A stretch of DNA of 64,000 nt, taken from Bacteroidota bacterium (lineage in GTDB: Bacteria > Bacteroidota > Bacteroidia > Flavobacteriales > Schleiferiaceae). Shown one piece after another: positions 1 through 64,000 of the stretch (the stretch's first letter is position 1; every line of letters begins with the position of its first letter). Where the stretch lies: the NCBI GenBank assembly GCA_024742495.1, contig JANSYJ010000003.1, positions 248,001 through 312,000 on the forward strand. Direction: 5' to 3'. The position numbers were made by a program, and so were the translations under genes. The notes beneath the pieces are model-generated. The model made no database searches and was not told where the DNA came from. It saw only the letters and a program-made list of their open reading frames with translations.

Positions 1-169
1 TGAGGGCTTTTTTCGGGTGCATCAAAGTTATCTCATCAATCTAGAGCAGGTTAGCCAGTTTCAAAAACAGGATGGAGGTTATGTCCAAATGAGCGATGGC
101 AGTCTTATTGGCGTGGCAAGAAGAAAAAAGGAGGAATTGCTGAAGCAATTACTGGGGGGAAGGGATTAA
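1..169 (+). CDS. LytTR-family response regulator, C-terminal fragment (5' end outside window)
   Basis: The reading frame that starts before the window encodes 55 residues up to a TAA at 167-169. It contains FRVHQSYLINLEQV, the hallmark second half of a LytTR DNA-binding domain, which is nearly identical in pattern to FLQVHRSYFINLDHI in the complete regulator at 17667-18407. The fragment ends in a basic tail (RRKKEELLKQ), as usual in this family. LytTR proteins bind direct repeats in promoters, usually as the output half of a two-component system. The receiver domain and any partner kinase lie outside the window. The family call is firm; the target genes cannot be inferred. It is convergent with the small gene on the other strand, with no clear terminator between them. 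Confidence 0.85.
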   Translation, partial: EGFFRVHQSYLINLEQVSQFQKQDGGYVQMSDGSLIGVARRKKEELLKQLLGGRD

Positions 170-203
170 AAATGCCCAACAATCCTCCTTTCTCTACCCA
201 CTA

Positions 204-386
204 TTAATTAATATCGGTGGTTTTTTTATGCTGTCGATATTTGGCGACACCCAATGCGGCACCAGAAGCCAGCAGTAGACTAATACCACCATCAATAGGC
301 GTTGGTCCTGGTGGATCCATGGGTTGAGTATATCCAACTAAGGGCATCAATATCAATAAGGCCAGGGGAAGTATTATAAGTCTCAT
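204..386 (-). CDS. PID-CTERM-like small sorted/anchored protein
   Basis: This 60-residue protein has an N-terminal signal peptide (hydrophobic residues 4-18, then YTQ), a very short mature part (PMDPPGPT), the motif PIDGG, a single hydrophobic segment (about residues 34-47) and a basic tail (KYRQHKK). The layout of short motif, membrane helix and positive tail is that of PEP-CTERM-like sorting signals. Bacteroidota have many such tiny PIDGG proteins, which I know as PID-CTERM proteins; the enzyme that processes them is not evident in this window. It starts only 8 bases after the stop of the giant T9SS cargo gene on the same strand, so the two are probably co-transcribed. The mature peptide is so short that it may act as a membrane peptide rather than a surface enzyme. 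The gene is probably real; its function is unknown. Confidence 0.75.
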   Translation of the reverse strand: MRLIILPLALLILMPLVGYTQPMDPPGPTPIDGGISLLLASGAALGVAKYRQHKKTTDIN

Positions 387-394
387 GATGCTTA

Positions 395-3300
395 TTAATT
401 GATTAATACCTTAAAGCTGCGGTTTAGCGACTCAATCCGGAGGATGACCACACTTTGCGAAAGTTGGTTTACCGGTATCTGAATTTCATTTTCATTGGCC
501 GCTTTGGTATAGCTTCCAAGCTCCTGGCCAGCGAGGTTAATGAGGGTGAGCTCTAATTCTTCAGTAGGCAGTTGATAAACACCGATGGACTTATTGGCAT
601 AATTCCAATAGATATCCTCAGTTTCAAAATGGAAGTCCGCATCATCTACACTGTTTTTCCTTAGAAATAAAGTAAAGCGATCACTGGGGAAATGGTTCTT
701 GTGTTCAAACTGATAAACCTCCTGGTCCAGTCGTACGGTGCGATCTAGTAATGCATCGTGCAGATAATAGTGATAGGCATCTGGATAGTCTGGAGATAAG
801 CTAATGCTATAAGTAGTATCCTCATTCGCCTCAAAGCCAATTTTAACACCTTGTAATAAAGGCGATTCTGGTAGAACATTAATAGCGACCTCCTTACTAA
901 GGGCAAAACTATAAAGGTTGGGATGGTCTATCGCATTATGGAGCTTAGCCGCATCTTTAGTTTCTTCAAAACCAAGGCTAGCATCTTCATGAATCATGAA
1001 ATAGCATTGATCCTTTTGATCATAGCGTCCACCTTTTACTTGAAGGCTAAATTTGGGATCGCCCTTTTTCTGTACGTTTTGCAGGCTAGTGAGGTCTCTT
1101 TGATCAGGATTAAAATCAAAGCCTTGTGCCGCTTGGGCGCTATCAACCCGAATGAAGAATCCTTGCAAAGGAGCAAGATAGCGCGCCTCATTATCGCCCA
1201 CATCTAAGTCGGTATTATACTGCTTATAGGTGGTGCCATTCCAAACGTAAATGCTTTTATAAGTCCCCGGTAGCACCTGATCGCGCATATCGTAAACCGC
1301 ATGATAGGGATTGGCTAAAAAGTTCCATCCATCAGTTATTTGCGAAACATAGCTGTTGAAACTCCCATTGGCGGTGTAGTTTAAATCTATATGCAAGGGA
1401 GCCTCAGCGGCGATAAGGTCGCCAGACACATCAATTTTGGCAGGGAAGTCGGCACATAGGAAATTACCATAGGCATTTTCCCCGGCCGCTACGGCATAAC
1501 CTCTGCCTGGATCCAGGAAAGCTGCGGTATCAGCGGGACTTTCCCAAGTTCCGTTTTGAGAATTCCAAAAGTAAATACTCGCACCGCCTGAGCCGGCTCT
1601 AATATGAGTGTTGCTATTGGCTAAATCGCTCACCTTAGTGCGCACCGGCACCCCGAGATGAAACCATCTTACCATGGTATCGGGAGCGCTTATTACCGCT
1701 TCTTGACGGATGGTTCCACCACCGCTAATCTTGCTATGAACTAGGCGCGCATAGCCACCGGCGACATTGGCTTCTAGAATAATTTCACCGCTATTATTAA
1801 GCAGGGAATCTACCTGTAAACCGGAGTTCGCCTCGATATGCAAGTTGGCCTTATGGTGCATAATGAATTCTTTCACCTCCACCGTGGTATCAATAGTTGG
1901 ATTGTTATTTTGGGGAGAAATGAAAACCTTGGAAAGGGAAGTAGGCACTTTAGCGTCGCTCCAATTCATGGGATCATTCCAATCATTGCTATTAGCACCG
2001 GTCCAACCTTGACCATCAAATTCATAGCAGCCCTGGTCGGGATTGGCTAAATCTCTTTGTCGACCTAAACGATCAATCCTCAATTCGTTTAATCCGGTGC
2101 CAAGACTATTAACGGCATTGTTTAAGGGTAAGAGATGATCTTCGGTAGCAAAACTAGGATCGAGGAAAAGGGAATTTGCATCGGCGCTAGTAGCGGTTTG
2201 AAAAGCCGCTAAATCAGCCTGAGCTACTTCGGGATCAAAGCCGGTGGTAGTTTTGAAGGGTGTTGCGCTATTGGAAAAGTAGAGGTTATAATCCGAATCG
2301 GCATAAGTACCACCAACTTCGTTACGAACGCTAAAAAAGCAAACACCATTGGGATTGCGAATAATATTATTACGCGCTATCCAAGCTCCATCTTGACCAA
2401 AGTTTAAGATGCCTATACTACTATTACTGTTGCCAAGTACATTGATACTGTTATGCAGCACCTTTACCTGATCGCAATAGGTGGTTAATGCCACGCGGTT
2501 TTGGCCCAATTGAACCGATATCTCATTATTTTCAATGCGAACGGTATCACCAGCATTTAGGCCCCCAAAATTGGTGACTTCAATGGCCCCCCTACAATCG
2601 GCGGTATTATTTAGTATTTGATTATCAGCAATTAAAAGAGGGTGCCCACTACCAATAATGCCCTTAAAGTTTCCTGCCGCCGGACCTAAAATTCGGTTTC
2701 CCCGAAATTCAACTGGGCTGCTATTATTGGCATCGATGGCTGTTTTGGTATTGCCTTCAAATATGTTTTGAGCAATTAGAATACTGTCGCCTTTAAAGTC
2801 CAGGGCATTACTACCATCGCTAAAGCTTGAGTTGATAATTTGTAAACTATCGCAAATGGCACAGTTGAAAAGCGAATAACGATCTGCGGTAGAAGTGGGC
2901 GTATTAGGAGCGCTGCTTTTTCCATTAAGCTCGCAGTCTTTTAGCTGAAAATTATCTACCCGACCATTCAAATCGAATATCGCTCCATAAGTGGCAGCTT
3001 CATTCGTAAAGCCGAGGTTTTTGAAGCGTAAATTATCAATGCCATTAATTTGAACTACATAATTCGAATCAGCATGGTTTGGACTATACTCTAGCTGAGG
3101 ATTGGAACCTCCGCCATTAAAAGTGATGCTATAAAGTCCATTTCCCTCTACCTCACTCAAACTAAACTGTTCGTTATAGCTTCCTTTTCCAACGTGAAAC
3201 CGAATATCGCAGATCATTCCTCTACGCTCTAAATCAGCTGCAGCTGAACTAAAATCGGGATAGTCGGCATTGGCAGTTTGACCAATTTGATAATCACCAC

Positions 3301-5314
3301 ACATGGGTAGATCATTTACAATGGCCGGAACAGCCTCTTTACGGATGTAGGCATCAAATATTTTAAACTTACCTCCTCGGCGATCGGCAGTGGCAATTTC
3401 TTCATTTAAGGCCAACTGAATGGTTCGAAATACAAAGCTCACGCCATCACCAGCTAAATCAGCTAGTATGGAATCCTTGACATCTGCGGCATTGGGATCA
3501 GTAATATTATTATGCGGCACCAGTGGAGTTGGATCGGTATAACCACCAATGCTGTCAAATAAATAGCCATAGCGATTAAAGCGAATTTTCAAGTGAAAAT
3601 CAGGCATTCGGCCTTTGAACATCACATGGTTGCCAAGCAGAATTTCATAATGCGATTCCGACTCTACTTCACCATTTCCATTAATGCTAAACCATTCTTC
3701 ATAGGTGCGCGTCTCCAAGGAATCGGTATAGGCCCAGTTATCACCTTCAACATCCTGATTTAAACTAATGGCCGAAAAACGTAATGATAGATCTTCAAAA
3801 TCTAAACCGGCGGCATTTAGGGCCGCTTGGGTTCGGTTAAAACCTTGAGCAAAGCCATTCCCTACAATTCCAGCATTTACGGCTGGGTCTATATTTTCAT
3901 AATCGGTGGTGGCCAGATAATAATAGGCGGTATCAATTGAAATACCAGGCCAATTCCCGGGTACAACATGAGCCGTGGCCGCGGGCTCATAAACATTGTT
4001 GCTCTTGGTATTAAAACCAGCCACACCTTTATAGTCTTGTACTCCCTTTAAACCAATATAAGCGGGTGGGGGATTTAAGGAATCATAATAGTAATGCTCC
4101 AATCCATGTTGGGCGCCCAACCAAATCTCATTCTCATGGAAAGCCATAGTCTGATAAGGCGAAGCGGTCATGCTCCCATTATTATTATACAAAATGCTAC
4201 AATGCTTATAGCCGTATAAATGATGGGTGGCCGGCAGTCCATTATAGCTAGTAGCCTGCTGAAACTGATGTTTGTAAATCCGGCCATTATTGGCCTTTAT
4301 CCAATGATTCCCCTGTGGGTCGAAATACAAGTCACTTATAAAATCCGGTAAATTGGTGTAAATGCTCATGAATACAAATCCGGGATGGCTCCAGCCTTTA
4401 ACGAAATCAGCAATTTGATTAAGATTATTCCCCGCCCAATTGCTGTTGTCGATCCAGTACATACCGCCGCCATCGGAGCTTACCCAAACGCGATTATTCG
4501 CATCGCGGGTGGCTACTACATCTTCGGGAGAATAAAAAACCTGACCGGCGTTCCACCAAGGGGCGTCTTGATGACTCCAAAAGTCCCAGGTGTTGGCTAC
4601 AGGATCATATATCCTTAAGCAAGAGGAAGGCCCGCCAATGGAGAAAGGATGTCCAGTAATGGCTAGGATCTTCCCAGTATTATCATAATCCAAGGCAAAG
4701 ACCCTATCGCTGGTGTGATTATTGGCGTTGGCAAAATTTATAATAGGGGGATTAAAGCTAGAGAACTGATCAGCTACCGGATCGTAGTAAACCAGTCCGC
4801 CTTCACAACCGAACCATAAGTCGCCGTTGCCATCAACCAACATGGTATGAACCGCTCCTTTATTGGGGAAGTTGTTGAGAGAAATATGATGCGCACTAAA
4901 GTTTCCATTTTTATAGGAGAGTAGTGGCGGCGCACTATTCATATCGTTATTATTCGGTGCATCGCTCAGAAACCAAATGGTGCCATCATTGGCTCGATGA
5001 ATTTCATTTACATCAAAGGAGTTCCATGAAAAAGGATTTCCATTTACTGTGGGGATGCTTAATCCCGCGCTTTGGAAGGGATAGCTCCAAGTACCATCCG
5101 GGGCTCTGCGACTAATTGGTTTTCCGTTTAGGCTGGGCTGACCGAAAAAATCGTGACCAACCCAAAGAGTTCCATCAGGTTCAACCAATAAGGCGGTGCA
5201 GCCATTATTGCCTAATCCATTGCCAGTGGTAAAGGTTTCTAAAGCATTGTATTGGGCAAAAGAGTAATGATCAAATAGCAGTGTCAGGAAAAGACAAGTA
5301 ATAATTCTTTTCAT
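395..5314 (-). CDS. Giant secreted T9SS type A cargo: beta-propeller plus beta-helix protein
   Basis: This 1639-residue protein begins with a signal peptide ending FAQ. Residues about 25-430 hold repeats of the form DGxLWVG / GDLWFGCEGGLVYYD / RVWVSSDGG, typical of two-component-regulator-type propeller blades. Residues about 690-1010 look like a right-handed parallel beta-helix (pectate-lyase-like fold; LRFKNLGFTN, FQLKDCELNG, LQIINSSF). A segment near 1095-1200 begins WTGANSNDWNDPMNW, a module common in Bacteroidota surface proteins, followed by further beta-rich sequence. The last 75 or so residues (LTLINLAGQELGSY ... SFKVLIN) fit a T9SS type A sorting domain, which directs outer-membrane translocation and anchoring or release. 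No catalytic residues can be assigned, so an adhesive or carbohydrate-binding role is inference. It probably shares a transcript with the PID-CTERM-like gene downstream. Confidence 0.85.
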   Translation of the reverse strand: MKRIITCLFLTLLFDHYSFAQYNALETFTTGNGLGNNGCTALLVEPDGTLWVGHDFFGQPSLNGKPISRRAPDGTWSYPFQSAGLSIPTVNGNPFSWNSFDVNEIHRANDGTIWFLSDAPNNNDMNSAPPLLSYKNGNFSAHHISLNNFPNKGAVHTMLVDGNGDLWFGCEGGLVYYDPVADQFSSFNPPIINFANANNHTSDRVFALDYDNTGKILAITGHPFSIGGPSSCLRIYDPVANTWDFWSHQDAPWWNAGQVFYSPEDVVATRDANNRVWVSSDGGGMYWIDNSNWAGNNLNQIADFVKGWSHPGFVFMSIYTNLPDFISDLYFDPQGNHWIKANNGRIYKHQFQQATSYNGLPATHHLYGYKHCSILYNNNGSMTASPYQTMAFHENEIWLGAQHGLEHYYYDSLNPPPAYIGLKGVQDYKGVAGFNTKSNNVYEPAATAHVVPGNWPGISIDTAYYYLATTDYENIDPAVNAGIVGNGFAQGFNRTQAALNAAGLDFEDLSLRFSAISLNQDVEGDNWAYTDSLETRTYEEWFSINGNGEVESESHYEILLGNHVMFKGRMPDFHLKIRFNRYGYLFDSIGGYTDPTPLVPHNNITDPNAADVKDSILADLAGDGVSFVFRTIQLALNEEIATADRRGGKFKIFDAYIRKEAVPAIVNDLPMCGDYQIGQTANADYPDFSSAAADLERRGMICDIRFHVGKGSYNEQFSLSEVEGNGLYSITFNGGGSNPQLEYSPNHADSNYVVQINGIDNLRFKNLGFTNEAATYGAIFDLNGRVDNFQLKDCELNGKSSAPNTPTSTADRYSLFNCAICDSLQIINSSFSDGSNALDFKGDSILIAQNIFEGNTKTAIDANNSSPVEFRGNRILGPAAGNFKGIIGSGHPLLIADNQILNNTADCRGAIEVTNFGGLNAGDTVRIENNEISVQLGQNRVALTTYCDQVKVLHNSINVLGNSNSSIGILNFGQDGAWIARNNIIRNPNGVCFFSVRNEVGGTYADSDYNLYFSNSATPFKTTTGFDPEVAQADLAAFQTATSADANSLFLDPSFATEDHLLPLNNAVNSLGTGLNELRIDRLGRQRDLANPDQGCYEFDGQGWTGANSNDWNDPMNWSDAKVPTSLSKVFISPQNNNPTIDTTVEVKEFIMHHKANLHIEANSGLQVDSLLNNSGEIILEANVAGGYARLVHSKISGGGTIRQEAVISAPDTMVRWFHLGVPVRTKVSDLANSNTHIRAGSGGASIYFWNSQNGTWESPADTAAFLDPGRGYAVAAGENAYGNFLCADFPAKIDVSGDLIAAEAPLHIDLNYTANGSFNSYVSQITDGWNFLANPYHAVYDMRDQVLPGTYKSIYVWNGTTYKQYNTDLDVGDNEARYLAPLQGFFIRVDSAQAAQGFDFNPDQRDLTSLQNVQKKGDPKFSLQVKGGRYDQKDQCYFMIHEDASLGFEETKDAAKLHNAIDHPNLYSFALSKEVAINVLPESPLLQGVKIGFEANEDTTYSISLSPDYPDAYHYYLHDALLDRTVRLDQEVYQFEHKNHFPSDRFTLFLRKNSVDDADFHFETEDIYWNYANKSIGVYQLPTEELELTLINLAGQELGSYTKAANENEIQIPVNQLSQSVVILRIESLNRSFKVLIN

Positions 5315-5497
5315 AATGTGGGGTTTAGGCTTCCAAAAGAAGACCTTACGCCACAGCTATGTAGAGCATTCTAGAGAGGGGCAGGGGATTTTTAGAATTT
5401 GGTAGGCAGCAGAGAGTATTTGGTATAAACCGACCAAGGCAATTAAGCTAGAAAAGGCTTTTTGAGTATCTCATGCTTCAGAAATTAGAAAAGGAGA

Positions 5498-5524
5498 TCT
5501 CCTAAGTAGCTTCTTTTTAGGAGA
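5498..5524 (-). terminator. Hairpin downstream of the DsbA-like gene, possible weak terminator
   Basis: The 8-base arms tctcctaa (5498-5505) and ttaggaga (5517-5524) are perfectly complementary around an 11-base loop. On the minus strand the stem is followed by tctccttttc, a poor U-tract. It sits about 30 bases past the stop of the DsbA-like gene. The remaining 5315-5554 interval shows no gene; it must also carry the promoter of the T9SS cargo gene, but I see no convincing element. Confidence 0.35.
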
Positions 5525-5554
5525 GATTTGATACAAGCAATGCCAAATAAAATC

Positions 5555-6190
5555 CTAAACCGAAGCCCTGGCGTTTTTTAAACTTTCGTTTAATTTATCC
5601 AGTCCGGTATAGCCTCGTGCGATTAAAAAGGCCTTATCCTTTTCTTGGTAAACCACTGCTGGGAAGCCGCTAATGCCCCATTTTTTCACCACTTCAAATT
5701 CGGTACGCACCAATTCCAAGCGATCTTTATCTACCATCAGCTTCATAAAATCGGTGGCATTCATGCCAAAATCTTCTGCGCAATGACCAAATGTTTTGGC
5801 TTCGGCAGGAGGGAGGCCTTCTTGATAAATCGCCTCTTGCATTCGTTTAGCAAAGGCAATGGCATTATCGGGTTGATAGGTTCTAAACGAAGCTAAGGCC
5901 AAGGCGCCTGGTAAGGAACTTAATAAGGCATCACCCTTAGCAAGCATTTCATAAAATGGATCGCCAAATTTGCGCCCACTCATTTCTTCAACTCGCTTAA
6001 AGCTCTCTTGTATTTCTTTGGGAAGATCGCCTATGGGGCCTTCATTTTGACCTAAAACCATTCCGCCACTCATTACGCGGAAATCGATTTCATCCTTATG
6101 GTCTTCATAAAATTGGTGCATATTGGCACTGAAGCCATAACACCAGGAACACAGAACATCAAAAATGTAGTAAACAACGGGTCTTTCCAT
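5555..6190 (-). CDS. DsbA-family (FrnE/COG3531-like) thiol oxidoreductase
   Basis: This 211-residue thioredoxin-fold protein has the active-site motif CSWCYGF near its N terminus, the expected helical insertion in the middle, and the cis-proline region GISGFPAVVY near residue 175, after which strand and helix close the fold. No signal peptide is visible, so it is probably cytoplasmic, like the FrnE group of predicted disulphide isomerases. I chose the ATG at 6190; a TTG three codons upstream is less likely. It lies about 46 bases downstream of xseB on the same strand and could be the last gene of that operon. The substrate is unknown. A glutathione S-transferase kappa-like 2-hydroxychromene isomerase is an alternative, but the CxxC argues for redox chemistry. 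Confidence 0.85.
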   Translation of the reverse strand: MERPVVYYIFDVLCSWCYGFSANMHQFYEDHKDEIDFRVMSGGMVLGQNEGPIGDLPKEIQESFKRVEEMSGRKFGDPFYEMLAKGDALLSSLPGALALASFRTYQPDNAIAFAKRMQEAIYQEGLPPAEAKTFGHCAEDFGMNATDFMKLMVDKDRLELVRTEFEVVKKWGISGFPAVVYQEKDKAFLIARGYTGLDKLNESLKNARASV

Positions 6191-6236
6191 AAGCGGCAAA
6201 ATTAAACAAAGCTTTAGGGATAGCGATAGCTTCTGC

Positions 6237-6440
6237 CTATAGACCGAGCTCTTTTATCACTTGACCAACTTCCTTTTCGGTGTCCCTTAATTTATCGTGA
6301 CAAAGTTTTAGCAGTTCCGATGCGCGCTTCACCTTAGTACTGAGGCTGTCCACCGAAATTTCTTCGTTCTGCAAGGCCGCCATTATTTCCTGCAACTCTT
6401 CATAAGCTGCTTCATAGGTCAGTTCTTTTTCCTCACTCAT
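6237..6440 (-). CDS. xseB: Exodeoxyribonuclease VII small subunit
   Basis: At 67 residues this is the usual size for XseB. It has the family pattern YEEAYEELQEI ... VDSLSTKVKRASELLKLCHDKL, a helical hairpin that binds the C-terminal coiled coil of XseA. Several XseB copies bind each XseA, and the complex degrades single-stranded DNA into oligonucleotides during recombination and repair. The ATG lies 8 bases inside the end of xseA, so translation is coupled. Identification rests on both pattern and position and is secure. Confidence 0.93.
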   Translation of the reverse strand: MSEEKELTYEAAYEELQEIMAALQNEEISVDSLSTKVKRASELLKLCHDKLRDTEKEVGQVIKELGL

Positions 6441-7818
6441 TGCTTTTTACTTTTATGATTTTCGATTCTATTAAACCATCCTTTAATTGGGTCTCTAATG
6501 TATCGCCAGCTTGAAGCTGATTAACACTATTTATGCTAACATTCCCCTTTCGGGTGATGGAATAACCTCTTTCGAGGGTTCGCTCTGGTTTTAATAATTC
6601 CAACCGCTCCTGCAGATTTAATAAATCCTTTTGCAATCGATCCATCTGCCAGTTTCCTTGTCGATTTAAATTGCTTTGAAACTCTTTAAGTTGATCTTTC
6701 GTCCTGCGAATTAGGTTTTTGGGCAAGTCCACAATTTGCATTTGAAACATTTTCAAAATTCGTTCATGACTTCGCAAACCATCGGCACTAAGGCGCACCA
6801 TAAGGCTAGCCGTATTGTGAATGCTTCCGCGCTGCCGCTGAATATGATTGATGGGAAGTAATTGTAAATTCTCTTTATAGCGCAGCAGTTTTTGATCTTC
6901 TAACTTTAAGCTTTCTTGAATTTTTCTTTGCATAAGATCCGCCATCTGCTTTAGCTTTAGTTCAAAGGCCGACATTTTATCCAAGAGATGATCGGCCAAA
7001 GCAGTAGGGGTTTTATGGGCTTTATAAGCTACTAAGTCCAGCACTGTCCAATCACTTTCATGGCCAATTCCAGTTTGTATAGGCATCGGAAAATTTGCAG
7101 CGCTGCGAGCCAAGTCCTCATCATTAAAGCAATCCAAATCTAGGGCAGAGCCACCACCGCGAATAATTACGACAAGATCATATTGATCTATAGGAATAGC
7201 CTTTAAGCAGGCATTTATTTTACTTGCCGCCATAACGCCTTGCACCGGAACGGGGTAGAGGTCTGTATGTATTCGATAGCCAAACTCATTCTCCTTTAGG
7301 TGTTGTATAAAATCTTCATAGGCCGCTGCACCCTCCGAGCTTAGCACCGCAATTCGCTGCCAAACCAGGGCCTCTTCAAAGCCTTTCTGCTTTTGCAGAA
7401 GACCTTCATTTTTTAAACTTTCTAATGTGGCTCTTTTCCGACGTTCCAGTTCACCTAAAACAAAGTTGAGGTCCAGGTCTTTAATTAATAGCTTTAAGCC
7501 ATAAACCGGGTGGTAGTCGAGCATTACCTTAACCACCAGCTCTTGGCCTTGACTTAATAATTTACGGACCTCCGATCCATGCTTTTGTTGGATATGCTCA
7601 AAATCCAGGGCCCATATTACCGCCTGCATGGAGGCCAACCTTTGGCCATTGCGTTCTTGCACCAATTCCAAATAGCAATGCCCACTAGCGGCGATTTTAA
7701 TCTGGGCAATTTCGGCTTTGAGCCACAAGTGTTCCTGTCCAATTTTAGAATGAATTAAATTGGAGATCGACTGACTTAAAGCCAGTAGGCTGTACACTTT
7801 AGCGGGCTTTTGGGCCAT
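6433..7818 (-). CDS. xseA: Exodeoxyribonuclease VII large subunit
   Basis: The protein has an N-terminal OB-fold domain (about residues 10-110), the catalytic domain with IRGGGSALDLDCFND and PIQTGIGHESDWTVLDLVAYKAHKTPTA (residues about 220-300), a long coiled coil and a C-terminal segment with LERGYSITRKGN. These are XseA signatures; the enzyme cuts single-stranded DNA from both ends together with XseB. The frame stays open 14 codons upstream (to 7860), but the natural start is the ATG at 7818 (MAQKPAKVYSLLALSQSIS), giving 461 residues and leaving 110 bases for divergent promoters shared with the SulP gene. Overlaps xseB by 8 bases. Confidence 0.95.
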   Translation of the reverse strand: MAQKPAKVYSLLALSQSISNLIHSKIGQEHLWLKAEIAQIKIAASGHCYLELVQERNGQRLASMQAVIWALDFEHIQQKHGSEVRKLLSQGQELVVKVMLDYHPVYGLKLLIKDLDLNFVLGELERRKRATLESLKNEGLLQKQKGFEEALVWQRIAVLSSEGAAAYEDFIQHLKENEFGYRIHTDLYPVPVQGVMAASKINACLKAIPIDQYDLVVIIRGGGSALDLDCFNDEDLARSAANFPMPIQTGIGHESDWTVLDLVAYKAHKTPTALADHLLDKMSAFELKLKQMADLMQRKIQESLKLEDQKLLRYKENLQLLPINHIQRQRGSIHNTASLMVRLSADGLRSHERILKMFQMQIVDLPKNLIRRTKDQLKEFQSNLNRQGNWQMDRLQKDLLNLQERLELLKPERTLERGYSITRKGNVSINSVNQLQAGDTLETQLKDGLIESKIIKVKSNE

Positions 7819-7897
7819 AGTTCGCGAAGTTACACTTTCGTCGATGTAAAAATCACACAAACCTTTAGAAAGGGTATGATAAGGCGGGCAATACTTG

Positions 7898-7905
7898 TAC
7901 TTTTG
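7898..7905 (+). promoter_or_regulatory. Putative Bacteroidota -7 box upstream of the SulP gene
   Basis: TACTTTTG matches the Bacteroidota -7 consensus TAnnTTTG exactly and lies 23 bases before the SulP start codon. The trinucleotide at the expected -33 position is ATG rather than TTG, so the -33 half is weak. The predicted transcript start is about 7912, giving a short leader. Confidence 0.45.
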
Positions 7906-7928
7906 CCGGCTTTCGAAAAAGGAATACT

Positions 7929-9524
7929 ATGCGAGAATTTATTGCCAAGCAAAAGGCAAATCTTGGGAATGATGTTTTTAGCGGACTTACCGTAGCCCTT
8001 GCTTTGGTGCCCGAAGCAGTGGCCTTTGCCTTTGTGGCTGGTGTACCGCCTATGGTAGGCCTTTATGCTGCCTTTATGGTGGGTCTTATTACCGCCGTTT
8101 TCGGAGGTAGACCAGGCATGATTTCGGGCGCCACTGGAGCTTTGGCCGTGGTAATGGTCGACTTGGTAGCGCGCGGCAATGATATGGGAGCAGAAGGGGC
8201 AAATGCTGGTTTGTATTATCTTTTTGCGACCGTAATCCTCATGGGAATTATCCAGGTTATTGTGGGCGCTCTAAAGCTGGGGAAATTTGTGCGCTTAATC
8301 CCGCATCCCGTTATGATGGGTTTTGTAAACGGTTTAGCAATTGTAATTTTCCTTTCCCAATTAGGCATGTTTACCCAGCGAGTGGCCGGAGAAAAAGTTT
8401 GGCTTGAAGGAAGTGCCCTTTACCTAATGGTTGGCTTAGTTGCGCTCACCATGGCGCTTATGTATTTCTTACCGAAAATCAATAAGAAGATACCCTCCGG
8501 TTTAGTAGCGATTGTAGCCGTTTCAGCCTTGGCTATTTTCAGTGGGCTGGATGTGGCAACAGTAGGCAGCTTTATTCGCGATAGCGGAGGAACAGAAGGT
8601 TTGCAAGGTGGATTACCCAGCTTTCAATCGGAGATCTTTACCATCATTCCCTTAAATTGGGAAACCTTGGGCTTTATATTTCCCTATGCTCTTATCCTTG
8701 CGGCAATTGGCCTCATTGAATCCTTAATGACCCTCAATTTAATTGATGAACTAACGGAAAGCCGCGGGAATTCGAATCGCGAATGCTTAGCCCAGGGAGG
8801 CGCCAATATAGTAACTGGTTTCTTCGGCGGTATGGGCGGTTGCGCCATGATCGGTCAATCGATAATTAATATTAAAGGGGGCGGAAGAACCCGCATTTCG
8901 GGCATAGTGGCGGCCTTAGCTTTACTAAGCTTTATTTTATTTGCTGCACCACTAATTGAGCAGGTGCCTATTGCGGCCTTGGTTGGGGTAATGTTTATGG
9001 TGGTAATTGGCACTTTTGCCTGGAGTAGCTTTAGAATTTTAGCCAAGATTCCAATTAGTGATGCGATTGTTTTAATAGCTGTCTCGGCTTTGACCGTTAT
9101 TTACGATTTGGCAGCAGCCGTTTTGGTAGGCATCGTTTTAAGCGCCTTAGTTTTCTCTTGGGAAAATGCAAAACGAATCCGAGCACGCAAACATTTTTTA
9201 AACGATGGTACTAAGGTTTATGAAATCTGGGGCCCCTTATTCTTTGGTAGTATCAGTGCCTTCAAATCTAAATTCGATCCGGCTGGTGATCCTGATAAAA
9301 TCATTATCGATTTTATGGAGTCTCGTGTTTCCGATCACTCTGCCTTAGAAGCATTGTTTACCTTAGTAGAAAAATATCAAAGCCTTGGGAAGGTGGTACA
9401 AATCCGTCATCTTAGTAAGGAATGTCAACAACTTATGATTAAAGCATCGCCTAAATTGGCTGCTACCATCGAAGAGAATGTTGATGATCCTCGCTATCAC
9501 GTGATGGCACAAGTGATGTCGTAA
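7929..9524 (+). CDS. SulP-family inorganic anion transporter with C-terminal STAS domain
   Basis: This 531-residue integral membrane protein shows the SulP core: LTVALALVPEAVAFAFVAG near the N terminus, then GLYAAFMVGLITAVFGGRPGMISGATGA, followed by hydrophobic segments through about residue 410. The last 100 or so residues (IWGPLFFGSISAFKSKFD ... HLSKECQQLM) form a cytoplasmic STAS domain. SulP proteins carry sulphate, bicarbonate or other anions, often with sodium or protons; the substrate cannot be read from sequence. Its stop codon overlaps the ATG of the next gene (TAATG), implying coupled translation with the RNA-binding protein. It is divergent from xseA. Confidence 0.92.
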   Translation: MREFIAKQKANLGNDVFSGLTVALALVPEAVAFAFVAGVPPMVGLYAAFMVGLITAVFGGRPGMISGATGALAVVMVDLVARGNDMGAEGANAGLYYLFATVILMGIIQVIVGALKLGKFVRLIPHPVMMGFVNGLAIVIFLSQLGMFTQRVAGEKVWLEGSALYLMVGLVALTMALMYFLPKINKKIPSGLVAIVAVSALAIFSGLDVATVGSFIRDSGGTEGLQGGLPSFQSEIFTIIPLNWETLGFIFPYALILAAIGLIESLMTLNLIDELTESRGNSNRECLAQGGANIVTGFFGGMGGCAMIGQSIINIKGGGRTRISGIVAALALLSFILFAAPLIEQVPIAALVGVMFMVVIGTFAWSSFRILAKIPISDAIVLIAVSALTVIYDLAAAVLVGIVLSALVFSWENAKRIRARKHFLNDGTKVYEIWGPLFFGSISAFKSKFDPAGDPDKIIIDFMESRVSDHSALEALFTLVEKYQSLGKVVQIRHLSKECQQLMIKASPKLAATIEENVDDPRYHVMAQVMS

Positions 9525-10369
9525 TGGAATTAGGAAAAATCAACAAGCTTATCGCAGAACGTTTAACCCCTCAAGGCCTTTACTTGGTTGATGCTGAGGG
9601 AAATGAAGTTCTATTGCCAAATTCGCGCATGCCAAAGAAACCCGATCTTGGAAGCGAAATGGAGGCCTTTATTTATCGCGATTCGGAGGAACGATTAATT
9701 GCTACCCTAGAAAAGCCCTTTGCCCAGGTAGGTGAAATTGCTGGTTTGGAAGTAATGGATGCGGTACCCTTCGGCTACTTTTTAAATTGGGGATTAGATA
9801 AGCAAGTTTTACTGCCTAAAAAGGAAGTGCGCCATAACCTGGATATCGGCGATTTTGTGGGTGTTTTCCTTTATGTTGATACCCTTAGCGAACGCATTAC
9901 CGCATCGGCACGATTAGAGCGTCATTTTAATCATGATATCGATGATTTAAATGAACAGGATGGCGTAATCTGCACCGTGCTTCAAAAGGAGAAGTTGGGA
10001 TTCCTAGTCACTTTTGGCGACCGTTTTCACGGTATGATTTACCACAATGAAATCTTTAGTGTATTGCAGCCAGGGCAAAAAATAAAGGCCTATATCCGTA
10101 AACTGCGCGAAGATGGTAAAGTGGATCTAATCCTTCAGCCGGAAGGCATGGATCACGTTGAACCTAGTGCCCAAAAAATTCTCGATCGCCTAAAGGAGAA
10201 CGGCGGCGAATTGCCATTTCACGATAAGTCTGATCCGCAATTGATTCAAAAGGAATTTGGGATGAGCAAGAAGACTTTTAAAAAGGCGGTTGGTACTCTA
10301 TATCGCAAGAAGTTAATCAGCCTTAAGGATCAGGGAATTCAATTGAATAGCCCCGATTCAGCATCTTAA
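9524..10369 (+). CDS. cvfB: S1-like RNA-binding protein, CvfB/YitL family
   Basis: The 281-residue length and layout match CvfB: repeated S1-like beta-barrel domains (about residues 1-65, 70-140 with DAVPFGYFLNWGLDKQVLLPKKE, and 145-210 with VTFGDRFHGMIYHNEIF) and a C-terminal winged-helix segment (LPFHDKSDPQLIQKEFGMSKKTFKKAVGTLYRKKLI). Family members bind RNA and were first described as affecting virulence-gene expression in Firmicutes; in Bacteroidota the role is unknown. Its start overlaps the SulP stop by one base. No strong terminator follows. The family call is firm; the symbol is by family only. Confidence 0.88.
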   Translation: MELGKINKLIAERLTPQGLYLVDAEGNEVLLPNSRMPKKPDLGSEMEAFIYRDSEERLIATLEKPFAQVGEIAGLEVMDAVPFGYFLNWGLDKQVLLPKKEVRHNLDIGDFVGVFLYVDTLSERITASARLERHFNHDIDDLNEQDGVICTVLQKEKLGFLVTFGDRFHGMIYHNEIFSVLQPGQKIKAYIRKLREDGKVDLILQPEGMDHVEPSAQKILDRLKENGGELPFHDKSDPQLIQKEFGMSKKTFKKAVGTLYRKKLISLKDQGIQLNSPDSAS

Positions 10370-10444
10370 TCCAATACTTCCTCATTCAATTATCAGCTTA
10401 GGAGGCGATTGAATCCAATTAGGATTTTATTAGATCTTGCTGCC

Positions 10445-11416
10445 TTAAAAAAACGCTGCTCTTTTTTGAATTTCGGCCACAATTAAATTGGCGTGAATAC
10501 GTGAGTTTTCAATAAACCATTTATTGGTTTCTAGTCCACCGCAAATAACGCCGGCAAGAAATAAACCGGGGATTGAGCTTTCCATGGTTTCACTATTGTA
10601 AATGGGTTTGCGACTTTCTTCAAGCGAAAATTCCAAACCAATATTTTGTAAAAAGTCAAAATCCGGACGATAACCGGTTAGGGCCAAAACGGCATCATTG
10701 GGAATTCGCTTCAAGCTGCCGTTCTGCTTAAACAAAACCTCCTTTTCTTTAATTTCAATAAGTTCCGACTTAAAATAGGCCTTAATCGAACCTTCCTCAA
10801 TGCGATTTAGCATATCCGGACGTACCCAATACTTTACCCGCGGTGATATCTCATCCTCGCGAATAATCATACTCACTTCTTTGGCCCCTTTGCGATAAAG
10901 CTCCAAAGCCGCATCTACTGCCGAGTTTGCCGCGCCTACAACTACCACTCTTTGTTCGAAATAGGGATGAGGGTCTTTGTAGTAATGAGCCACTTTGGCC
11001 AGTTCTTCACCGGGGATATTAAGCGGATTAACCAAATCGTAAAAGCCGGTAGCCAGGGCTAAGTACTTACAAGTATATTCGGCCTTATCAGTTTGTAATT
11101 GAAATCCAGCCTCGCTTTTGTTTACGGCCAGAAGTCTTTCCGCTAAGCGAAGCTCAAGTTTATGGAGCATGCAAACTTTCCGGTAGTACTCTAGGGCCTC
11201 GGCGCGATTAGGCTTGGTGTTTTGGGCGATAAAGGGAACACCGCCAATTTCCAATTTGTCGGCGGTGGAGAAAAATGTCATGCTAAGGGGATAGTGGTAA
11301 AGGCTATTAACCAAATAACCCTTCTCAATAATTAAGTATTTAAGACCAGCTTCCTTGGCAGCGATGCCACAGGCCAAGCCAATTGGACCGGCGCCGATAA
11401 TGATTAAGTCGTACAT
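10445..11416 (-). CDS. ypdA: YpdA-like FAD/NAD(P)-dependent disulphide reductase
   Basis: The 323-residue protein begins YDLIIIGAGPIGLACGIAAKEAG (FAD-binding GxGxxG), has VVVVGAANSAVDAALELYRKGA in the middle (second, NAD(P)H-binding Rossmann motif) and the FAD-contacting segment IPGLFLAGVICGG near the end. FFSTADKLEIGGVPF is characteristic of the YpdA group, which reduces bacillithiol disulphide in Firmicutes and is widespread in Bacteroidota. Unlike thioredoxin reductase it lacks the CxxC active site, and I see none here. It is divergent from the cytochrome lipoprotein gene, with about 110 bases between. Substrate assignment to bacillithiol is by family only. Confidence 0.87.
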   Translation of the reverse strand: MYDLIIIGAGPIGLACGIAAKEAGLKYLIIEKGYLVNSLYHYPLSMTFFSTADKLEIGGVPFIAQNTKPNRAEALEYYRKVCMLHKLELRLAERLLAVNKSEAGFQLQTDKAEYTCKYLALATGFYDLVNPLNIPGEELAKVAHYYKDPHPYFEQRVVVVGAANSAVDAALELYRKGAKEVSMIIREDEISPRVKYWVRPDMLNRIEEGSIKAYFKSELIEIKEKEVLFKQNGSLKRIPNDAVLALTGYRPDFDFLQNIGLEFSLEESRKPIYNSETMESSIPGLFLAGVICGGLETNKWFIENSRIHANLIVAEIQKRAAFF

Positions 11417-11525
11417 ATCTCTTTAAACGCTCTTAGTGCAGATTGTTTAAGCGCAATTTCGCCTTTGTAACTGGCTTCACCAATTTGTTGCTAAACAATT
11501 GCACCTTTGTAGAAAATCATTTTTT

Positions 11526-12446
11526 ATGCGACGCATACTCATTGTACTCAGCTTGCTTATTCTAGGCCTTGTCGCTTGTCGCCAAGCTGCTATAGAAACC
11601 ATAAATGTTGATGAATTATCAGCCGAAAGGCAAGAAGCCAGCGAAAAGGTTTTAAAGCAAAACTGCCAAAGCTGCCATGCCCCCTTTGCTGATACAGATA
11701 CTCGTTTGGCCCCACCATTTTTTGCCATTCGAAAACACTACTTAAAGGAATACCCCGAAAAAGGTGATTTTATTAAAGCGATAATGGCCTTTGTAGATAA
11801 GCCAAGTGAAGAGAAGGTTCTGATGAAGGGCGCTCGCAAGAAATTTGGCCTTATGCCTCCTATTAATCTCGATATAGATGTGCTTAATGATTTGGCCATT
11901 TACTTATACGATGAAGAACAGCCTTCGCCGCATCAGCCGGGGAGCGATGTGGAAATACAGAGCCCAGAGTCGGAAGTAAAACGCTTAGCACTAAGTACTA
12001 AAAAAGTATTAGGCAAAAACCTAATGCAAGCTTTAAGTAAAGGTGGTAAGGACTATGCACTTTCCTTTTGTAATCTCAATGCCATCCGCCTTAGCGATAG
12101 TATGTCGATGCAATTGGGAAGCCTTATTAAACGAGTTTCAGACCGACCGAGAAATCCGGGAAACCGCGCTACTGAAGCGGAAGCAAAGCTCATTCAGGAA
12201 TATCAAAAAATGCTGACCAATGGAGAAGCTTTAGAACCAAGAATTGTTAAAACCGCGACTGGATTGAAAGGCTATCATGCCATCACAACCATGTCTATGT
12301 GCTTGCAATGCCACGGTAAAAAAGGAGCCGACCTTGATCCTAGTTTTTATGAAGAAATTAAAAAGCTTTATCCCGAGGATGAAGCGCATGCTTATGGCTT
12401 GGATGAAATAAGGGGTTTATGGGTTATAGCCCTTGATTCTTTGTAA
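11526..12446 (+). CDS. Lipoprotein with cytochrome c domain plus DUF3365 (Tll0287-like) haem domain
   Basis: Translation most plausibly starts at the ATG at 11526, giving a lipoprotein signal (LILGLVAC, lipidated Cys about residue 18) and 306 residues. A mono-haem cytochrome c domain follows, with CQSCH at residues 47-51 and a likely methionine ligand in KKFGLMPPI (about residue 120). The C-terminal half (about 150-306) resembles DUF3365/Tll0287-like haem sensors: MSMCLQCHGKK carries a second CxxCH, and the end reads AYGLDEIRGLWVIAL. The protein would sit on the periplasmic side as an electron carrier or redox sensor. An upstream TTG at 11499 would destroy the signal peptide. The next gene begins 20 bases later and may be co-transcribed. 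Confidence 0.85.
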   Translation: MRRILIVLSLLILGLVACRQAAIETINVDELSAERQEASEKVLKQNCQSCHAPFADTDTRLAPPFFAIRKHYLKEYPEKGDFIKAIMAFVDKPSEEKVLMKGARKKFGLMPPINLDIDVLNDLAIYLYDEEQPSPHQPGSDVEIQSPESEVKRLALSTKKVLGKNLMQALSKGGKDYALSFCNLNAIRLSDSMSMQLGSLIKRVSDRPRNPGNRATEAEAKLIQEYQKMLTNGEALEPRIVKTATGLKGYHAITTMSMCLQCHGKKGADLDPSFYEEIKKLYPEDEAHAYGLDEIRGLWVIALDSL

Positions 12447-12465
12447 ATTGAAGCAAATTTCCACC

Positions 12466-13389
12466 ATGCTCATTTTTCGCCCTTGTAGCTTGCTTTTCTT
12501 GCTTTTGCCTTTTCTTCAAAATGCTCAAAGCTTGGATTCTTTAATAGCGAGCTTCAACCGTAATTTGGAAAATTTCGACACATTTAATCCTCATTATGGA
12601 CCAGTGCATATTGATAGTACTGCTATGCCTATGGCGGATAAAAAGGCCTTCCTTGCCGAATATGAAGTGGAGCCAAATGAAGTGGAGCCAATAGAGCTAC
12701 AGAGCTTTTACCTAGTTCGGTTAGATTCCATCGTTCGCTTACTTTTCGCAGAGCCAGACTTACTTAAAAGGGATTTAGCTAAGCATTTGAAATGTGGGGT
12801 AATTCAAACTGAAGATCGGCGTTTTTTGCAATTGAGCTTTCATGAAAACACGGGTGGTACTTACCAAAGCAGGGTGGTTCATTATTTATATCGCAGTGCC
12901 GATAGCAGCTACTCATCAATTTACATGAATAATGACGAGGAGATTAATTTGGATGCCGATGGCTATCTCGATGTTGATTACTTGGGTTCTCGATCAGACA
13001 CTAATTATTACTTTTTTCAGGGAGGGGTAAGAGGCTGTTCATACTGCTTCGCCAGTACAGCGGGAATTTTTATCGCGACTGCAAATGGCCTCTCCGAATT
13101 TCAAACTATTGAAGTAAATAGCCGATACTGGGGCACTACCATTGAAATTGACAAAAAAGATGATGGCAGTCGAGAAATTGCCGTTCACCATCAGGTGGAT
13201 GATTTAAGCGGACCCTGTTATTGCGATAGAGCCCGAGAAGGGGAGGAGGATAATTTTGACCAAGAACAAGGTGCGGCGATTTATTGCAAGTACCTCTATC
13301 GCTATTATAAATATCGAATTTACCTTTTAGAAAGTAGCTGTCTTTACCAGGATCCGCTAGATCCCGAGGGCTTACGATTTGAAGATTAA
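12466..13389 (+). CDS. Secreted protein of unknown function
   Basis: I do not recognise this 307-residue protein. The ATG at 12466 gives a clean signal peptide (LLFLLLPFLQNAQS), which the longer frame from 12433 would spoil and which also avoids overlapping the cytochrome gene. The mature part is acidic, beta-rich and has four cysteines in two CxxC/CxC pairs (GCSYC near residue 200 and CYC near 252), plus two more near the C terminus, suggesting disulphides or metal binding. It lies 20 bases after the di-haem lipoprotein and could serve the same envelope function. Its last 18 bases overlap the convergent DASS transporter gene. Confidence 0.7.
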   Translation: MLIFRPCSLLFLLLPFLQNAQSLDSLIASFNRNLENFDTFNPHYGPVHIDSTAMPMADKKAFLAEYEVEPNEVEPIELQSFYLVRLDSIVRLLFAEPDLLKRDLAKHLKCGVIQTEDRRFLQLSFHENTGGTYQSRVVHYLYRSADSSYSSIYMNNDEEINLDADGYLDVDYLGSRSDTNYYFFQGGVRGCSYCFASTAGIFIATANGLSEFQTIEVNSRYWGTTIEIDKKDDGSREIAVHHQVDDLSGPCYCDRAREGEEDNFDQEQGAAIYCKYLYRYYKYRIYLLESSCLYQDPLDPEGLRFED

Positions 13390-14796
13390 GGGAATCATAA
13401 AATAGGAGTAAAGACTAATTAGCACTATGCTTATCACATTGAAAATGATTCCTGCCTTAGCCATATCTGCCGTTCGAATATAACCACTGCTATATACAAT
13501 GGCATTGGGAGGTGTGGCCACGGGAAACATAAAGGCACAGCTGGCTCCCAAACTCAGGGGAATTGCCAAATACCAAGGATCAAAGCCCAGCTCACTGGCA
13601 ATAATAAAGGCTACTGGCACAAAAACCGATACCAAGGCGACATTGCTCATCACTTCGGTTAAGAACACCGCAAAAGCACATATTAAGAGGCTAATAATTA
13701 AGAGGGAGCTCCAGCCCGTGCTCACTAATGTTTCGGCCACCGTTTGCACCAGCTTACTAATTTCTAAAGCCTTGGCTAAACTTAAACCGCCACCAAAAAG
13801 CAGAATAATATTCCATGGTAAGCGTCCAAGATCTTGTTCGTTTAATAGAGCCTTGCCTTTGCTGCCAGAAGGAAGAATGAAGAGAACGATTAAACCAGCA
13901 ATGGCAATGAGGGTGTCGCTTAAATGTTCTAAAAATTGAATTTGATTTAACTGAGCTCTAAAAACCCAAGCGATGGCCATGGCTCCTAAAACGATAGCTA
14001 CTTTTCGTTCGGCGCTGCTTGGTTTACCCAGTTTTTTAAGTTCACCCCGCAGTAGGGGCTCTATTCCCTGTAAGGAAGTTTCCTTGGAAGGGAAGAGTAC
14101 TTTGGAAAGAACAAACCACACCAAAATAAACAAGACCGCACTTAGGGGAAAGGCAAATAGCAACCAATCCGAAAAAGCCACTTCACGACCGAGAGAGGCA
14201 CTGCTTAAGCTGGCAAATACCAAATTTGGAGGCGTGCCAATTAAAGTGGCCATTCCGCCAATATTAGCCGAATAGGCAATGCCAAGCATTAGGGCGATAC
14301 CAAAGTTTTTTGAAGCCTTAGCATTGCCCATTTTCTCTTCAAGAAGTTGAAAGAGGCTAAGGCCGATGGGCAACATCATAATAGTAGTTGCGGTGTTGGA
14401 TATCCACATGCTTAAAGCCGCCGTGGCCAGCATGGTGCCTAGTAAGATGCGATTAGGCGATGTTCCGCTGCGCAATAAAATATGCAGGGCTATTCGCCGA
14501 TGAAGATTCCATTTCTCGATCGCCAAGCCTAAGGCAAATCCACCTAAAAAAAGAAAAATGATAAGATGTCCATAAAGGGCACCGACTTCTTTTGGGCTTA
14601 ATATACCCGCCAATGGGAATAATATTAAAGGCAGTAAAGCGGTAACGCCTAAGGGGATACGATTGGAAAGCCACCAAGCTAACATCCAAGCGAGACTGGC
14701 TAAAACAAAACTTTGTTCGTAGCTAAGTGGTGCCAAACTAGCGATAATGAAAAACAAAATGGGTCCGGCGCTTAGAATAAGTGTCCGTTTATTCAT
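13372..14796 (-). CDS. DASS (SLC13) family sodium:anion symporter
   Basis: This 474-residue, roughly 11-helix membrane protein carries the duplicated DASS architecture: a first half with ISNTATTIMMLPIG and IGTPPNLVFASL, and a second half with MSNVALVSVFVPVA and VATPPNAIVYSSG. The two SN(T/V) hairpin motifs form the sodium and substrate sites in VcINDY-type transporters; the second has Val where Thr is usual. Members import C4-dicarboxylates, citrate or sulphate with sodium. The substrate is not determinable here, though the SulP transporter 4 kb away makes sulphate worth considering. It converges on and overlaps the preceding secreted protein gene by 18 bases. Confidence 0.9.
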   Translation of the reverse strand: MNKRTLILSAGPILFFIIASLAPLSYEQSFVLASLAWMLAWWLSNRIPLGVTALLPLILFPLAGILSPKEVGALYGHLIIFLFLGGFALGLAIEKWNLHRRIALHILLRSGTSPNRILLGTMLATAALSMWISNTATTIMMLPIGLSLFQLLEEKMGNAKASKNFGIALMLGIAYSANIGGMATLIGTPPNLVFASLSSASLGREVAFSDWLLFAFPLSAVLFILVWFVLSKVLFPSKETSLQGIEPLLRGELKKLGKPSSAERKVAIVLGAMAIAWVFRAQLNQIQFLEHLSDTLIAIAGLIVLFILPSGSKGKALLNEQDLGRLPWNIILLFGGGLSLAKALEISKLVQTVAETLVSTGWSSLLIISLLICAFAVFLTEVMSNVALVSVFVPVAFIIASELGFDPWYLAIPLSLGASCAFMFPVATPPNAIVYSSGYIRTADMAKAGIIFNVISIVLISLYSYFMIPLIFKS

Positions 14797-14899
14797 GATG
14801 CCAAATTTAGCATAGCTTTAAAGGGCTTTTAAGGGTATTTGTCGAAAATTTCAGTAGTCCATAAAGACATTGTGTAAATTCGAGACAAATTTAGAATTC

Positions 14900-17674
14900 G
14901 TGCCAAGCAAACAAGACTTAGCAGCAGGAGTGGATCTCATTTATCGATTTGATGCTCAGGGCAATATCAATTATTTGAATGAAAGGGCTTTAGAGCTTTT
15001 TGGAGGACCCAAGGAAGCAATTATTGGTCAGCCCTATTTTAATTTCGTGCGGGAAGATTTCCGGGCGGAATTGGCCACTTTTTACAAAAAGCAAATTGAA
15101 CTTAAACAAGATAGTAGCTACTTCGAGTTTCCCTTCGTAGCCAACAATCAAGAAACTTGGCTTGGACAAACCATTCAACTCATTATTGAAGATAATAGGG
15201 TGGTAGAGGTTTTTGGTGTAGCGCGCCCAATTACGGAATTTAAGCAAGTTAAGGCAGACCTTAAAAGTAGTGAGCATCACTTACTCTCATTATTAGAACA
15301 TTTAGACGAGGCTATTTTAATTGAAGATGAGCAGGGTCGAATTCGTTATATCAATCAAAACTTTATTTCCTATTTCCGACTAAATCATAATCCCAAGGAT
15401 ATTATCGGACAAGTCTTTGCGCCACTAGAAGCAAAGGTCATTGAGCAAGTTTATGAGCCGAGTCTTTTTGCTAAGGATAAGGAGGAACTGCTTCAGCAGA
15501 AGCAAATTAAACGATCTCAAATAATAGCGCTAAAGGATGAACGCGTGCTTGAGCGAGATTATATACCCATGTTTATTGACCAAAAGTATAAAGGTCATCT
15601 TTGGGTGTATCGCGATGTTACGTTAAGGGATTTAACCGAGCAGGCGCTGAAAGAAAGTGAAAAGAAGTACCGCGAGATCATTCAGAATATTGATTTAGGT
15701 TTGATGGAGGTGGATAATGATGAAACCATTCTTTGGGCCAATCAATCCTTTCTTAATTCCACCGGTCATAATTTAAACGACATCCTGCAAAAGGATGCGA
15801 AAGCAGTATTTTTAAATGATGATGACCGCGCCTATCACTTGGCACAGTTAGAGCAAACTCAAAAGAAAAGAGAAAAAGGCGAGCATAGCGTTTATGAGCT
15901 CCCCATTCGGCATAGCGATGGCGGCCGTTTATGGATGATGATTTCTGGTGCGCCGATAAAGGATATTTCCGGAAAGGTTGTAGGCTCCTTGGGAATTCAT
16001 CATAATATTACTCCTCTAAAAGACCTTCAGCGTCAATTGGAATATCGCCTGCAACTGCAAACTATAGTGCTAAAGCTCGCCAATGAACTCATACTTTTTG
16101 ATCCTGCCAAGGAGCATGAGGTAATCCAAGATGCCATCGCGAGCATGGGTAGTTTTGTGCAGGCCGATCGAGTGTATATTTTTGATTACCATTTAGACCG
16201 CAATAGCACCAGCAATACTTATGAGTGGTGTGCGGAAGGAATTAGTCCCGAAATTGAAAACCTTCAAGAGGTACCCTTAGATGCCATTCCCGATTGGTAT
16301 GAAACTCATTCTAAGGGCGAACCAATGATTTACGATCGGGTGCAAGATTTACCGGAAGGGCATGCCGTTCGAGAAATTTTGGAACCCCAAGGAATACAAT
16401 CGATAATTACGGTACCCATCTTTGGTAATAATATCCTGCAAGGCTTTATAGGTTTTGATGCGGTTAAGGGCTTAAAAGAATGGACCGAGGATGAAGCGGA
16501 GCTTTTGGGTTTTATGGCCCAGATGCTGGCGGCACATCACATACGACAGGATGTAGAGAAACAGCTTAGCGCCAGTGAATTTAGGATGCGCACCATTTTA
16601 GAAAATGCCCTCGATGCGGTGATAACCATTAATCAGGATGGTTTAATTGAAAGCTGGAATAAGCAGGCGGAGGAAATATTTAAATTTAAAGAAGCCGAGG
16701 TATTAGGGCATAGCCTTAGCGGTAAAATTATTCCAGAAAAATTTGCTCAGGCTCATGATCGCGGCATAATGCATTTTGTTGAAACCGGCGAGGGTCCAGT
16801 CCTCAATCAAAGAATTGAATTAGTGGCCCATGATAAGCATGGACATCACTTCCCGGTAGAGCTGAGTATAATTCCATTTAAAACGGGCGATCGTTATTTC
16901 TTTTCTTCCTTTTTACGCGATATAACAAGTCGTAAAAAGGCCGAAGAGGATATGAGCTTAGCTTTAGAGCAACAGCGCGATTTGGCCCGAATGAAGTCGA
17001 GGCTAATCTCCATGGCCTCTCATGAATTTAGAACGCCCTTAACCACTATTAAGGCCAATGCTGAAATGTTGGAATTATGGACGGAGCGTTTACCGGAAGA
17101 ACATCAACCCAAGGCCTTAAAATACCTTGGACGCCTAAACCATGAGACCAATCGCTTAAGTAATATTATGACCGATATCTTGGTGCTCGGTCGTTTAGAG
17201 TCTGGAAAAATTAGGATTAATAAAAAGTCTCTGGACCTAGTTAGTTTTTTAAGAGACTCCTTAGACCGCAATTGGACCAATCAAAAGGATAATCGCGAAA
17301 TTGAATTCAAGCTCAGTGGTGGTCCAAGGTTAGTATCGATAGATCCTGAGCTATTGGAGCATATTGTACAGAATTTAGTAAGCAATGCCTTTAAGTATTC
17401 GCCCGGCGCCGCTAATCCCGAAATGGACTTAAAGTTTGCCGCCGATCACGTAAGATTAAGCATTAAAGATCATGGCATCGGAGTGCCTAAAGAAGATCAG
17501 GATAAAATATTCACCTCCTTCTTTAGAGCCGAAAACACCCACGGTATTCAAGGTAGCGGAATGGGTTTAGCCGTAGTTAAGCAAATGAGTGATATGCAAA
17601 ACTTAAATTTGCGCTTCTTCAGTAAAGAAGGAGAAGGCTCCGAGTTTGTAATTGATATCCCTTTAAATGACTAA
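14900..17674 (+). CDS. Multi-PAS/GAF hybrid-input sensor histidine kinase
   Basis: No transmembrane segment is visible, so this is a soluble sensor. In order it has a PAS domain at the very N terminus (DLIYRFDAQGNINYLNERAL), a second and a third PAS domain (to about residue 380), a GAF domain (about 390-550), a fourth PAS domain (about 560-680), then a HisKA domain whose phosphorylated His is residue 708 (MASHEFRTPLTTIK) and an HATPase_c domain (LVSNAFKYSPG, DHGIGVPKED, GSGMGLAVVKQ). There is no in-frame ATG near the start; I chose the GTG at 14900 over a TTG at 14870, with little to separate them. The stop overlaps the following response regulator by 8 bases, so the two form one two-component system. 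The signal is unknown; PAS/GAF input suggests redox, light or a small ligand. Confidence 0.9.
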   Translation: MPSKQDLAAGVDLIYRFDAQGNINYLNERALELFGGPKEAIIGQPYFNFVREDFRAELATFYKKQIELKQDSSYFEFPFVANNQETWLGQTIQLIIEDNRVVEVFGVARPITEFKQVKADLKSSEHHLLSLLEHLDEAILIEDEQGRIRYINQNFISYFRLNHNPKDIIGQVFAPLEAKVIEQVYEPSLFAKDKEELLQQKQIKRSQIIALKDERVLERDYIPMFIDQKYKGHLWVYRDVTLRDLTEQALKESEKKYREIIQNIDLGLMEVDNDETILWANQSFLNSTGHNLNDILQKDAKAVFLNDDDRAYHLAQLEQTQKKREKGEHSVYELPIRHSDGGRLWMMISGAPIKDISGKVVGSLGIHHNITPLKDLQRQLEYRLQLQTIVLKLANELILFDPAKEHEVIQDAIASMGSFVQADRVYIFDYHLDRNSTSNTYEWCAEGISPEIENLQEVPLDAIPDWYETHSKGEPMIYDRVQDLPEGHAVREILEPQGIQSIITVPIFGNNILQGFIGFDAVKGLKEWTEDEAELLGFMAQMLAAHHIRQDVEKQLSASEFRMRTILENALDAVITINQDGLIESWNKQAEEIFKFKEAEVLGHSLSGKIIPEKFAQAHDRGIMHFVETGEGPVLNQRIELVAHDKHGHHFPVELSIIPFKTGDRYFFSSFLRDITSRKKAEEDMSLALEQQRDLARMKSRLISMASHEFRTPLTTIKANAEMLELWTERLPEEHQPKALKYLGRLNHETNRLSNIMTDILVLGRLESGKIRINKKSLDLVSFLRDSLDRNWTNQKDNREIEFKLSGGPRLVSIDPELLEHIVQNLVSNAFKYSPGAANPEMDLKFAADHVRLSIKDHGIGVPKEDQDKIFTSFFRAENTHGIQGSGMGLAVVKQMSDMQNLNLRFFSKEGEGSEFVIDIPLND

Positions 17675-18407
17675 GATGGATCCCTTAAAAATATTAGTGG
17701 TAGAAGATGAGCCGATGATTGCCGAAAGCCTTTCGGAGATGCTGGAGCTATTAGGACATGAAGTTTTAGCAGTAGCAGAAAGTGGGGAGGAGGCCGTTAT
17801 GCAATTGCTTGAAAAGGAACCTGACTTGCTTTTATTGGATATTCAGCTAAAGGGGAAAATGGACGGCGTGGAGCTGGCGAGTTTAATAAAACAGAAGTAC
17901 AATATTCCTTTTGTATTTACCACCGCTTTCGCTGATGAGGCTACCATTTCAAGGGCTAAGGCTGAAGGTCCTTTTGGCTATATCGTAAAACCTTATGGGG
18001 TAAAAGATATTATGGCAGCCATTGAAGTGGCCATGTCTAATTACCGCCTTTTCCAAGAAATGCAAGGTTCCGAACCGTTAGCACCCATGCTATTGAATGA
18101 GCATCTCTATATTAAGGTGGAGCAACGATTGGTTAAGATCCAACAGTCGGATATTTTATATGCAGAGGCCAAAGGCGATTATGTTCTTATAAAAACCTTA
18201 AACGATAGCTTTATCATTTACTCCACTTTAAAGAAGGTAGTGGATAAGATTAGCGCTCCAAACTTTTTACAGGTCCACCGCAGTTACTTCATCAATTTGG
18301 ATCATATTGATGATATCGAAGAAACCACCATTAGCATTTCGGGCAAGCTTATTCCCGTTAGCCGCGCCAATCGCACCGAGCTCTTAAGTCGTATCCGAAC
18401 ATTGTAA
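17667..18407 (+). CDS. LytTR-type response regulator partnered with the upstream kinase
   Basis: The 246-residue protein has a receiver domain (residues 7-125) with acidic pair ED at 13-14, phospho-acceptor Asp58 in LLLLDIQLKG and the conserved Lys in YIVKPYG, then a LytTR DNA-binding domain (about 150-246) with FLQVHRSYFINLDHID. It should bind DNA when phosphorylated by the kinase it overlaps by 8 bases. An ATG three codons in (17676, directly after the kinase stop) is an equally good start. The pairing of a HisKA-type PAS kinase with a LytTR output is less usual than with OmpR or Fis outputs. Target promoters are not evident; no LytTR repeat pair was identified. Confidence 0.92.
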   Translation: MTKMDPLKILVVEDEPMIAESLSEMLELLGHEVLAVAESGEEAVMQLLEKEPDLLLLDIQLKGKMDGVELASLIKQKYNIPFVFTTAFADEATISRAKAEGPFGYIVKPYGVKDIMAAIEVAMSNYRLFQEMQGSEPLAPMLLNEHLYIKVEQRLVKIQQSDILYAEAKGDYVLIKTLNDSFIIYSTLKKVVDKISAPNFLQVHRSYFINLDHIDDIEETTISISGKLIPVSRANRTELLSRIRTL

Positions 18408-18541
18408 TTTCATTCGTCGGCAAAATGCAACCATTGACCGTGAAATGCAGTTTGCCGAACTAAAATTTAAAAATACCCTTCTAGGTCGAGATACATTCGC
18501 AGTGTTGTTTTGAATTACCCCACACCCCAAAAACTACACAA

Positions 18542-19396
18542 ATGAATCGTTATCAAGAATTAAATAGAAAGGAAACTAAAATTGCTGTTTTAGGATTAAA
18601 CACTGAAGGAATTCGCTACGCTTTAGACTTCGCTCAGCGTTTTAAAACTACCGTGTACGATGAGACCACAAGTACCGCCAGCAACATTCAGGATTTATTA
18701 TTAAGTAAGGATCTCGACTTAGATTTAAGTAATTTTGAAATCGATTTGGCCCACAACGAAAGTGATCTGCGTGCGGCAGGCGTTTTTTACCTTAATGGTC
18801 TAAGCACTTCCGTGATGGATTGGGAAAGTATTAAGAGAAGCGCATCTAAAATTGGCAAAAGTTTGAGTGTAGGCGATTGGGTGATTTTAGGACCCCATAT
18901 CGATGCAGACCTCGCAGAAGTGGTGCTACTTGAAATCATTCAAAAAAGTAGCGGCTTGAAATTAGGAAGCGGTTTTGAAATGTGTTTTCATCCTTCTGCA
19001 GTTGATATGAATAACTTTAACAATATGGGCAACGACTTAAAGATGTCGCATAATCTTATTGTGTCTGAAGTTGAAAAAATTTTAAGTAGAAAACGCAAGA
19101 ACGAAGGCGGCGCTAGCTATATAAGTTACCAGAACTTAGATGCTGAGCTCACCGAAATTAAGAACAAAATTCGCCAGCTCTGGATCCCAATGCTGAACAA
19201 TATGACCAGAGAGACCTTTGGAGAGTTTGTGAATTTAAGCATGAATAGCGGTTTTTTGGACGCTTATAGTCATCTTCGCCTTTCTAATGAAAGCAAGGTG
19301 AACTGGAGAAGATTTTTCAAGTTAGTTTTGCGTTTCGGAATAAAAGAAGAATTAGAAGAGGTTTTGCTTTTTGAGCAAAAGCGAATTGCAGTATAG
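18542..19396 (+). CDS. Degenerate nucleotide-sugar dehydrogenase-like protein (Rossmann domain only)
   Basis: Residues about 10-165 align by eye with the N-terminal domain of UDP-sugar dehydrogenases of the TviB/WbpA type: KIAVLGLNTEGIRYALDF matches the KIAVIGLGYVGLPLAVEF segment, SLSVGDWVILGPHIDADLAE matches the VLxxGDIVIYESTVYPGxTEE region, and SSGLKLGSGFEMCFHPSAVD matches the region ending in YSPERIN. Key residues are gone: the second glycine of GxGxxG is Thr, TVPTP is replaced by NGLST, and the catalytic Cys and UDP-binding C-terminal domain are missing. The remaining 120 residues are helical and unrelated. It has its own leader and a terminator-like hairpin downstream, so it is an independent gene. 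I infer a pseudoenzyme or regulator; function is unknown. Confidence 0.7.
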   Translation: MNRYQELNRKETKIAVLGLNTEGIRYALDFAQRFKTTVYDETTSTASNIQDLLLSKDLDLDLSNFEIDLAHNESDLRAAGVFYLNGLSTSVMDWESIKRSASKIGKSLSVGDWVILGPHIDADLAEVVLLEIIQKSSGLKLGSGFEMCFHPSAVDMNNFNNMGNDLKMSHNLIVSEVEKILSRKRKNEGGASYISYQNLDAELTEIKNKIRQLWIPMLNNMTRETFGEFVNLSMNSGFLDAYSHLRLSNESKVNWRRFFKLVLRFGIKEELEEVLLFEQKRIAV

Positions 19397-19426
19397 TGTG
19401 ATAATCTTTCCAGGGGAGGAAGGATA

Positions 19427-19559
19427 GAAGTGTAAACTTCAAAAGAAAGGAACAACCTTTCTACTAAAGGCCGATGTTTGGGGAGGCATCGGCTTTTTAA
19501 AACCTTCTCTTTGTAAGTCCCCCTCACAAAGAGAAATGGGCGATCACTTGGTCGCCCAT
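19427..19559. other. Dense array of perfect hairpins, candidate structured RNA
   Basis: Five back-to-back perfect inverted repeats occur in 133 bases: 19427-19440 (5 bp arms, loop gtaa), 19444-19462 (7 bp), 19470-19493 (7 bp, followed by TTTTT), 19505-19535 (10 bp arms ttctctttgt/acaaagagaa) and 19536-19559 (8 bp arms atgggcga/tcgcccat) directly abutting the previous one. A sixth, the clpC terminator, follows at 19591. No ORF explains it. It could be a chain of 3' UTR structures of the upstream gene or an independent small RNA. Confidence 0.5.
19470..19498 (+). terminator. Rho-independent terminator after the dehydrogenase-like gene
   Basis: Arms gccgatg (19470-19476) and catcggc (19487-19493) flank a 10-base loop and are followed by TTTTT on the plus strand. 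It lies about 75 bases after the stop codon of the upstream gene. Confidence 0.7.
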
Positions 19560-19590
19560 ACTGCATTAAAATCGTTTTTAGGAGTATAAA

Positions 19591-19619
19591 AAAAGCCGTC
19601 TCAATTTGAAACGGCTTTT
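19591..19619 (-). terminator. Rho-independent terminator of clpC (bidirectional shape)
   Basis: Arms aaaagccgt (19591-19599) and acggctttt (19611-19619) form a perfect 9 bp stem. On the minus strand it is followed by a run of seven T, 20 bases after the clpC stop codon; on the plus strand by GTTTT, so it can also act as a backstop in that direction. Confidence 0.8.
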
Positions 19620-19639
19620 GTTTTAATGGCAATTAGCTT

Positions 19640-22258
19640 TTAGGCCTCTGCTTCAGAGTCGCTCTCCGAGCTATCCTTACTAGCTTCTTCCTTGGCTTTA
19701 GTGCTATTCTTTTTAACCGAAACAAGGATCTCTTGATCATCTCCTTCTCCTTTTAAAGAGATGATAATGGTATCACCTTCTTCAATTTCAGAATTGATGA
19801 TTTGCTCGGCTAATGGATCTTCTACGTATTTCTGAATCGCTCTGTTTAGCGGTCGGGCACCGTACTTTTCGTCAAAGCCTTTATCCGCGATATGAAGTTT
19901 AGCATCTTCACTCATTTCAACTTGGTAGCCCAATTCGTTAATGCGTACATAGAGCTTTTTCAGTTCGATGTCAATAATCTTAACGATGTTGTCTTTAGTA
20001 AGACTATTGAAAAGAATTACGTCATCAATACGGTTTAGGAATTCGGGAGCAAAAGCTCTTTTCAAGGCAGTTTGAATAACTCCTTTTTCCAAATCACCCT
20101 TCTTACCTTCTCTGGCAGAAGTTCCAAATCCAACTCCAGTACCGAAGTCTTTCAGTCTGCTGGTTCCAATGTTGGAAGTCATTATTATGATGGTATTCTT
20201 AAAGTCGACCTTACGCCCAAGACTGTCCGTCATATGACCATCATCCAAGGCTTGTAAAAGCAGATTAAAAACATCGGGGTGTGCCTTTTCGATTTCATCC
20301 AAAAGAACCACTGAATAAGGTTTACGGCGCACTTTTTCCGTAAGCTGTCCACCTTCCTCATATCCCACATATCCCGGAGGGGCTCCCACCAAACGGCTTA
20401 CCGCGAATTTTTCCATGTACTCACTCATATCTACTCGAATGAGGTTGTCCTCCGAGTCGAAAAGAGTTTTAGCGAGTTCTTTAGCTAACTGTGTTTTACC
20501 AACACCAGTTGGCCCAAGGAAAATAAAAGATCCGATCGGTTTGTTGGGATCCTTTAATCCGGCGCGATTTCTTTGGATCGCTTTTACAATTTTATCTACG
20601 GCATCATCCTGACCGATAATCTGGTCTTTCATATCAGCACCCATAGAAGACAAGCGATTGCTTTCTTGCTGGGCTACACGCTGAACTGGAATTCCCGTCA
20701 TCATCGCCACTACTTCGGCCACATTGTCCTCACTAACCGTCTCACGGTTTTTCTTTACATCTTCCTCCCAGCGAGCTTGCGCTTCTTGGAGTTTATTTTC
20801 GATGTTCTTCTCATCGTCTCTTAGGCGTGCGGCCTCCTCATATTTTTGCTTTTTAACCACCTGGATCTTTTGATCTCGAATTTCTTCCAGCCTTTTTTCC
20901 AGATCCATCACATCTTCGGGAACATTGATGGAGGTAATATGCACGCGAGATCCAGCTTCATCAAGAGCGTCAATGGCCTTATCTGGCAAGTGACGATCTG
21001 TTACATAGCGGGCGGTTAAAGAAACGCAGGCTTTTAGAGCTTCTTCGGTATAATTAACATTGTGGTGTTCCTCATAGCGATCCTTAATATTGTTAAGGAT
21101 TTGTAAGGTCTCTTCCGGATTAGTTGGATCAACCATCACCTTTTGGAAACGACGCTCAAGGGCACCATCTTTCTCAATATGCTGGCGGTACTCATCGAGC
21201 GTTGTTGCGCCAATACATTGAATTTCGCCGCGCGCTAGGGCCGGTTTAAACATATTACTGGCATCTAAGGAACCTGTGGCTCCACCAGCACCAACAATGG
21301 TATGCAGCTCGTCAATAAAAAGAATGATATCGTCATTCTTCTCCAGCTCATTCATCAGCGCTTTCATGCGCTCCTCAAATTGACCGCGATACTTGGTTCC
21401 GGCTACTAGCGATGCTAAATCAAGGGAAACTACGCGTTGATCGAATAAGACCCGTGATACTTTTCGTTTTATGATTCTTAGCGCTAGTCCCTCAGCAATA
21501 GCTGATTTACCAACTCCAGGATCTCCAATTAAAAGTGGGTTATTCTTTTTACGACGGGAAAGAATTTGTGATACTCTTTCGATTTCTTTTTCGCGACCCA
21601 CTACTGGATCCAATTTCCCTTCCTCTGCCATTTTGGTCAGGTCTCTGCCAAAATTGTCCAGAACAGGGGTTTTAGTCTTTCCATCCGATTTGCCTTTGGC
21701 ACCGCCAGATCCGCTGCTTCCGCCGAATCGACCTCCTTCATTTCCGGAGCCCGCAAAATCGTCGTCGTCATCGCGGTAAGGTGTTTCACTGCGCGGACCT
21801 TTATCCTGGTCCCATTCGCCGTCAAACATCGATTGGTATTCTACTTTAACACTGTCATAATCAATATCGTACTTACGTAGGATACGAGCAACAGGGTCAT
21901 CATCATTGCGCAGAACACAAAGGAGCAAATGACTGGTGCGTATCGTGCTGGAGCCAAAAAGCTTGGCTTCTAAAAAGGTTGTTTTTAAGGCTTTCTCGGC
22001 CTGACGAGTAAGGGGTAAGTGCTTCTTTGTACTTACTTGACCTGATACATTTGGGGCGCTAATAGCTTCGATTTGACGGCGGAAGGCAGCTACATCAACA
22101 CCTAAATCCTGTAGGATTTTGATGGCCGAACCTTCGCCTTCGCGAATTAAACCTAACATTAGATGCTCGGTACCTATATAATCATGACCCAAACGAATGG
22201 CTTCTTCCTTACTATAGCTAATTACGTCTTTGACGCGTGGGGAAAAATTCTCATCCAT
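19640..22258 (-). CDS. clpC: ATP-dependent Clp protease ATP-binding subunit ClpC
   Basis: At 872 residues this is a full-length class 1 Clp/Hsp100. It has two N-terminal Clp repeats (residues 1-145), a glycine- and acid-rich linker (about 150-195), a first AAA+ module (Walker [14 protein letters not shown], Walker [10 protein letters not shown]), a UVR motif in the middle domain ([20 protein letters not shown]), which separates ClpC from ClpB, and a second AAA+ module ([25 protein letters not shown]). The C-terminal D2 region is intact and ends in an acidic tail. It unfolds substrates for ClpP, which is not in this window. It is divergent from gyrA and ends at a strong terminator. Confidence 0.96.
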
Positions 22259-22444
22259 AATTCAATCTCAGAAATATTCTGTTGCGGGAAGGTACTAAGA
22301 TTATGCCATTAGACCTGTCCCTAATCAAAAGTACTTTTTAGCTAATAGCGCCCCTCGATATCTTCGCTGTTTTATCAACATCTAAGCTTTGAAATTGTGA
22401 GTAAAATTAGGCTTTGACGACACAGAAGCCCTGCCTCAGAAGGT

Positions 22445-22452
22445 TATATTTG
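22445..22452 (+). promoter_or_regulatory. Putative -7 box of the gyrA promoter
   Basis: TATATTTG is an exact match to TAnnTTTG, 34 bases before the gyrA ATG, giving a predicted transcript start near 22459. A TTTG occurs at 22413-22416 but the 28-base spacing is too long for a standard -33 element, so only the -7 half is supported. Confidence 0.45.
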
Positions 22453-22486
22453 GGATTTAGTAACCTTTATTTAAAGTACTGACAGT

Positions 22487-25051
22487 ATGGCTGCAGATGA
22501 ACGCATAATACCGATCAATATTGAGGAGGAAATGAAATCCTCCTACATCGATTATTCGATGTCCGTGATCGTGTCACGTGCCTTACCAGATGTTAGAGAT
22601 GGATTGAAACCGGTTCACCGCCGGGTGCTTTTCGGGATGTACGAATTAGGCGTCCTCTCTAATCGATCTTATAAGAAATCAGCCCGTATCGTGGGTGAGG
22701 TATTGGGTAAGTTTCACCCTCATGGTGATTCTTCAGTATATGATACCATGGTTCGTATGGCCCAGCCTTGGAGCCTCCGGTACATGATGGTGGATGGTCA
22801 AGGTAACTTTGGATCAATCGATGGAGACCCCCCGGCAGCAATGCGTTATACCGAAGCAAGGTTGCGTAAGATTTCGGAGGAAATGCTGGCCGACATCGAT
22901 AAGGAGACCGTAGATACCCAGTTAAACTTTGATGATTCTATCTATGAGCCAACGGTAATGCCCACCCGCGTTCCAGGCTTATTGATAAATGGTGCATCTG
23001 GTATCGCCGTGGGTATGGCTACAAATATGCCACCGCATAACCTTACCGAAGCTATCAATGCCATTAATGCCTATATCGACAATAAGGATATCACCGTAGA
23101 GGAAATGATGCAGCATCATATTACTGCACCAGATTTCCCAACAGGAGGTATCATCTACGGTTATGATGGTGTTAAGGATGCTTTTGAAACAGGTAGAGGT
23201 AGAATCGTTTTACGCGGTCAAGCGGAAATCCAAGAAATTAAAGGTCGTGAAGCCATTGTAGTTACCGAGATTCCATACTTGGTGAACAAGGCGGAGATGA
23301 TTAAGAAAACCGCAGATCTTGTAAACGATAAGCGCATTGAAGGCATTGCCGATATTAAAGATGAAAGTGACCGTAAGGGACTAAGAGTTGTATATTACTT
23401 AAAACGCGATGCAGTACCCAATGTGGTGCTCAACATGCTGTATAAGTACACCCAACTTCAGTCTAGCTTTTCGGTTAACAATATTGCCCTCGTAAATGGT
23501 CGTCCAGTTCAATTGAACATTAAGGACATGATTCATCACTTCGTAAATCACCGCGTTGATGTGGTAATACGAAGAACCAATTACGAATTGCGCAAGGCGG
23601 AAGAACGGGCTCATATTCTAGAGGGTCTTATTATCGCTAGCGATAATATCGACGAGGTAATTCAAATCATCAGGTCTTCTCCAAGTCCAGATGAAGCCCG
23701 CAGTAGGCTGGAAAAACGCTTTGAATTAAGCGAAATTCAAGCGCGTGCCATCGTAGATATGCGTCTGCGTCACCTTACCGGACTGGAGCAGGATAAACTG
23801 CGCACCGAGTACGATGAGTTAATGAAGACCATTGAATACCTTAAGCGTATCCTTAATGAGGAAGACCTAAGAATGTCGATCATTAAAGAGGAACTAGAGG
23901 AAATTAAAGAGAAGTATGGCGATGAGCGCCGCACCGCTATAGATTATGCGGGAGGTTCGCTGAGCATCGAGGATATGATTCCAGATGAGGAAGTGGTAAT
24001 TACTATTTCTCATGCTGGCTATATAAAACGTACTTCACTATCCGAATACCGCAAACAAGGGCGAGGAGGTGTTGGTCAAAAAGGTGTGAATACCCGAGAT
24101 CAAGATTTCATTGAGCACATTTTTGTGGCTACCAATCACAATTACCTGCTATTCTTTACCGAATGGGGTCGTTGTTTCTGGTTAAGGGTTTATGAAGTTC
24201 CAGAAGGTAGTAAGGCCAGTAAAGGACGCGCTATTCAAAACCTGATTAATATTCCACAGGATGATAATCTAAGAGCCTTTATTAATACCAAGGATCTTAG
24301 AGATGAAGAGTATGTGAACAATAACTTCATCGTGATGGTAACCCAGAAAGGGGTTATCAAGAAAACCAGTCTTGAAGCTTATTCACGTCCTCGTTCAAAT
24401 GGAATTAATGCCATTACCATTAGAGAAGGAGATACCCTTCTTGAGGCTAAACTCACCACCGGGAATGACGATATCCTGATGGCCGTAAAAAGCGGTAAAG
24501 CAATCCGATTTAATGAGAATGCCGTACGTTCCATGGGACGTAACGCAAGTGGCGTAAGAGGCGTAAGCCTTGCCAATGAAGACGATGCTGTGGTTGGCAT
24601 GGTTACCATCCCAGAGGAAAGTCAGGATACTACTTCTATCTTAGTGGTTTCAGAAAATGGCTTCGGTAAGCGTAGTTTATTGGATGATTATCGTATTACA
24701 AACCGCGGCGGAAAAGGGGTAAAGACCATTACCGTAAGTGAGAAAACAGGAAACTTAGTTGCTATAAAAGCCGTAACCGATGAGGATGATCTTATGGTTA
24801 TCAACAAGAGCGGCATCATGATTAGGATTGGCATTGCCGAACTACGTGTGATGGGAAGAGCAACGCAAGGGGTTAAGCTTATTAATCTTAAAAAGAAAGA
24901 TTCAATTGCTTCCGTTGCAAAGGTTCCCGTTAGTGAAGAAGAAGAATTAATTGAAGGAGAAAGTGTAGAAGGATTAGAAAATCAGGCTGGCTCAGAAAGC
25001 CCCGGAAACCCGGAAACGCCTGCTAGTCCCGACGAACCTTCGGATAGTTAA
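22487..25051 (+). CDS. gyrA: DNA gyrase subunit A
   Basis: The 854-residue protein is complete. The winged-helix domain has [17 protein letters not shown], with Ser82 and Asp86 at the positions where changes give quinolone resistance (E. coli Ser83, Asp87), both in the susceptible state. The catalytic tyrosine is Tyr121 in AMRYTEARL. The coiled-coil gate and six-bladed C-terminal propeller follow, including the GyrA box [10 protein letters not shown] (about residue 525) that defines gyrase rather than topoisomerase IV. The last 40 residues are acidic and low-complexity. With GyrB it introduces negative supercoils. It is transcribed alone, ending at a strong terminator immediately after the stop. 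Confidence 0.97.
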
Positions 25052-25062
25052 ATTTTAAAAAG

Positions 25063-25089
25063 CCTCCTGTTTTCAGGAGGTTTTTTTTT
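25063..25089 (+). terminator. Rho-independent terminator of gyrA
   Basis: Arms cctcctg (25063-25069) and caggagg (25074-25080) surround a TTTT tetraloop and are followed by nine T. It begins 12 bases after the gyrA stop codon and lies just before the T9SS-B gene, whose transcription must therefore start downstream of it. Confidence 0.9.
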
Positions 25090-25111
25090 GACCTTTGCAG
25101 ACGATTTGAAG

Positions 25112-27544
25112 ATGGCAAGAATAGGCGGCATTTTATCAATTTTTCTACTCTGCACTTGGTCCCTAAATGCTCAGGTTTCCATTAGTGGAACAATTAACAG
25201 CTATGATCGGGTGAACAGCATATCCGCGGGAAGCTGCGGCGATTCGCTTATTGTTTTTGCTTTAATGAATTATGCCGTTGGGGATTTACTCCTTTTTTAC
25301 AATCCTGGCGATGCCACTTTTAACACTGCCGATAATGCCAACTTTGGCGATAGCATAAATCTTAATCGCAGTGGAACCTACAGCTTCGCTTATGTTAGTC
25401 AGGTTTCTACTCCAACTATTATCTTAGATCGTTCCATTGGTTCTGGCTTTGGCTCGGGCACTAACATTGTTAAGGTGCCGGAGTATGCATACGCAGAGGT
25501 AACTAATACCTTGGACGCGCCAACCTATTTAAATGGCATAGGTGGCATATTAGCCCTTCGGGCGGAGCGCCTTAAACTAAGCACGGATATTGATCTGAGC
25601 GGTAAGGGTTTTCGCGGTGGTAACAATCCACGAAATATGGGAGTTGGCTGTGGAAAAACTGGCTATGTTTTTCCCGCTTTAAATAATGGTGGCGCTCCCA
25701 AAGGATATGGAATAACTACTACCACGGTCGCGGTGGCAAACGGCCGCGGACATATCCTAAATGGCGGCGGTGGTGGTAACAACCATAATGCCGGTGGTGG
25801 TGGCGGTTCATCGGGAGGTAATGGCGGCCAAGGTGGCGATGAATGGAGTGGTTGCACAAATTCTATTGCCAATGGTGGAATTGGAGGCCAGGCTTTATTG
25901 CAAAGTCAAAATCGTCTTTTTTTTGGCGGTGGCGGCGGTTCTGGGCACAATAACGTTGGTGGGCTTAGCTCGGAAGGTGGCCACGGTGGCGGAATCGTAA
26001 TTCTATTGGTGGATACCTTAGAAGGTAATGGTGGCGCAATTAGGGTAAATGGAGATAATGGAAAATCGATTTTAAACAACGGTGCCGAAGGCGCAGGCGG
26101 CGGTGGCGCAGGCGGTAGCATTTATTTAGCACTAAAAGTTCTTTTAGGCAATGTAGATGCCTATGTAGAAGGCGGAGATGGTGGCGATGTAACGGGCGGT
26201 GTTGCCGGACCGGGCGGCGGCGGATCAGGTGGATTTATCTATTCTAGCAATCCGGCCAATGCCAATTATTCTGGAGGTATTTTCCAAGGCTTTTTAGGTG
26301 GAGGTGATCATGGGAACTTGGCCAATGGTACCGCTTATGGTAGTACCGATGGAATGAGTGGTGTATCGGCACAAAGCATAAACCCCAGCTATCCCGTTCA
26401 ACAAAGCGCCAGTGGTGGTCCGAGTAGCAATTTCTTGGGGAATGATACCACGATATGTTCCCTCGACTCTATATTACTCAGCGCCCCAACTGGTGCCACA
26501 AGCTACCTCTGGAGTACTGGCGATACGAGCGCTTCAATTTACGCTCGAGGTCCGGGACTATTTTGGGTACAGTATTCTAGTGGTTCCTGTGTTTTTGGCG
26601 ACACGATCAATATTCAGGTTTTTAACGGCGGTACCGGTAGTTTTTTAGGTCCCGATAGAACCCTTTGTGCTGATTCCAGCATCGTACTTTCCACCACCGT
26701 TAATGGCAGCTACATTTGGAATACTGGAGCCACTACTAACGCCATTACGGTGCGACAAGGGGGTTGGTATTGGCTCAATGTTCGCGTTGGGAATGGTTGT
26801 CCGGTGCGTGATTCCATTTTCGTGCAAGTCGACGATTTCCCTACTAGCGCTATAAGCATCGACACCAGTCTTTGCCCAGGTAGCGCCCTAAGAGTGGAAT
26901 ATCCCGCTAACTTATTGGCCTTTTGGCCAGATGGTAGTTCGGGTCGGCAATTTGATTTTAGGAACCAAGGAAACTACATAATTAGAGTGCAGAATGGAAA
27001 TTCCTGTGCCCGCTTTGATACGATAAAATTGGAAGTGCTAAGTACGGATTCCATTTTCGACATATTCGAAGTGGAAGATACTCTGGTTTGCGCTCAAAGT
27101 GGCTATTCACTTAATTTTTTGGATTTACCCGGAGACCTTTTTTGGAATGATGGCCGTGGATCCAAACTAAGAACACTGTATAAGCCAGGTCGCTATATCA
27201 TTCGCTATGAAGAAGAATGCCTTACCATTTTGGATACCCTGGAATTGATGGTGGAAAATTGTGATACCTGTACCTTCATCATGCCAAATGCCTTTACCCC
27301 CAATGGCGATGGTATTAACGATTTTTATGAACTTAGGTCGCAATGCGATTTTGAAAGCTTCGAATTGAGCTTGAGTGATCGCTGGGGTGAAAGGGTGTTT
27401 TTCAGTATGGATCCCAGTCAGGCTTGGGACGGTAATTTTAAGGGTCAAGCTTGCAAGGGCGGAATATATCTTTACGACCTAACCTATAAGCTGCCTTTTA
27501 AGGATACCCAGAGGCTTCAAGGAACTTTTCTTTTAGCTCCCTAG
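25112..27544 (+). CDS. Glycine-rich secreted protein with T9SS type B (CHU_C) sorting domain
   Basis: The ATG at 25112 (MARIGGILSIFLLCTWSLNAQ) gives a signal peptide ending NAQ; the frame extends 8 codons further to a TTG inside the gyrA terminator, which is implausible. Residues about 200-420 are extremely glycine-rich (NGGGGGNNHNAGGGGG, GGAGGSIYLAL), reminiscent of large surface adhesins. Residues 440-720 contain three or so repeated Ig-like units marked by FLGNDTTICSLDSILL and FLGPDRTLCADSSIVL with SYLWSTGDTSASI-type strands. The last 90 residues (MPNAFTPNGDGINDFYEL, DRWGERVFF, WDGNFKGQACKGGIYLY) are a classic gliding-motility-associated CHU_C/type B sorting domain. Surface-exposed structural or adhesive role inferred. 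It ends overlapping the convergent hydrolase gene by 4 bases. Confidence 0.9.
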   Translation: MARIGGILSIFLLCTWSLNAQVSISGTINSYDRVNSISAGSCGDSLIVFALMNYAVGDLLLFYNPGDATFNTADNANFGDSINLNRSGTYSFAYVSQVSTPTIILDRSIGSGFGSGTNIVKVPEYAYAEVTNTLDAPTYLNGIGGILALRAERLKLSTDIDLSGKGFRGGNNPRNMGVGCGKTGYVFPALNNGGAPKGYGITTTTVAVANGRGHILNGGGGGNNHNAGGGGGSSGGNGGQGGDEWSGCTNSIANGGIGGQALLQSQNRLFFGGGGGSGHNNVGGLSSEGGHGGGIVILLVDTLEGNGGAIRVNGDNGKSILNNGAEGAGGGGAGGSIYLALKVLLGNVDAYVEGGDGGDVTGGVAGPGGGGSGGFIYSSNPANANYSGGIFQGFLGGGDHGNLANGTAYGSTDGMSGVSAQSINPSYPVQQSASGGPSSNFLGNDTTICSLDSILLSAPTGATSYLWSTGDTSASIYARGPGLFWVQYSSGSCVFGDTINIQVFNGGTGSFLGPDRTLCADSSIVLSTTVNGSYIWNTGATTNAITVRQGGWYWLNVRVGNGCPVRDSIFVQVDDFPTSAISIDTSLCPGSALRVEYPANLLAFWPDGSSGRQFDFRNQGNYIIRVQNGNSCARFDTIKLEVLSTDSIFDIFEVEDTLVCAQSGYSLNFLDLPGDLFWNDGRGSKLRTLYKPGRYIIRYEEECLTILDTLELMVENCDTCTFIMPNAFTPNGDGINDFYELRSQCDFESFELSLSDRWGERVFFSMDPSQAWDGNFKGQACKGGIYLYDLTYKLPFKDTQRLQGTFLLAP

Positions 27545-28326
27545 GAAAGGAAGCCTAAACAAATTCGATTAAAATCACTGGGCTTTTCTACGTTTACCAC
27601 GTGGCCGCAATTTGGAATAACCGCTAATTGGGAATGCGCTTTATGGTGTTCGTTTTCCAATAGCTTTTGTATAGCTGGTAGGAACATATGATCTTCATCG
27701 CCCATCACATATAAGGTAGGATGCGATAATTGTTGAGCACGATGACCAGATAGCAATGAGTTGACCTCGGCCACCAGTTTAAACCAACGAATGAACTCTT
27801 TTTGATAAAGCTTACGCGCCTCTCGCACAAATAACAAGCGTGACTCTTTATGCTTTTTACGCGGCATAATAATCCAAGCAAATAATTTGTACAGTAGAAT
27901 ATAGGGCACCACTGACTTGAAAATAACGCCTACCCGCATTAAGATTTGTGAGCGGAAATTTAATTTTAGAATGGCACCACCGAGTATCATGCTTTGGATG
28001 CGATCGGGCTGTAATTCGGCAATTTCACGAATTATAATCGTACCAAGGGAAATCCCTACAAAATGGCTTTTTTCAATTTCTAGATGATCCAAGACTTCGA
28101 TGACGTCCAATGAAACATCTTCAAAAGTATAGGTGGGGAAATGCTGCTGATCCAGGTGGTCTTTAGAGTCACCATGACCTCTGAGGTCGATTAACAGTAC
28201 ATTATGCTTCTCCTTAAACTCTCTAATTTGGCGAAACCAAATACTAGAACTTCCCCCCGCACCGTGGATAAAGGTTACCCAAGAACGATTGGAATCAGCA
28301 TGGAGGTATTTCTTAAAATGCAGCAT
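27541..28326 (-). CDS. Alpha/beta-fold hydrolase
   Basis: This 261-residue protein has the alpha/beta-hydrolase landmarks: oxyanion HG near the start (FIHGAGGSSSIW), LLIDLRGHGDS, nucleophile elbow GISLGT (Ser about residue 93), the acid strand VMGDEDHMF and a catalytic His in IPNCGHVVNVEKP. A helical cap (about 125-190) lies between. No signal peptide, so cytoplasmic. Members include esterases, lactonases and menaquinone-pathway MenH-like enzymes; the substrate cannot be assigned. It is divergent from the YebC-family gene and convergent with the T9SS-B gene. Confidence 0.88.
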   Translation of the reverse strand: MLHFKKYLHADSNRSWVTFIHGAGGSSSIWFRQIREFKEKHNVLLIDLRGHGDSKDHLDQQHFPTYTFEDVSLDVIEVLDHLEIEKSHFVGISLGTIIIREIAELQPDRIQSMILGGAILKLNFRSQILMRVGVIFKSVVPYILLYKLFAWIIMPRKKHKESRLLFVREARKLYQKEFIRWFKLVAEVNSLLSGHRAQQLSHPTLYVMGDEDHMFLPAIQKLLENEHHKAHSQLAVIPNCGHVVNVEKPSDFNRICLGFLS

Positions 28327-28424
28327 TGAACAATAAACAGTACTTCCTCTAAGAGGTTCACGCTGCTAATTTGAGGCTTATTGATAAATTTGCGGCCAAT
28401 AGATTTAAAAAATACCAAAATATA

Positions 28425-29135
28425 ATGGGAAGAGCCTTCGAATATCGCCGTGCCGCAAAAGAAAAAAGATGGGGAAAAATGTCACGCTTATTCCCGCGTT
28501 TGGCCAAAGCTATTACCATGGCGGCCAAGGAAGGTGGAGATGATCCTGATACCAATTCGGCGCTGCGCACAGCGATAAGCAATGCCAAGGCGCAAAATAT
28601 GCCCAAGGATAACATTGAAAGGGCGGTAAAAAGAGCGAGCGGAAATGATGCGGCGACCTATGTTGAAGTAAACTATGAAGGCAAAGGTCCACATGGGGTT
28701 TTGGTATTTGTAGAATGCGCTACCGATAATACAACCCGCACCGTAGCGAATGTGAAATCCTATTTCAACAAAGTTGGCGGACAGATAGTACCAAATGGAT
28801 CTTTGGAATTCATGTTTGATCGCAAAGCGGTATTTGAAGTGGCTAAGCCCGAAGACTTCGATGTGGAAGAATGGGAGCTGGAATTAATCGACTTTGGATT
28901 GGAAGACATCGAGGAAGATGATGAATCGGTTTACATCTATGGTGAGTACACCGATTTCGGCACCTTATCTACCGCTTTGGAAGAGCGTAAAGTGGATGTA
29001 AAGAATGCCAGCTTGAAACGCTATCCAACCACCGAGGTAGAATTTGATGAAGAGCAGACTGCTGAAATTGAAAAGCTATTGGACAAATTAGATGATGATG
29101 ATGATGTGCAAGCCGTATTTACCAATATGGCCTAA
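28425..29135 (+). CDS. YebC/PmpR-family regulator (TACO1-like)
   Basis: The ATG at 28425 gives [28 protein letters not shown], the standard N terminus of the Bacteroidota YebC form; an upstream TTG at 28371 adds 18 unconserved residues. The three-domain YebC layout is complete (236 residues), with the signature [31 protein letters not shown] and [19 protein letters not shown]. YebC proteins have been described as DNA-binding regulators and, more recently for the YebC/TACO1 group, as translation factors that help ribosomes through proline stretches. Which role applies here is not visible from sequence. It ends at an 11 bp stem terminator. Confidence 0.93.
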
Positions 29136-29150
29136 AGCCGAGAAACCCGA

Positions 29151-29167
29151 TAGTTAAAGGGCTATCC
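29151..29167 (+). repeat. 17-base exact repeat, copy 1
   Basis: TAGTTAAAGGGCTATCC occurs here, between the YebC-family stop codon and its terminator, and again at 50120-50136, also intergenic. By rough expectation a chance 17-mer match in 64 kb is uncommon but not negligible. No function assigned. Confidence 0.35.
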
Positions 29168-29181
29168 TGTGCCAAAACATA

Positions 29182-29215
29182 AATAAAGCCGCTTTCCTCC
29201 GAAGGCGGCTTTATT
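29182..29215. terminator. Bidirectional terminator between yebC-like and DUF2339 genes
   Basis: Arms aataaagccgc (29182-29192) and gcggctttatt (29205-29215) form a perfect 11 bp stem with A/T-rich feet on both sides, placed between two convergent genes and ending 9 bases before the stop codon of the DUF2339 gene. Confidence 0.8.
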
Positions 29216-29224
29216 CATTTAGTA

Positions 29225-31516
29225 CTAAGGTTCCATTTTTCTTTTCTGTCTATTGTACCAAAATGAACTCAAAAGCAAAAGAGCTCCAATGGCTACCAGC
29301 ACAATGGTTTTCGACAAGGTATCTAGAGCACCCAAATCATAAATAAGCAACTTGAGTATCACTAAAGCGAAAAGTATCATGGCGGTAAGCCGCAGATGTT
29401 TGCGATTTTTTTTCATTCCCCACCATATTAGGAAGAAGGCATAAGAGCCTACCAGAATGGTGAAAATTAGTCGATAGCGACCATCGTAATCTGCCAAATT
29501 GAGCCAATGTAAAAGCTCGGAGCTTATTAATATGAGAAATACAAGGTGCATAAAAATTTCAAAAGCCCGGCTCCCAAATTGCTGTAGGTAATCCATGCTA
29601 GTGGATTTACGACCAAGATAAAGCAAGAGTGTAACCAAGATAAAAGCGGGGTAACGCAATAGCATTGGCCCAGCACCAAAGGTGAAATGACCTTGGGGAT
29701 CCTCCCAAAGGTAAAGGTCGCTTAGTTCCCCCAAATTGTAGAGGCCCATTATGCAAAAAAGGATAACGCTAATCCAACTTATCAGAATTAAGGCCCTGCC
29801 TAGGTCCCTATCCCTGAATCGCGTGAAGTTTAGATATTGAAGAATTAAAGCAAAGAAGAGGGGAAGCAGACTGTCGCTCAGCCAGGAGAGGTGATCATAT
29901 ATTGGATTAGTTCGGGTGTAGGAGCCAGACTCCGCTTCTACAAGCACGGCTGTTACTTGTTCTACTCTGGCCCAAGTGGCAACCATTTCCCACCTAAAGG
30001 CAAAATAGGTGCTAAAAAGACTTAGGCCGATTAATACCTTAATGGCATTAGCCTGGCTAAGTGGGAATGCCCATCGCTGCGGTTCGGGATATTTCCGATT
30101 GATCCAAAATATTGCAAAACCCGAAAGAATGAATAGAAAGCTATAGAGGAAGTTTAGATTGAGAAGGAAAAGCTGCTCTGCCGCTAGATCTTGATATAGC
30201 ACCGGCCAGTCGGACCATAATCGTAAAAAGGCAAGAATAAAAAGGGGATAGCTGAAATATTCGAAAAAGAGACTGCCATGCCGCCGCGATATCCAAAACA
30301 AGATGGCTGCTTGAGCTGACCATGCAATAGCTATAACTGGTCCATCAAATTGATTGGGAATACTAAGGGCAACAAAAAAGAGGCTTATTCCTATAAGGAT
30401 GTGATAGAGCTTTTGATCCTGATCTTTTGACCTGCTGATAAACCAGGTCGCCGCCCCATTTAGCAAAGCCAAGAAAAAGGTAAAGGCCCCTAAGTACTGA
30501 TCGGAAACAAGATCGGCCTTAAGCATAGCAGCGCCAAATGCAAAAAAGATGATATTATTACTAAAGAGGATGAGTAAATTATAAGACTTGAACTTTTCGC
30601 GCATGCGCAATTTGTAGGCCAAGAAATAGGTGAAAAAAAGTAGATAAAAGGCAAAAGATACCGCAAGGCCAAGGCTCAAGTCTGTAGTGCTAAATTTATC
30701 TACATACCAGAAAAGAAAGATGAGCCAACTTACGCCAAAGGCACTATAGAAGAGAATTTTCCAATAGCGTTGAAATGCGATAAATAGAATTCCCAGATTA
30801 ATAAGAATGACATAGGTGAAAAAGAGGAGGGCAGAACCTTGATTGGTACTTACCAAAAAGGGGATGGCATAGGCACCAACCAATCCAAGAATGGCAATAA
30901 GTTCCTGTTTGTATTTTAAGGCACTGTAAACCGCGCCCACCGTTACCACCAGCATCAGCGCAAAGCTCAGACCCTTGGGGAATAAATCGAAAAAGGTATA
31001 GGCGGCAAAGCTCATGAAGTAAAAAATCGCCAAAGCGCCACCTAATAGTACTGCGCTGAAATGGAGGTATTTTGCTTTTAGTTTTAAGGCTAAACCCAAC
31101 AGTAGTCCTCCCAATAAATAGGCGAGAACCAGCCGCATCACGGGGCTTATCAAATTATTATCTACCGCGTATTTTCCACCAATTACCACCCCAATAATGG
31201 TTAAAAGGATGCCAATTTTATTGATGAGGTTTTCGCCAATAAAGCGCTCTATATCAAGTTTTAAGCTAGGGCTAGATTTCTTTTTGGGAATCGACTCCGC
31301 AGGTCTATACTCCTTAGTGCTCGCTTGAGCTTCGGTGGCAGTTTCTAATATGGGTTTTGGTGCCGGCTCGGATTTAAGGTCAAGAGAGGATTTGTACTTT
31401 AAAATTTCAATTTGCCGACGCAAATCTTGAATCTCCTGGGCAAAGGTCGCCTGCTTAGTAAGCAATTGATTGAGCTTAAAATCTAATTCGCGAATTTGAT
31501 CCTCCTTGTCGGCCAT
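29225..31516 (-). CDS. DUF2339 polytopic membrane protein
   Basis: The 763-residue protein starts with a coiled coil (about residues 1-50, DKEDQIRELDFKLNQLLTKQ), a short proline/charged linker, and then IGENLINKIGILLTIIGVVIGGKYAVDNNLISP, the diagnostic opening of DUF2339. The rest consists of some 20 hydrophobic helices. The family is common in Bacteroidota and Proteobacteria; no biochemical function is established to my knowledge. The coiled coil suggests oligomerisation at the cytoplasmic face. It appears monocistronic: terminator at the 3' side and 80 bases between it and the lycopene cyclase gene on the same strand. Confidence 0.88.
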   Translation of the reverse strand: MADKEDQIRELDFKLNQLLTKQATFAQEIQDLRRQIEILKYKSSLDLKSEPAPKPILETATEAQASTKEYRPAESIPKKKSSPSLKLDIERFIGENLINKIGILLTIIGVVIGGKYAVDNNLISPVMRLVLAYLLGGLLLGLALKLKAKYLHFSAVLLGGALAIFYFMSFAAYTFFDLFPKGLSFALMLVVTVGAVYSALKYKQELIAILGLVGAYAIPFLVSTNQGSALLFFTYVILINLGILFIAFQRYWKILFYSAFGVSWLIFLFWYVDKFSTTDLSLGLAVSFAFYLLFFTYFLAYKLRMREKFKSYNLLILFSNNIIFFAFGAAMLKADLVSDQYLGAFTFFLALLNGAATWFISRSKDQDQKLYHILIGISLFFVALSIPNQFDGPVIAIAWSAQAAILFWISRRHGSLFFEYFSYPLFILAFLRLWSDWPVLYQDLAAEQLFLLNLNFLYSFLFILSGFAIFWINRKYPEPQRWAFPLSQANAIKVLIGLSLFSTYFAFRWEMVATWARVEQVTAVLVEAESGSYTRTNPIYDHLSWLSDSLLPLFFALILQYLNFTRFRDRDLGRALILISWISVILFCIMGLYNLGELSDLYLWEDPQGHFTFGAGPMLLRYPAFILVTLLLYLGRKSTSMDYLQQFGSRAFEIFMHLVFLILISSELLHWLNLADYDGRYRLIFTILVGSYAFFLIWWGMKKNRKHLRLTAMILFALVILKLLIYDLGALDTLSKTIVLVAIGALLLLSSFWYNRQKRKMEP

Positions 31517-31599
31517 ACCCCTTTTTGTTAATGGGTGAAGCTAGGGAAAAAATAAAAGCCATAGCCCCATTTAGAGGCCCAAGCTTAAACTAATCGCTG

Positions 31600-32766
31600 C
31601 TAGTTCTTGGCGCTCAATCTTTTTTGGATGCTTTTAGCAATAGACCAAAAGAAAGGGCTCCAAGGCATTTTATACATGATAATAAAGTCCTCCTTAAAGG
31701 AACTCTTCTCATCAATAAACCTCAAAATGCGGTCGATTGGATGAACTTTAAAAAGACGGATGAAAAGCTTTACGATGGGACTATTCTTCTTATTAAAGAT
31801 ATTCAGAAGCAATTCATCGTAAATCCAATGCTGCCTGCTATGGCCGGGATTTGGGAAGGTATCTTGATTTTTTAAAGCTATAGCTAGATCCCAGCTGTGC
31901 TGAGCTATTTTTTTAAAGGCAAAACCGGTAGAGGCCTTCACCACGCCAGCTCTAACTCCAATTGGGACATAATTGCAATATTCCGGATGGCGTTTTTCGC
32001 TGCTATTTAAGCTAAGGCTCATGGGAATTTTATTGACCTCTTTTTCTTCAATCTCATAATCATGGATATCCATGGCCTTTAAATATTCCATTATAATAGG
32101 CTTGGATTCTTCTTCTTTTAATATTGCCTTGCCAAAACGGGTAAATTCTATCAAGGCCTCTGTTCTGGAGGTAGGCAGCAGGTACATAAACTGAAGGGAC
32201 TTGTCTTCTTGGGGTACATCAAAATCCATTAGGCGGCAGACATCAGCTTCGAACTTTAGCTCTTTGGTTTTAATGCGATAGCCAACAAAGCTCTGCCAAA
32301 TGAGCTCGGGATCATTTAATTGAGGGGGACGGCTATCAAATACCAAATCGGCGCTTAATTGGCGCTCGTCATCCAAACTTAAAATATGGGATTCTCCCGT
32401 TTCCAGCGACTTTACACGTGCTTTATACGATTCAATTTTAGGATAGCTGTCTAAGGCATCATTAACAAATTGATAGAAATCGCTACTGCGAATTTGGGCA
32501 TAGTGGTAAGGGAACATTTGCTGCCGACTAGGATAGGCCGAATCTACTTGATCCCATTTATGAGAAACGCATGGGCTAAACATCTGCCAGGCAGGATCGC
32601 TTTCATCCGACCAAAAACACCAGGTACGATCATTACTATCCTTGGAGTCGGGCTCTATTAAAGCTATAGTATAGTCGGCTACCACACCTTGTAAATGCAT
32701 GGCATATAGCAAGGCTAAGCCTGATGCTCCTCCGCCAATAATGGCAATGTCAAAATGCTTATTCAT
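31600..32766 (-). CDS. crtY: Lycopene cyclase (CrtY family)
   Basis: A 388-residue flavoprotein with FDIAIIGGGASGLALLYAM at the N terminus (FAD-binding Rossmann motif) and NDRTWCFWSD near residue 47, a hallmark of bacterial CrtY-type lycopene cyclases. MYLLPTSRTEALIEFT (about residue 205) and IGVRAGVVKASTGFAF (about 285) are also typical. It closes the ends of lycopene to beta-rings, making beta-carotene for photoprotective carotenoids or retinal. The other crt genes are not in the window. The start codon directly follows the stop of the photolyase gene (TAA then ATG), so the two form one operon. The symbol is by family resemblance. Confidence 0.9.
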   Translation of the reverse strand: MNKHFDIAIIGGGASGLALLYAMHLQGVVADYTIALIEPDSKDSNDRTWCFWSDESDPAWQMFSPCVSHKWDQVDSAYPSRQQMFPYHYAQIRSSDFYQFVNDALDSYPKIESYKARVKSLETGESHILSLDDERQLSADLVFDSRPPQLNDPELIWQSFVGYRIKTKELKFEADVCRLMDFDVPQEDKSLQFMYLLPTSRTEALIEFTRFGKAILKEEESKPIIMEYLKAMDIHDYEIEEKEVNKIPMSLSLNSSEKRHPEYCNYVPIGVRAGVVKASTGFAFKKIAQHSWDLAIALKNQDTFPNPGHSRQHWIYDELLLNIFNKKNSPIVKLFIRLFKVHPIDRILRFIDEKSSFKEDFIIMYKMPWSPFFWSIAKSIQKRLSAKN

Positions 32767-34266
32767 TTAAACCCGAATTCTTTTTAAAAATAGTTCTGCG
32801 GCTCCAAAGATGCTTTCTCTTCTTTCCGTACTCATTTTATTTAAGGTGCCTAGCATCATGCTCATTCTAGGGTTGGAAGCAAAGGTAGCGCGATGTTTGT
32901 CAATAAAGCGCCAATAAAGGCCATCTACAATATCGCACCAATCGCCCTTGGGATAATGACTCATTTTGCGCATATAATTGCTTCCTGCGATATAGGGCTT
33001 GGTGGCAAATAATCCACCATCGGCAAATTGGCTCATTCCCAAAACATTGGGAGCCATTACCCAATCGGCACTATCAATATACATCTCCATAAACCAGCGA
33101 TAAACTTCCTGCGGATGAATTTCGCAAAGGAGCATCAAGTTGCCAATTACCATTAGGCGTTCTATATGGTGATTATAGGCTTCCTCTTTCACTTTTTTGA
33201 TGGAGTCATCTAAGGGTGCAATACCTGTAGTTCCCTCATACCAATGCGGGCTAAGCTTGTTTTGGAGATTAAAGTGATTTCCGCCAAAATCGAAATTGCG
33301 ATACATACCTCTAATAAACTCGCGCCAACCCAAAACTTGTCTTATAAATCCTTCCACCGAAGCTAGGGCGCTGCCTTTTTTTTGATAGGCCTCAAGTACA
33401 TCGCTAATTACTTCTTCTGGACTTAAGAGGCCCATATTGAGATAAGGACTTAAAGTAGAGTGATAACCAAATTTCAACTCGGCCTCAAAAGCATCTTCAT
33501 AGGGGCCAAATAGGTTGAGCTTTTCGGAGATAAACTGATCTAAAACCGCTAAGGACTCTTTACGGTTGCTTGCCCAGCGAAAGGTATTTGTATCGCCAGG
33601 GTGATGGGAAAAGTGGTGGTTCACCAAAGCTTTTACCTCTTTGACATTTGGGTTTTCTGTGAAATGTAAGGCTGTAGGAGCGCTATAATTCTTGGGTAGC
33701 TTTTTGCGGTTTTCCGCATCATAGCTCCATTTCCCACCGCTTGGCTTGCCTTCCTCATCTACTAAAATGCCCAGTGCTTTGCGCTGCCGTTCATAATATG
33801 TTTTGAGGAAAGGCTTTTTATGGCTTTTTAAGTAGTGATCAAAATCAGAAAGCGGAAACAAAAATTTAGGACTTTCAATCCAAGTTATTTCCAAACCTCG
33901 ATCTAAACTCCATTTAAGCAGTCGCTCTTCAAAAAATTGATCATCAACCTTATAGCACCTAAGGCTATCTACATTTTCCTGTGATTGAATACAATGATCT
34001 AGTTTTTCTTCAAAGGATCGAGGATCTATTTCGCCATTAGCTGCCTCTAAGGCATAGTATTGAACATCATTCTCCAAAGCTAGGGCCTCCGCATGCTGAC
34101 GCATCGCCGAAAGGAATAAAATGAGTTTATGCTTATGATATTGATAATGCGTACATAAGCCTTCATCCTCAATCATAATTATAGCATTGGCTTTTTGGCG
34201 GCTGAAAAGATTTTCATGCTGCGAAAAAAGACAGTCCCCTAAAATCAAATGTAAGGTCATGCTCAA
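32767..34266 (-). CDS. Cryptochrome/photolyase-family protein (PhrB/FeS-BCP clade, cluster cysteines missing)
   Basis: This 499-residue protein begins MTLHLILGDCLF, has the N-terminal DUF/Rossmann antenna domain to about residue 150 and an FAD-binding helical domain with EGFIRQVLGWREFIRGMY (about 305), HHIERLMVIGNLMLL and SADWVMAPNVLGMSQFADGG (about 395). These identify the photolyase-related group that includes bacterial (6-4) photolyases PhrB. In that group four cysteines bind a 4Fe-4S cluster, two of them in a YCxxC motif; here the region reads SHYPKGDWCDIVDGLYW, is shorter, and lacks the pair. The fold and flavin site look intact. It likely repairs UV lesions or senses blue light. Divergently transcribed with the DUF2256 gene 34 bases away. 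Confidence 0.88.
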   Translation of the reverse strand: MSMTLHLILGDCLFSQHENLFSRQKANAIIMIEDEGLCTHYQYHKHKLILFLSAMRQHAEALALENDVQYYALEAANGEIDPRSFEEKLDHCIQSQENVDSLRCYKVDDQFFEERLLKWSLDRGLEITWIESPKFLFPLSDFDHYLKSHKKPFLKTYYERQRKALGILVDEEGKPSGGKWSYDAENRKKLPKNYSAPTALHFTENPNVKEVKALVNHHFSHHPGDTNTFRWASNRKESLAVLDQFISEKLNLFGPYEDAFEAELKFGYHSTLSPYLNMGLLSPEEVISDVLEAYQKKGSALASVEGFIRQVLGWREFIRGMYRNFDFGGNHFNLQNKLSPHWYEGTTGIAPLDDSIKKVKEEAYNHHIERLMVIGNLMLLCEIHPQEVYRWFMEMYIDSADWVMAPNVLGMSQFADGGLFATKPYIAGSNYMRKMSHYPKGDWCDIVDGLYWRFIDKHRATFASNPRMSMMLGTLNKMSTERRESIFGAAELFLKRIRV

Positions 34267-34300
34267 TAAACTTATGAAGCCCTAATAATGTTGATAGGCC

Positions 34301-34465
34301 ATGAAGAAAAGTGACTTACCGCAAAAAGTATGTCCGGTTTGTGACCGTCCCTTTACTTGGCGACGAAAGTGGGCTAAAAACTGGGAGGAGGTACGCTATT
34401 GTTCAAACGCCTGCAGAAAACAAAAGAATGGCCGAACCACCAATGAGGGGAATAGGAAGAATTAA
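34301..34465 (+). CDS. DUF2256 zinc-ribbon small protein
   Basis: A 54-residue ORF with the complete DUF2256 pattern: [33 protein letters not shown]. The four cysteines (positions 11, 14, 34, 38) form a probable zinc ribbon. DUF2256 proteins are often encoded beside cryptochrome/photolyase-related proteins, and this one faces the photolyase gene across a 34-base gap, so a shared control region is likely. No function is known; nucleic-acid or protein binding is inference. It is easily missed because of its size. The ATG at 34301 is the only sensible start. Confidence 0.88.
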
Positions 34466-34706
34466 GGTTAGGAAAGCTCGGCCATTTTCTAAGATGTAAA
34501 GAAAGGGCCTCTGCCAAAATCTCCTAATGAAAATTTAGACCTCCTTAGCCACTAATTCTGAATATTCAAGAATTTCACTTCTTTGGAAGGTCGTGGAATT
34601 GATAAATCAAGATTTTAATGGAAAGGTTTAGAGCTAAGCTTAGTAATTATGAATAAGTAGTTATTTAAGCTGATTGATTTGCGGTAATCCGTAAAATTTT
34701 ATGGAT

Positions 34707-35354
34707 TTACTTTTTAAACCATTCTACTAGGTCCCTCAGATTATCGGGATTTATACCATGGCCAGCAGGATACTCCTGATAGCGATGTTTGATATTTAGC
34801 TTTTCTAAAAATTCCACCGTCATTCTTGAGGCACTCACCGGTATTACTTCATCTTGGTTACCATGTGAAACGAAGAAATCTAAATGTTTTAAGTCTTGTG
34901 GGCGATATTGATAGGGAACGATTTCCTTTAATACATAGGCGCTTAAAGCCATTACCTTATGAAATCGCTGAGGTTCGTTTAGGGCTAAACCATAGCTTAA
35001 TATGCCACCTTGACTAAATCCTAGCAGCCAAACGGGATTGTTTTGCAATCCTTCTTTTTTTTGGAAATCGCTTAAAAAACTTGAAATAAGCTCGCGACTT
35101 TGGGCCGCCATTTTAGTGTCGGAGGTTTTTGCACCCACCGAATCGAAGTGAATGGGGTACCAGGCAAAACCACCAAAACCCAATGTTAGTGGCGCTCTAA
35201 GGCTCAAGTAATGCGCTTCCGGGCCTAAATAATCTTTAAGTGAAAATAAATCATTTTCGTGGCTGCCATAGCCATGAATCATAAGCACTAGAGGGCTTTT
35301 GTCCGTATTTGATTTAGCAGGAGCATAATTATAAAACAGCGACAAATCTGACAT
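34707..35354 (-). CDS. Carboxylesterase/phospholipase-like hydrolase (COG0400)
   Basis: The 215-residue protein resembles the small serine esterases related to YpfH/phospholipase-carboxylesterase: VLMIHGYGSHENDL near the start, nucleophile elbow GFSQGG (Ser about residue 113), SHGNQDEVIPV for the acid and PAGHGI for the histidine. No signal peptide. It is the last gene of a four-gene operon (TetR, ABC1, Nudix, this one) and its ATG overlaps the Nudix stop by one base (TAATG). The hydrolysed ester is unknown. The 240 bases downstream (34466-34706) contain no recognised gene. Confidence 0.88.
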   Translation of the reverse strand: MSDLSLFYNYAPAKSNTDKSPLVLMIHGYGSHENDLFSLKDYLGPEAHYLSLRAPLTLGFGGFAWYPIHFDSVGAKTSDTKMAAQSRELISSFLSDFQKKEGLQNNPVWLLGFSQGGILSYGLALNEPQRFHKVMALSAYVLKEIVPYQYRPQDLKHLDFFVSHGNQDEVIPVSASRMTVEFLEKLNIKHRYQEYPAGHGINPDNLRDLVEWFKK

Positions 35355-35893
35355 TAATTTAATTCTAAGGTTCCAATATTAATTTCATCTGGGCCACCAT
35401 TAAGTACCGATATCCAATGTTTTAGAGCATGGATATTACTCGAAAAGGCAATTTCATCCCAAGGAATAGCCTTCCAATCAAAAAACTTTATTTCGGTGCT
35501 TTCGGGGGTTAAGGCATAATGCTCATCCAGCATTTGTGCCTTAAAAATCAGATAAACCTGCTGGGCTTTCAGCACATTATAAATGCTGTGTAATTTTTCA
35601 ATTTTAACCCGAGCGCCGGTTTCTTCTTCCACTTCTCTTAAAGCGCCAAGTTCCACCGACTCTTCATTTTCAAGAAAGCCAGCCGGCAAGTTCCAATAGC
35701 CTAAACGAGGTTCAATACCCCTGCGGCAGAGCATTACTTCACCTTTATCGTTTAGGATGAGGCAACCCACAATTAGATTGGGATTGATATAATGAATGGT
35801 ATCGCAGTTCTTGCAAACTATGCGTAAACGATGATCACCCTCCGGTATCTCCTTTATAAGTTTTGAACTGCCGCAGCTGGAACAATATTTCAC
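35354..35893 (-). CDS. Nudix hydrolase with N-terminal zinc ribbon
   Basis: The 179-residue protein has a zinc ribbon (CSSC at residues 4-7 and CKNC at 27-30) followed by a Nudix domain with an intact Nudix box: GFLENEESVELGALREVEEETG (Gly, REVEEE and following acidic residues bind the metal). This arrangement is the Nudix_N_2 type found in ADP-ribose/NADH pyrophosphatase-like enzymes. The substrate is a nucleoside diphosphate derivative, not further defined. It overlaps the ABC1 gene upstream by 4 bases and the esterase downstream by 1. Confidence 0.9.
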   Translation of the reverse strand: MKYCSSCGSSKLIKEIPEGDHRLRIVCKNCDTIHYINPNLIVGCLILNDKGEVMLCRRGIEPRLGYWNLPAGFLENEESVELGALREVEEETGARVKIEKLHSIYNVLKAQQVYLIFKAQMLDEHYALTPESTEIKFFDWKAIPWDEIAFSSNIHALKHWISVLNGGPDEINIGTLELN

Positions 35894-37221
35894 GTGATTG
35901 GATCTTCCTCCAAAAATAGTTTATCTACTGCAGAACGCGTTTCAATTTTGGCCTCTAGCATATGCAGCATATTGTAAAGGCCAAAATAAGTTCGGTTGAG
36001 GTAAATGGAATCCTTTGGACCTCTGGCTGCTTTAGCTTTTTTCACCATTTTATCGTTCTGGTAAATATCACTTAAGGCGTATATTTTTTGGAAATAGCTC
36101 TTATCCGCAAAGTCAAATTCATCGGAGAAGAATGGTTTTCCCAGTAAGCTGAGAATTTCCGCGTAGATATCCGAAAAATGATCCACCTCCTCAGGGCTAT
36201 CACTTTTAAGTAGAAACTCTAATTCAAATAGGAGATTTAGAAACTCATCTTTCTCTTCACTAATGGCAGGGCGCATTATTTGGAAATAGCGATGGTAGAA
36301 ATCTTCCGGGAGAATCTTAACACAACCAAAATCAATAACGCCTACCGAACCATCTTCTCTAAAGAGGAAATTACCTGGATGTGGATCTGCATGAACTTCC
36401 CTTAAATTGTGAATTTGGAAGTCATAGAAATCCCATATTATTTGTCCGATGCGATTGCGTGTTTCCTGGTCGGGATTGGTTTTTAGAAACTGATCTAAAT
36501 GAAGCCCTTCTAACCAATCCATGGTTAGGATGCGTTCGGCCGATAATTCGGGATAATATTTTGGAAAGACCAGACCATCGATATCGGCACAGGCCTCACA
36601 GATTTTCATTCCTCTTTCCAATTCTAGATTGTAATCCGTTTCCTCCATCAAGCGACCTTCCACTTCACCAAGATAATGGCTCATTTCTGCTTGGCTGATA
36701 TTGAACATGGCACCTACAACCGGACGAACCATTTTAAGATCGGATGAAATACTATTGGCTACCCCGGGATATTGGATTTTAACCGCCAAGTCGAGCTCGC
36801 CTTTTTTAGCCCGATGTACTTGGCCAATGCTAGCCGCGGCAAGACTTTGACGCGAAAATTCATCAAAAATATCGAGGGGACTTGCTTTAAAATACTGCTG
36901 AAAGGTTTTTACTACCAAAGGGTAGGATAGAGGGGGAGCAGAATACTGTGCCTGGGCAAATTTATCAGTATAAGCCTGAGGGAGCAGACCTTGATCCATG
37001 CTCAGCATTTGGGCTACTTTAAGAGCAGAGCCTTTCAAATTGCTCAAGGCATTGTAAATATCCTCGGCATTCTGCTCTTGTAATTCTTGCTCATTGCTTT
37101 CGCCTGTAACCAGTTTTTTACTGAAATGCTTTAGGTAATTGGCGCCTACTTTAGCTCCGGTTTTTATAAACTTACCTGTTCGCTGGCTGCGAGAGCTATA
37201 GATTTTATCTTGTTCTTTCAT
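35890..37221 (-). CDS. ABC1/UbiB-family atypical kinase
   Basis: A 443-residue ABC1 (AarF/UbiB/ADCK) protein. It has the family's Ala- and Lys-rich nucleotide loop region with LKGSALKVAQMLSMDQGLLP (the KxGQ-type motif, here KVAQ), AAASIGQVHRAKKGELDLAVKIQYPG, and the catalytic/metal segment EVHADPHPGNFLFREDG followed by GVIDFGCVK. UbiB proteins support ubiquinone synthesis, but Flavobacteriales use menaquinone, so the role here is likely different (lipid or quinone handling). No C-terminal membrane helices are evident. It overlaps the TetR gene and the Nudix gene by 4 bases each, giving strict co-expression. Confidence 0.88.
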   Translation of the reverse strand: MKEQDKIYSSRSQRTGKFIKTGAKVGANYLKHFSKKLVTGESNEQELQEQNAEDIYNALSNLKGSALKVAQMLSMDQGLLPQAYTDKFAQAQYSAPPLSYPLVVKTFQQYFKASPLDIFDEFSRQSLAAASIGQVHRAKKGELDLAVKIQYPGVANSISSDLKMVRPVVGAMFNISQAEMSHYLGEVEGRLMEETDYNLELERGMKICEACADIDGLVFPKYYPELSAERILTMDWLEGLHLDQFLKTNPDQETRNRIGQIIWDFYDFQIHNLREVHADPHPGNFLFREDGSVGVIDFGCVKILPEDFYHRYFQIMRPAISEEKDEFLNLLFELEFLLKSDSPEEVDHFSDIYAEILSLLGKPFFSDEFDFADKSYFQKIYALSDIYQNDKMVKKAKAARGPKDSIYLNRTYFGLYNMLHMLEAKIETRSAVDKLFLEEDPIT

Positions 37222-37859
37222 CGGTTTTGAAATATGAATTTACCGAAGTCAAAAGCCGAGTCTAAGGCATTTTTCTCAATAAGATCGAAGGAAAGGTTTA
37301 CTGACTTTTCAATGGCTTCATCGGTACTTTCAAAACCAGGCGAACGATCCTTGCGCCAAAAGTCGAGTAAGAAGAGGCATTGTATCCAAAACAAGTCATC
37401 GTATAAGTCATTAAACTTGGAGCGCCCTGCTATTTCATCCTTCATTTGTCCTTCGGCGATAATTTCCTTTGACCAATTTTTAAATTGCTTTTTAAAAGCC
37501 TCTAATTCACTGGCTCCTTTTGGCTTGGCAATATTTACCTGCTTTAAAATAAGGTTGGCATAGGAGCGATGCGATTTTAAATTTTCGAAGAAGCTGAAGT
37601 AAAAGCTCAGGAATTTTTCTCGTGAACTAAAATCCGACCATTCTTCGGTTTCGCTTAATCGGGCCAAATTGCTTTCAAATAAATGACTCCAGAATTGGGC
37701 TGCTATTTGATCGAAATCGCTGAAGTATTCGTAAAACTGAGCCTCATCAATTTCAAGCTCTTTGCAAAAGGCGTATACACTAGCTGGGTTTTCACCATTT
37801 AAAAGTAGATACTCCTGATAGTGCGCTATAATTTTTCCTTTCAAATCTTGTTTTTCCAT
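37218..37859 (-). CDS. TetR-family transcriptional regulator
   Basis: The 213-residue protein has a short N-terminal TetR-like helix-turn-helix (about residues 10-55: KGKIIAHYQEYLLL ... SVYAFCKELEIDEAQFYEYFSDFDQIAAQFW) and an all-helical C-terminal domain (60-213) for ligand binding and dimerisation. It heads the operon whose next gene, the ABC1 kinase, it overlaps by 4 bases; autoregulation is the default expectation. The 118-base leader contains a GTTAAC palindrome (37899-37904) close to a TAATTTTA -7-like element, a plausible operator site. The ligand is unknown. Confidence 0.82.
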   Translation of the reverse strand: MEKQDLKGKIIAHYQEYLLLNGENPASVYAFCKELEIDEAQFYEYFSDFDQIAAQFWSHLFESNLARLSETEEWSDFSSREKFLSFYFSFFENLKSHRSYANLILKQVNIAKPKGASELEAFKKQFKNWSKEIIAEGQMKDEIAGRSKFNDLYDDLFWIQCLFLLDFWRKDRSPGFESTDEAIEKSVNLSFDLIEKNALDSAFDFGKFIFQNR

Positions 37860-37977
37860 GTTTTCCTCGCTTTAGTAGGCCGTAAAATTATTCGTCTTGT
37901 TAACGTCTAAAGGCGCTTTTATGTTCCTGTAAAACCTTAAAGATTTGTTAGGATTATAAATGAAATAAATCTGAGCT

Positions 37978-39240
37978 TTAAGTCAACCAAAGTCTTTGAT
38001 ATGCGCCATCGGTATCATAGCGTTCAGCTTGGCCTTGGACATTGAAGTAGCGATTGGGCCTAGGGTCATTGCCGAGGCCTGCGAGATAGGTCCAATTGCC
38101 ATAATTGCTGCACACATCATAATCTATCAATTGCGACTCAAACCAAGCTGCGCCTAAATGCCAAGGGATTTTTAAGTCGTGAATAAGATAGGAGGCCACA
38201 TTTTGGCGGCCGCGATTACTCATAAAACCAGTTTGCAGTAGTTCCTTCATATTGGCATCTACAAAAGCTTGACCGGTTTCACCAATTCGCCAGGCTTCAA
38301 AATGAGGGAGGGTTTTCATCGCTTGCACTTCCTTCATTCTAAAAAAACTTCTTCCTTCTTTTAGGGCAGTAAATCGAAAGAAGTCGCGCCACAAGAGTTC
38401 GAAGTACATCCAATAGGTGGAAGAATTGCTTTTTACCTCTTCCTCAAATTTTTTGAGCTCCCAATAAATCTCGCGCGCAGAAATACATCCCAAAGCAAGC
38501 CAAGGGGAAAATTTAGAGCTGTAGCTATCGCCGATAAGTCCGTTTCGAGTGTTCTTATACTCTAGTATTCTCGTCTCTTCCCAAAAATAAGACTGCATCC
38601 TTGTCCGCGCCGCTTGTCCGCCGCCTTTAAAGGGAAAAGCTGAACGCGAATCAAAGCTTGGAGTGGCCAGCCCCAATGTATTAAGGGATGGAAGTTCACC
38701 GGCCATAAGCTTTTCTGGGCCCTTCAAAAGCGCCGGCTTTGGCAAAGCTTTTGGCACTTGGGCATACTTTTCCATCTTTTTCCGAAAGGCGGTAAATACC
38801 TCAGGTAATTGATGAATTTCAAAGGGCAGATCCGTTTTGGCGTAGAGGCTATTTTGCCAAAAGCGTTTGAGCTTAAATCCATTTTCCTCCATTTCCTTTT
38901 CGCGATCCAATTCCTCTTGGCTCACTTCCTCGGCGCAATAAACATCGCGGGCCTGGTATTCTTCTTTTATTTTTAAAAGACCTTTTAAGCTAGAGCCATG
39001 GTAAATTTGAAGTTCCAAGCCTTCTTCCCGCAATTGCGCTTGCAAAGCCGCTACACTTTCTAAGATAAATTGCGCCCTAAAGGCTCCCGTTTTGGGGAAT
39101 GGCCAAGAATCATTGTGAATGGCGCTTTCTTCGAAACAGTAATATGGAATTATCTCATCGGCATCCAAACAAGCTTGATGCAGAGCTTCATTATCGCTAA
39201 GGCGAAGATCATTTCGAAACCAAACTATTATCCTTTTCAT
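37978..39240 (-). CDS. DASH-type cryptochrome/photolyase
   Basis: The 420-residue protein starts KRIIVWFRNDLRLSDNEAL, the photolyase N-terminal antenna domain, and carries the FAD-binding domain with SSKFSPWLALGCISAREIYWE, YWMYFELLWRDFFRF (about 280-295), TGFMSNRGRQNVASYL and IDYDVCSNYGNWTYLAGLGNDPR. These last motifs are diagnostic of cry-DASH, which repairs cyclobutane dimers in single-stranded or looped DNA and may sense blue light. At 420 residues it is near the usual length and looks intact. It is divergent from the xylanase gene across 197 bases. It lies 118 bases upstream of the TetR gene on the same strand and could contribute transcripts to it. Confidence 0.93.
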   Translation of the reverse strand: MKRIIVWFRNDLRLSDNEALHQACLDADEIIPYYCFEESAIHNDSWPFPKTGAFRAQFILESVAALQAQLREEGLELQIYHGSSLKGLLKIKEEYQARDVYCAEEVSQEELDREKEMEENGFKLKRFWQNSLYAKTDLPFEIHQLPEVFTAFRKKMEKYAQVPKALPKPALLKGPEKLMAGELPSLNTLGLATPSFDSRSAFPFKGGGQAARTRMQSYFWEETRILEYKNTRNGLIGDSYSSKFSPWLALGCISAREIYWELKKFEEEVKSNSSTYWMYFELLWRDFFRFTALKEGRSFFRMKEVQAMKTLPHFEAWRIGETGQAFVDANMKELLQTGFMSNRGRQNVASYLIHDLKIPWHLGAAWFESQLIDYDVCSNYGNWTYLAGLGNDPRPNRYFNVQGQAERYDTDGAYQRLWLT

Positions 39241-39437
39241 TTTGTAATCGACTTTCTGGTGCTTTATGCTTAAGACGAATTACCCTTGCTTTTGTTTAGT
39301 ATACCCGGTAAACAACCTTGGCCTTCCGTTCTAACAGATAGATGCGAAGGAGGCGGCTCTATTCTACTGATCACGAGTATAGGCTTGCCAAAAAATATAG
39401 AAAAGGGAAAAAGATAATTATAGACTAATTTCGACTT

Positions 39438-40481
39438 ATGCGAAGGGCTTTACTTCTTATCATGCTATTTTCTCTGGGAGCCTGCCAAAAACAGACTTCT
39501 AGTAACTGCAGTCCCCAGGACCATTCCTTGTCGGCTAAGTTTAACTTTAAAGTGGGCACCGTGGCGGAACCTTTTCAGCTTCAAGCGAATAGCCCTTACC
39601 TTGAATTGGTAATTAGTCAGTTTAATGCACTAAGCCCCGAAAATGTCATGAAGGCTAATGCGATACATCCTCAAGAGGGAGTATTTGATTGGTATCCTTC
39701 CGATCAACTGGTGGATTTCGCCAATGACCAAAACATGAGGATGCATGGACATACCTTAATTTGGCACCAACAATTACCAGAATGGATTAGCAATTTTGAA
39801 GGAACTAAGGAAGAATGGCGGCAAGTCCTGAAAATCCATATTCAAACTATTGTGGCTCGTTACAAGGGGAGAGTAGCGGCTTGGGATGTTGTAAATGAGG
39901 CATTTACTGAAGATGGGAACTTGAGGAACAGCGTATGGTTTCAGCATTTAGGAGCAGCTTATCTGCGTTTAGCATTTGAATATGCTCATGAGGCTGATCC
40001 CGATGCGCTCTTATTTTACAATGATTATAATCTGGCTCAAAACCCGCTAAAGCGAAATGCGGCAATTCGTTTTTGTAGCGATTTAAAAAAAGCTGGAGTG
40101 CCTATCCACGGTATTGGCTGCCAGTTTCATGTAAGTATTGATTTTCCCTCTCATCGAGAAATGGATGCATGTATGCGAGCAGTATGCGAGGCTGATTTCT
40201 TATTACATATATCAGAACTGGATATTGCCTTAAATCCTTTATCGAGGAGCATGCCGGTGCCAAGTGAGGAGGATTTGCAAAAACAGGCCAATCTCTATTA
40301 TTGGATTTTTAAGAATTACCGCCGTTTACCCGAGGCTTATCAATATGGTATTACCCTTTGGGGAATTGGTGATGCCGACTCTTGGATTCCCTATTTTTTT
40401 AATCGAGATGATTATCCATTACTTTTCGATGAAAACTATCAGGCGAAAGCCGCTTACTGCAAATTGATTGAAGATTTATGA
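39438..40481 (+). CDS. GH10 endo-1,4-beta-xylanase, lipoprotein
   Basis: A 347-residue glycoside hydrolase family 10 enzyme with a lipoprotein signal (MLFSLGAC, lipidated Cys16). Residues 33-345 form the TIM barrel: NALSPENVMKANAI, MHGHTLIWHQQLP, acid/base Glu154 in WDVVNEAF, and nucleophile Glu260 in ISELDIAL. Both glutamates are present, so it should be active, cleaving xylan in the periplasm or at the outer-membrane surface. No carbohydrate-binding module is fused. There is no SusC/SusD pair nearby, so it is not part of a classical utilisation locus. Its stop overlaps the next gene by 4 bases. Confidence 0.94.
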   Translation: MRRALLLIMLFSLGACQKQTSSNCSPQDHSLSAKFNFKVGTVAEPFQLQANSPYLELVISQFNALSPENVMKANAIHPQEGVFDWYPSDQLVDFANDQNMRMHGHTLIWHQQLPEWISNFEGTKEEWRQVLKIHIQTIVARYKGRVAAWDVVNEAFTEDGNLRNSVWFQHLGAAYLRLAFEYAHEADPDALLFYNDYNLAQNPLKRNAAIRFCSDLKKAGVPIHGIGCQFHVSIDFPSHREMDACMRAVCEADFLLHISELDIALNPLSRSMPVPSEEDLQKQANLYYWIFKNYRRLPEAYQYGITLWGIGDADSWIPYFFNRDDYPLLFDENYQAKAAYCKLIEDL

Positions 40482-40912
40482 AACACTTAGGTATTGTTTT
40501 TTTGCTGCTCGTGACCATGAAAGTCAGTCAGGCCCAGGTAGGATTGTCCTATTTCCCCTGGCAATCGGAATTGGCAATAAACACAAATTCTAAGAAACTT
40601 ATTTGGGGAGATCTTCGCATTGCTACGAATACTTTCTTCGGCAACCTTAGCTTTGAACCAGCATTAATGCTGAATCTTAAGCGCCATGAAAAGTATCAGC
40701 TCTATACCGGCTTGGGCGGCAATTTTAATTTTTTCAATGCCTTTGGCGACCTGCCAATAACCAATGGAAGCGCCCTATATTTAGGATGCCGCGCACCCTT
40801 TATAAAGTCAATACCTAAACTCAATTTTATCTTCGAGTTATCGCCTTATTTCAATCCGACATTTAGCGGCGGACAGTTGCGCAGTAAAATCGGTATAGCC
40901 TATCAGTTTTAG
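40478..40912 (+). CDS. Small secreted, probably outer-membrane beta-barrel protein
   Basis: I do not recognise a named family. The 144-residue protein has a signal peptide (LGIVFLLLVTMKVSQA) and then about eight alternating-hydrophobic strands (LIWGDLRIATNTFF, LSFEPALMLNLK, QLYTGLGGNFNFF, LNFIFELSPYF) ending in an aromatic residue (GIAYQF), the usual end of an outer-membrane barrel. It overlaps the xylanase gene by 4 bases, so the two are made together; it may help localise or feed the xylanase, but this is inference. Confidence 0.7.
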   Translation: MKHLGIVFLLLVTMKVSQAQVGLSYFPWQSELAINTNSKKLIWGDLRIATNTFFGNLSFEPALMLNLKRHEKYQLYTGLGGNFNFFNAFGDLPITNGSALYLGCRAPFIKSIPKLNFIFELSPYFNPTFSGGQLRSKIGIAYQF

Positions 40913-40935
40913 GCTTAAAAGGATTGCTTAAGCCT
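40911..40935. terminator. Hairpin spanning two convergent stop codons
   Basis: Perfect 8 bp arms aggcttaa (40911-40918) and ttaagcct (40928-40935) around a 9-base loop. The arms include the stop codon of the barrel gene on one side and that of the carboxylase gene on the other. There is no U-tract, so it may act as a processing or stabilising element rather than a true terminator. Confidence 0.35.
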
Positions 40936-42553
40936 GAATAATACCGGGATTATAAGCCTTCTCAATAGGAGCGTGATTCGCCATTTCAATACCCATGCTA
41001 ATCCAAGTTCGCGTTTCTAGCGGATCAATAATAGCATCCGTCCACAAACGAGAAGCGGCGTATTCTGGCTTCATCTGAGTTTCGTAGCGGTCTTCTATTT
41101 TTTTAAGAAGCGCTTCTTCTTTCTCTTTGGTAATTTCTTCTCCTTGTGATTTTAAGCGCGACTTTTCAATTTGAAGCAGCACTTTTGCCGCTTGCGATCC
41201 ACCCATTACCGCCAGCTTACTATTAGGCCAAGCCACAATTAAACGTGGATCATAAGCCTTACCGCACATGGCATAATTTCCAGCACCAAAGCTGTTTCCA
41301 ATGATAATGGTAAACTTGGGCACAACGGAATTACTCATGGTATTCACCATTTTGGCGCCGTCTTTAATAATGCCGCCATGCTCCGAACGTGAACCTACCA
41401 TAAAGCCGGTTACATCTTGCAGGAATACCAAGGGAATTTTCTTTTGATTGCAATTGGCGATAAATCGCGAAGCCTTATCGGCTGAATCGGAATAAATAAC
41501 CCCGCCAAATTGCGTCTCACCTTTTTTGGTGCGCAGTAATTCGCGGTTATTAGCTACAATGCCCACGGCCCAGCCGTCGATTCGCGCGTATCCGGTTAAA
41601 ATAGTTCGACCATAGCCGGCCTTATATTCTTCAAAATCAGAATCATCAACAAGGCGTTCAATGATATCAATAGTTTTATAGGGCTTGCCATCTCGGGGGA
41701 TGAGGCCGTATATTTCTTTGGGATCTTTAGCAGGTTCGGATGATTTTTTGCGATTGAATCCCGCTTGATCGGGGGCCCCCATTTTATCCACAATATTTTG
41801 GATAGACTTTAGGGCGTCCTTATCATCCTTTGCTTTGTAATCGGTAACACCTGAAACCTCGCAATGTGTAGTAGCACCGCCCAAGGTCTCATTATCAATT
41901 TCTTCGCCGATGGCAGCCTTTACAAGGTAGGAGCCAGCAAGAAAAATAGAACCTGTTTTATCAACGATCATCGCTTCATCACTCATGATGGGAAGGTAGG
42001 CACCCCCCGCAACGCAAGAACCCATTATAGCGGCAATTTGTGAAATGCCTTTGGAGGAGAGAATGGCATTATTCCTAAAAATGCGACCAAAATGTTCCTT
42101 ATCGGGAAAGATCTCATCCTGCATTGGTAGGTAAACGCCAGCGCTATCAACCAAGTAAATAATGGGAATATGGTTTTCCATTGCTAATTCCTGAGCCCGG
42201 AGGTTCTTCTTACCGGTTATTGGAAACCAAGCACCTGCTTTTACCGTTGCATCATTGGCCACTACTAAAGTCATTCGACCTTTTATATAGCCTAATACCA
42301 CTACTACGCCACCGCCAGGACAGCCACCATGATCGGCATACATGTCATATCCAGCGAAAGCGCCGATTTCAATTTGAGGCTTTTTAGAATCTAGGAGATA
42401 GGCAACACGCTCACGTGCAGTGAGTTTGCCCTGGGCGTGCTGTTTGGCAATTTTTTTATCGCCACCACCCTTATGTATTTTGGCAAGCTTTGTACGCACT
42501 TCTGAAACCAGAAGTTTTAAGTGATCTTCGTTCTTATTAAATTCTAAATTCAT
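40928..42553 (-). CDS. Acyl-CoA carboxylase beta subunit (carboxyltransferase)
   Basis: The 541-residue protein contains both carboxyltransferase halves: KKIAKQHAQGKLTARERV near the N terminus, VDSAGVYLPMQDEIFPDKEHFGRIF (about residue 140), IMGSCVAGGAYLPIMSDE (oxyanion region), and in the second half GFMVGSRSEHGGIIKDGAKM and IGNSFGAGNYAMCG. This is the beta subunit of propionyl-, acetyl- or methylcrotonyl-CoA carboxylase type enzymes; the closest pattern is methylcrotonyl-CoA carboxylase, by impression. The biotin-carrying alpha subunit is not in the window. I chose the ATG at 42553 (MNLEFNK), which overlaps the upstream stop by one base (TAATG). Likely role: amino-acid or fatty-acid degradation. 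Confidence 0.92.
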   Translation of the reverse strand: MNLEFNKNEDHLKLLVSEVRTKLAKIHKGGGDKKIAKQHAQGKLTARERVAYLLDSKKPQIEIGAFAGYDMYADHGGCPGGGVVVVLGYIKGRMTLVVANDATVKAGAWFPITGKKNLRAQELAMENHIPIIYLVDSAGVYLPMQDEIFPDKEHFGRIFRNNAILSSKGISQIAAIMGSCVAGGAYLPIMSDEAMIVDKTGSIFLAGSYLVKAAIGEEIDNETLGGATTHCEVSGVTDYKAKDDKDALKSIQNIVDKMGAPDQAGFNRKKSSEPAKDPKEIYGLIPRDGKPYKTIDIIERLVDDSDFEEYKAGYGRTILTGYARIDGWAVGIVANNRELLRTKKGETQFGGVIYSDSADKASRFIANCNQKKIPLVFLQDVTGFMVGSRSEHGGIIKDGAKMVNTMSNSVVPKFTIIIGNSFGAGNYAMCGKAYDPRLIVAWPNSKLAVMGGSQAAKVLLQIEKSRLKSQGEEITKEKEEALLKKIEDRYETQMKPEYAASRLWTDAIIDPLETRTWISMGIEMANHAPIEKAYNPGIIQA

Positions 42554-43662
42554 TAGTCCGCGCAATTTTCTACAGTAAAAACAGATTTTAGGGAAAAAAG
42601 TTGATTCGCACCAACTTCACTTTGCAATAAGCTAAAAACGTTCATATCGTCTTTTACACTTACAAAGATTATTTCAGGAATTCCATCACCGCTTAGGTCG
42701 CCATACCAATATATCTCTGGTATGCTACAGGTTCCATAATCACCTAAAAGCTCTTTTAAATCTTGTTCCTCATTAGAGGCTTTGCCTCGAATGGCTTTAA
42801 TACTATAGTCTTTTGCTTCCGGACAAGGTCCTGCCTTAGTAATGGTGCCTGTGGCGCTCAACTTTAATCCGCTTATTGGATCCAAGAGCCATTCTTGTCC
42901 GGGAAATAAGCGCTGTCCGCGGGTACCAATAATTTGAAGCACATCAGTAAGCTTTAATTCCTGATGTGGATAGGCGTTATCTAATGAAAAAAGGAAAAGA
43001 CTGCGCTCTTCATCGGAAGTTAGAATATCAAATTCCATTTTACCTCCGGCATTGGTTTTACTTAAACTTACCTTTAGTTTCACTGGTCTTACGGCCAACT
43101 CCCCAGTAGGGTTTAACTCATTATCCATAAAAACTCCATACCAGTAATCATTCAGATTTATGGCTTGAACATTTCCGCAGTAATTATAGGTTTCGATAAG
43201 AAACTGGAAGCGATGGTTTTTAAAATTGGGATGAGGATGAGGCGCGGAAGAGGAAATAACCGGATCGGGGATGGCAGTATCTTTTTTTAATCCAAGCAAA
43301 CTATCGCTCTTGCTGATTAAATCCCTGGATGCATTGATAAGGCTGTCGGTGGAAAGGGCCATTTCAAAAGGCTGTAGAAAGCCATCAAAGGAATAACCAC
43401 TTTTACCTTTGTAAAATACCTTTCTCCAATGTCCTTCAATTTTGTCGAAAGTAAGATCGCCGTAGGTTTTTTCTGCACAAAAACGTACTGTATCGCCAAA
43501 AGGGATTTTGTCGATATAGCCCTTGCCAGGAGATTCACGAATAATTAATCCGCTAGGAGCGGAGGCAGTTGCCCAAGTATTAAGGCAGTCTTGTGCCCTG
43601 GTGGAATACGCTCCAAAAAGGAGGATAAAAACCGTTAGGAGGATTGGTTGATTCTGAAACAT
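42553..43662 (-). CDS. Secreted protein with SH3-like domain
   Basis: The 369-residue protein has a signal peptide ending TRAQ, then a bacterial SH3-like domain (about residues 30-95: GLIIRESPGKGYIDKIPFGDTVRFCAEKT ... KVFYKGKSGYSFDGFL), a linker, and a C-terminal beta-rich domain with EIYWYGDLSGDGIPEIIFVS (FG-GAP/VCBS-like DxSGDGxPE calcium-binding loop). A short motif of this last kind is common in surface proteins. It precedes the carboxylase gene with a one-base stop/start overlap, but no functional link is evident. Product location: periplasm or surface. Confidence 0.75.
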   Translation of the reverse strand: MFQNQPILLTVFILLFGAYSTRAQDCLNTWATASAPSGLIIRESPGKGYIDKIPFGDTVRFCAEKTYGDLTFDKIEGHWRKVFYKGKSGYSFDGFLQPFEMALSTDSLINASRDLISKSDSLLGLKKDTAIPDPVISSSAPHPHPNFKNHRFQFLIETYNYCGNVQAINLNDYWYGVFMDNELNPTGELAVRPVKLKVSLSKTNAGGKMEFDILTSDEERSLFLFSLDNAYPHQELKLTDVLQIIGTRGQRLFPGQEWLLDPISGLKLSATGTITKAGPCPEAKDYSIKAIRGKASNEEQDLKELLGDYGTCSIPEIYWYGDLSGDGIPEIIFVSVKDDMNVFSLLQSEVGANQLFSLKSVFTVENCAD

Positions 43663-43677
43663 GCGCGAAAATACAAA

Positions 43678-44283
43678 TTATAGCTGCTGCAGATAGTCCC
43701 AAGTCGCGGGCCCTTCATTGAATATTAAATCTAAAATAGAAAGCTCAGGTTTAAATCCGGTTTTATGATCAAAAACCTGAACATAGCGGGCTATCTTCTT
43801 TTGGTCTCGCCTTTTGGCATCGAAGGCATCTCGATGATCATCTTCTTCCTGAGGATTTAAATCATAAGATTTGCTGAGGCTGAAAGAACCATCATAGCGA
43901 AGCCATTGCAGGATGATTTTAGTAGTCTCAAAATTTAAAGCGGCAAGAGAGGGGTAATCGCGCTTATAAAATGCCTGGAGCTCTGGCGCCAATGCATCAA
44001 AAAATGGACTGGAATTATAGCTGGTTAAAAGGGCCTGCCAATGTTTCTGCTGCCAATGATCTCTGCTATTGTAGCGGGTTTCAAGCATTTTCCCTTTGTG
44101 CTGGTGATCGATAGGGATGTTTAGGAGTAATTCCCCATTAGGGCTATCGATATAGCAGCGATTGCGATAGCTTTGCTTTACGTAGCTATCGTGACCTTCG
44201 AGATTAAGCTTTGAATAGCGAATAAGCTGGGCATAATAAGATATTGGCCCCCAGTAGTAGAGACCAAATCTGCCGCTTGGCAT
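43678..44283 (-). CDS. WbqC-family protein
   Basis: Starting at the ATG at 44283 (MPSGRFGLYYWGPISYYAQLI), the 201-residue protein shows the WbqC-like pattern: tyrosine-rich N terminus with the family's Y(F/Y)GP-type opening, DSYVKQSYRNRCYIDSPNGELLLNIPI and HWQQKHWQALLTSYNSSPFF. WbqC proteins are found near lipopolysaccharide-biosynthesis genes in Proteobacteria; in Bacteroidota the gene conserved after lepB has no established function. Its start overlaps the lepB stop by one base, so it is the last gene of the parA-parB-DUF5683-dapB-lepB operon. An 11-codon longer frame exists but lacks support. Confidence 0.88.
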   Translation of the reverse strand: MPSGRFGLYYWGPISYYAQLIRYSKLNLEGHDSYVKQSYRNRCYIDSPNGELLLNIPIDHQHKGKMLETRYNSRDHWQQKHWQALLTSYNSSPFFDALAPELQAFYKRDYPSLAALNFETTKIILQWLRYDGSFSLSKSYDLNPQEEDDHRDAFDAKRRDQKKIARYVQVFDHKTGFKPELSILDLIFNEGPATWDYLQQL

Positions 44284-45926
44284 TATGCGGCGCTCGCCTT
44301 TTTCTTCTTTCTCCAACGGTTGAAAATTGTAACTCCAACAAGCACTACCATAAAAGGCCAGAAATAGCTACGACGTTCACCATCGCCACTAACAGTGGTA
44401 AATACGCGATCAAATCGGATTTTCTCGAATAAGGAACTACCGTATTTATCAAAACTCATCCAAATGAAAACAGGCTTACCGACGATGTGATCTTCAGGAA
44501 CAAAACCCCAGTAGCGGCTATCCTCAGAATTATGACGGTTATCTCCCATCATCCAATAATAGTCCTGTTCAAAGGTGTAAGAGTTTACCAACTCCCCATC
44601 AATTTGAAATTCGTGATTGGGATTTCCTTTGCTAGGACGAATTACTTTTAAATCGTGACCTTCATAGTCTTCTATAATCGCCTTATAAAGCTTGTAGTTA
44701 TTGATTGTTAGATCAACGGTGGTATTGGCTTTGGGGATATGAATCGGCCCGAAATTATCGCGAGTCCAATTGGTGCCGATGCCCGAAGCATTGCCATAGC
44801 CCATCATTGCGGAGTTGGGGAAAACGCCCCCAGAAACAATACTTTGCCCATGTCTCTTAAGAGAGTTGGGTAGTTTTTTAACCGACGCTCTAGAAAGATC
44901 TAATGGGAAGATGGTATCAATTTGCGGGTAGTCTTGTTTAAACTTTTCAATCTCAGACTCGCTAATGGTGATAAGGTATTCCGCATATCCTGGTGCTTCG
45001 CCTATTTCGTAATAATCACCAGATTCCATTGGATTAATATCATAGCGCTCCTTTAGTTCCAGAGCAGCGCCAAGGCGGCCATTTTTAGTGCGAACGTAAT
45101 ATTGAAATTGAGCATCAGCTCTTTCAGGCATTTGGCTGAGGCTTCCGTTTACATAAACTTCCAGATTTTTAATTTGCAGGGTATCTCCAGGTAAACCTAA
45201 GCAGCGCTTTACATAATGATCACGCTTATCAACCGGGTATTCCAATTGACGTGGGTAGTTGAATACCACCGGGTCGTTTCGCTCAACGTCACTTAATTTC
45301 GGTAGCCGTAAGTAGGGGAATTGAACCGCACCGCTAAAGGCTTTAATTTCGGTAAAGGGAACTTTGTTGTGCATTAAGGGAAAGGAGAAAGGCGTCATCG
45401 GTAAACGACTGCCATATTGCAATTTGCTAACAAACAAAAAATCGCCCACCATCATAGAACGTTCCATCGAGGGAGTAGGGATGGTAAAAGCCTCAAAGGT
45501 ATAGGCCCTAATTAGGGTTGCGGCAATTATGGCAAAGACAATTGAAGCAAAACCTTCACTGATATACTTTCTAATAATTTTTAGATCCCTGTCTTGATAC
45601 TTTAATGGAGAGCTGTATCCAAGATATCCGAAATAAAGCCCTGCGCTTAGAATTCCGATAACCGTATTCTTCACATTAGCAATGCGATACATGTGTAATA
45701 ATTCAAAGAATATCACCGCCATCATAACATTCCCCACAACGGGAAGAATCGCTAAGGCTGTCCACCACCAAGGCCTTTTAATGACCTTCGTCATGATGTA
45801 AATATTGTAAAAAGGTAACAGGGCTTGCCAGCTTTTATATCCGGCGCCTGTGATAAACTTAAGGGCCAGTATTCCGTAATAAAGGTGTAAAAGCGTGAGG
45901 AATACTAAAGTAAGGCCTATACTCAT
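44283..45926 (-). CDS. lepB: Signal peptidase I, long Bacteroidota form
   Basis: A 547-residue signal peptidase. Three N-terminal membrane segments (residues 1-105; FITGAGYKSWQALLPFYNIYIMTK is a Bacteroidota-specific extension resembling DUF5684) precede the membrane helix near 125-145, after which come catalytic Ser153 in PTPSMERSM, the lysine Lys240 in VKRCLGLPGDTLQI and the late motif YWMMGDNRHNSEDSR. A large insertion (about 250-430) carries the extra periplasmic domain. It removes signal peptides after Sec export. Overlaps dapB by 4 bases and the WbqC-family gene by 1. Confidence 0.94.
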   Translation of the reverse strand: MSIGLTLVFLTLLHLYYGILALKFITGAGYKSWQALLPFYNIYIMTKVIKRPWWWTALAILPVVGNVMMAVIFFELLHMYRIANVKNTVIGILSAGLYFGYLGYSSPLKYQDRDLKIIRKYISEGFASIVFAIIAATLIRAYTFEAFTIPTPSMERSMMVGDFLFVSKLQYGSRLPMTPFSFPLMHNKVPFTEIKAFSGAVQFPYLRLPKLSDVERNDPVVFNYPRQLEYPVDKRDHYVKRCLGLPGDTLQIKNLEVYVNGSLSQMPERADAQFQYYVRTKNGRLGAALELKERYDINPMESGDYYEIGEAPGYAEYLITISESEIEKFKQDYPQIDTIFPLDLSRASVKKLPNSLKRHGQSIVSGGVFPNSAMMGYGNASGIGTNWTRDNFGPIHIPKANTTVDLTINNYKLYKAIIEDYEGHDLKVIRPSKGNPNHEFQIDGELVNSYTFEQDYYWMMGDNRHNSEDSRYWGFVPEDHIVGKPVFIWMSFDKYGSSLFEKIRFDRVFTTVSGDGERRSYFWPFMVVLVGVTIFNRWRKKKKASAA

Positions 45927-46639
45927 GATTTAAGATTTAATACGTCGCGCATGCTGTAAACGCCGCTTTTACCATTTAGGTATTCCGCAGCAATTACAGC
46001 ACCCAGGGCAAAGCCTTGGCGACTGTGAGCAGTATGTTTAATTTCTATTGTGTCGATGGCACTTTCATAACGAATGCTATGTGTACCAGGGGTTTCATTT
46101 TCTCGAATCGCTTCAATGGAAAGATCGGAAGGGAGTTTAGATTCTTCTTTTAGCGCCCAATTTTCAAAATCCTTTCTTTCTGCTAAAATATCTTCCGCTA
46201 AGCTAATTGCCGTTCCTGAAGGTGCATCCTTTTTATGGATATGATGAATTTCTTGAAGGGAAGGAGTGTAGCTTGGGAAGTCCTTTAATAGTTGAGCCAA
46301 TTGCTTATTCAACTCAAAAAATAGGTTTACACCTAGACTAAAGTTAGAAGCGTAAATAAACCCACCTTTATACTTTTGGCAGCTTTCTATTGCCTGCTCA
46401 TAGTTTTGCAACCAACCGGTTGTGCCGGTTACCACGGGAATTCCGCTTTTAAAGCAGCTGCAAATGTTTTGATAAGCGGTCTCGGGCAAACTAAACTCTA
46501 TCGCGACATCGGCTTTAGAGAGTAGGTCCGGGTCAATTCCTTCCGAACCAAAAGTTGCTACTACTTCATGCCCGCGCTCCAAGAGTATTCTTTCAATACT
46601 CTTTCCCATTTTCCCGTATCCAATTAGGGCTACTTTCAC
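45923..46639 (-). CDS. dapB: 4-hydroxy-tetrahydrodipicolinate reductase
   Basis: The 238-residue protein has the NAD(P)-binding GYGKMGKSIERIL near its start, the TGTTGW loop, and the catalytic His/Lys motif EIHHIHKKDAPSGTAISLAE (about residue 130). DapB reduces the dihydrodipicolinate precursor in the diaminopimelate and lysine pathway. At 238 residues it is slightly shorter than the Proteobacterial form, as is usual in Bacteroidota. Overlaps the genes on both sides by 4 bases. Confidence 0.95.
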   Translation of the reverse strand: MKVALIGYGKMGKSIERILLERGHEVVATFGSEGIDPDLLSKADVAIEFSLPETAYQNICSCFKSGIPVVTGTTGWLQNYEQAIESCQKYKGGFIYASNFSLGVNLFFELNKQLAQLLKDFPSYTPSLQEIHHIHKKDAPSGTAISLAEDILAERKDFENWALKEESKLPSDLSIEAIRENETPGTHSIRYESAIDTIEIKHTAHSRQGFALGAVIAAEYLNGKSGVYSMRDVLNLKS

Positions 46640-47091
46640 GGATCGAGATTTATTTTAAAACTTAAGCCAACAGCGGGAATGCCATAGTTGCCGCCAACCT
46701 GAAACATACTTGGTTGCAGGCGAAAGCTTAAATTATCGTTTACATTATAGTAGAATAAATGCGCATCAACATGGGCATCTACAACATTAAGCGCCCAAAT
46801 AACGGCGCCAATAATGATGGAAAGATCTCGATAATCGCGATAGATGTTTTGGAGTTCAATGAGCTGGCGTTCGGTATAAATCCCTTGATATTGGTCAACA
46901 CCAGAACTGTCTACCCGCATTAAAAAGGCATCTAAATAGCGGCGGTAAAGTTGATGGTTCTCATAGGCTAAATAGCCGCAATAACCAATGCCACCATATA
47001 TAATGGGCATCTTCCAATATTTACCGTTGTAGGCCTGACCAGCGCCGGGTAATAAAGTAGAAAGCCAAGTAGCCCGGCTAACGGAGTGCAT
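46636..47091 (-). CDS. DUF5683 membrane protein (ORF from first ATG)
   Basis: The 151 residues from the first ATG contain the DUF5683 core: LPGAGQAYNGKYWKMPIIYGGIG and two membrane helices, followed by a beta-rich tail ending LSFKINLDP. The core is usually preceded by a signal peptide of about 40 residues, which is in frame upstream but has no canonical start (see the 47092-47214 entry), so the true protein is probably longer. Function unknown; the gene is conserved between parB and dapB in Bacteroidota and probably encodes an envelope protein. Overlaps dapB by 4 bases. Confidence 0.85.
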   Translation of the reverse strand: MHSVSRATWLSTLLPGAGQAYNGKYWKMPIIYGGIGYCGYLAYENHQLYRRYLDAFLMRVDSSGVDQYQGIYTERQLIELQNIYRDYRDLSIIIGAVIWALNVVDAHVDAHLFYYNVNDNLSFRLQPSMFQVGGNYGIPAVGLSFKINLDP

Positions 47092-47214
47092 TTCGCTGCT
47101 ATCGAGGGGAACAATTATTTGCTCGCTCTCTTCAACCTGAACGGAATCTAAGCTTTGCGCACCAAGGTTTAATCCAATTAGACAAAGGGCAATATGTAGG
47201 CCGCGTTTTAAGAT
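47092..47214 (-). other. Probable N-terminal coding extension of the DUF5683 gene without a canonical start codon
   Basis: Reading upstream in frame from the ATG at 47091, the translation is LKRGLHIALCLIGLNLGAQS and a short acidic linker, i.e. a standard signal peptide ending GAQS. The frame is open back to an in-frame TAA inside parB (about 25 codons before residue one of the core is counted from ATC at 47214), and the whole open region contains no ATG, GTG, TTG or CTG. Possible starts are ATC (47214) or ATT codons, coupled to the parB stop a few bases away. Confidence 0.55.
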
Positions 47215-47218
47215 AGCC

Positions 47219-48112
47219 TTAAGATTGGAGTTGCTCCAAAATGCGATTTAGTTCCGCATCACTGCTAAAAGCAATGGTAATTTTTCCTTTACCGCGTTTA
47301 CTGCGACTTAGCTCAACGGCAGTTTGTAAATCGGCACTCAGCTCTTCTTTAGCTTTCACATATTCCGCTGGTAGCGGATTGGTTCTGGACTTTGGGCTTC
47401 TGCCTTTGTCTTCATTTTTTAAATTCCGAACCGCATCTTCAACCTGGCGAACGCTCAATTCCTTTTTAATAGCTGTATGGTAGAGGTCAACTTGCTCATC
47501 TTCATGGCTCACATTAATCAAAGCCCGAGCGTGACCCATGCTAATCATTTTATCGCGAAGCCCCGCCTGAATTAGCGGTTGTAGCTTGAGCAGTCGCAGG
47601 TAGTTGGTTATAGTGGAACGTTTCTTTCCAACCCTTTCACTCATGGCTTCTTGGGTTAGTTGACATTCATCTATAAGACGTTGATAGCTCAAGGCAATTT
47701 CTATGGGGTCGAGTTCTTCTCTTTGGATGTTCTCCACCAAAGCCATTTCTAGCACCTCTTGATCATCCGCCAAACGAATGTATGCCGGTATAGCGCTAAG
47801 ACCAGCTATTTTAGAGGCCCTAAAACGACGCTCTCCAGAGATAATCTGGAATTGATTGTTTTCGGCTCTACGAACGGTTATCGGTTGGATAATCCCCAAC
47901 TCTTTAATCGAACTTGCCAGTTCCTCTAAAGCTTCTTTATCGAAAATGGTACGCGGCTGGTCGGGATTAGCCAGTATTTGGTCCATGGGGATTTCCGCCA
48001 CAGATCCCAATACCTTTTCAGCATTTTCATCCTTACCGGAATTTACATTGCCATTATCGTTTAAAAGGGCCGCTAAACCCTTTCCCATTGCCTTACGTTT
48101 CGGTGTCGCCAT
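47219..48112 (-). CDS. parB: Chromosome partitioning protein ParB
   Basis: The 297-residue protein has the N-terminal nuclease-like/CTP-binding region (MDQILANPDQPRTIFDKEALEELASSIKELGIIQPITVR, then ISGERRFRASKIAGL), a helix-turn-helix (LTQEAMSERVGKKRSTITNYLRLLKL) and a C-terminal dimerisation domain. The GERRxRA motif binds CTP in ParB clamps. It acts with ParA to segregate the chromosome origin. Its parS site is not recognisable nearby. Starts 24 bases after the parA stop. Confidence 0.95.
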   Translation of the reverse strand: MATPKRKAMGKGLAALLNDNGNVNSGKDENAEKVLGSVAEIPMDQILANPDQPRTIFDKEALEELASSIKELGIIQPITVRRAENNQFQIISGERRFRASKIAGLSAIPAYIRLADDQEVLEMALVENIQREELDPIEIALSYQRLIDECQLTQEAMSERVGKKRSTITNYLRLLKLQPLIQAGLRDKMISMGHARALINVSHEDEQVDLYHTAIKKELSVRQVEDAVRNLKNEDKGRSPKSRTNPLPAEYVKAKEELSADLQTAVELSRSKRGKGKITIAFSSDAELNRILEQLQS

Positions 48113-48136
48113 CTAATAGTATTCTGAAATCAAGAT

Positions 48137-48919
48137 TTAAGCTTCTGCTTCAATTGACTCATTTTTCTCCAAAAATTCGCGGGCCAAATTTAAGTAATTC
48201 TCGGCGCCATTGCTGGAGGCATCGTACATGATAATTGTCTCACCATAACTAGGTGCCTCACTCAAACGCACATTCCTTTGAATTATGGTATTAAAAACCA
48301 TTTTATTGAAATGCGTTTTTACTTCTTCCACCACTTGATTGCTTAATCGCAAGCGCGAATCATACATAGTAAGTAGCAAGCCTTCAATATCTAAATCGGC
48401 ATTGTGAATGTTCTGAACGCTTTTAATGGTATTCAACAGTTTACCCAATCCCTCCAAGGCAAAGTACTCACATTGAATGGGGATTATCACACTGTCGGCT
48501 GCAGTAAGCGCATTAAGGGTGATAAGGCCTAAGGAAGGCGCACAATCAATTAATATATAGTCGTATTTGTCCTTTACATCCGCCAAGGACTTTTTAAGCA
48601 TTTGCTCACGATCCTCTTTGTCAACCAACTCAATTTCTACCGCCACTAAGTCAATTTGGGCAGGAATAATATCCAAATTTGGATTAGAGGTCTTCACAAC
48701 TGCCTCACTGGCCTTTATTTGATGCTCAAGAACTTGATACGAGCCGATTTTAATTTCATCTGGGTTTAGGCCCAGAGCGGAAGTTGAATTGGCTTGAGGG
48801 TCGGCATCGATCAATAAAACTTTCTTTTCTAAAACACCCAGACTGGCCGACAAATTCACCGCAGTGGTGGTCTTACCTACGCCGCCTTTTTGGTTAGCGA
48901 TCGCTACAATCTTTCCCAT
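48137..48919 (-). CDS. parA: Chromosome partitioning ATPase ParA
   Basis: The 260-residue ParA has the deviant Walker A KGGVGKTTTAVNLSASL, Walker A' LLIDADPQANSTSALG and Walker B YDYILIDCAPSLGLITLNAL. ParA dimerises on ATP and binds non-specifically to nucleoid DNA, pulling ParB-parS complexes. It is the first gene of the operon that runs through parB, DUF5683, dapB, lepB and the WbqC gene. The 152 bases between it and the divergent FMN reductase should hold the operon promoter. Confidence 0.95.
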   Translation of the reverse strand: MGKIVAIANQKGGVGKTTTAVNLSASLGVLEKKVLLIDADPQANSTSALGLNPDEIKIGSYQVLEHQIKASEAVVKTSNPNLDIIPAQIDLVAVEIELVDKEDREQMLKKSLADVKDKYDYILIDCAPSLGLITLNALTAADSVIIPIQCEYFALEGLGKLLNTIKSVQNIHNADLDIEGLLLTMYDSRLRLSNQVVEEVKTHFNKMVFNTIIQRNVRLSEAPSYGETIIMYDASSNGAENYLNLAREFLEKNESIEAEA

Positions 48920-49071
48920 CCTTAAATATTTTTGATCTTTTTGCTCCTTTATATGTTCCTATTTTCGCAGCCTGATTGAAATCCAAGCTTTGAAATTTGG
49001 GCTGCCTAAAATACAAATCTAATTAGTTCCTCACTTGATGAGAAGGGCTTAACAAATAGTTTTTATTAATA

Positions 49072-49593
49072 ATGATTACAGTTATATGCGGGACCCATCG
49101 TCCTCAGAACATTACCCAGAAAATAGTTGATCAATATTGCGCCCTGCTAAAAGAATACGAGGTGCCCAGTGAACTTTTTCAATTGGCAGAATTGCCAGCA
49201 GATTTTGTGGTTAGCGATAGCTTCGGTAAAAGGAGTGAAGCTACCGAAAGGATTTTACAGGAAAAATTAATTCCAGCCGAGAAGCTTATCATTGTTAGCC
49301 CCGAGTACAATGGCAGTTATCCTGGCGTGCTGAAAGCCTTTTTAGATGGAGTTCCTCCAAAACTTTGGAAAGGAAAAAAAGTAGCTTTGGTTGGTGTGGC
49401 TGCTGGTAGAGCAGGAAATTTAAGAGGCATGGATCATTTAACCCATGTACTGCATTACCTGCGCATGGAGGTGTTTTCCTACAAGATTCCAATTTCTAAG
49501 GTTGATGGCCTTTTGAATGAGAATGGCGTGCTTGATGACCAACAAACGCTGGCCCTCATGAAAGATCAAGTGAAGGAGTTTTTAAAGTTTTAA
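49072..49593 (+). CDS. NAD(P)H-dependent FMN reductase-like flavoprotein
   Basis: A 173-residue flavodoxin-fold protein: CGTHRPQNITQKIVDQY (phosphate-binding loop), SPEYNGSYPGVLKAFLDGVPP (flavin-binding SPEYNxSxPGxLK motif near residue 80) and KKVALVGVAAGRAGNLRGMDHL. This is the NADPH-dependent FMN reductase/azoreductase-like group that reduces quinones, azo dyes or free FMN. No signal peptide. It is divergent from parA and ends at a strong bidirectional terminator. Confidence 0.9.
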   Translation: MITVICGTHRPQNITQKIVDQYCALLKEYEVPSELFQLAELPADFVVSDSFGKRSEATERILQEKLIPAEKLIIVSPEYNGSYPGVLKAFLDGVPPKLWKGKKVALVGVAAGRAGNLRGMDHLTHVLHYLRMEVFSYKIPISKVDGLLNENGVLDDQQTLALMKDQVKEFLKF

Positions 49594-49600
49594 GCAAAAA

Positions 49601-49626
49601 AAAGACCCTTCTACAAGAGGGTCTTT
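49601..49626. terminator. Bidirectional terminator between FMN reductase and DUF3276 genes
   Basis: Perfect 9 bp arms aaagaccct (49601-49609) and agggtcttt (49618-49626) with eight A before and five T after, so it has a U-tract in both directions, placed between two convergent genes. Confidence 0.88.
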
Positions 49627-49651
49627 TTGTTTAACTATTTTTTAGAAGTTC

Positions 49652-50053
49652 TTAAATATCATCAAAGGAAATATCGGTGTATTCCTTTTTGTTTTCGTCA
49701 CTTGTTTCCGCAACTTCCTCATTATCTTCAAGGTCAATTGGTCCTCGGTGCTTTTTATGAAAGTCTGGTTCATGACGATCAGAAATCACTTCCTCCCCAC
49801 GCTTATCAATAATATAATCGGTAGCCTCAGTAAGCATTTCTTGAAAAGCTTCGAAATCCTCTTTATAAAGGTAAATCTTGTGCTTCTTATAGAAAACACT
49901 GCCGTTTTCAGAGGTGTGCTTTTTGCTTTCTGTGATGGTTAAATAAAAGTCATCCGCTTTGGTAGCTCGAACATCAAAGAAATAAGTTCTTCGGCCTGCT
50001 CTTAAAACCTTAGAATGGATTTCCTCCTGCGCGTTGTTTCCGTAATCACTCAT
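49652..50053 (-). CDS. DUF3276 (PUR-alpha-like) protein
   Basis: The 133-residue protein has the DUF3276 core: IHSKVLRAGRRTYFFDVRATKADDFYLTITESKK and KHKIYLYKEDFEAFQEMLTEATDYI, with the conserved RTYFFDVR strand of the PUR (Whirly-like) single-strand nucleic-acid-binding fold. It is followed by an acidic disordered tail. DUF3276 is near-universal in Bacteroidota; bacterial PUR-domain relatives bind RNA or DNA. It is a single gene with a terminator on its 3' side. Family call secure; role uncertain. Confidence 0.92.
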   Translation of the reverse strand: MSDYGNNAQEEIHSKVLRAGRRTYFFDVRATKADDFYLTITESKKHTSENGSVFYKKHKIYLYKEDFEAFQEMLTEATDYIIDKRGEEVISDRHEPDFHKKHRGPIDLEDNEEVAETSDENKKEYTDISFDDI

Positions 50054-50119
50054 ACATTTCTGGTTTGTACAGCAAAGCTAAAAAAATATGCTTTTGTGTT
50101 TAATCCTTGGAAATATATC

Positions 50120-50136
50120 TAGTTAAAGGGCTATCC
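50120..50136 (+). repeat. 17-base exact repeat, copy 2
   Basis: Second copy of TAGTTAAAGGGCTATCC (the other is at 29151-29167). Here it lies between the ABC exporter stop (50159) and the DUF3276 start (50053). Confidence 0.35.
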
Positions 50137-50158
50137 GAAGCACTCAAAGAAAATTTAA

Positions 50159-51934
50159 TTAGAGCTTAGAAGATGCTTCTTCAAGAAGCTGTTGCTCATA
50201 CATCTGCTGATAGTAGCCCCCCAGTTTCATTAAATCCTCGTGCACACCTTGCTCAATTATCCGACCTTCCTCTAATACCAGAATGTGATCGGCGTTTTTT
50301 ACGGAGGACACGCGATGACTAATAATAAGGCTGGTACTTTGAGCAATAAGTTGCTTGAGTTTACTTAAAATAGCTTCCTCCGTTTCGGTATCTACCGCCG
50401 ATAAGCAGTCGTCAAAAATAAGCAAGGGAGGAGACTTAATTATCGCCCGTGCAATGCTAATCCTTTGCTTTTGGCCGCCACTTAGAGTTACCCCTCTTTC
50501 GCCCACTTTCGTTTGATAGGCTTCTGGGAACTCCATAATATTATCGTGAACGTGGGCATTCTTAGCCGCTTCAATAATTTGTTCTTCACTGGCTTGGTGA
50601 AGCCCAAAACCAATATTGCCACTAATATCGTTGGAGAATAAGAAGGCCTCTTGAGGCACATAGCCAATATTTTGCCGCAGGGCATCTAGATTAACCTGCT
50701 TAATATTTTGCCCATCAATTAATACCTCTCCTTCTGACACATCGTACAAGCGCCCTATTAAGTTGGCAACGGTACTTTTTCCGCTACCGGTTCTGCCGAC
50801 TATAGCAAGTGATTTTCCCGATTCAAGTTTAAAACTTAATCCATTTAAGGCCTTTATTCCAGTGTCGGGATAGGTGAAGCTAACATCTTTAAATTCAATA
50901 GTTCCATCAAAATTTAAATCAGCTTCACTAGGATTAGAAATTTCAGGTTCAACCTGTAAAAACTCATTAATGCGTTCTTGGCTTGCCGCTGCTCTTTGCA
51001 CCAAAGAGGTAACCCAACCAATGGATGCTACTGGCCAAGTAAGCATATTTACATAGATGATAAATTGGGCAATTACGCCAGTTTCGATATTTCCCGCAAT
51101 GGTTTCTTGTCCACCGATGTAAACGGTTAAAATGGTTGACAGCCCAATAAGGAGAATCATTAATGGGAAAAAGAGAGCATTAATTCTAAACAGCTCCTTA
51201 TTGCGATTAAAATAGTGATTGGCCTCTTCGTTAAAGTCTTGCAAGGATTTTTCCTCACGCACATAGGCCTTTAATACCCTAATCCCAGAAAAGGTTTCCT
51301 GAACAAAGGAGCTAATAGCGCTCAATTGCCGCTGAACTTGCTCACTTTTAATATTAATTTTTCGACTTACATAATAGATAGACGCCGCCAAAAGGGGCAG
51401 GGGAGCCAAAACGTACAGACTTAATCGGGGACTCCAATAAATCATTATGGGAACAATCAGTATGAGATTCATGCTCACATTCATAGTGTACATAATCGCT
51501 GGGCCCACATACATCCGTACACGACTTACATCCTCGCTTATTCTATTCATTAAATCACCGGTGCGATTTCTCTTGTAAAAGGCCAGGGAAAGATTTTGAT
51601 ACTGATCATAAATCGCATTCTTCATGTCGTATTCAATATGGCGACTAACCACGATGATTGTTTGACGCATGAAAAACATGAAAAGACCCTTTAACAAGCT
51701 GGATGCGATGATGATAACACCATAAAGAATCAACTTGTTACGAAGGTCGGTATAGTCGAAATCTGGGTTTTCGCGATAAGCGGCAATAGCGTCTTCAACA
51801 ATATTAAAACTTTCGCGTACCAGCTCGGCGGGAAGGATGCCGAAAATCACTGATATAGCAACAAAGAACAAGCCTGCTAAAAGCTTCCAGCGATACTTGT
51901 AGAAATATTTATTTAGGGCAAGAAGGGACTTCAT
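50159..51934 (-). CDS. ABC exporter, fused permease and ATPase
   Basis: The 591-residue half-transporter has six membrane helices (residues about 15-310) with the NBD coupling segment TGDLMNRISEDVSRVRMYVG, followed by a nucleotide-binding domain: Walker A GRTGSGKSTVANL, Q-loop YVPQEAFLFSNDISGN, signature LSGGQKQRISIARA, Walker B LLIFDDCLSAVDTETE and H-loop ISHRVSS. The residue after the Walker B aspartate is Asp where catalytic Glu is usual, as in MdlA/YheI-type exporters that work as partly degenerate sites. It probably exports lipids or drugs as a homodimer or with a partner elsewhere. A single-gene unit. Confidence 0.92.
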   Translation of the reverse strand: MKSLLALNKYFYKYRWKLLAGLFFVAISVIFGILPAELVRESFNIVEDAIAAYRENPDFDYTDLRNKLILYGVIIIASSLLKGLFMFFMRQTIIVVSRHIEYDMKNAIYDQYQNLSLAFYKRNRTGDLMNRISEDVSRVRMYVGPAIMYTMNVSMNLILIVPIMIYWSPRLSLYVLAPLPLLAASIYYVSRKINIKSEQVQRQLSAISSFVQETFSGIRVLKAYVREEKSLQDFNEEANHYFNRNKELFRINALFFPLMILLIGLSTILTVYIGGQETIAGNIETGVIAQFIIYVNMLTWPVASIGWVTSLVQRAAASQERINEFLQVEPEISNPSEADLNFDGTIEFKDVSFTYPDTGIKALNGLSFKLESGKSLAIVGRTGSGKSTVANLIGRLYDVSEGEVLIDGQNIKQVNLDALRQNIGYVPQEAFLFSNDISGNIGFGLHQASEEQIIEAAKNAHVHDNIMEFPEAYQTKVGERGVTLSGGQKQRISIARAIIKSPPLLIFDDCLSAVDTETEEAILSKLKQLIAQSTSLIISHRVSSVKNADHILVLEEGRIIEQGVHEDLMKLGGYYQQMYEQQLLEEASSKL

Positions 51935-51939
51935 TCAAA

Positions 51940-51969
51940 TTGTTTCCTCAAAAAATTAGCCTAATTTCG
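51940..51969 (+). promoter_or_regulatory. Putative promoter of the leucine dehydrogenase gene
   Basis: TTG (51940-51942), exactly 19 bases, then TAATTTCG (51962-51969), which fits the Bacteroidota pattern TTG-N19-TAnnTTTG with one mismatch. The predicted transcript starts about 51976, leaving a leader of about 65 bases before the ATG. Confidence 0.5.
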
Positions 51970-52041
51970 CGCTCGAATAGACAAGGGGCAAAGGTAGAAA
52001 TCTAGGTCTATGTCTTTCCCTATTTCTCATAGCATTTAAAA

Positions 52042-53136
52042 ATGAGCAATCTAAAACTTACTGAATCGATGGTGGTCGATGGGGCGGTTTTCGCCTCTGC
52101 TTCTTTCAAGGACCACGAACAAGTAGTATTCTGCAATGATGCAGAAACCGGTTTAAAAGCAATTATTGGCATCCACGACACCACTTTAGGTCCGGCCCTC
52201 GGCGGGACAAGGATGTGGAACTACGAAAATGAATTAGAAGCAATTCGTGATGTATTGCGCCTTTCGCGCGGTATGACCTTTAAGGCTTCTATTTCTGGAT
52301 TAAATTTAGGTGGTGGTAAAGCGGTAATTATTGGTGATAGCCGAAAGGATAAAACGGACGCTTTAATGCAGAAGTTTGGGGAGTATGTTAATTCACTTTC
52401 CGGTCGCTATATAACCGCTGAAGACGTTGGGATAAATACCCATGACATGGAAATGGTGAAAATGAAAACCGACCATGTTACGGGGGTTCCAATTTCTATG
52501 GGTGGCAGTGGCGATCCTTCACCGGTAACCGCCTATGGGGTGTTTATGGGAATGAAGGCGGCCGTGCAATACAAGTTCGGTACTGACGATCTAAACGGCA
52601 GAAAAGTAATGGTTCAAGGTATTGGCCATGTGGGTGAAACCTTGGTTAAACACCTTACCGAAGCTGGTGCAGATGTTATCATTAACGATATCCATATGGA
52701 TCGGATGGAAGAAGTTGCAGCTAAATACCAAGCGAAGATATTTGCCGGGGATGTTTTTGAGGCCGACTTCGATATTTACGCTCCATGTGCTTTAGGTGCA
52801 ACCGTAAATCCACAAACTATTGATCGATTAAAGGCTTCGATAATTGCTGGAGCAGCAAATAATCAGCTGGCCGATGAGTGGCGAGATGGCACTACCTTAA
52901 AAACCAAAGGAATTTTATACGCTCCCGACTTTCTTATCAATGCTGGTGGTTTAATTAATGTTAACTCGGAAATTGCACATTACGACCGAGAAGAATCACT
53001 GCGTAGAACAGAAAATATTTACGATACAACTTTAGAGATTTTCCGAAAGGCGGAGCTTGATGATATTACCACTCACCAAGCAGCATTGACCATCGCAAAA
53101 GATCGAATTTCAGCTATCAAAGCCGCGCGAAACTAA
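52042..53136 (+). CDS. Leucine/phenylalanine-type amino-acid dehydrogenase
   Basis: The 364-residue enzyme belongs to the Glu/Leu/Phe/Val dehydrogenase family: GGTRMWNYENELEAIRDVLRLSRGMTFKASISGLNLGGGKAVI contains the substrate-binding lysines Lys81 and Lys93 with the 12-residue spacing of leucine dehydrogenase, and GPSGDPSPVTAYGV-type SMGGSGDPSPVTAYGVF precedes the NAD-binding GIGHVGETL. It deaminates branched-chain amino acids to keto acids with NAD. The next gene (nusB) starts two bases after its stop, so the two are co-transcribed, though no functional link is evident. Leucine dehydrogenase is the best guess; phenylalanine or valine specificity is possible. Confidence 0.92.
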   Translation: MSNLKLTESMVVDGAVFASASFKDHEQVVFCNDAETGLKAIIGIHDTTLGPALGGTRMWNYENELEAIRDVLRLSRGMTFKASISGLNLGGGKAVIIGDSRKDKTDALMQKFGEYVNSLSGRYITAEDVGINTHDMEMVKMKTDHVTGVPISMGGSGDPSPVTAYGVFMGMKAAVQYKFGTDDLNGRKVMVQGIGHVGETLVKHLTEAGADVIINDIHMDRMEEVAAKYQAKIFAGDVFEADFDIYAPCALGATVNPQTIDRLKASIIAGAANNQLADEWRDGTTLKTKGILYAPDFLINAGGLINVNSEIAHYDREESLRRTENIYDTTLEIFRKAELDDITTHQAALTIAKDRISAIKAARN

Positions 53137-53138
53137 AT

Positions 53139-54080
53139 ATGCTCACTAGAAGACATTTAAGAATAAAGGTATTTCAGGCTTTATATGCCTACGAATATGA
53201 CCCTGAACGCGGCCTGATTAAAGCAGAAAAGCAATTGCGCCATTCTATCGAGGAGATTAATCGATTGTATCTGTTTGATTTGGCAGCTCTGGTTTTAATT
53301 CATCGATACGCTAAGGAGCGCATTGAATTAAATCGACAAAAGAAATTGCCAAGCGACTCGGATTTGAATCCAAGTTTACGCTTTGCCGAGAATCGTTTTT
53401 TAGTTTGGTTAGCCAATAATCCAAGTTTTCAAAAAGCTCTGGAAACTGAGCATATTAAATTTGGAGATGAAAAAGAATTGATTCGTAAGATCTTCAAGGA
53501 TCTTATTGAGGATGAGCGCTATCAAGAATATCTTAGTGCTCCGGCCAAGGACCTTAAAGCAGATCGGAAGATTGTAAAATTCCTCTATGGAAAATACTTA
53601 GCGGAAAATGAAGATCTGCATGAAGTATATGAGGCACGAAATATGCATTGGTCGGATGACCTTGATGCTGCCCAGGCCATGGTGGTTAAAACAATTACCA
53701 GTTTTGATGAAAGTCGTGAACAAGAAGGGGGGCTGGTGCCTTTAATCAAACATCAAGATGATATGGACTTTGCCCTGAAGCTTTTTCGCCTCAGTGTAAA
53801 TGAAGGAGAAAAGTGGGAACAACGCATTTTGGCAAAAGCTGAACACTGGGAAGGTGACCGAATCGCAACTGTGGATCAGATTTTGATGAAGATAGCTTTG
53901 GTGGAATTGGTTAGCTTTAATCAAATCCCAGTAAAAGTAACTCTGAATGAATACATAGAATTGGCCAAACAATATAGCACAAAACGCAGCGGGCAATTTG
54001 TAAACGGAATTTTGGACAAACTGCAACTCGAGATGATCAAATCGGGGGAAATAAAGAAGATTGGGCGAGGATTGCTCTAA
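53139..54080 (+). CDS. nusB: Transcription antitermination factor NusB (long form)
   Basis: The N terminus MLTRRHLRIKVFQALYAYEYDP matches the NusB opening in Bacteroidota, where the protein is about 310 residues with an added internal helical region; the C-terminal part carries VDQILMKIALVELVSFNQIPVKVTLNEYIELAKQYSTKRSGQFVNGILDKL, the conserved NusB core. NusB with NusE binds boxA RNA for rRNA antitermination. It lies two bases after the dehydrogenase gene and 43 before the DUF1573 gene. Confidence 0.95.
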   Translation: MLTRRHLRIKVFQALYAYEYDPERGLIKAEKQLRHSIEEINRLYLFDLAALVLIHRYAKERIELNRQKKLPSDSDLNPSLRFAENRFLVWLANNPSFQKALETEHIKFGDEKELIRKIFKDLIEDERYQEYLSAPAKDLKADRKIVKFLYGKYLAENEDLHEVYEARNMHWSDDLDAAQAMVVKTITSFDESREQEGGLVPLIKHQDDMDFALKLFRLSVNEGEKWEQRILAKAEHWEGDRIATVDQILMKIALVELVSFNQIPVKVTLNEYIELAKQYSTKRSGQFVNGILDKLQLEMIKSGEIKKIGRGLL

Positions 54081-54123
54081 AAAAGATAAAGACTTAATAT
54101 TGCGAATAGAAAATAGATTAAAA

Positions 54124-54660
54124 ATGACAAGAAAACTCCTTTTCTCTGCAGGTTTAGCAGTGGCATTTTTAGCCACAGCATGTACTAATGCAGCTAGTAA
54201 AATTAAAGACGAAAGCGAAGCAAGTAGTAGCACTCCAGCTGCCGAACGTCAAGCAAGTAGCATGCAAGAGGCTGCTCAAGAGCCTCAAACCATAAGCACT
54301 ACAGTAGATCCTAATGCTCCACTACCTAAGTTTTCTTTTGATGAAGAAAGCCATGATTTTGGAACCATTGAAGAAGGAACTATTGCCAAGCATGACTTCG
54401 AATTCACCAATACCGGTGAGGCACCATTGATTATTTCAAACGCCAGCGGAAGTTGCGGTTGCACGGTTCCTCAATGGCCACGTGAGCCAATTGCTCCGGG
54501 TGAAACTGGAATTATTCACGTTGAGTTTAACTCAAACAGCCGTCCAGGAAATCAGAGCAAAACAGTAACCTTAAACTCGAACACCGTTCCGAATAAAAAG
54601 GTATTACGCATTAGCGCGATGGTAAATCCAAAGCCAAAAACAGGGGAGGAACAAGGTTAA
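54124..54660 (+). CDS. DUF1573 lipoprotein
   Basis: The ATG at 54124 gives MTRKLLFSAGLAVAFLATAC, a lipoprotein signal with lipidated Cys20; the frame extends upstream to 54061 but destroys it. After a low-complexity Ser/Gln/Glu linker, the 100-residue C-terminal domain FDEESHDFGTIEEGTIAKHDFEFTNTGEAPLIISNASGSCGCTVP is DUF1573, an immunoglobulin-like fold with the conserved CGC motif. It is exported to the periplasmic face, in an operon between nusB and yajC, an arrangement common in Bacteroidota. Function unknown. Its stop overlaps yajC by one base. Confidence 0.9.
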   Translation: MTRKLLFSAGLAVAFLATACTNAASKIKDESEASSSTPAAERQASSMQEAAQEPQTISTTVDPNAPLPKFSFDEESHDFGTIEEGTIAKHDFEFTNTGEAPLIISNASGSCGCTVPQWPREPIAPGETGIIHVEFNSNSRPGNQSKTVTLNSNTVPNKKVLRISAMVNPKPKTGEEQG

Positions 54661-55037
54661 TGGAATTAGCAAGTATTTTTTTACAAGCCCCAGCAGGCGG
54701 CGGAAGCATGAATCTTATCATGTTTGGTCTCCTTATAGTGGTGATGTATTTGTTCTTCTTTAGACCTCAAATGAAGCGTCAGAAGGAAGAGCGCAAGTTC
54801 CAAGAAGAAGGAATTCAAAAGGGAATGCGCATCGTTACTTCAGCGGGGATTCATGGTAAAATTCTAGAGGTACAGGATAAGACACTTATTATTGAAAGCG
54901 AGAATACTCGATTTAAAATAGATCGGGCCGCAGTTAATAAAGAGGCCAGTGCCGTTTACCTTCCCAAGGAGGAAAAAGACAAAAAGGATTCTAAAGACAC
55001 GAAAGAATCCAAGGAGAAGAAGGACGATAAAAAGTAA
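54660..55037 (+). CDS. yajC: Preprotein translocase subunit YajC
   Basis: The 125-residue protein has one N-terminal transmembrane helix (LIMFGLLIVVMYLFFFRPQMKRQKEERK), the typical YajC FRPQ motif, then a small beta domain (GMRIVTSAGIHGKILEVQDKTLIIES) and a highly charged lysine-rich tail. YajC associates with SecDF in the inner membrane. It starts at a TAATG overlap with the DUF1573 gene and is followed by a terminator. Confidence 0.93.
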   Translation: MELASIFLQAPAGGGSMNLIMFGLLIVVMYLFFFRPQMKRQKEERKFQEEGIQKGMRIVTSAGIHGKILEVQDKTLIIESENTRFKIDRAAVNKEASAVYLPKEEKDKKDSKDTKESKEKKDDKK

Positions 55038-55055
55038 TTCTTCAAAAGACTTATA

Positions 55056-55085
55056 AAACCCCGGCCGCGTGTCGGGGTTTTTTTA
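55056..55085 (+). terminator. Rho-independent terminator after yajC
   Basis: Arms aaaccccg (55056-55063) and cggggttt (55073-55080) form an 8 bp stem followed by T-rich sequence to 55085. It ends the leuDH-nusB-DUF1573-yajC transcription unit. Confidence 0.88.
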
Positions 55086-55109
55086 TGCGATATTGTACCT
55101 TTAATTCAA

Positions 55110-56105
55110 ATGAAGAAGGAGCCTCAAAATAGATTGTTAAAAAGCATCACCACCTTTTTTAACAAAGGTCAAAACCGCATTAGAATTGCCTTTGTTGGGC
55201 TATCCCTCTTGCTTTGGTTTTTTATTAAACTCTCTAAACCGGGCTATGTTAGCACGGTGTATTTTGATATTGATTACAGCAATCTTCCCACCGGATTAGT
55301 CTTTACCGAAGAGCCACCGCAGCATCTTCAAATTAAACTGCAGGGCAGCGGATATAATCTGCTCAAGTATTCTTGGTTTAACTTAAAAGACTTGGATATC
55401 GATTTAAATTCCCTGGATTATAATCGACAAGGGGCTAGTTATTGGACCAGCGAAAAAGCCAAGGATTACCTGGAAGCGCAAATCAATAATGAGAACACCC
55501 GAATTCTAGAAGTATATCCCGACACCATCTTTTTTCAAATTAGTAAACTGAGTACCAAATCAATTCCTGTAGAGGTGGTTTACAATTCAGACTTTGATTC
55601 CACCGCCTATACACTATATGGCCGACCACAAGCCCAATTCGATTCGCTGGTGGTAGAAGCACCAGCCGAAGTTTTGGCGCAGCTTGAAGTGATTAAAACC
55701 AAGCCTATACAAATCTCGGACCCGGAAGACAGTCTATGGGTTAAGGCTATTATTGATAAACCACAGTTCGCTCATCTAAAAATTAGTCAAAAGGAAATTG
55801 AGGTGAAATTTGAATTTTCACCCCTCACTGAGGGTCGTATCCAAGTGCCCATAAACCTCGTGAATGTGCCAGATAGCATTAAGGTAGATTTGTTTCCCTC
55901 CCAAACAGAAATTTTATTTCGCTGTGCTTTAAGGGATTATAAAGAAATTAGCGTGGAAAAGTTTAGCGTTTATGCCGATTATGAAGAAATTAAGGGTAGG
56001 CCTGATAGTCGCTTTTTATCGATAAAGGCCGAGAGTCCTCCATCACAGGTATTAAGCATGCAAATGCAACCAAAGCGAGTAGAATATTTATTGAGTAAAC
56101 CATGA
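55110..56105 (+). CDS. YbbR-like domain protein
   Basis: The 331-residue protein has an N-terminal membrane anchor (IRIAFVGLSLLLWFFIKLSKPG) and then two or three YbbR-like repeats (about residues 45-330), small beta-swivel domains as found in CdaR, which regulates the c-di-AMP cyclase CdaA in Firmicutes. The cyclase gene is not adjacent here. In Bacteroidota the gene commonly precedes coaE, as here, with a 4-base overlap. TACCTTTA just upstream (55096-55103) resembles a -7 element, suggesting a very short leader. Confidence 0.85.
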   Translation: MKKEPQNRLLKSITTFFNKGQNRIRIAFVGLSLLLWFFIKLSKPGYVSTVYFDIDYSNLPTGLVFTEEPPQHLQIKLQGSGYNLLKYSWFNLKDLDIDLNSLDYNRQGASYWTSEKAKDYLEAQINNENTRILEVYPDTIFFQISKLSTKSIPVEVVYNSDFDSTAYTLYGRPQAQFDSLVVEAPAEVLAQLEVIKTKPIQISDPEDSLWVKAIIDKPQFAHLKISQKEIEVKFEFSPLTEGRIQVPINLVNVPDSIKVDLFPSQTEILFRCALRDYKEISVEKFSVYADYEEIKGRPDSRFLSIKAESPPSQVLSMQMQPKRVEYLLSKP

Positions 56106-56695
56106 TCGTTGGCTTAACCGGTGGAATTGGCAGCGGGAAAACAACCGCGGCCCAAATTTTTAAAAGCCTAGGAGTGCCTCTATTTTTGGCTGATGAAGAA
56201 TCGAAAAAACTCATAGACAGCGATGCTAAATTACAGGCATCCCTTGTAGAATTGATGGGTTCAGAACTTCTCACTGATGGTAAGATTAACAGAGCCTATA
56301 TGGCCTCTTTAATATTTAGCGATGCTGTTTTATTGCAGAAGGTCAATGCTTTGATTCATCCCGCTGTAGGTGATGCTTTTAAAGCCTGGTACCATCGCCA
56401 AAACTCCAGCTATGTAATTCGCGAAGCAGCAATACTCTACGAAAGTGGTAGCCACCAAGATTGCGATGCAGTAATAGTGGTTTCGGCACCAGAACAATTG
56501 CGCTTGGAGCGCGTAAAAGCTCGTTCAGGAGAAAGCGAGGAGCAAATTCGAAAGCGAATGAGCAAGCAGTGGCCAGCGGAAAAAAAAGAGGCCCTTGCTG
56601 ATTATATCATCCACAATGACGGTGGAGAAATGTTGATCCCCCAAGTTCTTAAAATCCATGAAAGTCTTATCCATACCGCAAACCAGGGCCGCTGA
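56102..56695 (+). CDS. coaE: Dephospho-CoA kinase
   Basis: The 197-residue enzyme has the P-loop GLTGGIGSGKTTAAQIF at its N terminus, ADEESKKLID and the lid motif ERVKARSGESEEQIRKRMSKQW. It phosphorylates dephospho-CoA in the last step of CoA synthesis. Overlaps YbbR by 4 bases and the following gene by 38. Confidence 0.96.
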   Translation: MIVGLTGGIGSGKTTAAQIFKSLGVPLFLADEESKKLIDSDAKLQASLVELMGSELLTDGKINRAYMASLIFSDAVLLQKVNALIHPAVGDAFKAWYHRQNSSYVIREAAILYESGSHQDCDAVIVVSAPEQLRLERVKARSGESEEQIRKRMSKQWPAEKKEALADYIIHNDGGEMLIPQVLKIHESLIHTANQGR

Positions 56696-58148
56696 CCAAC
56701 ACAGCATAACTTATGAACCGATAAGCTCTATAAATTTAATGGAGCGGGCGGCGCAAGCATTGCTTCTTAGCTGCCGGCAGTTGTTAAATAAGGAGGACGA
56801 ACTTTTAATATTTTGCGGAAAAGGAAACAATGGCGGCGATGGATTAGCCTTGGCGCGATTGCTATTCAATGAATCCTTTAAGGTGAAGGTTTATTACCTT
56901 TCTGAAAAGGGTAGCGAAGACTTTAATACAAATTGGCAGCGCCTAGTAGAGGAGATCCCTAAAATTGAGATTGAAGCTGATTTGCAGCTGCCAAAAGGAT
57001 CAAGGAATTTGGTCATCATCGATGCACTTTTCGGATCAGGTTTAAATCGTGTTTTAGAACCACCATATCTTAACTTGATTAAATCTTTAAATCAAGCAAG
57101 CGCTTTAAAAATAGCGATTGATATGCCCAGTGGCTTAATGGGCGATGAGATTAGGCCTTACAAGGAAAATCAAGTTTTTAAGGCCGATTATAGCCTTACT
57201 TTTCAATATCCAAAATACGCCCAATTACACCCTTTAAGTAGTCATTATTGTGGTCAACTTAAGGTATTGGCCATAGGCTTGGATAAGGATTTTATAAGCC
57301 AAGCCGAAAGCTCCCATTATTTTCATCCCGCCTCGGACTTGAGTTCCTTTTTGAAAGTTCGAAAAAAGCATAGTTATAAAGGCACTTACGGTCACCTTTG
57401 GGGCCTATGTGGAAATGCTAATACCATGGGTGCAGCCCTTATTAGCGCCGAATCTGCCTTGCGCTGTGGCTTGGGCCTACTAACAATGGCTGTTCCTCCT
57501 TCCGCTTTCTCGGCCTTTAATGCTAGGCTACCGGAGGCCATGCTCCGCGATAGGGAAGGGCCATTGCCAAGCGATTGGTCAGCATATAAAGCTTTATTAA
57601 TTGGGCCGGGTTTAGGACAAGAGGCAGATTTACTTCCTTTAATCGAAAAGGTATTAGAGGAAACTGATCAGCCTATCGTTTTAGACGCCGACGCTTTAAA
57701 TCTATTGGCCGAGAATCAATCTTGGTATAAGCACTTAAAAAGCAGGGCCATTCTTAGCCCACATCCGGGAGAGCTTAAACGGCTTTTAGGCGTGACTGAG
57801 CTCGGTAGCGATCAGCTCGACCTTGTGCGCGAATTGGCCAAGAAAGAGCAAATTAATATCCTACTAAAGGGAGTGATATCGGTTTTGGTAGTGCCCGATG
57901 GAGACTTTCATTTTTACGATTTAGGCTGTTCTGCCTTGGCAAAAGGAGGTAGTGGCGATTTACTCGCCGGCGCAATAGCTTCCTTTTTGGCTCAAGGCTA
58001 TCCTGTGTTTGAAGCGGTGAGCTTGGCCCTTTTAGTCCAAGGATCTGCGGCGAAAATTGCAAGCGATAGCCTAGGGCATGCCCATGCTGTTTTAAGTCAA
58101 GATATTTTAAAAGCTTTTGGCAAGGCCTTTCGGCAGATGGAGGTTTAG
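56658..58148 (+). CDS. nnr: Bifunctional NAD(P)H-hydrate epimerase / ADP-dependent dehydratase
   Basis: The 496-residue fusion has an N-terminal epimerase domain (residues 1-215: IPQTRAADQHSI, FCGKGNNGGDGLALARLL, IDALFGSGLNR) and a C-terminal ribokinase-like dehydratase (about 230-496: HKGTYGHLW-type KHSYKGTYGHLWGLCGN, LIGPGLGQ, AKGGSGDLLAGAIASFLAQG). Together they repair damaged NAD(P)H hydrates. The start at 56658 overlaps coaE by 38 bases, but its sequence (MKVLSIPQTRAAD) matches the family start and I see no better ATG. It converges on the Sua5/YciO-family gene with a 4-base overlap. Confidence 0.93.
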   Translation: MKVLSIPQTRAADQHSITYEPISSINLMERAAQALLLSCRQLLNKEDELLIFCGKGNNGGDGLALARLLFNESFKVKVYYLSEKGSEDFNTNWQRLVEEIPKIEIEADLQLPKGSRNLVIIDALFGSGLNRVLEPPYLNLIKSLNQASALKIAIDMPSGLMGDEIRPYKENQVFKADYSLTFQYPKYAQLHPLSSHYCGQLKVLAIGLDKDFISQAESSHYFHPASDLSSFLKVRKKHSYKGTYGHLWGLCGNANTMGAALISAESALRCGLGLLTMAVPPSAFSAFNARLPEAMLRDREGPLPSDWSAYKALLIGPGLGQEADLLPLIEKVLEETDQPIVLDADALNLLAENQSWYKHLKSRAILSPHPGELKRLLGVTELGSDQLDLVRELAKKEQINILLKGVISVLVVPDGDFHFYDLGCSALAKGGSGDLLAGAIASFLAQGYPVFEAVSLALLVQGSAAKIASDSLGHAHAVLSQDILKAFGKAFRQMEV

Positions 58149-58768
58149 AGTAAACTTATATCACCCGAACCTTCGCGAATAATTTCTACTTCTCCTTCGC
58201 TTAAATCAACCACTGTGGAGGCGAATAAGGTTCCAATGCCGCCATCAATCACTAAATCCACGTCATTTGCGAATTTCTCCGCAATTAATTCAGGATCAGT
58301 AGTGTACTCAATGATTTCATCATCATCATGAACCGATGAGGCAATGATAGGGCGATTTAAAGCTCGCACAATTTCTTGGGGAATGGCATTATCGGGAATA
58401 CGAATACCTACCGTTTTTTTCTTTTTCTGAAATATTTTCGGAATGGCACTGCCAGCCTTCAGAATAAAGGTGAAGGGCCCGGGTAAACAACGGTTTAGAA
58501 TTTTATAGGTTGGTGTATCTACCGATTTTGTGTAAGCACTTAAAAAGCTTAGGTCCGGAAACACAATTGCGAATTCAGCCTTCTCAGGTTTTAAACCTTT
58601 AAGACGAGCAACCTTTTCTATGGCCTTGGGTTTGCGAATATCACAGCCAAAGGAGTAAACGGTGTCGGTGGGATAAACAATAACACCCCCGCGCTCTAGC
58701 ACAGCAATTACTTGTGCTATGGCGCGAGGGTTAGGGTTTTCCGGATAGATCTTTATGATCTCAGCCAT
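58145..58768 (-). CDS. Sua5/YciO/YrdC-family protein, probable L-threonylcarbamoyladenylate synthase
   Basis: The 207-residue protein has the YrdC fold with GGVIVYPTDTVYSFGCDIRKPKAIEKVARLKG at the N terminus (nucleotide-binding Tyr/Asp/Thr) and the C-terminal strands RPIIASSVHDDDEIIEY and DLVIDGGIGTLFASTVVDLSEGEVEIIREG. TsaC-type enzymes make threonylcarbamoyl-AMP for t6A tRNA modification; the YciO subfamily is similar in sequence but its role is less clear. It lacks the C-terminal Sua5 domain. Bacteroidota often carry more than one family member, so the t6A role is plausible but not proven. Separated by 4 bases from the aldolase gene. Confidence 0.85.
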   Translation of the reverse strand: MAEIIKIYPENPNPRAIAQVIAVLERGGVIVYPTDTVYSFGCDIRKPKAIEKVARLKGLKPEKAEFAIVFPDLSFLSAYTKSVDTPTYKILNRCLPGPFTFILKAGSAIPKIFQKKKKTVGIRIPDNAIPQEIVRALNRPIIASSVHDDDEIIEYTTDPELIAEKFANDVDLVIDGGIGTLFASTVVDLSEGEVEIIREGSGDISLL

Positions 58769-58772
58769 CTAA

Positions 58773-59426
58773 TTAGTTTCCTTTGCGATAATCAGCAAGA
58801 AATTGTTCTAAGCCAATATCGGTAAGTGGGTGTTTTAATAAACCGGTAATACTGCCTAATGGACCGGTAATTACGTCGGCACCAATTTTCGCACATTCCA
58901 ATACATGCATGGTATGACGAACCGAGGCGGCTAATATTTCAGTTTCAAAATCGTAATTATCATAAATCAAACGAATTTCTTCAATTAACTGGAGCCCATC
59001 GGTTGAGATATCGTCTAAGCGACCAATAAAAGGCGAAACATAACTCGCGCCAGCCTTGGCGGCTAATAAAGCTTGACCAGCACTAAATACTAAGGTGCAA
59101 TTGGTTTTAATGCCTTGATCGGAAAAGTACTTCAATGCCTTGATGCCATCTTTAATCATTGGGATTTTAACCACAATTTGCGGATGTAGAGCGGCTAGCG
59201 CTTCTCCCTCGCGCACCATTCCTTCAAAGTCTGTACTGATTACCTCGGCACTAACATCACCATCTACAATTTCGCAAATGTCTTTATAGTGTTGAATAAT
59301 ATTCTTTTCCCCAGTAATGCCTTCTTTGGCCATGAGAGAAGGATTGGTAGTAACGCCATCTAAAACGCCCAATTCCTGTGCTTCCTTGATTTGTGCAAGG
59401 TTCGCTGTATCGATGAAAAACTTCAT
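58773..59426 (-). CDS. fsa: Fructose-6-phosphate aldolase (transaldolase-like)
   Basis: The 217-residue TIM-barrel protein starts [31 protein letters not shown], typical of the FSA/TalC short transaldolase group. Catalytic Schiff-base Lys87 lies in IVVKIPM, and [11 protein letters not shown] and [26 protein letters not shown] follow. This group catalyses either aldol cleavage of fructose 6-phosphate or transaldolase; sequence alone does not decide which. It lies 4 bases upstream of the Sua5/YciO gene on the same strand. Confidence 0.9.
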
Positions 59427-59469
59427 AGGATTGCTAAAATTTGGGGCAAAAGTAACTATTGTTCAGCAG

Positions 59470-61863
59470 CTAATGCTTGAAAGGCAGCTTAAAGTAAAAC
59501 ACAGTTCCCTGATCTTTAGAACTCCTTACCTGAAGGGTACTGCCCATGCTGTATAGAAAGTCTTGGCAGATCTGTAAACCCATACCTGTTCCTTTTTCGC
59601 CCATGGTTCCTTGGGTACTTTGTAAGCCTTCACCACCCATTAAGCTGGCCACTTGCTGCGCACTGAGGCCACGACCATTATCGGAAATGCTAATTTCAAC
59701 TTCCTCATTATTAAGGGATACACTATCAAAGCGCACCAAACCTTTTTCTGGGGATATAAACTTAATGGCATTGGCTAAGAGGTTTCGCAATACTGCTCGC
59801 AGGGCATCGGCATCAGCCATTACCTCCAATTCCGAATTAAGATTATTGATCACCTGAACCTTTTTGGTATTTATCGCAAGCTCTTTCTCTTTAATTAAGT
59901 CGTTTGCCAGTCTCTGGATGTAGAGGGGTCGCTTCTTTAGGTCTAAGCCTTGGCTTTGTTGTTTTACCCAATCTAAAGTTTTAAAAAGTAGCGCTTTGGT
60001 ACGACCAAGGCTTTCGAAAATCAATCGCATGTGCAGCTTTTGTTCGTCGAGGGGTTTTTCCGCTTCAACCGACAGCCGCGCGAGCTCTAAACTTCCAACT
60101 ACTCCTTCCTTTAAATCATGGGCAAGCAAGGAGAGCACTTTGTCTTTCGCTTCATTGGCACGCTCCAACGCTTTTGTTTTTTCGCTGAGCATCAAGCTCT
60201 TTTCTTGATTGCTTGTAATATCCGTTAATACCGCAACCATGCCTTCTAATTTGTCGCCCGATTTCATTTCCGACAAGGAAATCAAATGGTAATATTGGCG
60301 GTCATCATATTTCCGTGAAGAAATGACCTGAAAATTGGTTCGCTCTTTCAAGAGTTTTAAATGCTCATTCCAGTCCTCTTTAAGCTCAGGTTTGCGCAGC
60401 TGCTTAAGGAAATCCAAACCCTCCTTTATTTTACTTCCATCAAATTTTTGAAAGTGGTGATGAGCAGCTTCATTAGCGAATATTAATTTCCCATTTCGAT
60501 TAAGGGCCATAATTGCCGTAGTCATTTGATCTGCAGCCAGACGGGAACGTTGGTTCAATAATTTTAGCCTGCGTCCCAAAGTTTGAAGCTTGCGATAAAA
60601 GCGGTAGAAGAGAATAATTGCGGTGAGAAGAATTAAAACAATGAGGGACACATAAACCAGCGTTCTTTTCTGTTGCTCAATGATTAACTCCTGTTCTAGA
60701 TTGGATTTTTCTAAATTGGACAGCCGGCCTTGATTTTCGATGAAATCCCTCTGAATTAGCATCATGTCTTTTTGGAGACTGTCTTTCAGACCCAAAAGCT
60801 TTTTATTCAATTGGATGAATTCCGGTAATAGGGCATTAGCTTCACTTTCTTTACCTATGCTGCGCAGTAGTTCTTCTTTTAAGCCCAGATACTTTATTTC
60901 TAGGTCTAGATTCCCGTAATCACTTACAGTAACTAAGGCACTGTCTAAATAAATACTTAAGCTGTCCTTTAAATCAATCGTTTTAAATAGGTCGGTCTTT
61001 AAACGCAGCCAAAGTAAGTCACGAAAGGGATTATCCATTTGACGTGCTGAATCGAGATAGTCTCCAGCCTTATTAAAATCCGCATCATCAATGGCCATTT
61101 CAGCCCATTCGCAGTAGATATCGCCAATGTAATTTTTATCCTTAACCCGCTTGCTATAAATCATAGCCTGGGCTAGCAGGGAGTCGGCTTGTTGTAGCTC
61201 ATTGGTTCTTTGTTTCAGTCGAGCCAAATACAAAAGAGAGTGACAAAGCAAAAGATTGTTATCCATCTCAAGCCTTAATTCATAAGCCTTTAAAAAGAGC
61301 TCTTCCGCATCCTTATAATTCCTGAGATTATTCTGGCAGAGCGCCATATTATTGAGGGCTACCGCTTCACCATAATCATCCTTGTTGCGCGCCATAACAG
61401 CGGCACAATCTTCGAAAACCTTATAAGCATCAGGATAAAGTTGAACCCGATAAAGTAACATGCCGTAGCCCATTAAAAACCACCCCTCTTGCTCTAGCCA
61501 TTGCTTGCTATCCTTTTTCCCGAGGTCCCGTAAACCGCGATGAAATGCTTTTAAGGATTCCGCATAAAGGCCTTTATCTAAATTTAACCTACCTCTTTGG
61601 GCATGGATGGCCATCAGATCATAATCGTCTGCCAATTCGTTTGAAATCTTCTCGGCAATATCCAAAGCTTTAAACCTTAGATCGAGCGGAATGTATAAAT
61701 CTTCGGAAATCAGCCGATAGGCCACTGTGTATTTTTCCGGACAATCGATGCTATCGCATTTTGTCCGAATAGTATCTAATCGAATATGATCATAAAGTTG
61801 TCCTGAACTTTCTGCGCTAAATAGGACCAGGAAGAAAGATGTAAGAAGTAGGGGTAGCCTCAA
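59470..61863 (-). CDS. TPR- and PAS-containing sensor histidine kinase
   Basis: I chose the TTG at 61863 because it yields a good signal peptide (MRLPLLLTSFFLVLFSAESSGQ) and clears the SRP RNA gene; the longer frame begins with a GTG at 61950 inside that RNA. The 797-residue protein has six or so TPR repeats in a periplasmic region (about 60-330), a coiled coil (about 350-400), one transmembrane helix (TLVYVSLIVLILLTAIILFY), a PAS domain (about 460-580), a HisKA domain with LLAHDLKEGVVGSLELARL and an HATPase_c with LLANAIKFISPEKG and GTGMGLQICQDF. Phospho-acceptor His lies in AHDLKE. The cognate regulator is not adjacent. The ligand is unknown. Confidence 0.88.
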   Translation of the reverse strand: MRLPLLLTSFFLVLFSAESSGQLYDHIRLDTIRTKCDSIDCPEKYTVAYRLISEDLYIPLDLRFKALDIAEKISNELADDYDLMAIHAQRGRLNLDKGLYAESLKAFHRGLRDLGKKDSKQWLEQEGWFLMGYGMLLYRVQLYPDAYKVFEDCAAVMARNKDDYGEAVALNNMALCQNNLRNYKDAEELFLKAYELRLEMDNNLLLCHSLLYLARLKQRTNELQQADSLLAQAMIYSKRVKDKNYIGDIYCEWAEMAIDDADFNKAGDYLDSARQMDNPFRDLLWLRLKTDLFKTIDLKDSLSIYLDSALVTVSDYGNLDLEIKYLGLKEELLRSIGKESEANALLPEFIQLNKKLLGLKDSLQKDMMLIQRDFIENQGRLSNLEKSNLEQELIIEQQKRTLVYVSLIVLILLTAIILFYRFYRKLQTLGRRLKLLNQRSRLAADQMTTAIMALNRNGKLIFANEAAHHHFQKFDGSKIKEGLDFLKQLRKPELKEDWNEHLKLLKERTNFQVISSRKYDDRQYYHLISLSEMKSGDKLEGMVAVLTDITSNQEKSLMLSEKTKALERANEAKDKVLSLLAHDLKEGVVGSLELARLSVEAEKPLDEQKLHMRLIFESLGRTKALLFKTLDWVKQQSQGLDLKKRPLYIQRLANDLIKEKELAINTKKVQVINNLNSELEVMADADALRAVLRNLLANAIKFISPEKGLVRFDSVSLNNEEVEISISDNGRGLSAQQVASLMGGEGLQSTQGTMGEKGTGMGLQICQDFLYSMGSTLQVRSSKDQGTVFYFKLPFKH

Positions 61864-61928
61864 TTTTCTAGTTCTAAAACTAAATCCAAGGTAATCAAAA
61901 AAAGTAGAGATAAAAGGAGAGAAAAAAA

Positions 61929-62030
61929 TAAGGCAAGCGATCCATATCACACCGCTACGACCAATTACCCTTGCTGCGTTCCCGCCCTGGGGGAGTTCAT
62001 TAGGAGCTGGTTGTATGGGACTTGCCTTAC
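61929..62030 (-). ncRNA. ffs: Signal recognition particle RNA (small type)
   Basis: The minus strand carries CCCCCAGGGCGGGAACGCAG and AGCAAGGG, matching the SRP domain IV core (CAGG, GGAA tetraloop region, AGCA). The RNA is closed by a perfect 9 bp stem between taaggcaag at the 3' end (plus-strand 61929-61937) and cttgcctta (62021-62029). A T-rich tract (TTATTTTTTT) follows immediately, as expected of a terminator. Size about 100 nt is standard for Bacteroidota. It binds Ffh to target membrane proteins. An overlapping TAnnTTTG promoter at 62036-62043 fits the 5' end. Confidence 0.93.
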
Positions 62031-62035
62031 GGGGG

Positions 62036-62043
62036 CAAAATTA
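62036..62043 (-). promoter_or_regulatory. Putative -7 box of the SRP RNA promoter
   Basis: TAATTTTG on the minus strand is an exact TAnnTTTG match, six bases before the predicted RNA start at 62030, which coincides with the outer end of the closing stem. The -33 region upstream is T-rich (CTTTTTCC) but has no TTG. Confidence 0.55.
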
Positions 62044-62088
62044 AGTCAAATACTGCTAAGGAAAAAGCTTAGAGCGACGATATTGATA

Positions 62089-62096
62089 TATATTTG
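62089..62096 (+). promoter_or_regulatory. Putative -7 box of the DUF4199 gene
   Basis: TATATTTG is an exact TAnnTTTG match, 23 bases before the ATG at 62119. No TTG at the -33 position. It is transcribed divergently from the SRP RNA gene. Confidence 0.4.
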
Positions 62097-62118
62097 TGAA
62101 TCTTCAAAAATCACAGAA

Positions 62119-62646
62119 ATGGATAAGCCATCTTTTAAGCCCGCAGTGGAAATAGGATTGATCAGTTTAATGGTCTCTACCGTATTTTTAATCTCTGCCT
62201 ATGTATTTGATTTAAGCCTACTTACTAGCTTCGGCGCGGGTATTGTTATAATCGTTATTCGAGCGGTGCTTTTAGCTTTAAGCCCTATTCAAGTGCGCAA
62301 AAAAGCGGGTGGATATATCTCATTTAAGCATGCATTTTCTGCAGTTGTTATCAGTACCTTGGTTTCATCCATCCCATATTTGATCATTGCATTCCTACTT
62401 TTTAAGGTAATTGATCCTGATGCGGCGGTGCAAATGAAGGAACTCACCATACAAGCCACGGCAGATTCGATGCAAAGTTGGGGGGTAGATCAGGCCACAA
62501 TTGACCAAAGTATTGAGGAGATTGATAAAACGGATCAATACAGTTTTGGAAGCTTGTTCAAAGGACTATTAACTTCAGTTATTGTTGCAGCTCTTTACGG
62601 TTTAATTGTGGCGGCTATCGTTAAGAAGAACCCAGAATTTGAATAA
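62119..62646 (+). CDS. DUF4199 membrane protein
   Basis: The ATG at 62119 (MDKPSFKPAVEIGLISLMVS) gives a 175-residue protein; upstream codons to 62011 lie in the SRP RNA gene region and are not plausible. It has four membrane segments (AVEIGLISLMVSTVFLISAYVF, LTSFGAGIVIIVIRAVLLAL, AFSAVVISTLVSSIPYLIIAFLLF, GLLTSVIVAALYGLIVAAIV) and a K(x)GGYISFKHAF motif between them, the pattern of DUF4199, a Bacteroidota family of unknown function often encoded next to GT2 glycosyltransferases. It precedes such a gene by 13 bases. Confidence 0.88.
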   Translation: MDKPSFKPAVEIGLISLMVSTVFLISAYVFDLSLLTSFGAGIVIIVIRAVLLALSPIQVRKKAGGYISFKHAFSAVVISTLVSSIPYLIIAFLLFKVIDPDAAVQMKELTIQATADSMQSWGVDQATIDQSIEEIDKTDQYSFGSLFKGLLTSVIVAALYGLIVAAIVKKNPEFE

Positions 62647-62659
62647 GTAAAGCCATTAA

Positions 62660-63619
62660 ATGGATTTATCACTAGTAATTCCACTCTTCAATGAGGAGGA
62701 ATCATTAAAGGAGCTTCATAGCTGGATTTGTCAAACGGCCGATCAAAACAATATTGATTTTGAAATCATATTTGTAAATGATGGCTCTACCGATAGCAGC
62801 ATGGAGGTTCTTCACAGTCTCGCTAAGGACGATTCTCGGGTAAAGATTATTTCCTTTAGAAGAAATCATGGAAAGTCAGCCGGCCTAAACGTAGGTTTTG
62901 CGGCAGCGAGCGGAGAAGTAGTAATTACTATGGACGCCGATTTACAGGATAGTCCAGATGAAATTCCAGAGCTGATGCGGCTTATTCAAATTGAAAAATA
63001 TGATTTGATAAGCGGTTGGAAGAAAAAGCGTTATGATCCGCTGTCCAAAACAATTCCAACGAAATTTTACAATTGGGCCACCCGCAGAATTAGCAAAATT
63101 GAATTACATGACTTCAATTGTGGCCTAAAGGCCTATCGCAATGAAGTTGTAAAAGCGGTAAATGTACAAGGAGAGATGCATCGTTACATCCCTGTACTCG
63201 CTAAAAATGCTGGCTTTACCAAAATTGGGGAGAAAGTAGTACAACATCAAGCGCGGAAATACGGAACTACAAAATTCGGCCTAAGCCGTTTTATAAATGG
63301 TCCCTTGGATTTAGTGACCCTGGCCTTTGTTTCAAAATTCTCCAAAAGGCCCATGCACTTTTTTGGACTCTATGGAACCCTAATGTTTGTAATTGGCTTT
63401 TTAGCGGCCATGTATCTGGGTATTGATAAAATCGTGGCCTTGCAGATGGGCGAAAAAGCCAGGCTGGTTACCGAGAATCCATTCTTTTATATTTCATTAA
63501 CCACCATGATGATTGGTTCGCAATTGTTTTTGGCAGGTTTTATTGCCGAATTAATTATTCGCAACAGTAATAAACCGGTAGAATACACCATAGAAGAACG
63601 CGTTAATTTTGGATCTTAG
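62660..63619 (+). CDS. Family 2 glycosyltransferase, DPM/GtrB-like membrane type
   Basis: The 319-residue protein begins MDLSLVIPLFNEEESLKEL and has the GT2 motifs VNDGSTDSSMEVL, MDADLQDSPDEIPEL (DxD for metal and sugar nucleotide binding) and DFNCGLKAYR, which together fit the dolichyl-phosphate-mannose synthase-like/undecaprenyl-phosphate glycosyltransferase group. Two C-terminal membrane segments follow (about residues 230-255 and 270-295). It likely transfers a sugar from a nucleotide donor to a lipid carrier for surface glycan synthesis. Co-transcribed with the DUF4199 gene and the next glycosyltransferase, which overlaps it by 11 bases. Confidence 0.92.
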   Translation: MDLSLVIPLFNEEESLKELHSWICQTADQNNIDFEIIFVNDGSTDSSMEVLHSLAKDDSRVKIISFRRNHGKSAGLNVGFAAASGEVVITMDADLQDSPDEIPELMRLIQIEKYDLISGWKKKRYDPLSKTIPTKFYNWATRRISKIELHDFNCGLKAYRNEVVKAVNVQGEMHRYIPVLAKNAGFTKIGEKVVQHQARKYGTTKFGLSRFINGPLDLVTLAFVSKFSKRPMHFFGLYGTLMFVIGFLAAMYLGIDKIVALQMGEKARLVTENPFFYISLTTMMIGSQLFLAGFIAELIIRNSNKPVEYTIEERVNFGS

Positions 63620-64000
63620 GCTTAGCTTAATCATTCCCCTCTACAATAGACCTGAAGAAATAAAGGAATTGCTAGAGAGTCTCTGCTTGCAATCAATTTC
63701 TGATTTTGAGGTTTTGGTGATTGAAGATGGATCCCAAGTGAAAAGCGAGGCCATTGTTCGCTCTTTTAGGGATCGCCTGGATCTTCATTATTATTACAAA
63801 GCTAATAGCGGTCCAGGCCAGTCGCGGAATTATGGCGCGGAACGTGCTCATGGAAATTATTTCATTTTCTTAGATTCAGATTGCATTATTCCACCCAAAT
63901 ATATTGAAGCGGTAAGGGCCTTTTTGGCTCAGAATCCCGTAGATGCTTTTGGTGGGCCCGATAGAGCCGATGAAAGTTTTTCATCAATTCAAAAGGCCAT
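63609..64000 (+). CDS. Family 2 glycosyltransferase, N-terminal part (3' end outside window)
   Basis: The frame from the TTG at 63609 gives LDLRLSLIIPLYNRPEEIKELLESL, then VLVIEDGSQVKSEAIV and YFIFLDSDCIIPPKYIEAV, typical of the GT2 nucleotide-binding half with its DSD metal motif. It runs off the window after 130 codons. Between an in-frame TAG at 63591 and the conserved sequence the only plausible start is this TTG, 11 bases inside the preceding gene. A single distinct GT2 of unknown acceptor, likely part of the same surface-glycan operon. Confidence 0.85.
   Translation, partial: MDLRLSLIIPLYNRPEEIKELLESLCLQSISDFEVLVIEDGSQVKSEAIVRSFRDRLDLHYYYKANSGPGQSRNYGAERAHGNYFIFLDSDCIIPPKYIEAVRAFLAQNPVDAFGGPDRADESFSSIQKA

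Follow-up and report, generated by a model that had tools for sequence, protein, structure and literature searches.

The DUF5683 frame between parB and dapB

On the minus strand of the window (the whole 64,000-nucleotide stretch of DNA that was analyzed), parB is followed by a gene for a DUF5683 protein and then by dapB (Table 1). The locus raises the question of where translation of the DUF5683 gene begins. Its frame opens behind a TAA inside parB, and from 47247 down to the first ATG, which is codon 53 counted from 1, we found no ATG, GTG, TTG or CTG, just as the original prediction had claimed. The codons ahead of this ATG encode IAFWSNSNLKAILKRGLHIALCLIGLNLGAQS, a peptide in which a short basic region precedes a hydrophobic core and the end is AQ. 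The near-cognate codons in this stretch are ATC 47247, AAG 47220, ATC 47214, ATT 47193, ATT 47178, ATA 47118 and ATT 47115, and the second ATC (47214-47212) lies 4 nt past the parB TAA. Three solutions had been put forward, namely initiation at an ATC or ATT near the parB stop, an error in the sequence, and a frameshift; comparison with relatives favored the first. The span of 46636-47219 originally given for the gene held at its 46636 end, but base 47219 still belongs to the parB stop, as its last base; the coding sequence that we propose is 46636-47214. At the dapB side, the GTG start of dapB overlaps the DUF5683 stop in the sequence GTGA (window 46636-46639).

Table 1. Features of the parB-DUF5683-dapB locus, in window coordinates
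Feature	Position	Strand	Remarks
parB	47219..48112	-	Pfam ParB_N, HTH_ParB and ParB_C all above cut-off
parB stop TAA	47221-47219	-	
In-frame TAA within parB, upstream bound of the DUF5683 frame	47248..47250	-	
DUF5683 open frame	47247 to TGA 46638-46636	-	203 codons
Spacer GGCT, parB stop to proposed start	47215..47218	-	4 nt; 1-5 nt in seven genomes
Proposed start codon ATC (AUC)	47212..47214	-	predicted; position common to 7 genomes as ATC/ATT
Predicted signal peptide	47155..47214	-	20 codons, (M)LKRGLHIALCLIGLNLGAQ; model helix 2-15; conserved c-region
Linker	47092..47154	-	purifying selection in the DUF5683 frame
First in-frame ATG	47089..47091	-	rejected as start; unconserved in genus
DUF5683 domain (PF18935)	46648..47091	-	Pfam 159.7 bits, above the curated cut-off of 26.7; profile 2-150 of 151
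Proposed DUF5683 coding sequence	46636..47214	-	192 aa + stop
dapB	45923..46639	-	GTG start

A Pfam search up to E 10 returned no family other than DUF5683, and NCBIfam gave only LIC11435_fam (E 0.0063, 15.4 bits), far below its cut-off of 380. The AlphaFold2 model of the protein (mean pLDDT 80.4, pTM 0.61) shows a signal helix, two long helices and a C-terminal strand pair; a Foldseek search of this model against the PDB reached a best E value of 0.67, with nothing at E ≤ 0.001. Within the open-access literature, to which the search was confined (subscription papers lay outside it), we found no paper on the DUF5683 start; the single paper listed there that names DUF5683 concerns nematode receptors.

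Codons ahead of the first ATG evolve as protein-coding sequence

We compared the window's genome (G000) with the other members of its genus, which comprises seven genomes, all carrying the DUF5683 gene, and with the one genome of the sister genus (G008). For G001 and G002, two closely related species of the genus, comparison of the 39 codons that lie between the proposed start and the domain shows 8 synonymous changes and 1 non-synonymous change, and dN/dS ahead of the domain is 0.02, equal to the value within the domain. The corresponding value ahead of the domain is 0.18 for G000 and G006. Faster divergence of the signal-peptide region is seen in wider pairs, with dN/dS of 0.37 for G000 and G001 and 0.26 for G006 and G001; two further pairs were saturated. 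Because dN/dS is low in the G001-G002 and G000-G006 pairs, the comparison indicates that the stretch before ATG 47091 is coding in the DUF5683 frame and includes a fast-evolving predicted signal peptide. The claim of a signal peptide upstream of the first ATG was borne out in this respect: it is present in frame, in codons selected as protein.

These data bear directly on the possibility that translation starts at ATG 47091 to give a 151-residue protein lacking the signal peptide, the finding named beforehand as grounds for abandoning the upstream start. This ATG is the only canonical start in the frame, and the Pfam domain match starts exactly there. Such a start is contradicted by the purifying selection on the codons upstream and by the lack of conservation of the ATG, which aligns with Leu in G001 and G002 and with Val in G003 and is therefore not a shared start. 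Moreover, in orthologues found elsewhere, a GTG, TTG or ATG at the parB junction is followed by a hydrophobic N-terminal segment. We therefore regard initiation at 47091 as quite improbable. Gene callers limited to ATG, GTG and TTG would cut the protein at this position, with loss of the signal peptide and a change in the predicted location.

A near-cognate codon is conserved just behind the parB stop

Alignment of the orthologues, which had been suggested as a check, placed an ATC or ATT just behind the parB stop. One or the other codon is found in frame 1-5 nt past the parB TAA in six of the seven genus genomes and in the single sister-genus genome: ATC in G000 (4 nt) and G006 (5 nt), and ATT in G001, G002, G005 and G008 (4 nt each) and in G004 (1 nt). 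G003 has GTG instead, 1 nt past the TAA, so that the near-cognate codon occupies this one position in seven of the eight g1/g3 genomes. Counted from the ATC or ATT, the signal peptide reaches its Ala/Gly-Gln end after 20 residues in six of the seven genomes and after 24 in G008; counted from the GTG of G003, it does so after 24. This A/G-Q c-region is present in all eight g1/g3 sequences, and Q20 is almost invariant among 38 aligned sequences.

Four of the seven near-cognate genomes (G000, G006, G005 and G008) lack any ATG, GTG or TTG ahead of the hydrophobic core. The core itself contains a GTG in G008, and a CTG lies in or at the core in G006 and G005. The near-cognate codon is not strictly needed in the other three: within parB, 15-16 codons upstream, G001 and G002 contain ATG ATG, and in G004 a TTG immediately follows the ATT and an ATG precedes it by 14 codons.

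The same comparison was informative about a sequencing error or a recent mutation that removed an ATG, GTG or TTG in the window's strain. The species is represented by one assembly, in which the base has no independent re-read, but ATT or ATC replaces the canonical codon at the same place in six other species of the clade. These include the nearest relative, G006, which has the same ATC at 76% protein identity. An error or strain-specific loss is thus extremely unlikely, and the clade-wide ATC/ATT looks like a real, low-output start site rather than a sequencing mistake.

Initiation at another near-cognate codon was weighed in the same way. ATC 47247, AAG 47220 and ATT 47193 are all in frame and open, and an AAG stands one or two codons ahead of the ATT or ATC in G000, G001, G002, G004 and G005. 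Against these candidates, G005 and G008 lack an equivalent of ATC 47247, their frame being closed there, AAG 47220 is replaced by AGC in G006 and by AAA in G008, and ATT 47193 is situated behind the charged n-region. An earlier start is nearly impossible in G005 and G008, because their frame opens just 4 codons ahead of the ATT. Use of one of these other codons is accordingly improbable, and the predicted start is most likely ATC 47214-47212.

We also considered a programmed +1 frameshift at the parB stop, which would yield a ParB-DUF5683 fusion. Shifts to the +1 frame can be stimulated by stop codons (prfB is an example), and here the DUF5683 frame is offset by +1 from parB in six of the seven genomes, with G or A following the stop (TAAG/TAAA); the GTG of G003 is likewise in the +1 frame. 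In G006, however, the offset is -1 and the same ATC is still aligned. The last codons of parB vary (TCT, AAC, TCC, CCT, GAC), and by inspection they offer no common re-pairing to the +1 frame, while 139 other loci show an offset of +1 in 65 cases, -1 in 61 and 0 in 13. The conserved offset and slip site among relatives that would mark a prfB-like case were not found, and a fusion would leave the signal peptide buried behind 297 ParB residues. Together these observations make a frameshift very unlikely, in line with the preference for an ATC/ATT start.

Beyond the clade, an ATT or ATC at 0-6 nt from the parB stop occurs in 9 of 139 other loci compared with 7 of 7 of the near-cognate genomes, a contrast for which no p-value is given since the seven lie in one clade and are not independent events. 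Because the seven genomes are related, the constancy of the near-cognate codon is partly inheritance. In a tree of ParB plus DUF5683 (23 rows, midpoint root), G008 and the seven genus members form one clade (98/97), G003 is sister to the other six genus members (99/94), and G006 is the sister of the window's genome. Reading the state changes by eye, we count two: either the near-cognate codon arose once and G003 switched to GTG, or it arose twice.

A probable near-cognate start of infC in the same genomes

The genus appears to use a near-cognate codon in a second gene. In all seven genus genomes, infC has no ATG, GTG or TTG from the upstream stop to a conserved ATT-CTG-GCx-AAG-AGA; in the window's genome this gene lies outside the window (G000:C30:137423-137626; L130). 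The comparison points to ATT as the start of infC in the genus, though not with certainty, as the CTG in the next codon is also a possible start.

Within the window, 18 of the 62 open reading frames matched in G001, G004, G005, G006 or G008 lack a canonical codon close to where the alignment begins. Nine of these were inspected: the DUF5683 gene, six with an ATG, GTG or TTG where the relatives start, and two lying over a small SRP RNA. The remaining nine are parA (whose usual ATG is at codon 14), six short frames opposite longer ones, and two others. Among the genes examined in the window, only that for DUF5683 is without a canonical start. The small SRP RNA (Bacteroidales, RF04183, 100.4 bits) is on the minus strand at window 61927-62034, and the conserved peptides of the two frames overlapping it are its shadow. 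The two others among the remaining nine are short conserved minus-strand frames at window 22979-23209 and 24688-24981.

Proposed reinitiation behind parB and its relation to known systems

We propose that the DUF5683 product is a secreted or membrane protein whose translation begins at AUC 47214-47212 by inefficient termination-reinitiation after the parB UAA, and we consider this likely. A ribosome would end parB at the UAA, 4 nt ahead of the AUC, and the same ribosome would reinitiate, inefficiently, on the AUC, read as Met by the initiator tRNA. The inefficient start would keep the DUF5683 protein low relative to ParB, and the signal peptide would be cleaved, leaving a predicted mature N-terminus of SLDSVQVEESEQ. 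Coupling to parB is suggested by the distance of 1-5 nt to its stop. Termination-reinitiation is likely because there is neither a Shine-Dalgarno sequence at usable spacing nor a canonical codon. An AAGG overlapping the parB stop was rejected as a Shine-Dalgarno candidate; by inspection its spacing to the ATC, only ~2 nt, is too short. If the proposal is right, reinitiation would operate with neither a Shine-Dalgarno sequence nor a canonical codon.

The initiation context may likewise limit output. Bacteroidota are described, in the parts available of PMC6847099, as being without Shine-Dalgarno sequences, with an A at -3 helping initiation in Flavobacterium johnsoniae. The -3 base of the near-cognate start is not A except in G004, a poor context by that rule. 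A poor codon in a poor context, directly behind a stop, suggests that the ribosomes would be supplied by parB and that the yield would be low. The inverted repeat TTGGAG-CAA-CTCCAA at the end of parB (window 47239-47225) was considered as a part of the mechanism and rejected. This hairpin follows from the ILEQLQ codons and is missing in four of eight genomes; TGGAGNAACTCCA was found in G000, G006, G001 and G002, and was absent from G004, G003, G005 and G008.

Few natural non-canonical bacterial starts have been proven. The classic ATT/ATC-start gene is infC, where, as described in excerpts of PMC5472188, the start serves autoregulation by IF3. Like DUF5683, infC (AUU/AUC/AUA) keeps a near-cognate AUN start across species, with ATT also in the genus studied here; it differs in its IF3 feedback, whereas DUF5683 has no known feedback product and its codon abuts the parB stop. 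The same excerpts describe Streptomyces sigR, whose GTC start is IF3-repressed and sets the ratio of the product to its operon partner (PMC5472188). The two cases share a non-canonical start within an operon and differ in codon and phylum, and ratio control is only proposed for DUF5683. In Staphylococcus aureus, the cvfC1 (AUU) and ccpN (AUA) starts are conserved, with an output of ~10% of that of AUG in poor medium according to portions of PMC13009471. These too are conserved non-canonical starts, but they have extended Shine-Dalgarno motifs, whereas the DUF5683 site sits behind a stop codon. Sections of a Listeria study (PMC13068326) describe infC ATT and rnhC ATC starts in use, and an ATT start of rsbW at a gene overlap that gave reduced but detectable protein. 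The rsbW case resembles ours in combining a non-canonical start with a gene overlap; its ATT and ATA are selected mutants and not clade-wide. In vitro, IF3 lowers initiation on AUU with the CAU anticodon, as stated in part of a codon-anticodon study (PMC10158994). Also comparable are the DUF5683 genes of other Flavobacteriales, which are orthologous, lie at the same place and start with codons other than ATG, there the canonical GTG or TTG and here ATC or ATT. The locus offers a testable case of near-cognate reinitiation in a phylum lacking Shine-Dalgarno sequences.

DUF5683 has a weaker start than its neighbors at wider loci

We tabulated 174 loci, a non-random set made up of family members, the 30 best order-level matches, 20 loci picked across families and 54 named records. 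Removal of 8 identical loci and 20 with a non-adjacent parB left 146. Under a generous rule that accepted every in-frame canonical codon between -36 and +15 nt relative to the end of the parB stop, ATG was available to DUF5683 in 57 of the 146, only GTG in 53, only TTG in 28 (G004 was tallied here) and none in 8. The last group consists of six members of the AUU/AUC clade together with L036 and L186, which have an ATG further on. In comparison, dapB has ATG in 143 of 149 loci (151 hits less 2 that were dropped) and parA in 45 of 45 (90 of 135 hits were dropped because the match fell short of the N-terminus). DUF5683 keeps a weaker start codon than its neighbors, and the contrast between 57 of 146 and these values indicates that weak DUF5683 initiation is widespread, with AUU/AUC as its apparent extreme. 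The stop and start abut or overlap, with GTG or TTG, at 81 of the 146 parB-DUF5683 junctions. Related genera have states in common, as in the Flavobacteriaceae-like group f3, whose inspected loci show GTG at the junction.

The wider pattern to which these counts point is that, within a conserved cluster, a single gene retains a weak start and its neighbors retain ATG. Tentatively, weak DUF5683 initiation behind parB may be a selected set point in Bacteroidota, and the AUU/AUC clade could be IF3-responsive, a second target beside infC; we consider this possible but rather unlikely. If it were so, envelope-protein output from the parA-parB-dapB cluster would rise as initiation stringency falls.

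Order-level loci such as L132-L155 mostly have GTG at the parB-DUF5683 junction, often with one base in common with a TAG stop. At 17 family loci (L092-L102, L104-L106, L122-L124 and others), parB was not found beside DUF5683; most of these come from the small-genome genus g16, and some are contig ends.
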